Part shown: positions 1 through 36,515 of the stretch, one piece after another | Layout: each line of letters begins with the position of its first letter | Position numbering within the stretch: the first letter of the stretch is position 1 | Source: an uncultured archaeon | Lineage (GTDB): Archaea > EX4484-52 > LFW-46 | Direction: 5' to 3' | NCBI GenBank assembly: GCA_902384675.1 | Contig: CABMCT010000021.1 | Location: 1 to 36,515, forward strand | Length of the DNA: 36,515 bases | Position numbers and translations under genes: made by a program | The notes under the pieces: generated by a model | What the model was told of the DNA's origin: nothing | The model's input: the letters and a program-made list of their open reading frames with translations, nothing else | Databases searched by the model: none

Positions 1-1
1 A

Positions 2-1969
2 GTCTTTGGTCCTGCTGGTGGTGCTGGCGGCGGCGGAGCGTGTGGCGGCTCTGCTTCGGGGACAGCCTGTGGTGGGGCAGTTGGGATGGGCGCGGGTGGC
101 GGAGGCGGCGGAGGCGGGGGTGACTACAGTGGCGGCGGCGCTTCTGGCGGAAATGGTGGAGCATCTCTAACAATCAATGCATACAACATTAATATTCAAG
201 GTACCGTAAGCTTTAACGGGAATGCTGGTGGAAGAGGTGCAGATTCAGCCTATGGTAGTGGTAGTGGCGGCGGCGGAGCAGCAGGTGGAGGTATCCTGCT
301 CAATGCAACTGCAAATATGAATTTAGGTTCATCAACCATTATAGCTAATGGCGGCTCAGGTGGAAGCAGGGGTGCGACAGGTGCTAATTGTGCTTCTGGT
401 TCAGACGGTAGTGCTGGAAGCGGAGGGAGAATAAAAGTCTTCTACACTGGGACACTAACGTTCACAGGCTCAACAGTAACTGCAGGGACAGTATATTATC
501 AACATATGAATATACCGCCTACTGTTCCGGTGCCTATCGTTCATGCGAATTATCATACTTCAGGAGCTACGACTGTTTCATGGAACCCATCAACAGATGC
601 AAACGGCGATTCAATTACATATTATTACAGGGTCGGCACATCACCGGGCAGCAACAATATTTTGGATTCAAGCACAACCGGAACATCATCCGCGAGTTTC
701 ACAATGACCTCTCCAAACACCTATTATTGGGCTGCAAGGGCTTACGACGGGCAGGATTATAGCGCATGGTCTACAGAAAGCTCTTTTAGCTGGGGAAATA
801 ATGCACCTACAATGCCTTCCATAAAATCACCTCCCGACAATTCATTTCTCCATGGCAACGTAATTAACATAACATGGAACCCGTCCACAGACGCGGATGG
901 CGACCCGATTACATACACCTACCAGCTTGCAAAGGACAGCGGGTTTACACAGATAATTAACCAGTCCGACACCTCGAATCTATACTCCGGAAATATTGTC
1001 TTAATCGACGACGGGAATTATTATATCAGGGTCAGGGCATATGACGGGTTTGCCTATTCTTCATGGAACAGCAGCTTTTTTACAAAATCCCCTGAGATTA
1101 ACGCATTCAGCTGCAGCGTGACAAACGGCCCGTGCAATCTGCCAAAAGTCACGGTTTTCAGGATGGTCAATACTATAAACTCGCATGCAGGCACATCCGC
1201 TGTTTTAACATACCCTTACAAGGTCTGCTGCAGCGATTTAAGGCAAAGCCTTGCAGTGTCCGTATTGAGCACATCGGATGAAAACAACTGCAATCCCATA
1301 AAGCAGGGCAGGGTGATTTCTCTTAGCAATATCTTTAATGCCCACGCAGAAGAATACGGCTTGTCGAACTATAACAACAATATCTGCCTTTCATCAAGCG
1401 CCGGCAACCTGACATGCGCTTATCGCAGCTCATGCGCCAGCGGCGAAGCATGCCTTGGATCTTTAGCAGGGGATACCAATGCACATGTCGGAGATTGCTC
1501 GGCATACCAGAAAAAAATATGCTGTAAGCTTGATTATGGGCCTTATGTGGCATTTTCCGGGCCTGCCGATGTCCAGGTAAAAGTCGGGGAGCAGTCAACG
1601 CTCATTATCACTTTGACCAATTCGCTTAGGGTACCCGATACATATTATCTGGAGCTCAGCGCCACACCATCGAAGCTTGCCTCATGGATATGGTTTAACG
1701 GGCATCGGTACGATAATGAAAGAATGAATACTTCTGTTACAGTGGATCCCGGTAAATCAATCGGCGTTGCAATTATTGTTTTTGGCGGCGAAGCTTCGAC
1801 AAGCGGGATTATGAACTTAAATATCAAGTCAGCAGCCAACGGGCTGTCAACCCAGACATCAAAAACAATTTCGATTGTCTATGGGGCAGAAGGCGCCTTT
1901 GTCCAGACTCCTGAATTCGGATGGCTCGGCTACGCGGTTATCGGGATTTTGGCTGCTTTCTTGATCTAG
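2..1969 (+). CDS. Large secreted/surface protein, 5' truncated by window edge
   Basis: The frame is open from base 2, so the true start lies outside the window and 655 residues are visible. The first ~150 are very Gly/Ser/Ala-rich with GG repeats ending in GSGGRIKVFY, as in archaeal extracellular repeat proteins. Two fibronectin-III/PKD-like modules follow (each with SWNPSTDA or TWNPSTDA, then YYxRVRAYDG-type strands). Next is a Cys-rich block of about 130 residues with paired cysteines (VCCSDL, ICCKLDY), then a CARDB-like beta domain. The end is a hydrophobic C-terminus starting TPEFGWLGYA, resembling PEFG-type C-terminal sorting or anchor signals. The usual basic tail after the helix is absent: the stop follows the helix directly. 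Likely a cell-surface adhesin or structural protein; no enzymatic motif was seen. Its last 32 bases overlap the convergent radical SAM gene. Confidence 0.8.
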   Translation, partial: VFGPAGGAGGGGACGGSASGTACGGAVGMGAGGGGGGGGGDYSGGGASGGNGGASLTINAYNINIQGTVSFNGNAGGRGADSAYGSGSGGGGAAGGGILLNATANMNLGSSTIIANGGSGGSRGATGANCASGSDGSAGSGGRIKVFYTGTLTFTGSTVTAGTVYYQHMNIPPTVPVPIVHANYHTSGATTVSWNPSTDANGDSITYYYRVGTSPGSNNILDSSTTGTSSASFTMTSPNTYYWAARAYDGQDYSAWSTESSFSWGNNAPTMPSIKSPPDNSFLHGNVINITWNPSTDADGDPITYTYQLAKDSGFTQIINQSDTSNLYSGNIVLIDDGNYYIRVRAYDGFAYSSWNSSFFTKSPEINAFSCSVTNGPCNLPKVTVFRMVNTINSHAGTSAVLTYPYKVCCSDLRQSLAVSVLSTSDENNCNPIKQGRVISLSNIFNAHAEEYGLSNYNNNICLSSSAGNLTCAYRSSCASGEACLGSLAGDTNAHVGDCSAYQKKICCKLDYGPYVAFSGPADVQVKVGEQSTLIITLTNSLRVPDTYYLELSATPSKLASWIWFNGHRYDNERMNTSVTVDPGKSIGVAIIVFGGEASTSGIMNLNIKSAANGLSTQTSKTISIVYGAEGAFVQTPEFGWLGYAVIGILAAFLI

Positions 1970-3059
1970 ATTCTATCGGCTCAAGCTCGATATCAAACCC
2001 GTCAGCTGTCGGGAGTTCAAGGATTTTTGCGGCGCTAAAGCCATGTTTTGCGGCTAGTTCGGCATTCTTAACCGATGTTTCAACCCTGTCCAGCTCGTGG
2101 CGGAAAAATAATTCATTTTTCGGTAGAAAATCAAGCTCTTTTATTTTTGCAAATATTGCACCTTTTTGAAGCAGGCCTTCTTTTGTGACCTTTTCGAACG
2201 GCTTTTTTATGCTTTCCGCACGCCGCTTTATCCTGTTCGTATATTGGTAGACATCTTTTAGCATCGACGGGCAGAAGTGTACGCTCAGGTTTTTGCAGTT
2301 TTTCGAGGAGAACAAAAGAATTTTTTGCGCAAGCTCCCTGCTTCCTTTTACCTGCCTTGTTCCTCCTTCTGCAAGCTCAAACCCGCGCTTTTGCATTTCG
2401 TCATACTGGATTTCCGAAAGCTCAAGCTCGTTCAGGTTAAGGAATTTTACGTTCTGGCTGTCAAGGAATTGTGCAAGCCTCTCCAGCTTTTTAAGAGTTC
2501 CGGGGATGCAGGGAATTTCAACGCCGACGTCGAATTTATGTTTCAGTGCGGGCAGAAGGATTTCCCAGCTTGTCTGGGAAAGCTTGCCGTAAGGCATGAT
2601 ATTCCAGTTTTTTTCGTTGTCTATATCGAGGTGAAATCTTATTTCATCAAGGCCTGCGGTTTGGAGTTGCTGCAGGACCGATTCATTCATCCCGATTCCT
2701 GAAGTGTAAAGATGGATGTGGAATTCTTTGCCAAAAGTTTTTTTGAGCAGTTCGATATAATGCAGAGTTTTCCCAATGTTGGCAGGAAGAAGCGGCTCTC
2801 CGCCTGTGATTCCTGCGCCTCTTGATTGGCAGAGCCTTGCTTCTTTTAACAAATCATTATCGCTTTCTATCAGTTGCTCGTTTGCCCATGATTTATCCGT
2901 ATTTTTTCTTTTCTCGGAAAGCGTGCAATAAAAGCAATCGCGCGGGCAGAGGCCGGATACAAAGAGGACTAATTTTTCTCCTGTAATGCAGAGCCTGCAG
3001 CCGCGAGGCAATTCGCCGACAAGCATGGATTTTGCGGGAGTATAATTAATCTTTCGCAT
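1938..3059 (-). CDS. Radical SAM protein, PFL-activase-related (COG2108-like)
   Basis: 373 residues. The radical SAM cluster motif is C38-x3-C42-x2-C45 (GLCPRDCFYC). A further pair C21-x2-C24 (CRLC) lies just before it, and ITGGEPLL is the SAM-binding GGEP motif. The CRLC...LVLFVSGLCPRxCFYC arrangement is what I recall for the archaeal proteins annotated as related to pyruvate formate-lyase activating enzyme (COG2108). The substrate is unknown. The C-terminal 100 residues carry no recognised domain. The start at 3059 begins MRKINYTPAKSML. The gene is convergent with the surface-protein gene and the two 3' ends overlap by 32 bases, so the very C-terminus (SRSRKQPKSR) may not be conserved. Family confident, function not. 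Confidence 0.85.
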   Translation of the reverse strand: MRKINYTPAKSMLVGELPRGCRLCITGEKLVLFVSGLCPRDCFYCTLSEKRKNTDKSWANEQLIESDNDLLKEARLCQSRGAGITGGEPLLPANIGKTLHYIELLKKTFGKEFHIHLYTSGIGMNESVLQQLQTAGLDEIRFHLDIDNEKNWNIMPYGKLSQTSWEILLPALKHKFDVGVEIPCIPGTLKKLERLAQFLDSQNVKFLNLNELELSEIQYDEMQKRGFELAEGGTRQVKGSRELAQKILLFSSKNCKNLSVHFCPSMLKDVYQYTNRIKRRAESIKKPFEKVTKEGLLQKGAIFAKIKELDFLPKNELFFRHELDRVETSVKNAELAAKHGFSAAKILELPTADGFDIELEPIESRSRKQPKSR

Positions 3060-3155
3060 ATTCTCTGTTAAGAAAGAAATATTAAATATCCTTGCCGCAT
3101 TTCCGCGATATTTGATACCGACGTTAGTCGAAGCTTTTCTCTGTACTTATTAACA

Positions 3156-3165
3156 TTTATATAAG
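3156..3165 (+). promoter_or_regulatory. TATA box of the WYL gene
   Basis: TTTATATAAG centred about 23-26 bases before the ATG at 3183, which predicts a leaderless transcript and supports that start over any downstream one. Confidence 0.65.
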
Positions 3166-3182
3166 ACATTTGTACGAAGATT

Positions 3183-3503
3183 ATGATGGAAGCAGGAGAG
3201 ATTGAAAAGATTATCAGGGATGCAATTCAAAATAAGCTCATAGTTGAAATCGAGTACATCCGCAAAGACGGGACAAAAGCCACCAGAATGATGGAGCCGT
3301 TTGATATCAAGCCGTCGGGGCGCTCAAAAGAAGGTCCGCTAATGTTTTGGGGCTGGTGCTTATTCCACAACAGGATAGAGCAGAGGAGGCTTGACAGCAT
3401 AGTTTCATTGCGCGTTACGGGTGAACATTTCGACCCGAAAATACGGGAGCGCACTTTTTCATCTCCGCCGGTATACTCGATTCCGCGGGATTGGCAGTCA
3501 TGA
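3183..3503 (+). CDS. Small stand-alone WYL-domain protein
   Basis: 106 residues. The pattern IEYIRKDGTKATRMMEPFDIK, then GWCLFHNRIEQRRLDSIVSLRVTG, fits a WYL domain: beta strands with an R-x-x-EP motif and a final R-x-x-R-L-D/F-S-I strand. The W-Y-L tripeptide itself is modified here (WGWCLFH). WYL domains bind ligands such as nucleotides or ssDNA and often sit beside a helix-turn-helix, but this protein has none and is just the sensor domain. The gene stands alone between the divergent radical SAM gene and a long spacer. Role unknown; possibly a subunit sensing nucleotide signals. Confidence 0.7.
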   Translation: MMEAGEIEKIIRDAIQNKLIVEIEYIRKDGTKATRMMEPFDIKPSGRSKEGPLMFWGWCLFHNRIEQRRLDSIVSLRVTGEHFDPKIRERTFSSPPVYSIPRDWQS

Positions 3504-3609
3504 AAATCTTCCTGCAGATTATTTTGATTTTCAAGCCTTTGAACATTTTGCTCGCTCAAATGTTCAAAGTAATTCATTTTTATACACAAATATAATTTAA
3601 AAAACAGGT

Positions 3610-3770
3610 ATTCAATCGCACACTTTTACTGACAGAATATTAAGCGATTGGATAATCATGGAAATTTGCAAAAAATTTTCAAGCTTTTCAACCCAGAATA
3701 ACAATGAATGGTTGAAAATTGCGAATTTAAGGATATAATAACCCCCAACTCCCGACCCTTAAATTCGCAA
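3610..3770 (+). other. Compound intergenic hairpin element, copy 1
   Basis: Three inverted repeats in series: ATTCAATCGC (3610-3619) with GCGATTGGAT (3644-3653), one mismatch; TTTTCAACC (3685-3693) with GGTTGAAAA (3710-3718) around a 16-base loop; and TTGCGAATTTAAGG (3719-3732) with CCTTAAATTCGCAA (3757-3770), perfect over 14 bp. The order matches 32144-32299. The middle hairpin belongs to the 16/17-base-loop family found before serS, rpl3 and the antiporter. No gene lies in 3504-4268; smaller hairpins continue at 3780-3815. Confidence 0.6.
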
Positions 3771-3875
3771 CACCTGTTTCGGGCTTTTCAGCCCTGTGTT
3801 TCCTTACTTCGTTATTAAACGAAAAATAGGAACGAAAGACAATGAAGACACAATAGGTAGTCTTATTTCTTTACA

Positions 3876-4021
3876 ATCACACCATTATATCCTGAGTGCA
3901 TGTGGGTGGTCCTGTAGGATCTAAGAGGGGACGCTGTGATACATGCACATGGGGTCTGTTGCTCTACAGGCTCTTTGAGGGGAGTGAGCTCATAGGTAGA
4001 ACAGACAGCTGATTCTACCTA
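3876..4021 (+). other. Structured intergenic segment, possible ncRNA with pseudoknot-like pairing
   Basis: GTGCATGT (3896-3903) matches ACATGCAC (3941-3948), and CCTGTAG (3911-3917) matches CTACAGG (3964-3970). The two stems interleave, as in a pseudoknot. CATAGGTAGAA then pairs perfectly with TTCTACCTATG (11 bp, about 3991-4023). There is no coding potential I trust. Strand and boundaries are not certain. Confidence 0.35.
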
Positions 4022-4091
4022 TGCAATTATAATGGGAAATGACGGACTCTTTCCTTGTCCTTCATTTCTCCTACTTTTTCTATTTATTTAT

Positions 4092-4169
4092 GAAATGAAG
4101 CCAACATCCCCATTCCCAACGCCTTCTGCATTGGAACACTATCCTAACCAGCCTCAACGGCTTCATTTC
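4092..4169. repeat. 11-bp perfect inverted repeat in spacer
   Basis: GAAATGAAGCC at 4092-4102 and GGCTTCATTTC at 4159-4169 with a 56-base loop. It lies upstream of the decayed thioredoxin-like gene. Function unknown. Confidence 0.5.
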
Positions 4170-4237
4170 CTTTCTTTTTTATTAATATATCATTATTTGA
4201 TTTATGATGTCGTATACCCTGACACACTGCAACTGTC

Positions 4238-4246
4238 TTATATAAG
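4238..4246 (+). promoter_or_regulatory. TATA box of the thioredoxin-like gene
   Basis: TTATATAAG centred 27 bases before the ATG at 4269. It fixes the start there and argues against the in-frame upstream ATG at 4032. Confidence 0.6.
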
Positions 4247-4268
4247 AGAGCTCCTTGATACAGTCAAT

Positions 4269-5215
4269 ATGTTTTTCCGTCAAAATAATGCGCCTCAACG
4301 GTACCGTAAAGCTCCTGAGATAGTGAGCACGGAAAGCCAGTGGATAAATTCGAAAGCCCTTACCATGAAAGATTTAAGAGGAAAAACCGTACTGCTGGAT
4401 TTCTGGACTTATTCCTGCGTCAATTGCTTAAGAACCCTGCCTGCACTGAAGCAGATGTGGAAAAAGTACCGCAACAGGGACGTTGTGATAATCGGCGTGC
4501 ACACACCCGAATTTGAGTTTGAGAAAGACATCGCGAATGTAAGATTTGCTGTGAAAAAGCACAGAATAAAATACCCTGTACTCAATGATCCTGAGCGAAT
4601 TAACTGGGAGCGGTATGGAGACACTTATTGGCCAAGGGCTGAATTAATCAATTCAGAATGGGAGCTTGTATTCGAGCACGTCGGGGATCAGGCTATGATG
4701 AAATTGACAGGCGTATTGCTGAAGAGCTAGGCAGAAAAGGCAAGCCCATAAAGGAGAACAAACGGGTATATTCTCCAGGAATTTCGCCCGAGATATATGC
4801 CGGTAGCCTCCGTAATATGGGGCTTGGCTCGCGGATGGTTTGTACAAAAGAAGGCTGCGAATATTTTGACCCCGACCGCCATACAGAGAATGTCATTTAC
4901 CTAAGCGGGAAATGGAAGCAGGAACCTGAGTACTTGGAGTTTGAAAATCAGGCAGGTTATATTTCAGTCAAATATTTTGCAAGCGAGGTCAATGTTGTCA
5001 TGGAGGGCCATGGGACGGCCAAAGTGCTGTTGAACAAAAAGCCCATTGCAAAGGAAAATGCCGGGCAGGACGTTTCATTTAGAGGCCGGTAGAGTTACGT
5101 GAACGTCGACAGGGCTGGCATGTACAACATCGTTAAATCAGATGCCTTTAAGACGGGGGAGTTGTCCATAGTTCCGTTCAGGCACCTTCGCGTGTATGCA
5201 TATACGTTCGGATAG
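4269..5215 (+). pseudogene. Thioredoxin-like (TlpA/DipZ C-terminal type) gene with frameshift and in-frame TAG
   Basis: The N-terminal part (MFFRQNNAPQ...) has WINSKALTMKDLRGKTVLLDF followed by WTYSCVNC, the CxxC redox motif of TlpA/DipZ-like thiol-disulfide proteins. Near 4675-4695 the reading frame moves by -1 (one base missing): the text passes from EHVGDQ in frame 1 to GYDEIDRRIAEEL in the next, as expected for the family. That frame runs to a TAG at 5090-5092, but conserved-looking sequence continues in the same frame (SYVNVDRAGMYNIV to LRVYAYTFG) until the TAG at 5213. Two lesions make this a probable recent pseudogene. Sequencing error is possible for one of them; pyrrolysine is unlikely because the frameshift is independent. 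The intact product would bind or reduce extracytoplasmic or cytosolic thiols. Confidence 0.75.
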
Positions 5216-5288
5216 AAATGACGTCGCTTGACGTAACTTTTTTTCTCTTCTAAAAACCTTTAATAGTCGCCATCGTCCTGTTCTATCT

Positions 5289-5966
5289 ATGGCAGCGGAA
5301 AAAAAGAGCCCCAGAAAATCCGCCCGCAAAACTGCGCAACATAAGAGAGGGCGCAGAGTCTCGGCAAAAAGAAGAAGAGATTGGGGATATAGATTCGGGG
5401 AGGAAATGGACCAGAGAGGCAAAGAGTTTGCCGAAGAAATAGAGCAGTTTGGAGGGCGGGTCGGCAGGCGCTTTGAGCGCAGCGCAAGGGAGTGGGAAAG
5501 AGAGCGGCATTACTCGTGGTCCAGGACCTTTGGCGTTATGGGCCCTTTAATCGGAAGCGTTTTCGGAATTGTCTGCTTGGCTCTCGGGATACTGTTTCTT
5601 AACCTGGTTAACCTGGCACTCGGAAGCATTTTTATTTCGGCAGTATCGGGTTTTCTTTTCGCAAACCTGGGATGGTTTTTTATCATCTTTCTTTTTTTCG
5701 GCTACAGCGACTATCTTCGCAAATTGTATCCGAGGGAGTATTGGATGGTTTCACCGGTTATTGCAGGCGCAGGTGTAGTCGTTGCATTGTGGATTATTGC
5801 ATGGATACTTAATTCGATTAATATTTCACTGGGAAGCAGCCTGATTGCGTCTGTGGTAAATTTCCTGTATATAAACCTGTTCGCCATCTTTATTATAATC
5901 GTTGTGCTGGGATACATTTTCGCGGTTGCAGCAAAGGTATTTGACAGTGGGTGGAGGAGATTATGA
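5289..5966 (+). CDS. Membrane protein with highly basic N-terminal segment
   Basis: 225 residues. Residues 1-80 are strongly charged with many Lys/Arg (KKSPRKSARKTAQHKRGRR) and look helical. Four to five hydrophobic segments follow, arranged as two similar halves: LGSIFISAVSGFLFANLGWF in the first and LGSSLIASVVNFLYINLFAI in the second, which suggests an internal duplication. No family recognised. A TATA-like CTTTAATA lies about 27 bases before the ATG at 5289. The stop overlaps the flavodoxin start (ATGA), so the two are translationally coupled, and the protein could be a membrane partner for electron transfer (inference only). Confidence 0.75.
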   Translation: MAAEKKSPRKSARKTAQHKRGRRVSAKRRRDWGYRFGEEMDQRGKEFAEEIEQFGGRVGRRFERSAREWERERHYSWSRTFGVMGPLIGSVFGIVCLALGILFLNLVNLALGSIFISAVSGFLFANLGWFFIIFLFFGYSDYLRKLYPREYWMVSPVIAGAGVVVALWIIAWILNSINISLGSSLIASVVNFLYINLFAIFIIIVVLGYIFAVAAKVFDSGWRRL

Positions 5967-6457
5967 AAGCATTGGTCGTCTATGATTCGCAGTACGGAAA
6001 TACCGAGCAGGTTGCCAAAATTATCGCGTCGTCTTTGGATAAATACGGCCTGAAAACCGTGAAAGTAATCCACGTTTCCAAGGCAAAGGCACCCGAACTC
6101 AAAGGAGTAAAAGTGCTTGTAGTTGGCAGCCCGACGCAGAGATGGGCGCCGACAGAGGCAATGCAGGCGTTTCTTGAGAATCTTCCGGACTTAGAGGGAG
6201 TGTCTGCAACCGCTTTTGATACGCGCTTTAAGGGCCCGTGGTTTTTAACCGGCTCTGCTGCACGGACAATTATCAAAAAACTTGAACAGAAGGGCGCATA
6301 CATTCTTGAGCCGCCACACAGTTTCTTTGTCAAAGCCGTAGAGGGGCCGCTGGACCAGTGGGAAATCCCGCACATAGAAAGCTGGGCTGCGGTGATTGCT
6401 GATAAGCAGGCGGAAAGGGAAGCGCTTGAGAAGAAATTGAAAGAGGAGAGGGCATAA
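5963..6457 (+). CDS. Flavodoxin family protein
   Basis: 164 residues from ATG 5963 (MKALVVYDSQYGNTEQVAK). The phosphate-binding loop of the FMN site is SQYGNTEQ near residues 8-15, followed by VLVVGSPTQRWAPTEAM, the second FMN loop. Length fits short-chain flavodoxin. A GTG at 5951 could extend the frame, but GGAGG at 5953-5957 is correctly spaced from ATG 5963, and ATGA overlaps the upstream stop, so I chose 5963. It probably carries electrons for a partner not in this window. The C-terminus is a charged helix (REALEKKLKEERA). Confidence 0.88.
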   Translation: MKALVVYDSQYGNTEQVAKIIASSLDKYGLKTVKVIHVSKAKAPELKGVKVLVVGSPTQRWAPTEAMQAFLENLPDLEGVSATAFDTRFKGPWFLTGSAARTIIKKLEQKGAYILEPPHSFFVKAVEGPLDQWEIPHIESWAAVIADKQAEREALEKKLKEERA

Positions 6458-6574
6458 AGCTCAAAGATGTTGCATAAAAGATTATTTTATATGCCGGAAA
6501 GAGCATATTAACTAAAAATTGTCCATAAGCCGCATACACATATATAGTTTTATGAAGAATCAGTAAATGATACC

Positions 6575-6976
6575 ATGAAAGTGAACAACCTTATTGCTTT
6601 GATGGCCGTTGTTGTAATTGTGCAGATGGTATTAATCATTGGCGAAATTTTGCCGCCACTGGCCGTCAATTCTTCAGGCAACCTCTTGTTTGATTTCGCC
6701 AAAACAGCAATTATTGCTTATACCGGATGGGCTTTTTCAAAATCCGGTTTAAAAGAAGCCACAACAAAAGGCGTTGTTGTGACGCTTGCCGGTGTTTTGA
6801 TTACGTTTGTTGCAGTCCTAATCGGCGTTGTCGCGCACAGGCCTGTGCTTGGAATGGTTCTGCCGTCGGGGATATATTTTGTTCTCAATTTATTGGTTAT
6901 CGGAATAGCAAATATCATTTTTGGAGCAATTGTCGCAGTGATTGGCACGCTGGCTGGACGTAAGGTTAAGAAATGA
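6575..6976 (+). CDS. Small four-helix membrane protein
   Basis: 133 residues with four hydrophobic segments (about 5-30, 38-55, 65-90 and 98-127) and a short basic end RKVKK. TATA-like ACATATATAG at about 6538-6547 lies some 30 bases before the ATG. No family recognised; Gly- and Val-rich helices suggest a tightly packed bundle. The gene stands alone after the flavodoxin pair. Confidence 0.7.
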   Translation: MKVNNLIALMAVVVIVQMVLIIGEILPPLAVNSSGNLLFDFAKTAIIAYTGWAFSKSGLKEATTKGVVVTLAGVLITFVAVLIGVVAHRPVLGMVLPSGIYFVLNLLVIGIANIIFGAIVAVIGTLAGRKVKK

Positions 6977-7014
6977 CTTTCGAGAATAGAGCTCATTTAC
7001 AAATATGGTCTTAT

Positions 7015-7305
7015 CTAAGCATTTAACATTTTTTCTTCTGCGGGTACATTCATATGAAACTCCTTGAGTATGATGGCGCCGAGTTCCATATAGTCCACAT
7101 GATTTGCAATAATTCTTTCGGAATCAGGAATCTTTTCAGAAGTAACTAGCCTTCCATTCCATCCATCTTTTCTGAAAATGGTAATGCTTCCGGAGCGTTG
7201 ATGAATATATGCGGACGGCGGCAATCGGCGTTCAAAGTATTGCTGTGGCATATCACTTTCGTTACAAAATCCTTCTTTCCATCCATCAACGTACTTTTCA
7301 GACAT
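7015..7305 (-). CDS. Hypothetical soluble protein, 96 aa
   Basis: Mixed alpha/beta composition with one Cys, start MSEKYVDGWKEGF. GTTTATAAAT on the minus strand (about 7343-7334) sits 30 bases upstream and is a good archaeal promoter. No recognised domain. The upstream 300 bases contain the structured RNA candidate at 7350-7615, transcribed in the same direction. Confidence 0.55.
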   Translation of the reverse strand: MSEKYVDGWKEGFCNESDMPQQYFERRLPPSAYIHQRSGSITIFRKDGWNGRLVTSEKIPDSERIIANHVDYMELGAIILKEFHMNVPAEEKMLNA

Positions 7306-7349
7306 GGACTCACTATTGCCACGGGGTCATGAATATTTATAAACGTTCA

Positions 7350-7615
7350 ATCGCGCCTCAAATCTCAAAATTCACTTCCCCAAAACCCTTTGAGGTATCA
7401 ACCGTTATGTTCTTCGGCGCGATGCAGGATTGCGCGTTTCTGCAGATGCTTATTGAATATGCTTATCTCAAGGTTTTTATCGGGTCGCATAAGCGATCCG
7501 GACGGAGCCGCAGCAGAGTGATAAAAACCCTTGTTCAGCGACCGCTCAATAACGGCATTGAAGCGGCGAGGATTTTCCGCAGAAAATCCGAAGAGTCGCC
7601 CCCGCCCGCCAGTAG
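7350..7615 (-). ncRNA. Candidate structured RNA (unknown family)
   Basis: Read on the minus strand. A hairpin at about 7612-7565 has GGCGA closing on TCGCC, a CTCTTC bulge, and GGATTTTC/GAAAATCC with a TGCG loop. A nested long stem follows: TTATTGA with TCAATAA outside and AAGGGTTTTTATC with GATAAAAACCTT inside, then a small GGATCGC/GCGACC hairpin. In the inner stem one pair is G-U on the minus strand but A-C on the plus strand, which favours minus-strand RNA. The gap between the genes at 7305 and 7621 is otherwise unexplained. It could also be the 3' UTR of the 7621-8025 gene. Both strands give open frames here, but neither resembles a family I know. Confidence 0.45.
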
Positions 7616-7620
7616 AAAAA

Positions 7621-8025
7621 TCAATCTTCTGTTTCCTTCACAATTACTTCTGGACCATTGTTTTTTAGCAGTTGTATGCTTTCATAAACTTTTTTGAGCT
7701 TGTAGTTGAAAGGCGTTTCTAAACTCTCTCCTCCTTCCAGTTTCCAAATCGCAACCTTTGCTTCTTCTCGCAATCCCTCTACATCAAATGCAAGGTCATG
7801 GTGGTAGACTGGGCGCCCAAGTAATTTTTGCAAACCTACTAAAATCTTACCAATGTCAGGGACCATACAGGTATTCTCAAACAATTGATATCTTGCTATT
7901 ATTACAGGATTTTCAGACAGCCACCATTTATTATCGCCATATTTTTCCATTGCACTCAATAGGGTTTCTTGTCGATCTTTAGGTAATAATCGAGACATTT
8001 TATCATGATATTCTTTTTCCTTCAT
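7621..8025 (-). CDS. Hypothetical soluble protein, 134 aa
   Basis: No known family. Helical, with a central LLGRPVYHHDLAFDVEGLREEAK. Start ATG 8025 follows GGTGAGC, a Shine-Dalgarno-like sequence, and TTTAAATATG about 35-40 bases upstream is a plausible TATA box, so this gene has a short leader unlike most neighbours. Confidence 0.55.
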   Translation of the reverse strand: MKEKEYHDKMSRLLPKDRQETLLSAMEKYGDNKWWLSENPVIIARYQLFENTCMVPDIGKILVGLQKLLGRPVYHHDLAFDVEGLREEAKVAIWKLEGGESLETPFNYKLKKVYESIQLLKNNGPEVIVKETED

Positions 8026-8120
8026 ATGCTCACCAAGTTATTACTTATAGATAGCTAACATATTTAAAGCTTCGGTCGTGAGGGGGTCCCGAAGGGAGTG
8101 AGAGTTGCCAGCGCGCCCCG

Positions 8121-8465
8121 TTATAGTAATTTGAGTTTAATTCCCAAAACACCATATTTTTGTTCTTCCTCTTTTGTATAATGCTCATGGAGAGCCTCAA
8201 CAAGAGCCTCTTTGTCATAATTATTGGGACATCCAAAACAACTCATTGGAAAATCATTAACGAGTTCTTCAAAAGTTCTGTATTTTAAAAGGCCCGTAAC
8301 TTCTGTATATAATTGTTCGCTTAACTCGGGCCGCTTTAAGAAAATAATAATGTCGCCAAGATTTATTTGCTGCCTTTTTTCATCGTATAACCTGACCTCT
8401 ATTGTTTTTTTGCCGGACATAATTCTCTCAAAAGGGCTTTCGTGAAGTTTCATTTGGTGTTCCAT
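8121..8465 (-). CDS. ASCH-domain (PUA-like) protein
   Basis: 114 residues. MKLHESPFERIMSGKKTIEVR followed by LYDEKRQQINLGDIIIF is the characteristic start of ASCH-domain proteins: conserved E-x-R on the first strand and G-D-x-I-x-F. ASCH domains are related to PUA and bind RNA or modified nucleosides; some hydrolyse acetylated cytidine. CFGCPNNYDKEAL near residues 75-87 may contribute to the pocket. TATA-like CTTTAAATTT lies about 25 bases upstream of the ATG at 8465; an internal Met at residue 5 is an alternative start. Confidence 0.75.
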   Translation of the reverse strand: MEHQMKLHESPFERIMSGKKTIEVRLYDEKRQQINLGDIIIFLKRPELSEQLYTEVTGLLKYRTFEELVNDFPMSCFGCPNNYDKEALVEALHEHYTKEEEQKYGVLGIKLKLL

Positions 8466-8544
8466 GCTATGAAGTATAATAAAGAAAATTTAAAGCTTCT
8501 CTCGGTGGGCGGAGGCAATTTCGTTGAACAATATAAACATTCCC

Positions 8545-8730
8545 TCAAAATTCAACCTCTTTCCACTTTTTGCTCACAACCTTTGATGCAGCAACAAGGC
8601 CTTTCCATGCCTTTTCTGCCTTCTCGGAATCCTTCATTCGTACTACAAAAAGGGCTCTTCGGACTTCGGCAATATCTTTCTCTATATGGTCAAGGCGCGC
8701 CATTACATCTTCCATTTTCTGCATAAGCAT
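8545..8730 (-). CDS. Small coiled-coil protein, antitoxin-like
   Basis: 61 residues from ATG 8730 (a GTG at 8733 is also in frame). MLMQKMEDVMARLDHIEKDIAEVR is a heptad-type helix, followed by a basic segment (KAWKGLVAASKVVSKKWKEVEF). The shape recalls small archaeal antitoxins, with the charged N-terminal helix similar to the antitoxin at 16012-16224. No toxin gene is adjacent, so it would be an orphan. CTTAAATAC at about 8763-8755 is the likely TATA box. Identity uncertain. Confidence 0.5.
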   Translation of the reverse strand: MLMQKMEDVMARLDHIEKDIAEVRRALFVVRMKDSEKAEKAWKGLVAASKVVSKKWKEVEF

Positions 8731-8835
8731 CACGAATTTATTTGATTTTAAGAGTATTTAAGTTTTGCAGACTTGGTTGATTAGCGTTTATATCAAGCAT
8801 AAAAACCTTCCCGCCCATTTTTATTGAGTGGTAAA

Positions 8836-10083
8836 ATGCCGTTCGAAGTTAAAGATATTTCTCTTGCAGAGCAGGGGAAAAGGCAGATAGAATGGGCCGA
8901 AATGCAGATGGTCGGCCTGATGAAAATCCGCGCGCGCTTCAAAAAGGAAAAGCCGCTCGCAGGCGTCAAAATCGGTATGGCGCTTCATGTCACAAAAGAG
9001 ACAGCGGTTCTTGTGCGCACTTTGCTTGACGGAGGCGCGGAAGTCGCAATTACCGGCTGCAATCCTCTCTCGACACAGGATGATGTTGCGGCAGCTCTTG
9101 CAAAGGACGGCGTCAATGTCTATGCCAAGCGCGGGGTAAATAAAGAGGACTATTACCGATTTATACATACTGTTATGGATTTCCAGCCGAATATCACAAT
9201 CGACGACGGCTGCGACCTGGTCTCTGAAATCCACACAAAAAAGCCCGAACTAATCAAAAACATCATTGCAGGCGCAGAAGAAACCACTACGGGTGTCATT
9301 CGTTTGCACGCAATGGAGCGCGACAAAGCCCTGAAATACCCGATGATTGCGGTCAATGACTCAAAAACAAAGCACTTGGTCGACAATTACTACGGCACCG
9401 GGCAGAGTACTCTTGACGGAATAATCCGCGCGACAAATGTCTTTATCGGGGGAAAGAACTTTATTGTTGCAGGATACGGGCCATGCGGTAAAGGCGTTGC
9501 GCTGAAAGCAAAAGGAATGGGCGCTCATGTGATAGTCACCGAGGTCGATGCATTCCGCGCTCTACAGGCACACTTTGACGGTTATAAAGTCATGCCCATG
9601 GCAGATGCGGCAAAAATCGGCGACATCTTCGTGACTCTTACAGGAGACAAGAACGTTATTGACATCCATCACATAAAGGCCATGAAGTCCGGCGCAATAC
9701 TTGCAAATTCCGGGCATTTTGATGCGGAAATAAACATCAGGGAGCTTTCCAAAATCGCGCAGAAAAGAACAATCCGCTCGAATATGGAAGAATACACTCT
9801 GGATGGGAAGAAAATCTTCATCCTTGGCGAGGGCAGGCTCGTAAACCTTGCGGCAGCAGAAGGCCATCCGTCTCTTGTGATGTCGTTCTCCTTCTGCGAC
9901 CAGGCGCTTGCATGCGAGTACGCCGTAAAAAACAAGGGAAAGCTAAAAATCGGCGTGCAGAAACTGCCTGACGAAGTCGACGACACTGTTGCGAGAATTC
10001 ATCTTGAGGCAATGGGCATAAAGTTTGATACATTGACCGAGGAACAAAAGAAGTACCTTGCAAGCTGGGAAGAGGGGACGTAA
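8836..10083 (+). CDS. ahcY: Adenosylhomocysteinase (S-adenosylhomocysteine hydrolase)
   Basis: 415 residues. NITIDDGCDL, AGAEETTTGVIRLH and VNDSKTKHLVDN carry the conserved Asp, Glu, Lys and Asp of the active site. VAGYGPCGKGVA is the NAD-binding glycine-rich loop (the usual Trp after GYG is Pro). NSGHFDAEI has the conserved NxGHFD. It cleaves S-adenosylhomocysteine to adenosine and homocysteine, clearing the inhibitor of methyltransferases. A TTG at 8824 extends the frame, but ATG 8836 follows GAGTGGT. GTTTATATC at 8786-8794 is the likely TATA box, giving a leader of about 20 bases. The C-terminal (K)YL motif is present, lacking the final Tyr extension of eukaryotic forms. Confidence 0.95.
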   Translation: MPFEVKDISLAEQGKRQIEWAEMQMVGLMKIRARFKKEKPLAGVKIGMALHVTKETAVLVRTLLDGGAEVAITGCNPLSTQDDVAAALAKDGVNVYAKRGVNKEDYYRFIHTVMDFQPNITIDDGCDLVSEIHTKKPELIKNIIAGAEETTTGVIRLHAMERDKALKYPMIAVNDSKTKHLVDNYYGTGQSTLDGIIRATNVFIGGKNFIVAGYGPCGKGVALKAKGMGAHVIVTEVDAFRALQAHFDGYKVMPMADAAKIGDIFVTLTGDKNVIDIHHIKAMKSGAILANSGHFDAEINIRELSKIAQKRTIRSNMEEYTLDGKKIFILGEGRLVNLAAAEGHPSLVMSFSFCDQALACEYAVKNKGKLKIGVQKLPDEVDDTVARIHLEAMGIKFDTLTEEQKKYLASWEEGT

Positions 10084-10086
10084 GGC

Positions 10087-10096
10087 AATTTAAATA
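10087..10096 (+). promoter_or_regulatory. TATA box of hicBA
   Basis: ATTTAAATAG-type TATA box 25-28 bases before ATG 10120, in the short gap after ahcY. It gives the toxin-antitoxin pair its own promoter. Confidence 0.55.
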
Positions 10097-10119
10097 GTTT
10101 GCTACTCAATATAGTAAAT

Positions 10120-10332
10120 ATGTCAGGCAAAAAGTTCACAATCGTCATAGAAAAGGACGAGGATGGCTGGCTGGTTTCGGAGGTTGTCGGTTTACCCGGT
10201 TGTCACACTCAAGCTAAAACGATGGAGCAGCTCATAGAAAGGACAAAGGAAGCTATACAGGCATACTTAGCTAATTCTGAAGAGCCGCGGGTCCTCGAAA
10301 AGTTTGTGAGCGTTCAGCAAATAGAGGTGTAA
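10120..10332 (+). CDS. hicB: HicB-family antitoxin
   Basis: 70 residues. MSGKKFTIVIEKDEDGWLVSE continues into VVGLPGCHTQAKTMEQLIERT, the HicB partial RNase H-like fold with its E-D-x-G-x-x and LPGCHTQ signatures. It has no C-terminal DNA-binding extension, as in short HicB proteins. It binds and blocks HicA. A TTG start at 10099 is possible but the TATA box position favours ATG 10120. hicA starts 3 bases after the stop, so HicB is first in the operon. Confidence 0.88.
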   Translation: MSGKKFTIVIEKDEDGWLVSEVVGLPGCHTQAKTMEQLIERTKEAIQAYLANSEEPRVLEKFVSVQQIEV

Positions 10333-10335
10333 CCC

Positions 10336-10569
10336 TTGACAAGGCTGTCCCTTCTGACAGGCAAAGAATTGGCCAAAATCGTTGAGCGTGTAGGCTTCGT
10401 TTACAGCCATACAACAGGAAGCCATATGGTCTATAAGCATCCTGACGGCAGAAAAACCACTATACCAAATCATGCCGGCGAAGAAATCGGTCCAGGTCTT
10501 CTGAATCGAGTTGTTAAAAACGACTTAGGCCTGACAAGAGAGCAATTTATTAGAATGCTTAAGAAATAG
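10336..10569 (+). CDS. hicA: HicA-family mRNA interferase toxin
   Basis: 77 residues starting with TTG. LLTGKELAKIVERVGFVYSH runs into TTGSHMVYKHPDGRKTTIP, the dsRBD-like HicA fold whose conserved catalytic His sits in GSH. It cleaves mRNA when free of HicB. GAGGTG inside the end of hicB is spaced 6 bases from the TTG, which supports it. The module appears intact. Confidence 0.88.
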   Translation: MTRLSLLTGKELAKIVERVGFVYSHTTGSHMVYKHPDGRKTTIPNHAGEEIGPGLLNRVVKNDLGLTREQFIRMLKK

Positions 10570-10584
10570 CGGTCACGGTGAAGG

Positions 10585-10896
10585 TTAGACCCTGAACACC
10601 ATCGCATATTTTATCCCTTGAATCTCCTTTACAGAACCCGCTTTAAGCGCACCGGCCTTAACAAGTCCGGTTGTTATGCGGTTGCCGATAATGTTTGAGG
10701 TCTGCGCTGTTTTGATAGAATCCGCGATTTCGACTATTTTCTTTGCCGGCAGTTTTTCTCCTCCGAAAAAGTCGCTATCCACATCAAGAACTTTGTCATT
10801 CTCCTCGAAGACTTTTCCCAGAATATCAGAATCGCAGGCTGCGACAATTATCTTGTCGCCGGATGCGTGGCGCTTGAGGTAAAACATATTATTCAT
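10585..10896 (-). CDS. DUF424 family archaeal protein
   Basis: 103 residues. The pattern FYLKRHASGDKIIVAACDSDILGKVF, then VLDVDSDFFGGEKL, and a final ..GLVKAGALKAGSVKEIQGIKYAMVF fits DUF424, found across archaea and often near translation genes. Biochemical role not assigned here. TATA-like CTTAAAAAAG lies about 20-25 bases before ATG 10896; a second Met at residue 4 is possible. It is convergent with hicA, 16 bases apart. Confidence 0.85.
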   Translation of the reverse strand: MNNMFYLKRHASGDKIIVAACDSDILGKVFEENDKVLDVDSDFFGGEKLPAKKIVEIADSIKTAQTSNIIGNRITTGLVKAGALKAGSVKEIQGIKYAMVFRV

Positions 10897-10919
10897 TGTA
10901 TCCGGGCTTTTTTAAGTAG

Positions 10920-11070
10920 AGGCACTATTGCTTAGGTTATTCTATTGATTACTAATTTGCAAGTATGCTCACTCCTCTGACATTGCCTGGAGAGGCTTTC
11001 AGGCAAGAGAGCATCATCGGAACGGCATTGGATGTCTGAAACCCGAAAGGGCTTCTACAGTGTACCACCT
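10920..11070. other. Structured intergenic segment, possible ncRNA
   Basis: ATGCTC (10965-10970) pairs with GAGCAT (11009-11014) and encloses TTGCCTG (10983-10989) with CAGGCAA (11000-11006). A CCC-GAAA-GGG tetraloop hairpin lies at 11042-11051. A separate TATA-like TTTTTATAAG at 11076-11085 could start a plus-strand transcript through 11105-11240. The 375 bases between DUF424 and the next gene hold no convincing ORF. No known RNA family or tRNA recognised. Confidence 0.3.
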
Positions 11071-11242
11071 CCGAATTTTTATAAGTTTAAACCAAAATCG
11101 CGGACGCAGTTTTTTATGGCCTTTCTAGCAAAGGTAAGCTTTGTCCGGCTTGAGGGCTGTTTTAGTATTATATTAAAAGACAATTGCTTCGGGGAGTAGT
11201 TACCTTTTACGAACCGCGGATACGGGCGCATGGTTCGCAAAG

Positions 11243-11252
11243 CTTATAAATG
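11243..11252 (+). promoter_or_regulatory. TATA box of the seven-helix protein gene
   Basis: CTTATAAATG centred about 25 bases before ATG 11272, predicting a leaderless mRNA. Confidence 0.6.
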
Positions 11253-11271
11253 AGCGGCTGGCAATTTTAGT

Positions 11272-12015
11272 ATGCAACTTGTTATTCCGGAATGGTTCTA
11301 CGGCTTTGATTCTGCAATGTATCTTATCAGCTCGATGGTAGGTTTTCTGTTGAGCTTTTATTTTTACAAAATGTTTTCCATAAGCTCGGAAAGGAGGCAT
11401 ATGTATCTTCACCTGGGGTTTCTGCTTCTTTCAATCGGCCTTCTCAGCCTGTCGATTACGAACATGTTCAGCTACACAGCGTATGGAATCTGCATGAAAT
11501 CACAGGGGCAATGCACTCTGGGCATACTGGATGATGCATTCACTTTAGAGGATTTTTCATATCTGATTTATCTCGGGCTGTCGGTATTTGCGTATACTCT
11601 TTTCATATTGGCATATTCGGGTGAATATATCAGCCTCCCGAGAGCTTTTGTGCCGGGGTTTGTCGGCTATGTAGTATTGGTAGCCGCGTCCCTGCCTATA
11701 TTAGTGGGCAAAGATCTGTGGCTTTTTTATGGCGAATACTTCCACCTGGCAGCGCTTATGATGCTGCTTTTTGTTTCTTTCCGGAGCTTCATTAATTATG
11801 CCGAAACGAAAAATCCGAATGCCCGCTTAGTTGCGTTTTCGTTCGTCTCGATTTCGCTGTTCCATCTGTTCCATATCTTCGCCTTTCTTGGCGGATGGAT
11901 GTACGTATTCGCCCATATCTTTATGTTAACCGGTTTCATGGGTCTCCTCGCAGTGCTTCGGGCAGGAAAATCTTCGAGCCGTGCAGAAGCCTTTAAAGAA
12001 GGGTTAAAATCATGA
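11272..12015 (+). CDS. Seven-helix integral membrane protein
   Basis: 247 residues with about seven hydrophobic segments and short charged loops (ISSERRH, NYAETKNPNAR). The C-terminal tail is basic. The layout, an N-terminal outside and seven helices, resembles the sensory 7TM regions fused to archaeal histidine kinases, but there is no signalling domain attached. The winged-helix gene 100 bases downstream is the only obvious regulator nearby. No motif allows a functional call. Confidence 0.75.
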   Translation: MQLVIPEWFYGFDSAMYLISSMVGFLLSFYFYKMFSISSERRHMYLHLGFLLLSIGLLSLSITNMFSYTAYGICMKSQGQCTLGILDDAFTLEDFSYLIYLGLSVFAYTLFILAYSGEYISLPRAFVPGFVGYVVLVAASLPILVGKDLWLFYGEYFHLAALMMLLFVSFRSFINYAETKNPNARLVAFSFVSISLFHLFHIFAFLGGWMYVFAHIFMLTGFMGLLAVLRAGKSSSRAEAFKEGLKS

Positions 12016-12042
12016 AAATATTAGCCGATTTTTCAAAGTCAC

Positions 12043-12060
12043 GAAACACTTGCGTGTTTC
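12043..12060 (+). terminator. 7-bp hairpin after the seven-helix gene
   Basis: GAAACAC and GTGTTTC around a TTGC loop, 28 bases past the stop codon and preceded by a T-rich run. It may protect or end the transcript. Confidence 0.35.
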
Positions 12061-12118
12061 AAGTCTTGAAATTTTCGTTTCGTACATAATAAGAGCTTCA
12101 AATATTCAAAGTGATAGG

Positions 12119-12400
12119 ATGAACTCCCGTAGGACAAAGGTGCAGATATATCTGGATATTCTGCGCGCTGTTCGAAGAGCGAATGGGAGGCTCAGGAAAA
12201 CGCACATTGTCTACAAAGCGAATCTGACGCATACGCGGGTACAGCCGTACCTTGATTTTCTGCTGTCAAAAGGATTTCTTATCGAAGAGAAGAACAGCAG
12301 CCAGACATTTTATGTGATTACAGAGAAAGGCCTGGACTTTCTGGCAGAAGCAGGCAAGCTCAAAGAGATTTCGGACGCGTTCGGGCTGCCGTTGTATTAG
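12119..12400 (+). CDS. Winged-helix DNA-binding protein (HTH_45-like)
   Basis: 93 residues from ATG 12119. RRTKVQIYLDILRAVRRANG, then KTHIVYKANLTHTRVQPYLD FLLSKGFL and YVITEKGLDFL, is the archaeal winged-helix family in which a tyrosine-rich wing precedes EKG. Such proteins act as small transcription factors. A TTG upstream at 12050 extends the frame without support; a TATA-like GTACATAATAAG is about 30 bases before 12119. Possible regulator of the upstream membrane gene (inference). Confidence 0.8.
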   Translation: MNSRRTKVQIYLDILRAVRRANGRLRKTHIVYKANLTHTRVQPYLDFLLSKGFLIEEKNSSQTFYVITEKGLDFLAEAGKLKEISDAFGLPLY

Positions 12401-12441
12401 GCGATATAATTATATTAAAGTTACACAACCGCCAGGTACGT

Positions 12442-12999
12442 CTATGTTATGCACGTCGTATTCTCTGCAATGTCCGCATGGTAATCGTTCCTCCCTCTGA
12501 GGGTAAGAAAAATTATTTTTGTTTGAGGACCAAGCAATTTTGTGATTTCTAATTTGCCGCCTACCCTTCGTACATTCAAATACAACGGCACTTCAGGGAT
12601 TTCTGTGCTGGCAGACGTTTCAAGAAGAGTCTCAACATACTTTTCTTCCGGGTCTATATACGCAACACATAACGAATTTGAGGGTGCGCTCGGTGTTCTG
12701 CCGATAAAGTATTCCTCGGCCACATTTTCTGCGTAGCCATGTCCGAATACCTCATTATCTGGTGTGATAGATACACAAAACATCTTCTCGGGAGTTGATA
12801 GCCTTGCAGTTACGTTATCGTTTAAAGTCACTGTCAGTATATTCTCTGCTCCCCACGTTTCTAAATATTCGTTAAACGCGGTCGAGCTATGACGAGTTTC
12901 ACGGTTAGCAGATTCCATTCGCTCGATTTGTTTCAATATATCTTCCAGTCTGGAACACGGCGCTATATTAATTACGTCTGTAGAAGAACTATTTCCCAT
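12442..12999 (-). CDS. Hypothetical protein, 185 aa
   Basis: Soluble, no signal peptide. It starts MGNSSSTDVINIAPCSRLED, a charged helix follows, then a beta-rich region (ILTVTLNDNVTARL, FCVSITPDNEVFGHGYAEN, VPLYLNVRRVGGKLEITKLL). Two Cys. GTTTAAATAATT lies about 26 bases before the ATG, a normal leaderless promoter. Family not recognised. Confidence 0.55.
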   Translation of the reverse strand: MGNSSSTDVINIAPCSRLEDILKQIERMESANRETRHSSTAFNEYLETWGAENILTVTLNDNVTARLSTPEKMFCVSITPDNEVFGHGYAENVAEEYFIGRTPSAPSNSLCVAYIDPEEKYVETLLETSASTEIPEVPLYLNVRRVGGKLEITKLLGPQTKIIFLTLRGRNDYHADIAENTTCIT

Positions 13000-13042
13000 A
13001 TATTTACTTGCTCGTAGAAATTATTTAAACCTTCTTATAAAG

Positions 13043-14524
13043 CTATTTCAAATTAAACACAATTGAGTGTATCTTTGTCATCTCCTCTATGCTTGTTTTT
13101 ATTCCCTCTCGCCCGATTCCGGAATATTTGTCCCCGCCGAACGGGAATGTTCCGACCCCATGCATAGGTGCGGCGTTTATCTGCACTGTCCCGTCGGTCA
13201 GTTTCAATGCGCCATCAAGCGCCCGGTTCAGGTTGTTCGTGAAAATCGACGCATCAAGCCCGTACTGCGATTCGTTCGCGATGCGGATGGCTTCGTCATA
13301 ATCCTTTACATGCATGATAGACACAACAGGACCAAATGTCTCTTCCCATGCAATGCGCATATCCTTTCTCACATAATCAAGAACAGTAGGCTCAAAATAC
13401 AGGCCGCGGACTTTCTTTCCGCCACTCAGCACTTTTGCTCCCTTATGAATTGCATCATTGACGAGGGACTCGACTTTGTCCATGGCTTTCTGGTTTATCA
13501 GCGGGCCTATTGAAATATCGCCATTTTTCGGCGTTCCCAGTTTCCATTTCGGAAGCTCTGCCATTATTCTTTTTGCGAACTCCTCGGCAACGCTTTCAAC
13601 AACCAGAATCCTGCTTATTGCGTCGCATCTTTGTCCCGAGTATTTAAGGGCGCCGCTTATGCATTCTTTCGCTGCCAGGTCAAGGTCTGCATCCTCAAGA
13701 ACTACTGCAGGGGATTTTCCGCCAAGTTCCATATGAATCTTTTTCATTCCTGCTGTTTTTGCTATATGCAGGCCGACCTCGGAGCTGCCAGTGAATGAAA
13801 TCATGTCAATTTTATCGCTTGAAGTGAGAATGTCGCCTATTTCCGCCGAGCTGCCGGTAATCACATTCATGGCGCCGTCGGGAAGCCCTGCCATCTGCAT
13901 CACTTTGGCAAGCATGAACAGGCATATGGGGTCGTCTCCTGCAGGCTTTACAACAACCGCGTTCCCTGCCGCTATTGCAGGTGCAATTTTAGCGGATGCG
14001 ATGAATAAAGGATAATTGAAAGGAGAGATTGCAAGAACAACTCCTAAAGGCTGCCTTCGGGTCATTGCGATTTTTTTCTTGGTATGAGGGAAGCTGTCCC
14101 CTCCTATTGCCTCGCCTTTCAGTTCCTTTGCCTCCTCGGCAGCGAACTTAAAGCGCTCTATTGTTGCGTCGACTTCGCCTTCTGCAACTTTGACAGGCTT
14201 TCCTGCTTCTGCAACAATCATATCCGCAAACAGGCTTTTATTATCAGCCAGGAGTTTTGCGGTTTTCTCAAGGATTTGCGCGCGCTCGTATGAAGAAAGG
14301 CCTGCGATTCTTGGCTTTGCATTGAAAGCAGAATCAATTGCCCATAAAGCATCGGATTTGGACGCCTTCTGGACCTTGCCGACTATTGAGAAATCATCGG
14401 GGCTGTAGACATTAAATGTCTGCTTGTGCTCGGATTCGACCCACTTGCCATCAATGAACATTTTGTAGATTTGGGTGCCGTCTGCCGCAGAAGGAAACCT
14501 TATTTCATCAAAGACGCTTGGCAT
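13043..14524 (-). CDS. NAD(P)-dependent aldehyde dehydrogenase, probably non-phosphorylating GAPDH (GAPN)
   Basis: 493 residues, full-length ALDH fold. AISPFNYPLF and GNAVVVKPA are the cofactor-binding region, SFTGSSEVG the Rossmann loop, MELGGKSP the general-base Glu and SGQRCDAISR the catalytic Cys300. GQRCDA/T after the Gly-Gln is typical of GAPN and its archaeal relatives, which oxidise glyceraldehyde-3-phosphate directly to 3-phosphoglycerate. A lactaldehyde or succinate-semialdehyde dehydrogenase remains possible. CTATATATAC about 28 bases before ATG 14524 sets the start. Confidence 0.85.
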   Translation of the reverse strand: MPSVFDEIRFPSAADGTQIYKMFIDGKWVESEHKQTFNVYSPDDFSIVGKVQKASKSDALWAIDSAFNAKPRIAGLSSYERAQILEKTAKLLADNKSLFADMIVAEAGKPVKVAEGEVDATIERFKFAAEEAKELKGEAIGGDSFPHTKKKIAMTRRQPLGVVLAISPFNYPLFIASAKIAPAIAAGNAVVVKPAGDDPICLFMLAKVMQMAGLPDGAMNVITGSSAEIGDILTSSDKIDMISFTGSSEVGLHIAKTAGMKKIHMELGGKSPAVVLEDADLDLAAKECISGALKYSGQRCDAISRILVVESVAEEFAKRIMAELPKWKLGTPKNGDISIGPLINQKAMDKVESLVNDAIHKGAKVLSGGKKVRGLYFEPTVLDYVRKDMRIAWEETFGPVVSIMHVKDYDEAIRIANESQYGLDASIFTNNLNRALDGALKLTDGTVQINAAPMHGVGTFPFGGDKYSGIGREGIKTSIEEMTKIHSIVFNLK

Positions 14525-14596
14525 GTCTAATCTATTGGTCAGGGGAGGTATATATAGATTTTTTGGGGTTTAAACGCGAGAAGAGTTTTGGCGATG

Positions 14597-15127
14597 TTAT
14601 TTTTCTTGAAAGAGTTTAGAAACGTGTGGATGTCTTTCTTCAATCTTCCCTGTCAGCCAAGTATCGAAATCATTCATAAGTTTACCTATTCTTTCCATGT
14701 CGTCGCGTCCTCCATTGGCAACATATTTATTCGCTAACGTGAGTTGTGCGTTGACAGCGTCAACGAACAGGTCATGATTCTTTTTCAGTTGGTCCATATC
14801 TTTTTTATAATCTTCGTATTCTTCTTTCAATTTGCCCAAATATAACTCCACGTGAGAAGAAGGTACATTATCTGTGATTACCTGCGCGAATAACGCATCA
14901 TATATATGTAGTTTAGTTAACACGTCTGTTGTTAGGCTGCCAAGAAAGTTCCCTTCGTCTGCTTCAACAAGGTCGGTATATTTTTTCCGAAAATGGTCGT
15001 ATCCTTCAGTGTCTCTATCCATTGTTTTGTATAGCATTTCGGTAAGAATATTATCAAGAACAGCTAGTGCCTTTACTCTGCCTACTTCGTAAGCTCTATC
15101 TGCTTTTTCTTCTTCAGACATACCCAT
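14597..15127 (-). CDS. Hypothetical all-helical protein, 176 aa
   Basis: MGMSEEEKADRAYEVGRVKA opens a mostly alpha-helical, acidic protein with a coiled-coil-like centre (KEEYEDYKKDMDQLKKNHDL). No membrane segment. GGTGAT lies just before the ATG codons (15127 or 15121), so translation probably uses a Shine-Dalgarno and a leader of about 40 bases from the TATA box GTTTATAAATC at about 15196-15186. No family recognised. Confidence 0.6.
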   Translation of the reverse strand: MGMSEEEKADRAYEVGRVKALAVLDNILTEMLYKTMDRDTEGYDHFRKKYTDLVEADEGNFLGSLTTDVLTKLHIYDALFAQVITDNVPSSHVELYLGKLKEEYEDYKKDMDQLKKNHDLFVDAVNAQLTLANKYVANGGRDDMERIGKLMNDFDTWLTGKIEERHPHVSKLFQEK

Positions 15128-15221
15128 CAAATCACCGATTACTCATTAAGTTTCGGGAGTATTGACCATTAATCGGTTGTTCTACAGATTTATAAACCTT
15201 CATTTTCGCGGCTTTATAGAA

Positions 15222-15638
15222 TCATCTCACATCCGCCACACTTTTCTTCGCGCCGCAGGCTTCGCATTTTAAGAACCAAAGGCGGTTTTCCTTGAAAAGC
15301 TTGGTGTCGGGCTTCTTGCATTCGTGGCAGAGGACATACTCGTTCACATAGCGGTTGAATTTCTCCTCTACCTGGAACATGCCGAATTTTCCGACAAAGA
15401 TAGCAGTGCCGTTCTCGATATTTCCGGAGCTGCCCAGCTCGCGTGCCATGTAATGCAGGAAATGCTCCGGGTCGCGCCTAAGCGTTGCCGCTATCTGCAA
15501 GAAATCCTTGATAAATGTCCTGTTTCCTGTGATTTGCGAGGAAATTTTGGGTATCTCAAAGCGTTCCTTTTGCAGCACCTTGTCCGGAATCTGTGAGCGT
15601 GCCCGCTTTGCCAGCTCTTCGTAATTGAAAGTATCCAT
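15222..15638 (-). CDS. eif2b: Translation initiation factor aIF-2 subunit beta
   Basis: 138 residues. The core has RFEIPKISSQITGNRTFIKDF, the nucleotide/gamma-binding HTH (IAATLRRDPEHFLHYMARELG) and FxVEEKFNRYVNEYVLCHEC. The C-terminal zinc ribbon holds four Cys (CHEC...CEAC). It is part of the aIF2 heterotrimer that brings initiator tRNA to the ribosome. CTTTAAATACC 25 bases before ATG 15638 gives a leaderless start. Length is normal for archaea. Confidence 0.95.
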   Translation of the reverse strand: MDTFNYEELAKRARSQIPDKVLQKERFEIPKISSQITGNRTFIKDFLQIAATLRRDPEHFLHYMARELGSSGNIENGTAIFVGKFGMFQVEEKFNRYVNEYVLCHECKKPDTKLFKENRLWFLKCEACGAKKSVADVR

Positions 15639-15699
15639 AGGAGAATAGATAGTTTAGAAGGTATTTAAAGGTGTTAAATTTTGGGAATCTGCCATAACT

Positions 15700-15958
15700 T
15701 CAGTATGCCTTATCGTGATGTTCGATATCAAGAAATACAACCAAGCTTTTTATCCTCAAAAACGTGATATGTTATAACAAATGAGCCGCCGACATGCACC
15801 CGGAACTTGTCTACATGCATCAAATGCTTATAATGGTATGGATTCTGGGCAATTTCCATAATCTTTTTGCGACAGGCCATAAAAAGAACTTTGTTTCGCT
15901 TTTCAAGCTTCTTGAACTTGTCGTCAAGGGTTTCCGTGAGTTCAAATTCATACGCCAT
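15700..15958 (-). pseudogene. RelE/ParE-type toxin with C-terminal frameshift
   Basis: The ORF from ATG 15958 reads MAYEFELTETLDDKFKKLEK ... NPYHYKHLMHVDKFRVHVGGSFVITYHVFEDKKLG and then ends early (CIS stop at 15728). One extra base near 15741-15743 explains this: in the shifted frame the text continues VVFLDIEHHDKAY and stops at 15700, which is the conserved end of the family with its catalytic-site residues. So the toxin lacks its normal C-terminus unless this is a sequencing error or a frameshifting site. The antitoxin lies upstream in the same operon and looks intact. Confidence 0.8.
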
Positions 15959-15996
15959 AAGAACTCACGCTTAAATCATCTCACTCCGTTCGAAGC

Positions 15997-16016
15997 TTTG
16001 AAGCCGATGCTTCAAA
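15997..16016 (-). promoter_or_regulatory. 8-bp tetraloop hairpin between antitoxin and toxin
   Basis: TTTGAAGC and GCTTCAAA around a four-base loop (ATCG on the minus strand). It begins in the last codons of the antitoxin and sits about 40 bases before the toxin start, where it could reduce toxin expression. Confidence 0.45.
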
Positions 16017-16224
16017 CACCGAAATGCTTGTCGAATTCTTCCATATTCTTAAAATGTATTCGCTTGTCTTCCTTTTCTATTTTTTCGAGCTTTTTGGCAT
16101 CAGGGTTAAGCTCCTTATGCAAATCGGCATCTATTTCATTAAGAGAAACCTCTATAAGAGTCACTTTTTCCTTTAGGAAATTGAGGTCGTTTCTTATTTC
16201 CTCCAATATAGCCGCTTCGGGCAT
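16012..16224 (-). CDS. RelE-partner antitoxin
   Basis: 70 residues from ATG 16224 (MPEAAILEEIRNDLNFLKEK). The upstream in-frame Met at 16272 lies before the promoter: CTTTAAATAC is at about 16257-16249, and GAGGT precedes 16224. An amphipathic N-terminal helix is followed by a charged tail ending HFKNMEEFDKHFGV, typical of archaeal RelB-like antitoxins encoded ahead of RelE. It presumably binds the downstream toxin. Confidence 0.7.
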   Translation of the reverse strand: MPEAAILEEIRNDLNFLKEKVTLIEVSLNEIDADLHKELNPDAKKLEKIEKEDKRIHFKNMEEFDKHFGV

Positions 16225-16299
16225 ATGCTTACCTCTTACGATAATTGTATTTAAAGGTATTTTATCGCACAAAGCGAGAGAAGTGGTGGGGTGTTAATC

Positions 16300-16629
16300 T
16301 TATCTCATCAATCTAGCTATTTGTTCTGAAACTCTGTCAGCCATTGCTTCTGCTGTTGGAACTAACTTCTGCTCAATATGTATGACTGGCTTTCCATCAA
16401 GACGATGAACATAAGGGACATCATTTATTCGATATTTAGGCCCCGTATCCAAGCCACTTATTATGTCACCTATTTCAAGATTCAGTCTGTGTCCTCCGCC
16501 AAACTCGGGCGATAACACAATTTCAAATATGCCATTGTATCGTTCAGACGGACTCTTTTTATTCGGTTCGTAAATTGCAACGAATCCGCTACAAGCGCCC
16601 TTATCTTTTTCATCTGGAGAAATCCCCAC
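16300..16629 (-). CDS. Hypothetical protein, 109 aa, GTG start
   Basis: Beta-rich, soluble, with RLNLEIGDIISGLDTGPKYRI in the centre and a helical C-terminus. No recognised family. The only in-frame start that fits the TATA box CTTTAAATAGC (about 16665-16655) is GTG 16629. A hairpin covers that codon (16624-16643). Confidence 0.5.
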   Translation of the reverse strand: MGISPDEKDKGACSGFVAIYEPNKKSPSERYNGIFEIVLSPEFGGGHRLNLEIGDIISGLDTGPKYRINDVPYVHRLDGKPVIHIEQKLVPTAEAMADRVSEQIARLMR

Positions 16630-16643
16630 AGCTTGCTGCGGGG
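16624..16643 (-). promoter_or_regulatory. Hairpin covering a GTG start codon
   Basis: On the minus strand CCCCGCAGC pairs with GCTGTGGGG (one G-U pair, which favours the RNA being minus-strand). The GTG start at 16629 is inside the right arm, so translation of the 109-residue protein may be limited by this structure. Confidence 0.4.
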
Positions 16644-16819
16644 ATGTTCACAGTAGCTATTTAAAGGCACTTTTCGCCAATTTCCCAGAAATCCGTGTCC
16701 GTCGTCCCACATCGCCGATTGGATGTTCTCGTATAATCAAGAGTTCGCATAAGCACAAGAATAATTAATCCCTATAAGACCTAAAAATCAATGTAGAATA
16801 TTAAATCAGATAGGGTTTG

Positions 16820-16942
16820 TTAGAAAAAGTATTAGAACCGTTGCCAAGAAGCGCACAGGTTGCCCCGCGCGCCTCAAGGTTTCGGTAAGGGAGATAAAAC
16901 AACATAATAGTAGATAGGTTCCTATTGAACCCCTGAATACCT
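16820..16942 (-). ncRNA. Candidate small structured RNA with GCAA tetraloop
   Basis: On the minus strand GCTTTTATAT at 16970-16961 with a purine-rich BRE-like stretch before it is a good promoter. The transcript would contain AGATAGGT/ACCTATCT (16946-16939 with 16919-16912) and GCGCGCGGG, GCAA loop, CCTGTGCGC (16872-16851). In the second stem two pairs are G-U on the minus strand and A-C mismatches on the plus strand, so the RNA is minus-strand. A T-run at about 16831-16822 could end it. No known family recognised. This accounts for the centre of the 450-base gap 16630-17078. Confidence 0.5.
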
Positions 16943-17078
16943 ATCTTTATGGTTTTCCCTATATAAAAGCTTTTCGGTGTGACTTGATATTGAGATATCG
17001 ATATATCTTATCCTACATAATTGGCGCTGCATACTGGAAAAGTTAGGATTTACCCCTGTAGACGGATGACGAACTCAA

Positions 17079-18089
17079 TTATACGTTCTTTGCTTCTATT
17101 ATCCTCTTTTCTTTATCGACTTTAAATTTCTTTCCTAGGAACTGCTCAACAACCCAGATATTGGTTTCTACATGAGGGGTAATCTCGGCGACTTTTACCG
17201 ACCCGCCTGCAAGCGCAAGATAAGGCACAATCTGGTCTGCCATCCACTCGTCAAGGCATGCGCCGGAATCTATCTGTTTTTTGAGCTTTTTTGCTGCTTC
17301 CTCACCCACTGATTCCGCGCTTTTTCCTCTTTCTCCCAATGCATCGGCGCCTAAGACAACATCACCATCAGATGCCCAAAGAACAATGCCTGAACCAGGG
17401 CATGATGCCTCTACATATTCTGTCTTTATATCGGCTAGGTTTTCCAGGGCACTGATTGCGGCCTCTTTCTGCCTTTCTGCGACCCTGGCGCCTTTCAGGT
17501 GCGTGGAAGCGATTGAAATGCCGCTAATTTGCTTAATTTCTCCGCGCTTCTCCAGCTTTATCGCCTTCAGTTTTGCCGGCATTGTCCGGACCTCCACAAT
17601 AGCTCCGCCGACAGGATAAAAGCCGTGCCGCAAGATATTGATTTTAAAAGAATAACCTGCACATGCAAGAACCGGGCTAATGACTTTTTCAAGATACTGG
17701 ACAGGCGGCGCCCATTTGCCGAATGTTGCGCCTCCTTCGATTCTGATTTCGAGAGGCTTATCTGCGAACGCTGCCGGGATAAGAAGCGCCTGAAGAACCA
17801 GCCCGATTGAGCCTGCTGTCGGGATTTTTATCAGGATATTTTCCGCAGTAATTTTTCCAGGCTTGAATTCAAGAACCTGCGAACCGATTGCAAGCCCATT
17901 TACCTCTGCGTTGCAAAGCTTTGCCACCGCCTCGACTGCCGCGATATGCTGTGCCTGTAATCCGGGATTGGGCCTTCCTGCGCGTATTTTTTCGATTTTT
18001 ACTGCCTTTCCTGTCAGAGCCGAAAGGGCAACAGCAGTCCTGATTATCTGCCCTCCGCCTTCGTGGTGGGAGCCGTCGATTGAAATCAT
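17079..18089 (-). CDS. rtcA: RNA 3'-terminal phosphate cyclase
   Basis: 336 residues. ISIDGSHHEGGGQIIRTAVA is the RtcA N-terminal signature, RAGRPNPGLQAQH and IEGGATFGKWAPP are further family blocks, and TPHVETNIWVVEQF contains the His that is adenylated. It converts RNA 3'-phosphate to a 2',3'-cyclic phosphate with ATP. The start at 18089 follows GTGATAG and lies 21 bases after a small membrane-peptide gene, so the two probably share a transcript. Confidence 0.95.
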   Translation of the reverse strand: MISIDGSHHEGGGQIIRTAVALSALTGKAVKIEKIRAGRPNPGLQAQHIAAVEAVAKLCNAEVNGLAIGSQVLEFKPGKITAENILIKIPTAGSIGLVLQALLIPAAFADKPLEIRIEGGATFGKWAPPVQYLEKVISPVLACAGYSFKINILRHGFYPVGGAIVEVRTMPAKLKAIKLEKRGEIKQISGISIASTHLKGARVAERQKEAAISALENLADIKTEYVEASCPGSGIVLWASDGDVVLGADALGERGKSAESVGEEAAKKLKKQIDSGACLDEWMADQIVPYLALAGGSVKVAEITPHVETNIWVVEQFLGKKFKVDKEKRIIEAKNV

Positions 18090-18110
18090 ACTATCACAAA
18101 TAATTATCTT

Positions 18111-18212
18111 TTACGTTATTAAAACCACGCCCGCGAACGTCAGGATAATCGCGACAATTTTTTTCAGCAGCTCGGGGCGCGCCAGATTGTACGCCAAAAG
18201 TTCGCTTTTCAT
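18111..18212 (-). CDS. 33-residue single-helix membrane peptide
   Basis: MKSELLAYNLARPELLKKIV is followed by a hydrophobic helix AIILTFAGVVLIT and the stop. ATG 18212 lies 25 bases from a TATA-like CTTATATTC (18241-18233 on the minus strand), a well placed leaderless promoter. The stop is 21 bases before rtcA, so it is probably the first gene of that transcript. Basic residues sit before the helix, consistent with a membrane anchor. No family recognised. Confidence 0.5.
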   Translation of the reverse strand: MKSELLAYNLARPELLKKIVAIILTFAGVVLIT

Positions 18213-18267
18213 CCCAAAACACCCCAAAAAGTGAATATAAGTAGACATAATGGCGAGTTATATTCAA

Positions 18268-18287
18268 TTGAAAAAGTGCCCCCCCCG
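18268..18287 (+). repeat. Left arm of inverted repeat around the HIT gene
   Basis: TTGAAAAAGTG followed by eight C and G. It pairs with 18739-18756 (the right arm has six G, otherwise identical). GTTATATTC at 18257-18265 and GAATATAAC at 18804-18812 form a second, outer inverted repeat. Confidence 0.7.
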
Positions 18288-18324
18288 ACTAACGCATATT
18301 AAGCTACGAATGCTTATCTTATCC

Positions 18325-18738
18325 ATGGATAAATGTGTTTTTTGTAAAATTGTTAAAGGAAAATTGCCTTACCACAAAGTGTATGAGAACGAGAGTGTTT
18401 TGGCCTTTGCTCCCTTGAAAGAGGATATCATTGCAAAAGGGCACATGCTTGTAATCACCAAAAAACATTTTGCAGACATTTATGATATTTCTCAAAAAGA
18501 ACTGCATCAAGTTATGGACGCCATAAAAATAATTTCTCAAAAGCTTAAAGAAAAATACAACGCAGAGGGAACGAATATCTTACATGCAAGCGGCAAAGTT
18601 GGCCAGCAGTCAGTATTTCATTTTCACGTTCATTTAGTGCCAAGATATAAAGGAGATAAAATAGACACATGGCCTAAGACCGGATATAAAGAAGGCAATT
18701 TTCCAGGAGTTTACGAAGAAATCAAAGACTTATTTTAA
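18325..18738 (+). CDS. HIT family nucleotide hydrolase
   Basis: 137 residues. CVFCKIV near the start supplies a zinc-binding CxxC, and HFHVHLVPR is the histidine triad whose middle His is the catalytic nucleophile. HIT proteins hydrolyse adenosine nucleotide conjugates such as AMP-lysine or Ap4A. ATG 18325 lies about 27 bases after CATATTAAG; an in-frame ATG at 18310 is less likely. The gene is more AT-rich than its neighbours and is enclosed by an 18-base inverted repeat, so it may have been inserted as a unit. Confidence 0.88.
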   Translation: MDKCVFCKIVKGKLPYHKVYENESVLAFAPLKEDIIAKGHMLVITKKHFADIYDISQKELHQVMDAIKIISQKLKEKYNAEGTNILHASGKVGQQSVFHFHVHLVPRYKGDKIDTWPKTGYKEGNFPGVYEEIKDLF

Positions 18739-18756
18739 CGGGGGGCACTTTTTCAA
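18739..18756 (+). repeat. Right arm of inverted repeat around the HIT gene
   Basis: CGGGGGGCACTTTTTCAA begins immediately after the HIT stop codon and mirrors 18268-18287. As RNA it would also form the 3' end of the HIT transcript. Confidence 0.7.
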
Positions 18757-18843
18757 CTTCTCCGCTCCTCGCTGCGGTGCTCGACCCTCGGCTTCACCCT
18801 CGAGAATATAACATGCAGTTTTATAGCTCGCTCTTGCTCACAT

Positions 18844-19872
18844 TCAATCCCCCAGCCCAAGCATGCAGGCAATCTTCTTCAATGCCAAATCGGTGCGATA
18901 GTCACTGCTTTTCAGAATATTTGAGAATTCCTCAAACTCTTTCCAATTTTCGTCTTTTATTGTCCATGAGGCAAACTCCACAACACCTGAAATCGGAAAA
19001 TTGCAGTATTTCTTTTTTGCTTTCAGGAATTCATCAAGCGCGTATTTGGATAGTTCCGGCGCAGGCTTGTGTGTGGGAATAGTAAACATGAAACTCCCCT
19101 TTTTCTGCCCGGACAGCATATGCATAAGGTTCTGCAGATATCTCATATAGTCTTCTTCGGTTCGGGAATCAGTATCGTATGTTGGCGGTAACAGGACGTC
19201 TACCCCGTTTTCAAACACTTCGTGCAAAAAGCCTTCGTGCCAGTTCCATTCATTTCCTTTGACATCATCGCTTATTATCGAGCCGCTATATGCCGCCAAT
19301 ATAGAATCTACTGGCAACTTCGCTCTCCACTTCCGCAGCATTTTAAGATATTCGCCTTTAAGCGCATCAGGAATTGCTTCGATATCTACGTGAATGCCTT
19401 CAAAGCCGAAGTCTTTTACCAGCTGGACATATTCGTTCAGGTAATTTTCCCTGAATTCAGGAGAGCCGAAATTATAGCCTTCCTGCGCGATTATTGCATT
19501 CCACGGAAGCACCGTGAATTCATAATTTTTTTCCTTTTCAAAAGAGGCAACACTATTTACAAATACCTCAATCTGGTTTCTGGGCGTAGTTATTTTTCCT
19601 GTCTTTTTGTCCACGTCACCAATATCTACAAAAATATATTTGATGCTGTGCTGCTTAAGCATATCAAACAGAGACCGCTCGACCCAGATATTTGTGATAA
19701 TGCCGTTTCCTTCTGGCACGCGGCTATTATAGTTTCCTGCGCTGGAAGCATTTCCGCTAAGAACCTGCGATGCCAAACTATATGGAATGCCTGATAATGA
19801 GAGCGCTCCGAATTTGGCCGAATTTTTTACAAACGACCTTCGGCCCATTTTGTAAAGTCCGTTTTCTGCCAT
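18844..19872 (-). CDS. Tat-exported glycosidase-like (GH18-type barrel) protein
   Basis: 342 residues. The N-terminus MGRRSFVKNSAKFGALSLSG has the twin-arginine motif RRSFVK, a hydrophobic core and SLAS before a likely cleavage site. The mature part looks like a TIM barrel: FEGIHVDIEAIP fits the catalytic DxxDxE strand of GH18-like families in reduced form, and YIFVDIGDVD, ILAAYSG and VLLPPTYDTD are other barrel strands. It may cleave a surface glycan, or be a catalytically weak relative. GCTTAAAAAT about 26 bases before ATG 19872 is the TATA box (reverse strand). Confidence 0.7.
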   Translation of the reverse strand: MAENGLYKMGRRSFVKNSAKFGALSLSGIPYSLASQVLSGNASSAGNYNSRVPEGNGIITNIWVERSLFDMLKQHSIKYIFVDIGDVDKKTGKITTPRNQIEVFVNSVASFEKEKNYEFTVLPWNAIIAQEGYNFGSPEFRENYLNEYVQLVKDFGFEGIHVDIEAIPDALKGEYLKMLRKWRAKLPVDSILAAYSGSIISDDVKGNEWNWHEGFLHEVFENGVDVLLPPTYDTDSRTEEDYMRYLQNLMHMLSGQKKGSFMFTIPTHKPAPELSKYALDEFLKAKKKYCNFPISGVVEFASWTIKDENWKEFEEFSNILKSSDYRTDLALKKIACMLGLGD

Positions 19873-19983
19873 TCTTGATGTATCCCTTGGGCTGCTTAAA
19901 AATTTCAGGAAATTTCGCTTGTATCTACGGCATAAGACGATACAAGCCCTGATTAAAGGATTTAAAACCCTGCTTACAATATC

Positions 19984-20152
19984 ATTTCAACTCAATACAT
20001 TGGGTTAATGGTTGAAAATCCTGGAAATTCGTTTCCAGGCTTTTCAACCCAAAGCATAAAATAAAGGTTGAAAATCCGTTCGCAACGCATCTGAACCATG
20101 AACCGCGTTGCTCTCGGCTTTTTGACCCAAATAAAATGGAGATGGTCAAAAA
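19984..20152 (+). promoter_or_regulatory. Structured leader of serS with alternative hairpins
   Basis: Arms in order: ATTTCAACT (19984-19992), GGTTGAAAA (20010-20018), TTTTCAACC (20041-20049), GGTTGAAAA (20066-20074), TTTTTGACC (20119-20127), GGTCAAAAA (20144-20152). Loops between successive partners are 17, 16 and 16 bases. In the alternative register 20010-20018 pairs with 20041-20049 and is extended by CCTGGAAA/TTTCCAGG on a TTCG loop. GCAACGC/GCGTTGC (20082-20088, 20105-20111) forms another stem. The last loop carries the Shine-Dalgarno GGAG (20138-20141), and its right arm ends on the A of the start codon. This is strong evidence for a regulated mRNA leader. Confidence 0.7.
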
Positions 20153-21435
20153 TGCTCGATATAAAACTCTTTCGCGAAAATCCGGACGTTGTCAGGAAGG
20201 ATTTGAAGAAGCGCGGCATAAAGGAATTGCTGCCTCTTGTAGACGAAATCATAACGCAGGACAAAATCTGGCGCACTCTTTCAAAGGAGGCAGACGATGC
20301 CAAGGCAGGGAGAAACAGGCTTTCCGAGGAAGTGGCAAAGCTCAAAAAAGAAAAGAAGGATGCTAATATAATAATTGAAAAAATGAAAAAGCTCTCGGAA
20401 AAAATACGCGAGCTTGATGCAGAAGTTGCAAAAGAGGAAGAGCTCATCTCTAAAGACCTCATGAAATTCCCGAATATTCTTCACGAATCAGTGCCTGCAG
20501 GTAAAGACGACACGGAAAATGTCGAAATCAAAAAATGGGGGATAATTCCGAAATTCGATTTTCCGCTAAAAAGCCATGTTGATATTATCGAGAAACTGGG
20601 CATCGCGGATTTGGAGCGCGCAGCAAATGTTGCCGGCGCACGGTTTTATTACCTGAAAAACGAGCTTGTGCTTCTTGATTATGCGCTCATCAGATTCGCG
20701 CTTGATAAACTGATAAAAAAAGGGTTCATACTTATCGAGCCGCCGTACATGATCCAGAGAAAGCCGTATGAAGGCGTTACAGACATGGCGGATTTTGAGA
20801 AAGTAATGTATAAAATCGAGGGCGAGGACCTATACTTAATCGCGACCTCGGAGCATGCAATCGCGCCGATGCACATGAACGAAATTCTTGATGCAAAGGA
20901 TTTGCCTCTAAGATATGCGGGAGTAAGCCCGTGTTTCAGGAAAGAAGCCGGCTCGCACGGAAAAGACACGAAAGGCATTTTCCGCGTTCACCAGTTCAAC
21001 AAAGTAGAGATGTTTGTTTTCTCGGAGCCAAAAGATTCGTGGCGGATTCACGAAGAACTCCTGAAGATTGCAGAGGAAGTGTTCCAGGACCTGAAAATCC
21101 CGTATCATGTGGTCAACATCTGTGTCGGCGATATGGGTGTTGTTGCGGCAAAGAAATACGACATCGAGGCGTGGATGCCGTCGCAGGGAACTTATCGCGA
21201 AGTCGTCTCGTGCTCGAATTGTACGGATTATCAGTCGCGAAGACTGGGCATAAGATCCAGAAAATCAACGTCAGAAAAGCCCGAGCTTGTTCATACTTTG
21301 AATTCTACGGCAATTGCCACGGCGCGCGCGATGGTGGCAATAATCGAGAACTACCAGCAGAAAGACGGAACAATTAAAGTGCCGGATGTTTTAGTTCCTT
21401 ATATGAATGGGTTGAAGGTTATCGGGAAGAAGTAA
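20152..21435 (+). CDS. serS: Seryl-tRNA synthetase
   Basis: 428 residues, bacterial/archaeal class II SerRS. MLDIKLFRENPDVVRKDLKK opens the coiled-coil tRNA-binding arm (residues ~1-105). Class II motif 2 is SPCFRKEAGSHGKDTKGIFR, which runs into VHQFNKVEMFVF, and motif 3 is HTLNSTAIATARAMVAIIEN. The ligands CSNCTDYQSRR are also present. It charges tRNA-Ser. The longer in-frame start at 20098 (MNRVALGF) is in the repeated leader and is not the start. The gene directly follows the structured leader. Confidence 0.96.
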   Translation: MLDIKLFRENPDVVRKDLKKRGIKELLPLVDEIITQDKIWRTLSKEADDAKAGRNRLSEEVAKLKKEKKDANIIIEKMKKLSEKIRELDAEVAKEEELISKDLMKFPNILHESVPAGKDDTENVEIKKWGIIPKFDFPLKSHVDIIEKLGIADLERAANVAGARFYYLKNELVLLDYALIRFALDKLIKKGFILIEPPYMIQRKPYEGVTDMADFEKVMYKIEGEDLYLIATSEHAIAPMHMNEILDAKDLPLRYAGVSPCFRKEAGSHGKDTKGIFRVHQFNKVEMFVFSEPKDSWRIHEELLKIAEEVFQDLKIPYHVVNICVGDMGVVAAKKYDIEAWMPSQGTYREVVSCSNCTDYQSRRLGIRSRKSTSEKPELVHTLNSTAIATARAMVAIIENYQQKDGTIKVPDVLVPYMNGLKVIGKK

Positions 21436-21579
21436 ATGAAACAACGATTTTTGGCAGTCGAAGAAGGCACTTTGTCTTCAGGCACATTTTCTAAAGCTGA
21501 GCCGATGTTTAAAGCTATTTCCCATAATCCGACAATTTCTCCGGTTAATGATAGTATAAACAAAACTTCGAAAAATTGA
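21436..21579 (+). CDS. Possible 47-residue ORF after serS
   Basis: ATG immediately after the serS stop: MKQRFLAVEEGTLSSGTFSK and on to INKTSKN. No family, no clear Shine-Dalgarno. It may be a gene remnant or a chance frame. The rest of the gap to 21668 holds only the TATA region of the next gene (AGATATTTAAG at about 21637-21647). Confidence 0.25.
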   Translation: MKQRFLAVEEGTLSSGTFSKAEPMFKAISHNPTISPVNDSINKTSKN

Positions 21580-21668
21580 TTTATTTTTACAAAAATCCTG
21601 TAAAATGTTCACTTTAATATATACATTATAGCAAGATATTTAAGTATGGCAGGTCATTTAAACTTTGT

Positions 21669-22418
21669 ATGTTGGATAGAGTCATGTTAATCGGTCTCGC
21701 TTATGCAGATAGCCGGTGCGACAGCAGGCTGGCATATTATCTAAAGTATTATCATCCAGGAAAAATCGGTATCCAGGGAACGCAGAAAGAGATTGACGCC
21801 ATGATGGAAAATGCCAGCAAAAAAGGCACCGTACAGCGATGGGTAAATATACTTAACGAAAAATATCCTGGATCAAACAGCGATACAATATGTGCCTTTG
21901 CCCGGGCGGAAACCGGATTCTACAATCTGCTGTGCAGGAAAAAAGAAAAATCTCGCATACCTATAATAGGATGCAGCGAAGCAGGGTTTCCTTCGGATAT
22001 GTATAAAGATGAAATTGACGAGTGCATCGCATTGAGAGATGCCTTTACCAAAAAGGTCTTAAAACTGCCTTTGAAAGAAGCAGAGGAAGTAATACAAATG
22101 GCATATGATGAGTACGATCCTCTCTCGCCTGCTAACATAAAGAGCCGGCTCCCGGATAAGTTGGTGGCATATTACGAAACGCAGGATAAATTCGCTGTAA
22201 AACGTATTTTCAAAGAAGCCGCCAATGATGAAGAAAGCAGTTTCCTTTATCTTTGCGATATTACCCATATAGACATATTGTACAAAAATATGCTGGAAAT
22301 ATTATTCCAATGTGCTTTTAAGGATTTGGGCGTGAGTATCTGCCCGATTGTAGAAAGATTGTGCGATGCGGATAGCTATATGGCTATGGATAGAGTCAGT
22401 AGGTTCAAAGAGCTGTGA
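21669..22418 (+). CDS. Hypothetical protein, paralogue A (TraB/PrgY-like layout)
   Basis: 249 residues, soluble. It shares ordered blocks with the protein at 23505: RWVNILNEKY...NSDTICAFARAE, IPIIGCSEAGFP, KLVAYYETQDKFAVKRI and SSFLYLCDITHIDILYKNMLEIL. The order (nucleotide-like N-terminal strand, a central R/E-D segment, and a final C-D-I-T-H-x...L helix) is reminiscent of the TraB/PrgY/GumN family with its GxGH motif, but the key residues differ, so this is only a structural guess. Leaderless TATA 26 bases upstream. Confidence 0.5.
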   Translation: MLDRVMLIGLAYADSRCDSRLAYYLKYYHPGKIGIQGTQKEIDAMMENASKKGTVQRWVNILNEKYPGSNSDTICAFARAETGFYNLLCRKKEKSRIPIIGCSEAGFPSDMYKDEIDECIALRDAFTKKVLKLPLKEAEEVIQMAYDEYDPLSPANIKSRLPDKLVAYYETQDKFAVKRIFKEAANDEESSFLYLCDITHIDILYKNMLEILFQCAFKDLGVSICPIVERLCDADSYMAMDRVSRFKEL

Positions 22419-22461
22419 TTTGTGGTAAAATATACGTGATTTGAGGAAACAAAAGCGTAAG

Positions 22462-22486
22462 CTTATTATAACCTGCATGTAATAAG
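22462..22486 (+). promoter_or_regulatory. Inverted repeat at the promoter of the dehydrogenase gene
   Basis: CTTATTA (22462-22468) and TAATAAG (22480-22486) form a perfect 7-bp inverted repeat overlapping the TATA-like element about 30-35 bases before ATG 22502. It is a candidate operator. Confidence 0.4.
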
Positions 22487-22501
22487 TTATTAGGGAATAC
22501 T

Positions 22502-23449
22502 ATGAAATTCAAAAAAATCGTTACTATCGGAATCAGCGAATCAAGCCTTGATGCGAATTACTGGAAAACAATAGATTCGCTAGCCGAGAAAAGAATATCC
22601 CTTCCGAAAGATAGTCCCGAGGTCAAAAAGCAGCTAGAAGATGCTGATTGTATTCTTGCAGGATTCGGAGTAAAAATAGACAAAAATATTATAGATATTT
22701 CTCATGAGTTAAAATTTATCGGGATGTTAGGAACAGGCTATGGAAATATTGACGCTGATCATGCGAGAACAAAAAATATTGCAGTAACGAATGTTCCGGG
22801 TTACGCAGCTGAAGCCGTTGCAGAACTTGTTTTTGGAATGATATTGGAAAATATCAGGGAACTGGAGAAAGCAAAGAAAAAAGCAAGGGAAGGGAATTAC
22901 TCCGATTCCGGATATAAATCTTCTGAAATTCGCGGAAAAGTTTTTGGAATCTTCGGCCTTGGAAGAATCGGAAGCAGAGCCGCAGAAATAGCTTCGGGCT
23001 TTGGCGCGGATGTCAGATACTGGTCCAGAAACAGGAAGAAAGAACTTGAGGCAAAGGGCATAACGTATGAAGATGCGGACGCTTTAATTCCCAAATGCGA
23101 CTTTCTATCACTGCATTTTTCCCAAACAAAGGATACTGAAAACTTCCTGAATGAGAAAAGAATGCAGAAAATCAAAAATGGAGCAATCGTCATAAATACC
23201 GCGCCAATGGAACTGGTAAACATCGATGCGCTGGAAAAAAGACTTAAAGAGGACAACGTAACATTTATTCTGGATCACTCAGACGAGATGAAAGAAGACG
23301 ACCTGAAAAGGCTTTCAAAATATAAAAACTGCATAATTTACCCTCCGATCGGATATATAACAAAGGAGGCAAGAATTGCGAAGCAGGATATCTTCGTCAA
23401 GAATATCGAGAACTTTTTGAAGGGCTCGCCGACAAATAGAGTAAATTGA
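22502..23449 (+). CDS. D-2-hydroxyacid dehydrogenase family protein with degenerate active site
   Basis: 315 residues. GKVFGIFGLGRIGSRAAEIA is the NAD-binding GxGxxG region, and GMLGTGYGNIDADHARTKNI, VTNVPGYAAEAVAELVFGMI are normal family blocks. The usual NTARG with the catalytic Arg reads NTAPM here. The TPH(I)G block with the catalytic His reads YPPIG (CIIYPPIGYITKEA). Two of the three catalytic residues are therefore missing, and the protein may be a cofactor-binding sensor or have changed chemistry. It lies between the two paralogous unknown genes. The palindrome at 22462-22486 is a possible operator. Confidence 0.8.
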   Translation: MKFKKIVTIGISESSLDANYWKTIDSLAEKRISLPKDSPEVKKQLEDADCILAGFGVKIDKNIIDISHELKFIGMLGTGYGNIDADHARTKNIAVTNVPGYAAEAVAELVFGMILENIRELEKAKKKAREGNYSDSGYKSSEIRGKVFGIFGLGRIGSRAAEIASGFGADVRYWSRNRKKELEAKGITYEDADALIPKCDFLSLHFSQTKDTENFLNEKRMQKIKNGAIVINTAPMELVNIDALEKRLKEDNVTFILDHSDEMKEDDLKRLSKYKNCIIYPPIGYITKEARIAKQDIFVKNIENFLKGSPTNRVN

Positions 23450-23504
23450 CAGATAGTTTCTTACTACCTGCAGATTTAAAAACTTTCAATCACTTTATAG
23501 TAGT

Positions 23505-24227
23505 ATGGCTTGTAATCTTTTTGTATATGGAGCTATTGATGGAGACTTCGATGCTGCAGATAGCTTAAGAACTATTATGTCCGTTTTAGAACCGACAAGT
23601 GTGGGTGTTGAAGAAACACCGTCTGATATCTATGATTTAATGCAGCTTGCAAAAGAAAGCGATGCAGTAGTTAGAAGAGCAAACGAGCTGAAAAGTAAGT
23701 ACAAGGTTGTAAACAGCGAAACTGCTGGGCGAATTGCTGAAAGCGAAATTGAGTTTTGCAGGATATTAGCAGATTCTAATGAGTTATATAATAGCAGTGC
23801 CAGAAAACTCGGTGCGCGTGTGGTTGGCTGTGACAGTCCCTGGTTTTCGCTGTCTAAACATAAAGTCGGAATATCAGAATACTCTGCAAGAAAGGACGGA
23901 TTTCTGGGCAACTTATTGCGATTACCGCCGGATGCTGCGGAAAAGGAGATAGAGGGAGCATATAATAAAATCCCCTCAATCGCAGGTTCCGATGAATTAG
24001 TTGCGTATTATGGAGCGCGGGATAAAGACAGTGCAAATGAGATTAGAAGGCAGGTAAATGTGGAAGAACATCTTGAAAAAGTAACCGGAAGGGATAGCAC
24101 TTTTGTTTATTTCTGCAATATCTCCCATTTTGTTCCGGTGTACCACAACTTGATAGAGTTACTGGTTGCGTCCAATTTAAAGCCTAAAAAAGCACGATTA
24201 TTCGATGCCAAGGAATTGAAGATTTAG
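23505..24227 (+). CDS. Hypothetical protein, paralogue B
   Basis: 240 residues, soluble, paralogue of the protein at 21669. Shared blocks include VVNSETAGRIAESEIEFCRIL, ARVVGCDSPWFS, ELVAYYGARDKDSANEIRRQV and STFVYFCNISHFVPVYHNLI EL. The N-terminal SVGVEETPSDIYDLM recalls the TraB-type V-x-V-E start, again without its full motif. GATTTAAAAAC about 27-33 bases before ATG 23505 is the TATA box. Together with paralogue A it flanks the dehydrogenase, so a linked function is possible. Confidence 0.5.
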   Translation: MACNLFVYGAIDGDFDAADSLRTIMSVLEPTSVGVEETPSDIYDLMQLAKESDAVVRRANELKSKYKVVNSETAGRIAESEIEFCRILADSNELYNSSARKLGARVVGCDSPWFSLSKHKVGISEYSARKDGFLGNLLRLPPDAAEKEIEGAYNKIPSIAGSDELVAYYGARDKDSANEIRRQVNVEEHLEKVTGRDSTFVYFCNISHFVPVYHNLIELLVASNLKPKKARLFDAKELKI

Positions 24228-24335
24228 AGTTTTGTTCAGAAGCAGCTAGAGTACCTTACATCTATACAGAAGGTGCATTTACACGAAGTCAGTTTCTTGG
24301 ATATGTATATATCCTCCCCCACCCAAAATAAACCC

Positions 24336-26450
24336 ATGCGCACAAAATTATTGCTTTTTTACCTTCTTTTGATTTTGTTTTTCTCAAATAGTGCACACGC
24401 CCAGGAAATCACAAACCCGTCAATAATCGAACAATTGAATGTCGGTTTTAATCAATATGGCACAGTGGAAATTTCGCAGGGTGACATCTCGTATATTGCG
24501 CTTAATGTCAGCACTTTCCAGAATAACGAGAATCAGAAGGCAATGTTTGCCAACACACAAAACTTTACATCCGACGAATTCGGCAATAAGAAATTGCAGC
24601 TGGTCCAGAAAACAAACGACGAACAATTCTCATACGATGCGGCTGGCTCTGCGGAAATTCTTGCAAAACATACCTACGCGCTGCCCGCAGATTATACGGT
24701 GTCTGAAAAGGAGAAAATATTTCTTTTGCCGACAAAAGGCATTCAAAGCGATGATCCGCAAATCCAGGAACTTGCGCGCAATATTACCAAAGGTGCAACA
24801 AACGATTTCGAAAAAGCTGCGCGGCTTGCAATTTGGGTTCATGCCAATGTCAACTACAACCTGTCGCTCGGCGATGTGACAGAAGATGCAAAATGGGTTC
24901 TTAAGTACAGGCAGGGAACGTGCGACGAATTCACATCCCTCTTTATTGCAATGGCGCGAAGCATCGGCATTCCCGCAAAATACATTTCGGGCTGGGTCTA
25001 TGGCAACCAGGGATGGCAGAAGCATGCGTGGGCTGAAGTTTACATAGGTAAATGGGTGCCTGTTGATGCAACATGGCTTGAAGTCGGGGCGGTTGATGCA
25101 ACACACATAAAGTTCATGGAGACTGCGGACAATTATATCTCTAATCAGGCAAAAGCTATCGGGACCAATCTTGGAACTATCACATGGATTCTTGATAATG
25201 CAACCTTTTCTGTAGGAAATCTCCGTGAATCGGTACCGAGAACATATGAATCATTTTCATCTGCCAGCACTTTAGGATTCGGGAAAAGCGCAATTGTCGG
25301 TGTGAAGACACTTCCGGAAGAGTATCTTGTCGACGAATTCACTCTTGTACCGTGCAAAGGCATGGACGTAGCCCGTGTTGAAAACCAAAAACAAAGCGTA
25401 ATATTGGAGCCGGGAAAAGAGGCTGTCATTTTCTGGAAAATTTCTGTAAACCCCGACCTTGATGCCGGCTCGGTTTACACATGCCCTCTTTCGATAAACT
25501 CGCGATTTTTCCAAAAGAGTTCAGTAGACCTTACAGTTGACCCGCGCATTAAAGGCTCCATGGAACTTGGGCTGAGCCCGGATAAAGATACAGCACAGGT
25601 CAACGAGACTCTTGCGCTGTCGGTAATCCCACAAAATCCAAGCCGAAAAGGGATAATAAAGCTGGGCATTGTTTCCGACAATATGCAGGCTGAAAAAGAG
25701 ATAAATCTTGATTCAGGAAAAGAGGACGCTGCAGAATTCACATTTCCTGCAGGAGCGGCAGGAGCTCACACCGTTTATGCATATTCGGATAGGGGAGACG
25801 TTGCTGAACAAGCGTATCAGGTTTATGAAACCGGCGATGTGTTTATAGATAAAATTATTGCTCCTGATTTTGTCAGGTTAAACGAGCCTGCAAATGTAGA
25901 AACATATATCAGAAATAACAAGCATTCTGCCCAAAACGCAAGGTTTGCAATCAAGCTCAATGATGCATTGGCGCTTGATGAAAGCAGCACTATTGCGGCG
26001 CAATCAAGCCGCCTTATAAACCTGACAATTCCATCCGGCACTGCCGGGCTGCATAGATACTCCATGCATCTGGTATCCGATAGCGTCGAGGAAAAAATAA
26101 AAGAAGTGCGGGTTTATGATGAACCGCAACCGGAACTTGACGGAACTTATGATTCTAAAGAAAAAGTCTCTACGCTGAAAATAACCCCGCAAAAGGATGG
26201 CGCAAAGAATATCGAAGTGGCTATCGGAGGAGAAACAAAGCGCATTGATAGCGCGGGGCTGAATGAAACAAAGTCGATAACATTCAATCTTCCGGAAGGG
26301 GCTTATGATGCGAAGATAAAATATTCCGATGTTGCGGGCGGCAATTACACAATCTCGCGTACAATCGAATTTAAGAAAAAGGGTATCATGGATTCTATGG
26401 TTGGTTTCTTGAACCTGATTTATTCATGGCTGGTGGGCGGTTTTAGGTAG
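24336..26450 (+). CDS. Secreted transglutaminase-like domain protein
   Basis: 704 residues from ATG 24336 (MRTKLLLFYLLLILFFSNSA signal peptide, cleaved near AHAQE). The transglutaminase fold has the triad C196 (QGTCDEF), H230 (KHAWAEVYI) and D244 (VPVDATW), so it is probably active as a protease or transamidase-like enzyme. Several beta domains follow (~330-660) and a C-terminal hydrophobic segment (MVGFLNLIYSWLVGGF) may anchor it. GTATATA at 24305-24311, 28 bases before, fixes the start; the upstream ATG at 24273 is not used. It probably acts on a cell-surface protein. Confidence 0.85.
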   Translation: MRTKLLLFYLLLILFFSNSAHAQEITNPSIIEQLNVGFNQYGTVEISQGDISYIALNVSTFQNNENQKAMFANTQNFTSDEFGNKKLQLVQKTNDEQFSYDAAGSAEILAKHTYALPADYTVSEKEKIFLLPTKGIQSDDPQIQELARNITKGATNDFEKAARLAIWVHANVNYNLSLGDVTEDAKWVLKYRQGTCDEFTSLFIAMARSIGIPAKYISGWVYGNQGWQKHAWAEVYIGKWVPVDATWLEVGAVDATHIKFMETADNYISNQAKAIGTNLGTITWILDNATFSVGNLRESVPRTYESFSSASTLGFGKSAIVGVKTLPEEYLVDEFTLVPCKGMDVARVENQKQSVILEPGKEAVIFWKISVNPDLDAGSVYTCPLSINSRFFQKSSVDLTVDPRIKGSMELGLSPDKDTAQVNETLALSVIPQNPSRKGIIKLGIVSDNMQAEKEINLDSGKEDAAEFTFPAGAAGAHTVYAYSDRGDVAEQAYQVYETGDVFIDKIIAPDFVRLNEPANVETYIRNNKHSAQNARFAIKLNDALALDESSTIAAQSSRLINLTIPSGTAGLHRYSMHLVSDSVEEKIKEVRVYDEPQPELDGTYDSKEKVSTLKITPQKDGAKNIEVAIGGETKRIDSAGLNETKSITFNLPEGAYDAKIKYSDVAGGNYTISRTIEFKKKGIMDSMVGFLNLIYSWLVGGFR

Positions 26451-26467
26451 ATAATTGCCAAAAATTA

Positions 26468-26489
26468 TTATTCGGCGGCGACCGAATAA
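26468..26489 (+). terminator. 8-bp hairpin after the transglutaminase-like gene
   Basis: TTATTCGG and CCGAATAA around CGGCGA, 17 bases after the stop. Likely 3' end structure; no T-run directly follows. The gap to 26610 holds only another small hairpin. Confidence 0.4.
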
Positions 26490-26609
26490 GAGGAATGAAA
26501 GCGAGATGATTCGAGGCAACCGCGATTGAGTGACGATAAGCCGCATCACCCGATATTTTACGAGCGTAAAACTCGCGGGTTTGTGCCGATAATCTGTTTC
26601 TTGCTTGGT

Positions 26610-27767
26610 CTAGTACGAATTTCCGTTATTGAATCCCATCTTAACCAGCGTCGGCGTAATCAGGATTGTCGTTATGCAGACTGCCACCATTGCCGAGAAC
26701 AGCGTGAAGTCAATGACTTTGAGCGCAAGGCCGCTTGATGCAAGGATGAGGGAGAATTCCGCCCTTGGCAGCATCCCTGCAGCAATGACAAACGCGTCGC
26801 TTTTCTTGAATCCCATGTAAACCGAGGATAACATCAGCGGAACGAATTTTCCAAGTACAGTAATTGCCAGCAGCGCGGCAAACAGCCCGATGTTTGACGA
26901 GATATTGCTTATGGATGTTGAGACCCCTATGTCCGTGAAGAACATGGGAATAAAGAGCCCGTAAGCCACTGCGCTTAATTTCGGGACTATTGTGGGATTA
27001 ATGAACGGCGACTTGTTTATCACCATCCCTCCTATGAATGCCCCGATTATAAGCGAGATGCCTATCTGGTTTGCAAGAAGCGCCACTGCAAAGCCGATAA
27101 CCAGAGTGAATGATATAAGCGATTCCTTGACTACCATTTTCTCTGCAAGGTTGAGTATGTGGGGAACGAGCTTTGAGCCCGCGGTTGTCATTATTGTCAC
27201 AAAGCCGACAACTGTCAGTACCAGCTTCCAGATTTCTGCAGTGTTTAACGCGGTATTTGTGAAATATGTTGCGGCTATCGCGAAAATGATTATGCCTATG
27301 AAATCATCGACTATGCTTAAACTTAAAAGGAATTTTCCAGGCTTTGTATAAAAGCGGTTCATGTCCACGAGGCATTTGACGCAGACTCCGGTGCTTGACT
27401 GGCTGAACACTGCCCCGAGAAACGCGGAAATTGCGTAGCTGAACCCGAGCAGGTAATGTGCGGACATAACGATTATCACGAATGCGAGAATCTGGCTGAA
27501 AATGCCTATTACAAGAGAATCAACGAGGTTGTCCTGCAGCTCGTCCATTTTCGTATTGAGCCCGATCAGGAAGAGAAGCAGTATCCCGCCTATCTGGAGA
27601 AACTCGCCTATGCCGTTGTCTGACTGGAGAAGCCCCAGCACCGAAGGCCCGATTATAATGCCTGCAAGAATTTCCCCGACAAGCGCGGACTGATTCAGCC
27701 GTTCTGCTATTTCTCCTCCTATTCTTGCGAAGAGTAGCAGCATTAGCATTACGAAAAGCAGTTCCAT
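26610..27767 (-). CDS. CPA2-family Na+(K+)/H+ antiporter
   Basis: 385 residues, about 12 membrane segments. Start MELLFVMLMLLLFARIGGEI then LVGEILAGIIIGPSVLG, typical of CPA2. SIVDDFIGIIIF carries the paired Asp that bind Na+/H+, and QSSTGVCVKCL is the preceding segment of the TM4 region. There is no C-terminal RCK/TrkA domain. It exchanges Na+ or K+ for H+. The 370-base leader before it is highly structured, so expression is probably tightly controlled at the RNA level. Confidence 0.88.
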   Translation of the reverse strand: MELLFVMLMLLLFARIGGEIAERLNQSALVGEILAGIIIGPSVLGLLQSDNGIGEFLQIGGILLLFLIGLNTKMDELQDNLVDSLVIGIFSQILAFVIIVMSAHYLLGFSYAISAFLGAVFSQSSTGVCVKCLVDMNRFYTKPGKFLLSLSIVDDFIGIIIFAIAATYFTNTALNTAEIWKLVLTVVGFVTIMTTAGSKLVPHILNLAEKMVVKESLISFTLVIGFAVALLANQIGISLIIGAFIGGMVINKSPFINPTIVPKLSAVAYGLFIPMFFTDIGVSTSISNISSNIGLFAALLAITVLGKFVPLMLSSVYMGFKKSDAFVIAAGMLPRAEFSLILASSGLALKVIDFTLFSAMVAVCITTILITPTLVKMGFNNGNSY

Positions 27768-28139
27768 TTTTTATCATTCTCCATATTTATTGGATAAAAA
27801 AGCCTGGAAACCGCAGTTTCCATGATTTTTTATCATTCCTCATTTTTAACCATTCACAATTATTATTGGGTTGAAAAGCTTGACACGAAGCCATCTCGAT
27901 AAATCTCGAAGGCTTCCAGCTTGAAAAGCTGGAGGTGTCATGATTTTCTTTGGATAAAAATCATCTCGTTCGCATAGCGAACTCGAAGCTTTTGAGGATT
28001 TTCAACCATACACAACAGCTCTGGGTTGGAAAGCCGAGAGCGCAAGCGAACGGACTCCCTGCCCTCAAAAAGCTCCAGAGCGAGCGATAGCGAAACGAAC
28101 GGATATTATCTCCCTCTTTAACTCAGTTTCTGCATAACT
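27767..28139 (-). promoter_or_regulatory. Long structured leader of the antiporter gene
   Basis: Read on the minus strand from 28139. It has TCCGTTCG blocks and CTCTGGAGCTTTTTGAGG as in the serS/rpl3 leaders; TTTCCAACC/GGTTGAAAA (28032-28024, 28007-27999; 16-base loop); a three-way junction closed by TGACAC/GTGTCA (27940-27935, 27886-27881); TTTTCAACC/GGTTAAAAA (27877-27869, 27851-27843; 17-base loop); and finally TTTTTTATC/GATAAAAAA (27801-27793, 27775-27767; 17-base loop). The last loop holds GGAG (27782-27779) and the right arm ends on the A of the start codon. GATAAAAAA can alternatively pair with the TTTTTTATC arm around TGGAAAC/GTTTCCA. A cation or pH-responsive element is one possibility (inference). 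Confidence 0.65.
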
Positions 28140-29231
28140 CTATTTGATGGCGTATTTCAGCAGCGGCATCTTTGGGCGGAATGTAATTAAAATCATACTT
28201 CTCAAAACAAACTGAAAGAGGCGTTTGGTAGTCACTTTCTCTAATAATCTACCTTGTGCATCACGAACGTAATTCGTATCTACAACTTGGATATCATTCG
28301 GACGTGCATGGTATCCCCCTCTCTCAGCTAATTCTTCGTTAACTTCGGCCAGAACGTACTCTATGTGTACTTCTCTTTCCAGCCCATTTTTGCTTAGTTC
28401 CATGTAGTTCCCGGCACCATGTTTGTAGTTGCTCTCCTTGATTATGAATGCCTGATAAATTTCATCTAGCGTGGCTGCGAAAATGCCTGCATTAGTTCTT
28501 CCTCCTACGGAACCATCATAATCTTGAAGATATTTTTCACGCTGCATCTCAGGTACATTAAGAAGAAGACCTTTCAGTCCAATATTAACTCCTGAATCAT
28601 CCTTTGTAACCAGACAAATGCCATCTTCTCCCTCTATTCTCCTTAAATAATCCGTAATTTCTGATACCTCAGGAAAATTTTCCACACCAAACTTAAGAGA
28701 TTGTGATACAATCCCATCTCCAATCAGCTTTTCTATCGGTCCTCTACTAAAAGCAAGAAATAACCCGGGACACTTTTTATTCTCCTTACCTACTTCAAGC
28801 GGTTTATTATCTGACAGGTATACGCCATCAACTATATTCGGCAAGATATTTGCTATACATCGGGTTAGGTAATGTTCGAGGACAGTTTCGTATAATTCAG
28901 GACATGTTACTTCGGCAATTCTTCCTTTTTTGTGCGGCTTCTCCGAATGTGCCGCTATATCTGACGGGCAGTTCAATGTTATCGTATTATCCGGGATTGA
29001 TTTACCAGCATACTTTATGGTCTCAATGTGCTGCTCGACGGGCTGCGGGTATTCGGGCGCAACGCTTTGCAGGGAATTGAATCCGGCAGTTATAACGGAG
29101 CTATCGGGGTCCTCTGAATAATTTATTAAATGTGTTTTAGGAATATCAATGCCAAACGCCTCCGAATGGTCAAATATTTCGGGGGCTAAGGTACTCAGAT
29201 TACTTGAAAACAGACCATTACTCCCGTACAT
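28140..29231 (-). CDS. Hypothetical protein; remote resemblance to diadenylate cyclase domain
   Basis: 363 residues from ATG 29231 (a GTG at 29240 is also in frame; GGGGTGA precedes both). The C-terminal half has EGEDGICLVTKDDSGVNIGL and later VGGRTNAGIFAATLDEIYQA, then FIIKES. The layout DGx ... GxR-x-N-A-A-x-x-x-S/T recalls the DGA and RHR motifs of DAC (c-di-AMP synthase) domains, including archaeal DacZ, but RHR is RTN here, so activity is doubtful. The N-terminal half is unassigned (Cys-Pro pair VTCPELYETVLEHYL). It overlaps or abuts a 41-residue upstream ORF. Treat as unknown. Confidence 0.5.
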   Translation of the reverse strand: MYGSNGLFSSNLSTLAPEIFDHSEAFGIDIPKTHLINYSEDPDSSVITAGFNSLQSVAPEYPQPVEQHIETIKYAGKSIPDNTITLNCPSDIAAHSEKPHKKGRIAEVTCPELYETVLEHYLTRCIANILPNIVDGVYLSDNKPLEVGKENKKCPGLFLAFSRGPIEKLIGDGIVSQSLKFGVENFPEVSEITDYLRRIEGEDGICLVTKDDSGVNIGLKGLLLNVPEMQREKYLQDYDGSVGGRTNAGIFAATLDEIYQAFIIKESNYKHGAGNYMELSKNGLEREVHIEYVLAEVNEELAERGGYHARPNDIQVVDTNYVRDAQGRLLEKVTTKRLFQFVLRSMILITFRPKMPLLKYAIK

Positions 29232-29236
29232 CTCAT

Positions 29237-29362
29237 TCACCCCACACTAGCTTTTGCTAAGCAAGAAAGGGTTTCATAGAAAACGAAATTCAATCTATTT
29301 GCAGCTTCTCTGCCAGTAACAGCGAACAGAAGCAGTAGCCGTGCTACTAATGACTGATCCAT
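29237..29362 (-). CDS. 41-residue ORF, hydrophobic N-terminus, coupled to the gene downstream
   Basis: MDQSLVARLLLLFAVTGREA then ANRLNFVFYETLSCLAKASVG. A strong AAGGGGAGAT precedes ATG 29362, and the stop TGA lies within the ribosome-binding region of the next gene (GGGGTGAATGAG), suggesting translational coupling. No family recognised. A leader peptide is possible. Confidence 0.45.
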   Translation of the reverse strand: MDQSLVARLLLLFAVTGREAANRLNFVFYETLSCLAKASVG

Positions 29363-29428
29363 GTTCTATCTCCCCTTTTTATTGCAAGTCCCGCAGTGTT
29401 ATTGGTTCTTGCGAAACTGAAATTATAA

Positions 29429-29863
29429 TTAACCTTTTGATAAACTAAATACATCCACCAAACTTACAAGCCCCACGACCACATCGCCTTTATTCAGTAC
29501 GGGTATGAAGTCGGCAGTGCTGTTTGCGAAAGCGCGCATTGCATCCAAAACAGTGCTATCCTCATTCAGGTGCATTGCAGGCGCGGTCATTATCTCTTCG
29601 ACTGTCCTTTTTAGCCCGGAGGCCAAAAATTCCTCGGATATTTTGAGCGTGCCGCCCATTATCGAAGGCACCTGTAGGGCCTTGAGCAGGTCTCTTGAGC
29701 TCAGCGTTCCAAGGAGTGTTTTTAAGCCGTCGACCACAGCAACAAAATGTATTCCTGTTTTTTGCATTAGTTCAACAGCGCCTGACAGCGTTTCGCCCTT
29801 TTTTATCATTGGAACTTCTTTTTTCATTATCGATTTTACGGGCTCCTCAAGTGCGCCAGACAT
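29429..29863 (-). CDS. Two-CBS-domain protein
   Basis: 144 residues from ATG 29863; upstream codons to 30022 lie before the promoter. VKSIMKKEVPMIKKGETLSG through FVAVVDGLKTLLGTLSSRDL is the first CBS repeat, and VEEIMTAPAMHLNEDSTVLD through DFIPVLNKGDVVVGLVSLVD the second. Pairs of CBS domains bind adenosine nucleotides (AMP, ATP, SAM). The TATA box CTTTATATAC is 27 bases before the start. It is divergent from the adenylate kinase gene, so the two may share an adenylate-energy theme. Confidence 0.85.
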   Translation of the reverse strand: MSGALEEPVKSIMKKEVPMIKKGETLSGAVELMQKTGIHFVAVVDGLKTLLGTLSSRDLLKALQVPSIMGGTLKISEEFLASGLKRTVEEIMTAPAMHLNEDSTVLDAMRAFANSTADFIPVLNKGDVVVGLVSLVDVFSLSKG

Positions 29864-29885
29864 GCGACTTCTATTGTTTAAACGA

Positions 29886-29895
29886 GTATATAAAG
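29886..29895 (-). promoter_or_regulatory. TATA box of the CBS gene
   Basis: GTATATAAAG (minus-strand CTTTATATAC) centred 27 bases before ATG 29863; the plus-strand promoter of the kinase gene (ATTATTTATTG at 29927-29937) is adjacent, forming a divergent pair. Confidence 0.6.
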
Positions 29896-29958
29896 CAGTA
29901 TCTTGATATAGTGAGAGCTGAAGAGAATTATTTATTGTTCTAAATCCAAATAGATGCC

Positions 29959-30480
29959 ATGAAAATCTCCATCTCAGGAACCCCGGGAACAGGGAAATCA
30001 ACTGTTGCAAGAATTCTTGCAAAGGATATCAACTATGCGCTTCTTGACCTGAACGAATTTGCAAAATCGCACAAGCTCGCGCTTGGCACAGACAAAGCAA
30101 GAAATGCAGTGATAGTGGATGTTCCTGCGCTCAAAAAAGAAGTTTCGCAAATGGAAGGAAATATTATTCTTGAAGGCCACCTTGCGCATTTCTGCGGCGC
30201 AGACATTTTCATAATTCTTCGCGCTAACCCGAAAGAACTTGCAAAACGAATGAAAACAAAAGGATGGAAAGAAGAAAAAATACGCGAGAATGTCGAGGCA
30301 GAAATCCTGAACATCTGCCTTAACGAAGCGGTCGAGCTGCATGGTAAGAAAGTCTTTGAAATAGATACCTCGAAAAAGAGCCCGCATGAAGTCGCGGATA
30401 TCATAAAAGAAATTATTGCGGAAGAGAAGCGCGAAAAATACGCGCCGGGAAAAGTGGATTGGACGGGGTATATCCGATAG
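29959..30480 (+). CDS. AK6/Fap7-type adenylate kinase
   Basis: 173 residues. GTPGTGKST (residues 7-15) is the P-loop; IILEGHLAHFCGADIFIIL and NPKELAKRMKTKGWKEEKIREN form the substrate and LID region of the short AK6 group (human CINAP, yeast Fap7, archaeal homologues). It phosphorylates AMP or participates in ribosome small-subunit maturation as an ATPase. ATG 29959 is preceded by an upstream ATG at 29954 in another frame. Confidence 0.88.
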   Translation: MKISISGTPGTGKSTVARILAKDINYALLDLNEFAKSHKLALGTDKARNAVIVDVPALKKEVSQMEGNIILEGHLAHFCGADIFIILRANPKELAKRMKTKGWKEEKIRENVEAEILNICLNEAVELHGKKVFEIDTSKKSPHEVADIIKEIIAEEKREKYAPGKVDWTGYIR

Positions 30481-30503
30481 GATTCCGCCCTGACAGATCG
30501 ACA

Positions 30504-30513
30504 TCTATATATT
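30504..30513 (+). promoter_or_regulatory. TATA box of the MscS gene
   Basis: CTATATATTT centred 27 bases before ATG 30535; leaderless. Confidence 0.6.
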
Positions 30514-30534
30514 TCTCTCCATACAAAAACACGT

Positions 30535-31617
30535 ATGTTTCTCTCCGATGCCTTGAAAAATATCAGCCTCGAGGCGGGGAAATATGTCCCGATAACCAAT
30601 TCTTCATACATAAATGCCCTCCTTATTCTTGCAGTGTCGCTTGTTCTTGCCAAAATCGCGGATTTTATTTTCGAGAAAGTATTTTTGCGAATTACTGCGC
30701 ACACAGAAACAGACCTTGACGATAAGATTGTGGCAAGCCTGAAATCCCCGATATATTTTGCAGTCCTTGCCGCGGGCGTTTATGCATCGCTGCACTCGAT
30801 TTCTCTCGGGGAAAATGTTTTTTACTACACCGATAATCTTATCCAGACTGCCATTGCAATAATCGGTTCTGTTGCAGCGTGGCGCGTGACAAGCATATTG
30901 ATTGACGGAGTCGTCGGCAAATTCGCAGCAAAAACGAAAAGCACGCTTGACGACGAAATGGTGCCTCTCCTCAAAAACATCTCAAAAATCCTGATAATTT
31001 TTATCGCGATTATAGCAGTCCTTTCCGCGTGGGATATCAACATAACGCCTTTGCTCGCATCTGCAGGGATAGTGGGCGTTGCCCTTGCTTTTGCGGCACA
31101 GAGCACGGTTGCAAATCTTTTCGGCGGAATCGCGATTTATTTTGACAAGCCGTTTAAGGTCGGCGACAGGATACAGCTTGACAGCGGGGAAATTGGTGAT
31201 GTTGTCGAAGTCGGAATCAGGAGCACGCGGGTAAAAACGCTTGACGACACAATGATAATTATCCCGAACGACAAGATTGCAAACGCAAAAGTCATAAACT
31301 TCAACCAGCCTGTCCCGCGAATGAATATCAAAATCAATGTTGGGGTGGCTTATGGCTCGGATGTCGCAAAGGTTAAAGAAACATTATCGAAAGTTGCGCG
31401 AAACTCTGCTTCTGTCCTAAAGGAGCCTGCGCCCGCTGTGCATTTTATAGACCACGGAGACTTTGCGCTCAAGTTCATGCTGACTGCCTGGATAAATGAT
31501 CCTGCAAAAAAGCTTAGCGCAATTGATGAAATAAACACAGGAATCAGCGCGGAATTCAGGAAAGCGAAAATAGACATACCTTTCCCGACGCAGACGATAT
31601 ATGTGAGTAAGAATTAA
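30535..31617 (+). CDS. MscS-family small-conductance mechanosensitive channel
   Basis: 360 residues. Five hydrophobic N-terminal segments precede the pore helix ASAGIVGVALAFAAQSTVAN with LFGGIAIYFDKPFKVGDRI, the MscS signature, then the beta domain (GEIGDVVEVGIRSTRVKTLD) and an alpha/beta C-terminus. It releases solutes on hypo-osmotic shock. The start has a good TATA box 27 bases away. Its stop is 5 bases from the convergent gene at 31623. Confidence 0.92.
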   Translation: MFLSDALKNISLEAGKYVPITNSSYINALLILAVSLVLAKIADFIFEKVFLRITAHTETDLDDKIVASLKSPIYFAVLAAGVYASLHSISLGENVFYYTDNLIQTAIAIIGSVAAWRVTSILIDGVVGKFAAKTKSTLDDEMVPLLKNISKILIIFIAIIAVLSAWDINITPLLASAGIVGVALAFAAQSTVANLFGGIAIYFDKPFKVGDRIQLDSGEIGDVVEVGIRSTRVKTLDDTMIIIPNDKIANAKVINFNQPVPRMNIKINVGVAYGSDVAKVKETLSKVARNSASVLKEPAPAVHFIDHGDFALKFMLTAWINDPAKKLSAIDEINTGISAEFRKAKIDIPFPTQTIYVSKN

Positions 31618-31622
31618 TGGAA

Positions 31623-32114
31623 TTATGCAGGAGTTCCAGCGTCACGCTTTTTTTCTGTTTTATGCGGCGAAATATAATTTCCTATTTTTCCTTCTATGTT
31701 TTTGACTAATGCAAGAATTTCATCAAGGCGCGACGGTTCTTTTTCATCATGCGCTGAAGTATATGGTACTGGCATTTTTTGTACGTGCGGTTCGTGAGCC
31801 GTTTCTATGTCAGTATAATTTTCAACAGAGTTTCTATCTGCTTTAGTATTGTTTATTTCAAGGTTTTTCATAATACTTTCATATTCCGCACTTACCGGAT
31901 CATGAGGTGGGCGCTTATAAAATACTCTTTTGGAATAATCACGATTGTCTACAGTTTTTCCTTCCATATTTTTATCCAAAGTTTTCCAAATTCCTTCCAT
32001 CTCTTCAGTTGATTTTTTCTGTGAGTGATAATCACGCGAAATACCTCCCACCCCAACCGCCGCCGCAATAACTGCTCCGATACTTAGAAATATCACGGCG
32101 ATAATCTCCAGCAT
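31623..32114 (-). CDS. Hypothetical single-helix membrane protein, 163 aa
   Basis: One N-terminal helix (MLEIIAVIFLSIGAVIAAAV) then a hydrophilic, charged region with a helical C-terminus (LDEILALVKNIEGKIG). No family recognised. The TATA box ATATATAAAAG (minus strand, about 32143-32133) is about 25 bases upstream and borders the inverted repeat at 32144-32186. The tail-to-tail distance to mscS is 5 bases. Confidence 0.6.
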   Translation of the reverse strand: MLEIIAVIFLSIGAVIAAAVGVGGISRDYHSQKKSTEEMEGIWKTLDKNMEGKTVDNRDYSKRVFYKRPPHDPVSAEYESIMKNLEINNTKADRNSVENYTDIETAHEPHVQKMPVPYTSAHDEKEPSRLDEILALVKNIEGKIGNYISPHKTEKKRDAGTPA

Positions 32115-32143
32115 ACTCTATAGTATTCGATTTTCTTTTATAT

Positions 32144-32299
32144 ATTCAATCTCACTCCTTGAACAGTATTTTACTCGAGATTGAATAGATCTTGGCACTG
32201 GCGTACCAAGCTTTCCAACCCAAAGCAGTTGACGATGGTTGGAAATAGCGAATCCAATCACACATAAACATTAGCTATCAAAAATTATTGGATTCGCTA
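32144..32299 (+). other. Compound intergenic hairpin element, copy 2
   Basis: ATTCAATCTC (32144-32153) with GAGATTGAAT (32177-32186), perfect; TTTCCAACC (32212-32220) with GGTTGGAAA (32237-32245), 16-base loop; TAGCGAATCCAAT (32246-32258) with ATTGGATTCGCTA (32287-32299), perfect 13 bp. Same order as 3610-3770. The last arm overlaps the TATA box (CTATATAAAG, 32297-32306) of the DHH gene, so it acts, if at all, as DNA or as part of another transcript. Confidence 0.6.
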
Positions 32300-32326
32300 T
32301 ATAAAGTTCCGCGCTAACGTATTATT

Positions 32327-33325
32327 ATGCCAAAATCCAATATTGCGGGGCTGAAGGATGCTTTAAAAGTCCACAAATCAGCCACAATTATTGTCCATCA
32401 CAATGCAGACCCGGATGCATTGGGAAGCGCGATAGCATTAGCCCGCGGGCTTGCGCAACTCGGAGTGAGTCCGGAAGTTCATGCGCCGCTTGGTATTTCC
32501 GCGCAGTCAAAAAACATCCTTGCAAAATATCCGTATCCCGTTCTTGAGAATGCCAAAATAGATTTCAAGGAGCTTGTATTCCTGGTGGACACATCGACGC
32601 CGGAGCAGATAGGAAAAATCGAGATTCCAAAATCCTCTCTTATTGCAGTTATAGACCATCATGAGCCGGGAGCGTTTTGGGAGAAGGCGGACTTCAGGTT
32701 CCTGGAGAAGGAATCGCATGCAAGCGCGTTTGTTTTGTATGGCTTGTTCAAAAATCTCGGTGTAAAAATTACCGCGGAGATGGCATTTTTTCTTCTTGCA
32801 GGAATTGTGGCAGATACGGCTTTTTTGCGCAATGTGAATGCAAAGGATTTGAAAGTAACGGCAGAGCTGCTTGAAATCATGGGAGACGATATTGACAGAG
32901 TTTACACGGCGCTTTCGCTTCCCGAAGATATTTCCGAGCGGATTGCAAAATTCAAGAGCTTCAAGAGAATGAGTGTGTATCGCATCGGCGATTTGATTGT
33001 CGCATTTTCGCATGCAGGCTCGTTTGAATCCCAGACCGCGCTTGCCTTGATTAAAAGCGGGGCGGATATTGCTTTTGTGGAAAATATCGACGAAAAAAAG
33101 CAGGAGTACAGAATTTCCGGAAGAATGCGCGTTCATCTCTTGGGAAAAATTGATTTGTCAAAATTGATGAAAGTCATCGAGCCTTTAGTTGGCGGAAGCG
33201 CAGGCGGCCATCCCACAGCGGCATCCGCTAACGGAAAAAACACAAAGAACAGCAAAAAAGTCCAGGAAAGGCTCCTGACAGCATTGGAAAAAGAGCTTGG
33301 CGGGAAGAGGAAAGTGATTGCTTGA
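32327..33325 (+). CDS. DHH-family phosphoesterase (NrnA-like)
   Basis: 332 residues. Motifs HHNADPDALGSA (residues ~24-35), VDTST, VIDHHEPG (the DHH motif) and ILAGIVADT bind the two metal ions; GGSAGGHPTAASANG is the DHHA1 substrate-binding loop. The family degrades nanoRNA or pAp. ATG 32327 is about 26 bases after CTATATAAAG, a leaderless start. Length normal. An archaeal exonuclease RecJ-type assignment is less likely because of size. Confidence 0.88.
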   Translation: MPKSNIAGLKDALKVHKSATIIVHHNADPDALGSAIALARGLAQLGVSPEVHAPLGISAQSKNILAKYPYPVLENAKIDFKELVFLVDTSTPEQIGKIEIPKSSLIAVIDHHEPGAFWEKADFRFLEKESHASAFVLYGLFKNLGVKITAEMAFFLLAGIVADTAFLRNVNAKDLKVTAELLEIMGDDIDRVYTALSLPEDISERIAKFKSFKRMSVYRIGDLIVAFSHAGSFESQTALALIKSGADIAFVENIDEKKQEYRISGRMRVHLLGKIDLSKLMKVIEPLVGGSAGGHPTAASANGKNTKNSKKVQERLLTALEKELGGKRKVIA

Positions 33326-33418
33326 TAGTCTCTATAGTTATACCAACCTATAAAAACTTAAATGTAAAGGAAAGTATATAATAATAAATTAAATTTATCA
33401 AGAATCTAGGTGAATAAA

Positions 33419-34195
33419 ATGACTAGCGCAATAGTTAACAAAGAAGAATATAAACGTAATTTTCTCACGAATGTTATCTTTAAGGTTTCCTTTCCAAAAA
33501 TTTCAGAACTTAATGCACAAAATCCACCACTGAAATTTAAAGAAAAGGTTGCTGATAGGTTTCCAAATTTTAAAGAACTTAAAGGAGAAGTTTTTGAATT
33601 TGAAGTTAAGTCAGAAGCAGAAGATATTGCATTGAAACAACTCAAAGCAAGTTCTTGGGAATTTTCAAATAAAGATAAAACAAAAAGAGTGACGATAGAT
33701 CCTCAATTCGTTAGCATTGAATATTCAAAATATACTGATTTTAAAGAATTGTTTGAAGAACTTAAATTAATATTCGATACTTTTTTTGAGGTATATCCGG
33801 TAAAAATATCTAAGAGCATTGGACTAAGGTATATTAATCAAATAAAATTGCCTTCTGGCGATCCTTTAGATTGGAATGGAATACTGCATGAGAGTTTATT
33901 TGATTTGACTAGAAATTTTACAGATGATAATGATAATATAATCCGATCAATGCATTTACTTGAATTAAAGGAAAAAACACATACCTTAAGATTCCAATTT
34001 GGACTATTTAATAGCGAATATCCAAACATTATTGCTAGAAAAGAGTTTGCTTTGGATTATGATTGCTTTACGACTGAAGAAACAGATATTTCAGAAATAT
34101 TCACTAAAGCGAAAGAATTCCATGAAGTAATTAAGAAATGGTTCGAAAAGAGCATCCGCAATGGTTTAAAGGATATACTGAAAACGGTGGTTTAA
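33419..34195 (+). CDS. TIGR04255 family protein
   Basis: 259 residues from ATG 33419 with AGGTGA before it (a GTG at 33410 also fits). NFLTNVIFKVSFPKIS opens the protein, and SKSIGLRYINQIKLP is the central signature of this sporadically distributed family. Function unknown. The whole gene is much more AT-rich than neighbours, and AAAGTATATAATAA is a TATA-like element upstream. It is followed directly (next base) by a 59-residue ORF and an overlapping third gene, as in a horizontally acquired cassette. A defence or toxin role has been inferred for such scattered families but is not shown here. Confidence 0.75.
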   Translation: MTSAIVNKEEYKRNFLTNVIFKVSFPKISELNAQNPPLKFKEKVADRFPNFKELKGEVFEFEVKSEAEDIALKQLKASSWEFSNKDKTKRVTIDPQFVSIEYSKYTDFKELFEELKLIFDTFFEVYPVKISKSIGLRYINQIKLPSGDPLDWNGILHESLFDLTRNFTDDNDNIIRSMHLLELKEKTHTLRFQFGLFNSEYPNIIARKEFALDYDCFTTEETDISEIFTKAKEFHEVIKKWFEKSIRNGLKDILKTVV

Positions 34196-34375
34196 ATGGT
34201 GTCCGAGTATTTCAAAAGTGGTTCAAAAGGTTATTTTGGTGTGGATGAGGCAGATAAAAAAAGTGAATCTTCGACAGAACAAAATATGAATGTTAAAGAT
34301 TTCAAAATATCCACAACAGCATACACAAAAACAGGTGTGAAGGCAGTGATTTTAGAATATGAAATCAAAGATTGA
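34196..34375 (+). CDS. 59-residue protein of the TIGR04255 cassette
   Basis: ATG 34196 follows the previous stop without a gap. MVSEYFKSGSKGYFGVDEAD then a Ser/Lys-rich linker and KDFKISTTAYTKTGVKAVILEY. Charged, soluble. Its end overlaps the next gene by 17 bases. No family recognised; the tight packing argues that it is translated. Same low G+C. Confidence 0.6.
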   Translation: MVSEYFKSGSKGYFGVDEADKKSESSTEQNMNVKDFKISTTAYTKTGVKAVILEYEIKD

Positions 34376-34937
34376 TTCTATCTACTCAAAACATGATTGT
34401 ACAAGAGTATGCCAAGGCGATATACTAAGAGATTTTGAATATGTAAAATGGGCATCTACCGAAGATAAGAAAATTAGAATAAATATAATAACCTTACCCT
34501 ATATTGTAGTGTTAACACAAGACTGTGATCTAAAATGGGATTTTGAACACCATGCCGCTACCGGCACTAATCATGATAAATTTCTTCAGTCTATATTGGT
34601 CTGTCCAGCTTATTCCGCTGAAGCTTTTAGAGAGGGTTCACATTTAAAAACCATGGATTTGGTGATGGAAAAGATAAACAGTTCGCAATGGAACATTTTA
34701 ATTAAAAACCAAAATTCACGATATCATTTTTTACAAAACCATCGAGAATTACAAATACCTAATTTAGTTATCGATTTCAAACACTACTACACTATTCCTC
34801 GAGATATACTTTATACCGAAGCAAAAAATCATTATCTAGGTACAATTAACGAACTGTTTAGAGAGTCTTTATCTCAAAGATTTGCTTATTATCTAAGTCG
34901 TATAGGTCTTCCAGTCATAAAAGATAAGGAAGAATAA
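34359..34937 (+). CDS. LTQDCDL-type protein of the TIGR04255 cassette
   Basis: 192 residues. YIVVLTQDCDLKWDF is a conserved block of proteins I associate with this type of gene cluster, where the Cys-Asp could be catalytic or bind metal. Later PNLVIDFKHYYTIPRD and RESLSQRFAYYLSRIGLPVI complete the pattern. No membrane segment. Function unknown. It overlaps the 59-residue ORF by 17 bases, so the three genes form one transcription unit. Confidence 0.65.
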   Translation: MKSKIDSIYSKHDCTRVCQGDILRDFEYVKWASTEDKKIRINIITLPYIVVLTQDCDLKWDFEHHAATGTNHDKFLQSILVCPAYSAEAFREGSHLKTMDLVMEKINSSQWNILIKNQNSRYHFLQNHRELQIPNLVIDFKHYYTIPRDILYTEAKNHYLGTINELFRESLSQRFAYYLSRIGLPVIKDKEE

Positions 34938-34970
34938 AAATTTTACAATCGTGGAAAATTGAGTAATGAG

Positions 34971-35416
34971 GAATACCTTTATAAATCTTACTGGTATAAT
35001 ATAAGGTATTCGATTTACCGTTGGATAACACAGTATTTTACTGTTGAATTCTCGGCAAAACCTTACAGAATCTTGTAAGGTTGGCTTCAAAGTCTTGGCT
35101 GTGTTTAATTGGCACGGGTTAGCGTTTTATTGCGTCTAATATTAGTGTCTACGCCTCTTTGAATTCTATCGATGTTTAATGTGATAATTTCAACCCAATG
35201 CATAAAATAAAGGTTGAAAATCCGTTCGCAACGCATCTGAACCATGAACCGCGTTGCTCTCGGCTTTTTGGGACAAAGGGTTCCCAAAAGCTTGCCAATC
35301 GCAATTGGCGGGATTTTGACCCAAAGCAAATGGAGAATGATAAAAAATCATGAAAGCTTAGGCACGTTTTGTGCTTTCAAGCTTTCGAATCCAAATAAGA
35401 TGAGGAATGATTCGAA
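34971..35416 (+). promoter_or_regulatory. Long structured leader and promoter region of rpl3
   Basis: GAATACCTT (34971-34979) and AAGGTATTC (35003-35011) bracket a TATA-like TATAAAT, and AACCTTACA/TGTAAGGTT forms a hairpin at 35059-35082. Then ATTTCAACC/GGTTGAAAA (35187-35195, 35212-35220; 16-base loop), the 49-base core with GCAACGC/GCGTTGC, TTTTGGGA/TCCCAAAA, GCCAAT/ATTGGC and GAAAGCTT/AAGCTTTC. Last is TTTCGAATC/GATTCGAAA (35383-35391, 35409-35417) with a 17-base loop that carries GAGG (35402-35405). The right arm ends on the A of the rpl3 start codon. Confidence 0.65.
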
Positions 35417-36397
35417 ATGGCAAATCCGCGTCGCCCAAGAAGGGGCTCAATGGGTTACTCTCCAAGGAAGAGAGCAAAGCGCATTTTTCCAAGAGTTATG
35501 AGAAAGGCGCAGGGCAAGGAAGTCAAACCTACGGAGTTCGCGGGCTACAAAGTCGGGATGCTTCATCTTATGATGATTAACGACAAGAAGGGAACGCCGA
35601 TATCAAACCAGGAAATCGCGGTGCCGGCAACCCTTATTGAAGTTCCTCCGCTCAAGGTTCTTGGAGTCCGCGCTTACAAAAATACTGCTTACGGCCCGAA
35701 AGTCGCAGGCGAGGTATGGACAGATAAGACCGACAAAACGCTTTTGCGAACAATAAAATCGCCCAAAAAAATCAAGGCAAGTTTCGAGAACCTGGAGAAA
35801 AAGGTTTCGCAGCTTTCAGATATAATGCTTTTAACATACACACAGCCCAAATCCGCAGGCATTGACAAGAAAAGGCCTGAAATTATTGAGGTTGGCATCG
35901 GCGGGCAAAATGTTGCAGACAAGCTCAAATACGCAAAGGAAAAGCTTGGCGGGGAAATTCCCGTTGTTGACGTTTTTAAATCAGGAGAATTTATTGACAG
36001 CATAGCGATTACAAAGGGAAAAGGCTTCCAGGGCTCGGTTTACCGATGGGGCCTTAAGCTCTTGTCGCACAAATCCCAAAAACTGCACAGAAAGGCGGGA
36101 AACCTCGGTCCGTGGCATCCGCACAAGACAAGGCCGATGGTTCCGCAGATGGGCCAGATGGGATTTCACAAGAGAACCGAGTACAACAAGCGCGTGCTTA
36201 AAGTAGGCACAAACATCAAGGAAATCGCAAAAAAGGGCGGATGGAAGAATTACGGCGAAATCACAAGCGATTACATCATAGTCAAAGGCTCAATACAGGG
36301 ACCTGCAAAAAGGCTCGTTCGATTAAGGGCTGCGATAAGGCCTGCACCCGGCGTTTTTGGCAATATCGAAGTTACAAAACTAGGGATTAACGTATAA
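35417..36397 (+). CDS. rpl3: 50S ribosomal protein L3
   Basis: 326 residues, archaeal/eukaryotic length. MANPRRPRRGSMGYSPRKRA, then FAGYKVGMLHLMMIN, ITKGKGFQGSVYRWG and HRKAGNLGPWHPHKTRPMVP are universal L3 blocks. QMGQMGFHKRTEYNKRVLKV contains the segment near the peptidyl-transferase centre. L3 opens the archaeal L3-L4-L23-L2 cluster, and the next gene probably starts just past the window. Start 35417 is set by the leader hairpin. Confidence 0.96.
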   Translation: MANPRRPRRGSMGYSPRKRAKRIFPRVMRKAQGKEVKPTEFAGYKVGMLHLMMINDKKGTPISNQEIAVPATLIEVPPLKVLGVRAYKNTAYGPKVAGEVWTDKTDKTLLRTIKSPKKIKASFENLEKKVSQLSDIMLLTYTQPKSAGIDKKRPEIIEVGIGGQNVADKLKYAKEKLGGEIPVVDVFKSGEFIDSIAITKGKGFQGSVYRWGLKLLSHKSQKLHRKAGNLGPWHPHKTRPMVPQMGQMGFHKRTEYNKRVLKVGTNIKEIAKKGGWKNYGEITSDYIIVKGSIQGPAKRLVRLRAAIRPAPGVFGNIEVTKLGINV

Positions 36398-36406
36398 TTG
36401 GTGATA

Positions 36407-36515
36407 ATTTCAACCCAATACATTGGGTTAATGGTTGAAAATCCGTTCGCAACGCATCTGAACCATGAACCGCGTTGCTCTGGAGCTTTTTGAGGAATTA
36501 AAGGTCATTTCGCTA
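36407..36515 (+). promoter_or_regulatory. Repeated structured leader of the next gene, cut by the window edge
   Basis: ATTTCAACC/GGTTGAAAA (36407-36415, 36433-36441; 17-base loop) with an inner AACCCAAT/ATTGGGTT palindrome. The shared core with GCAACGC/GCGTTGC follows, then CTCTGGAGCTTTTTGAGG as in the antiporter leader. It probably precedes the next ribosomal gene (L4, inferred). No coding start is visible inside the window. Confidence 0.6.

Follow-up and report, generated by a model that had tools for sequence, protein, structure and literature searches.

Start-codon hairpins of an uncultured archaeon as probable insertions of a mobile repeat family between AT and G

Hairpins that carry a Shine-Dalgarno (SD) motif in their loop and end on a start codon recur throughout the draft genome of an uncultured archaeon, and these units are very probably insertions of a mobile repeat family, because orthologous starts in a species of the same genus mostly lack them, empty sites match to the base, units nest within one another at AT^G (the caret marks the insertion point), and long identical copies stand at unrelated genes. 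We hold with good confidence that the family consists of mobile, hairpin-ended mini-elements that are specific for AT^G, regenerate the start codon on insertion and carry an SD in their last loop. An initial annotation of one contig had read three such hairpins as the product of selection on RNA structure, and as a possible undescribed class of translational control element. The copies before many start codons and the lack of any Rfam match agree with a class not described before, but one that is very probably mobile and may or may not be regulatory.

The window, a 36,515-nucleotide stretch, is contig C21 of a draft archaeal genome (G000) of ~1.2 Mb in 76 contigs, about 89% complete. Its three hairpins precede genes that Pfam identifies as seryl-tRNA synthetase (serS), ribosomal protein L3 (rpl3) and a Na+/H+ exchanger (PF00999; the antiporter). 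They lie where first described, with exact 9-bp stems, loops of 16, 17 and 17 nt respectively, and the A of the ATG as the final base of the right arm (Table 1). The shared design proposed for them, an SD in the loop of a stem that ends on the start codon, is indeed recurrent, but the window holds further units away from start codons. The proposed CAA(A)TAA loop start does not generalize, the family loop being CAA-N(10)-(G)AAT or GAT. Longer insertions surround two of the hairpins. The serS composite consists, in order, of an A-type unit, a spacer hairpin, a second A-type unit, a CCGTTCG..CTCTCGGC hairpin and the SD unit, and when it is taken out with its left edge as deduced, ..ACAATATCAT meets GCTCGAT; the left flank of the rpl3 composite, GTGATAAT, is a native-type SD plus AT. 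In the antiporter leader, the spacer palindrome and the SD unit make up a 59-nt module after AT. Predicted RNA folding energies are ~-10 kcal/mol for the serS and rpl3 hairpins and -3.3 kcal/mol for the antiporter hairpin; stems this weak can probably be opened. The window also encodes a HicA toxin/HicB-like antitoxin pair (10120-10566, plus strand; PF07927, PF15919).

Table 1. Repeat units and insertions in the window
Feature	Position	Strand	Details
Unit away from start codons	3682..3719	+	
Unit away from start codons, 5' of serS	19981-20019		
Composite insertion 5' of serS	19986..20153	+	left edge deduced from the AT^G rule
Unit away from start codons, 5' of serS	20038-20075		
Middle hairpin between A-type and SD units	20076..20118	+	CCGTTCGCAACGC..GCGTTGCTCTCGGC; recurrent in many leaders
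SD-class unit, serS start	20119..20153	+	stem TTTTTGACC/GGTCAAAAA, loop CAAATAAAATGGAGAT, ATG at 20152
SD-class unit, Na+/H+ antiporter start	27766..27801	-	stem TTTTTTATC/GATAAAAAA, loop CAATAAATATGGAGAAT, ATG at 27767
Spacer palindrome in antiporter leader	27802..27824	-	CATGGAAACTGCGGTTTCCAGGC
Split outer unit, right half	27825..27841	-	GAGGAAT + GATAAAAAAT; halves joined give a canonical SD unit
Unit away from start codons, antiporter array	27842-27880	-	
Nested 101-nt insert at AT^G in the outer unit's loop, antiporter leader	27842..27942	-	CATGAC...AAAAAT
Split outer unit, left half	27943..27964	-	ATGATTTTTATC + CAAAGAAAAT
Non-SD unit away from start codons, antiporter array	27998..28035	-	
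Unit away from start codons	32209..32246	+	upstream of a TATA-like sequence preceding a DHH gene
Unit away from start codons, 5' of rpl3	35184-35221		
Composite insertion 5' of rpl3	35189..35418	+	left edge inferred
Additional SD-loop unit within rpl3 composite, away from start codons	35310..35348	+	
SD-class unit, rpl3 start	35383..35418	+	stem TTTCGAATC/GATTCGAAA, loop CAAATAAGATGAGGAAT, ATG at 35417
A-type unit directly after rpl3, away from start codons	36404..36442	+	contig end falls within repeat

A covariance model built from 14 family members returned at least 150 candidates from the genome itself, nearly all at E<0.01. Across the window and 40 other stretches (643 kb together), cmsearch gave 221 matches at E<=0.5, and a separate scanner with a threshold of >=14 bits found 211 units, about 8 of which overlap called genes. 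The aligned units follow the pattern RGC-TTTTNNACC-CAA-N(10)-(G)AAT-GGTNNAAAA-T, and a common leader places an A-type unit (loop CAATGCAT..) ~77 nt upstream, then the middle hairpin CCGTTCG..CTCTCGGC, then the SD unit. The stems are AT-rich, and the antiporter hairpin taken alone folds no better than shuffled sequence (z -0.18), as chance palindromes in AT-rich intergenic DNA would; but Markov-shuffled sequence yields only 0-1 units and the best units reach E-values of 1e-9, so that shuffles and copy number together rule chance out and leave it a negligible probability. No Rfam family scored above its gathering threshold in the window, and identity with a known RNA family was rejected on that ground. 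A viral origin was likewise rejected, as the SD-unit pattern, although a narrow one, matched none of 2.9 million viral contigs exactly.

The family is shared with a second species of the genus (G001), where 62 units were counted in 541 kb, one of those from G027, a member of another family of the phylum; beyond the two congeners, this G027 match is the only one among 32 other genomes of the phylum. The repeats are thus present in quantity in two species, each represented by a draft genome. The G027 match (L125:4303-4341, minus strand) is one full module, AATCCGGTC..CTCTCGGC + TTTTTAGCC..GGCTAAAAAT^GGAAAG, apparently within an ORF that would read ..GACAGAGGAATGGAAAG on excision. Variants recur as well. 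Units with a ~31-nt loop (CAAAGAAAAATGCAGATGGTTAGTGAGGAAT) occur at about 3420-3470 of L053 and in the G001 rpl3 leader (L104), at different genes in the two species, and a subfamily of near-identical non-start units, TTTCCAGCC..GGTGAAT..TGCTGGAAATG, has GGTG in its loop and no coding ORF beginning there (L050:15757, L052:16202, L078:5073, L079:2194 and 13582).

Across the 643 kb, the end of 50 units coincides exactly with the ATG of a coding ORF, so that further copies before start codons do exist, and every one of these start units contributes the A of that ATG as the final base of its right arm. The genes concerned include serS, rpl3, those for L14, S14, S8, S5 and L30 (all on one operon contig), TFB and secE. 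When units are classed by a loop containing GGAG, GAGG, GGGG, AGGA or GGTG, a coding ORF begins at 42 of the 68 SD-loop units and at 8 of the 143 others (Fisher p=1.7e-18). The SD lies in the loop, 10-11 nt before the ATG. The native signal is different: a strict SD 5-mer, mostly GTGAT or GGTGA at 3-5 nt from the start, precedes 17% of strong genes free of units against 6% in a control region, which leaves the initial description of the window as otherwise leaderless only partly correct. Flanking the insertions, SD-like 5-mers occur at 11 of 50 start composites (22%) and at 8 of 123 other units (6.5%; p=0.006), a contrast that is probably conservative, since automatic left-edge parsing worked for single modules and failed for the long A-B-C form. 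The 16S rRNA is absent from the G000 bin; the 3' end of the congener's 16S, used in its place, is GGAUCACCUCC, complementary to GGAG, GAGG and GGTGAT, and the loop SD lies near where GGAG would fall in the full GGAGGTGAT with GTGAT at its native spacing of 3-5 nt. The loop SD presumably drives translation. The G001 16S gene itself (L138, contig C50) matches over 1803 bases for 1478 model positions, and so probably carries roughly 300 nt of inserted or intron sequence.

The stem is kept in the units: none of 500 shuffles attains its covariation score, and slid pairings score far lower. Double-changed cells number 30 and 41 (in 32 and 31 distinct start units; 71 in total), counts that come from paralogous, related copies and do not represent independent events. 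Such strong covariation, the exact registration of SD-in-loop units on start codons, their enrichment in a ribosomal-protein operon and the missing Rfam match are what one would expect of a control leader evolved by the host, in which the stem is selected in RNA to present or mask the SD and is perhaps bound by a regulatory protein. Selection on RNA pairing is expected to favor G-U pairs. Among stem mismatches, A-C outnumbers G-U by 59 to 21 across all units and by 11 to 1 in start units, which argues against selection at the RNA level; the G-U-tolerant pairing expected of a leader with its SD in a loop is thus not what these stems display. The covariation itself therefore stands, but the selection on RNA structure once read from it is unsupported. 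The mismatch pattern would fit a palindrome kept at the DNA level, either as a substrate hairpin or through template-switch repair. As a caution, covarying stems among repeat copies need not imply a selected RNA structure.

Comparison with the congener bears most directly on how the units arose. For 32 G000 genes with a start unit, the start of the G001 orthologue could be seen: 24 lack the unit, 3 have it, and 5 carry a half or interrupted unit. In three pairs the empty site is exact to the base. At L041:4324, the G001 sequence (L119) reads GTGATAATTATG where G000 reads GTGATAATTAT(63 nt)G; written out, the filled site is GTGATAATTAT(CTTGAAAATTC...GATAAAAAAT)GGCGCG and the empty one GTGATAATTATGGCAAAA. 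At the TFB gene, L058:4724 reads GAGATTCTCAAT(CATGAAAGC...AAAAAT)GGCAGA against GTGATTCTAATGGCAGCC in L105, and in a reverse case the insert is in G001 (L117:11419, GGTGATTATTAT(CTTGAAAATTC...)GGCAAC) and the empty site in G000 (L061, GTGATTATTATGGCAAG). The insert separates the AT of the start codon from its G; starting with C and ending in AAAAAT, it regenerates the ATG, and in these pairs the native GTGAT-type SD remains upstream of it. The hairpins with different stems around a kept loop, once taken as the mark of selection on RNA structure, are on this reading mobile insertions, given the mostly bare orthologues, the nesting at AT^G and the excess of A-C over G-U. Together with the long identical copies at unrelated genes and the many units away from starts, these empty and nested sites make a host-evolved control leader improbable.

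Seven units end inside a loop that belongs to another unit, and do so at AT^G in every case; when the flanks of the seven nested inserts are joined they restore a canonical SD-loop unit, which none of 426 random AT controls do; one such case splits a unit in the antiporter leader (Table 1). Away from start codons, 42 of 68 units have G directly after their final AT, where 21% would be expected (p=4e-13), a count that sets aside cases with C after the AT, as C begins the next module. Because G is enriched after AT away from start codons too, AT^G seems to be preferred as a target, beyond what selection alone would leave at start codons. Conservation of the target extends over 2-3 nt (AT, with G after). 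The AT copy at the junction is compatible both with a 2-bp target duplication and with an AT that belongs to the element's own end, and in the longer A-B-C form the left edge is poorly defined. Unrelated genes share identical blocks of 50-120 nt, with both copies near a unit in 39 of 73 instances, and several contigs terminate in such blocks. Long blocks common to different leaders, and the mosaic arms of some units (e.g. L051:13816), would also arise if similar intergenic repeats had recombined or undergone gene conversion, and leaders had spread in that way and not by transposition, but the precise AT^G junctions at unrelated sites without flanking homology and the nested insertions at the same trinucleotide make that route very unlikely.

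We propose that short non-autonomous mobile elements, about 56-120 nt long, have these hairpins as their 3' parts. Such an element would contain at least one hairpin unit, with AAAAT at the end of the unit's right arm, and would enter an ATG between its AT and its G, the unit reading toward the G, so that element and old G together remake the start codon. GGAG, GAGG or GGGG in the loop of the last unit would then lie 10-11 nt ahead of the new ATG and take over from the native GGTGAT-type SD, which would be displaced upstream. With start codon regenerated and SD supplied, the protein would be unchanged and the gene probably still translatable; and since the element's own loop contains AT^G, elements would insert into one another and build arrays. 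The mobilized structure would be the DNA hairpin. The leading candidate for the mobilizing enzyme is a Y1/HUH transposase of the IS200/IS605 type acting in trans, an assignment we make tentatively, at somewhat less than even chances. One Y1 transposase gene is present in G000 and three in G001; in the two draft genomes (G000 about 89% complete), no unit flanks any of the four, nor did an autonomous element sharing these ends turn up. One IS605-type element, with tnpA (Y1) adjoining a tnpB-like gene, lies near a contig end in G000 (L133, contig C57). Tyrosine recombinase matches, 2 and 10 in the two genomes, are not lineage-specific. Neither genome contains a reverse transcriptase (PF00078), and RNA-mediated retrotransposition was rejected for this reason.

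Judged from sequence, a mobile element now appears to provide the translation start of dozens of essential genes, ribosomal-protein genes included. Mobile elements usually break the start regions they enter. This family can spread through essential operons, apparently without changing a protein, by rebuilding the start codon and bringing a ribosome-binding site, which would give selfish DNA a route to replace the signals for translating SerS, TFB, SecE and ribosomal-protein genes; its 3-base target is unusual for a transposition system. Selfish spread may have been followed by domestication, with the host using the loops to coordinate translation of ribosomal and core genes. In essential genes the element's SD is the only one near the start, and core pairing is slightly higher in start units (0.97 vs 0.95), but that gap is small and one model served to ascertain both classes; we consider domestication unlikely. 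The stronger proposal, that a start-codon-specific lineage with AT^G target and built-in SD took over initiation of dozens of essential genes and that its hairpins became the host's common translational switch, is likewise doubtful.

We found no equivalent in the literature on start-codon insertions or SD-bearing mobile repeats, which is weak evidence, as subscription papers mostly lay outside the search. Among known systems, the IS200/IS605 transposase binds the hairpins at the element ends, and a guide sequence determines where it cuts (PMC6006769). Miniature IS200/IS605 elements resemble the mobile family described here in having hairpins at both ends, no terminal inverted repeats, one orientation and, apparently, insertion 3' of a fixed short sequence (PMC6006769), and a hairpin does lie near each end of our single modules, which have a left palindrome (e.g. 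TTGAAAATTC..GAATTTTCAA) and a right unit hairpin. The usual IS200/IS605 target is conserved over 4-5 nt and is not duplicated on insertion, against 2-3 nt and AT^G only here. Unlike in those elements, too, the ends are shared by no tnpA copy found, an SD lies in the right-end loop and insertion restores the start codon. REP/BIME sequences of TnpAREP (REPtron) are likewise high-copy intergenic palindromes in modular arrays (PMC8266576, PMC3733652), but they have a GTAG/GTGG foot (PMC8266576, PMC6006769) in place of RGC (or ATG/GGG), loops of 2-5 nt in place of 16-17 nt, and frequent G-T pairs (PMC3733652) where our units have fewer G-U than A-C mismatches; location at start codons also sets the family apart. 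Given the lack of a GTAG foot, a short loop and a unit-flanked Y1 gene, we do not file it under IS200/IS605 or REP. BOX/ERIC/Correia-type MITEs are modular, structured, intergenic and of high copy number, and we know of no start-codon registration among them. The terminal inverted repeats of MITEs are absent from the family, whose ends, CTTGAAAA.. on the left and ..TTAAAAAT on the right, are not inverted copies of each other. It is in modular, structured, intergenic and high-copy character that the two agree (review PMC10969869). Rickettsia palindromic elements are also small palindromic elements that genes can tolerate, but they insert in frame inside ORFs (PMC10969869), whereas this family inserts at the start codon and leaves the protein unchanged. 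In marine Beggiatoaceae, TAACTGA repeats for which a role in translation or mobility has been proposed are similarly abundant directly 5' of start codons, also in ribosomal-protein operons, but are short direct repeats with no hairpins and little SD character (PMC4679880). In spirit, these last two, the Rickettsia palindromic elements and the Beggiatoaceae TAACTGA repeats, come nearest to the family described here.
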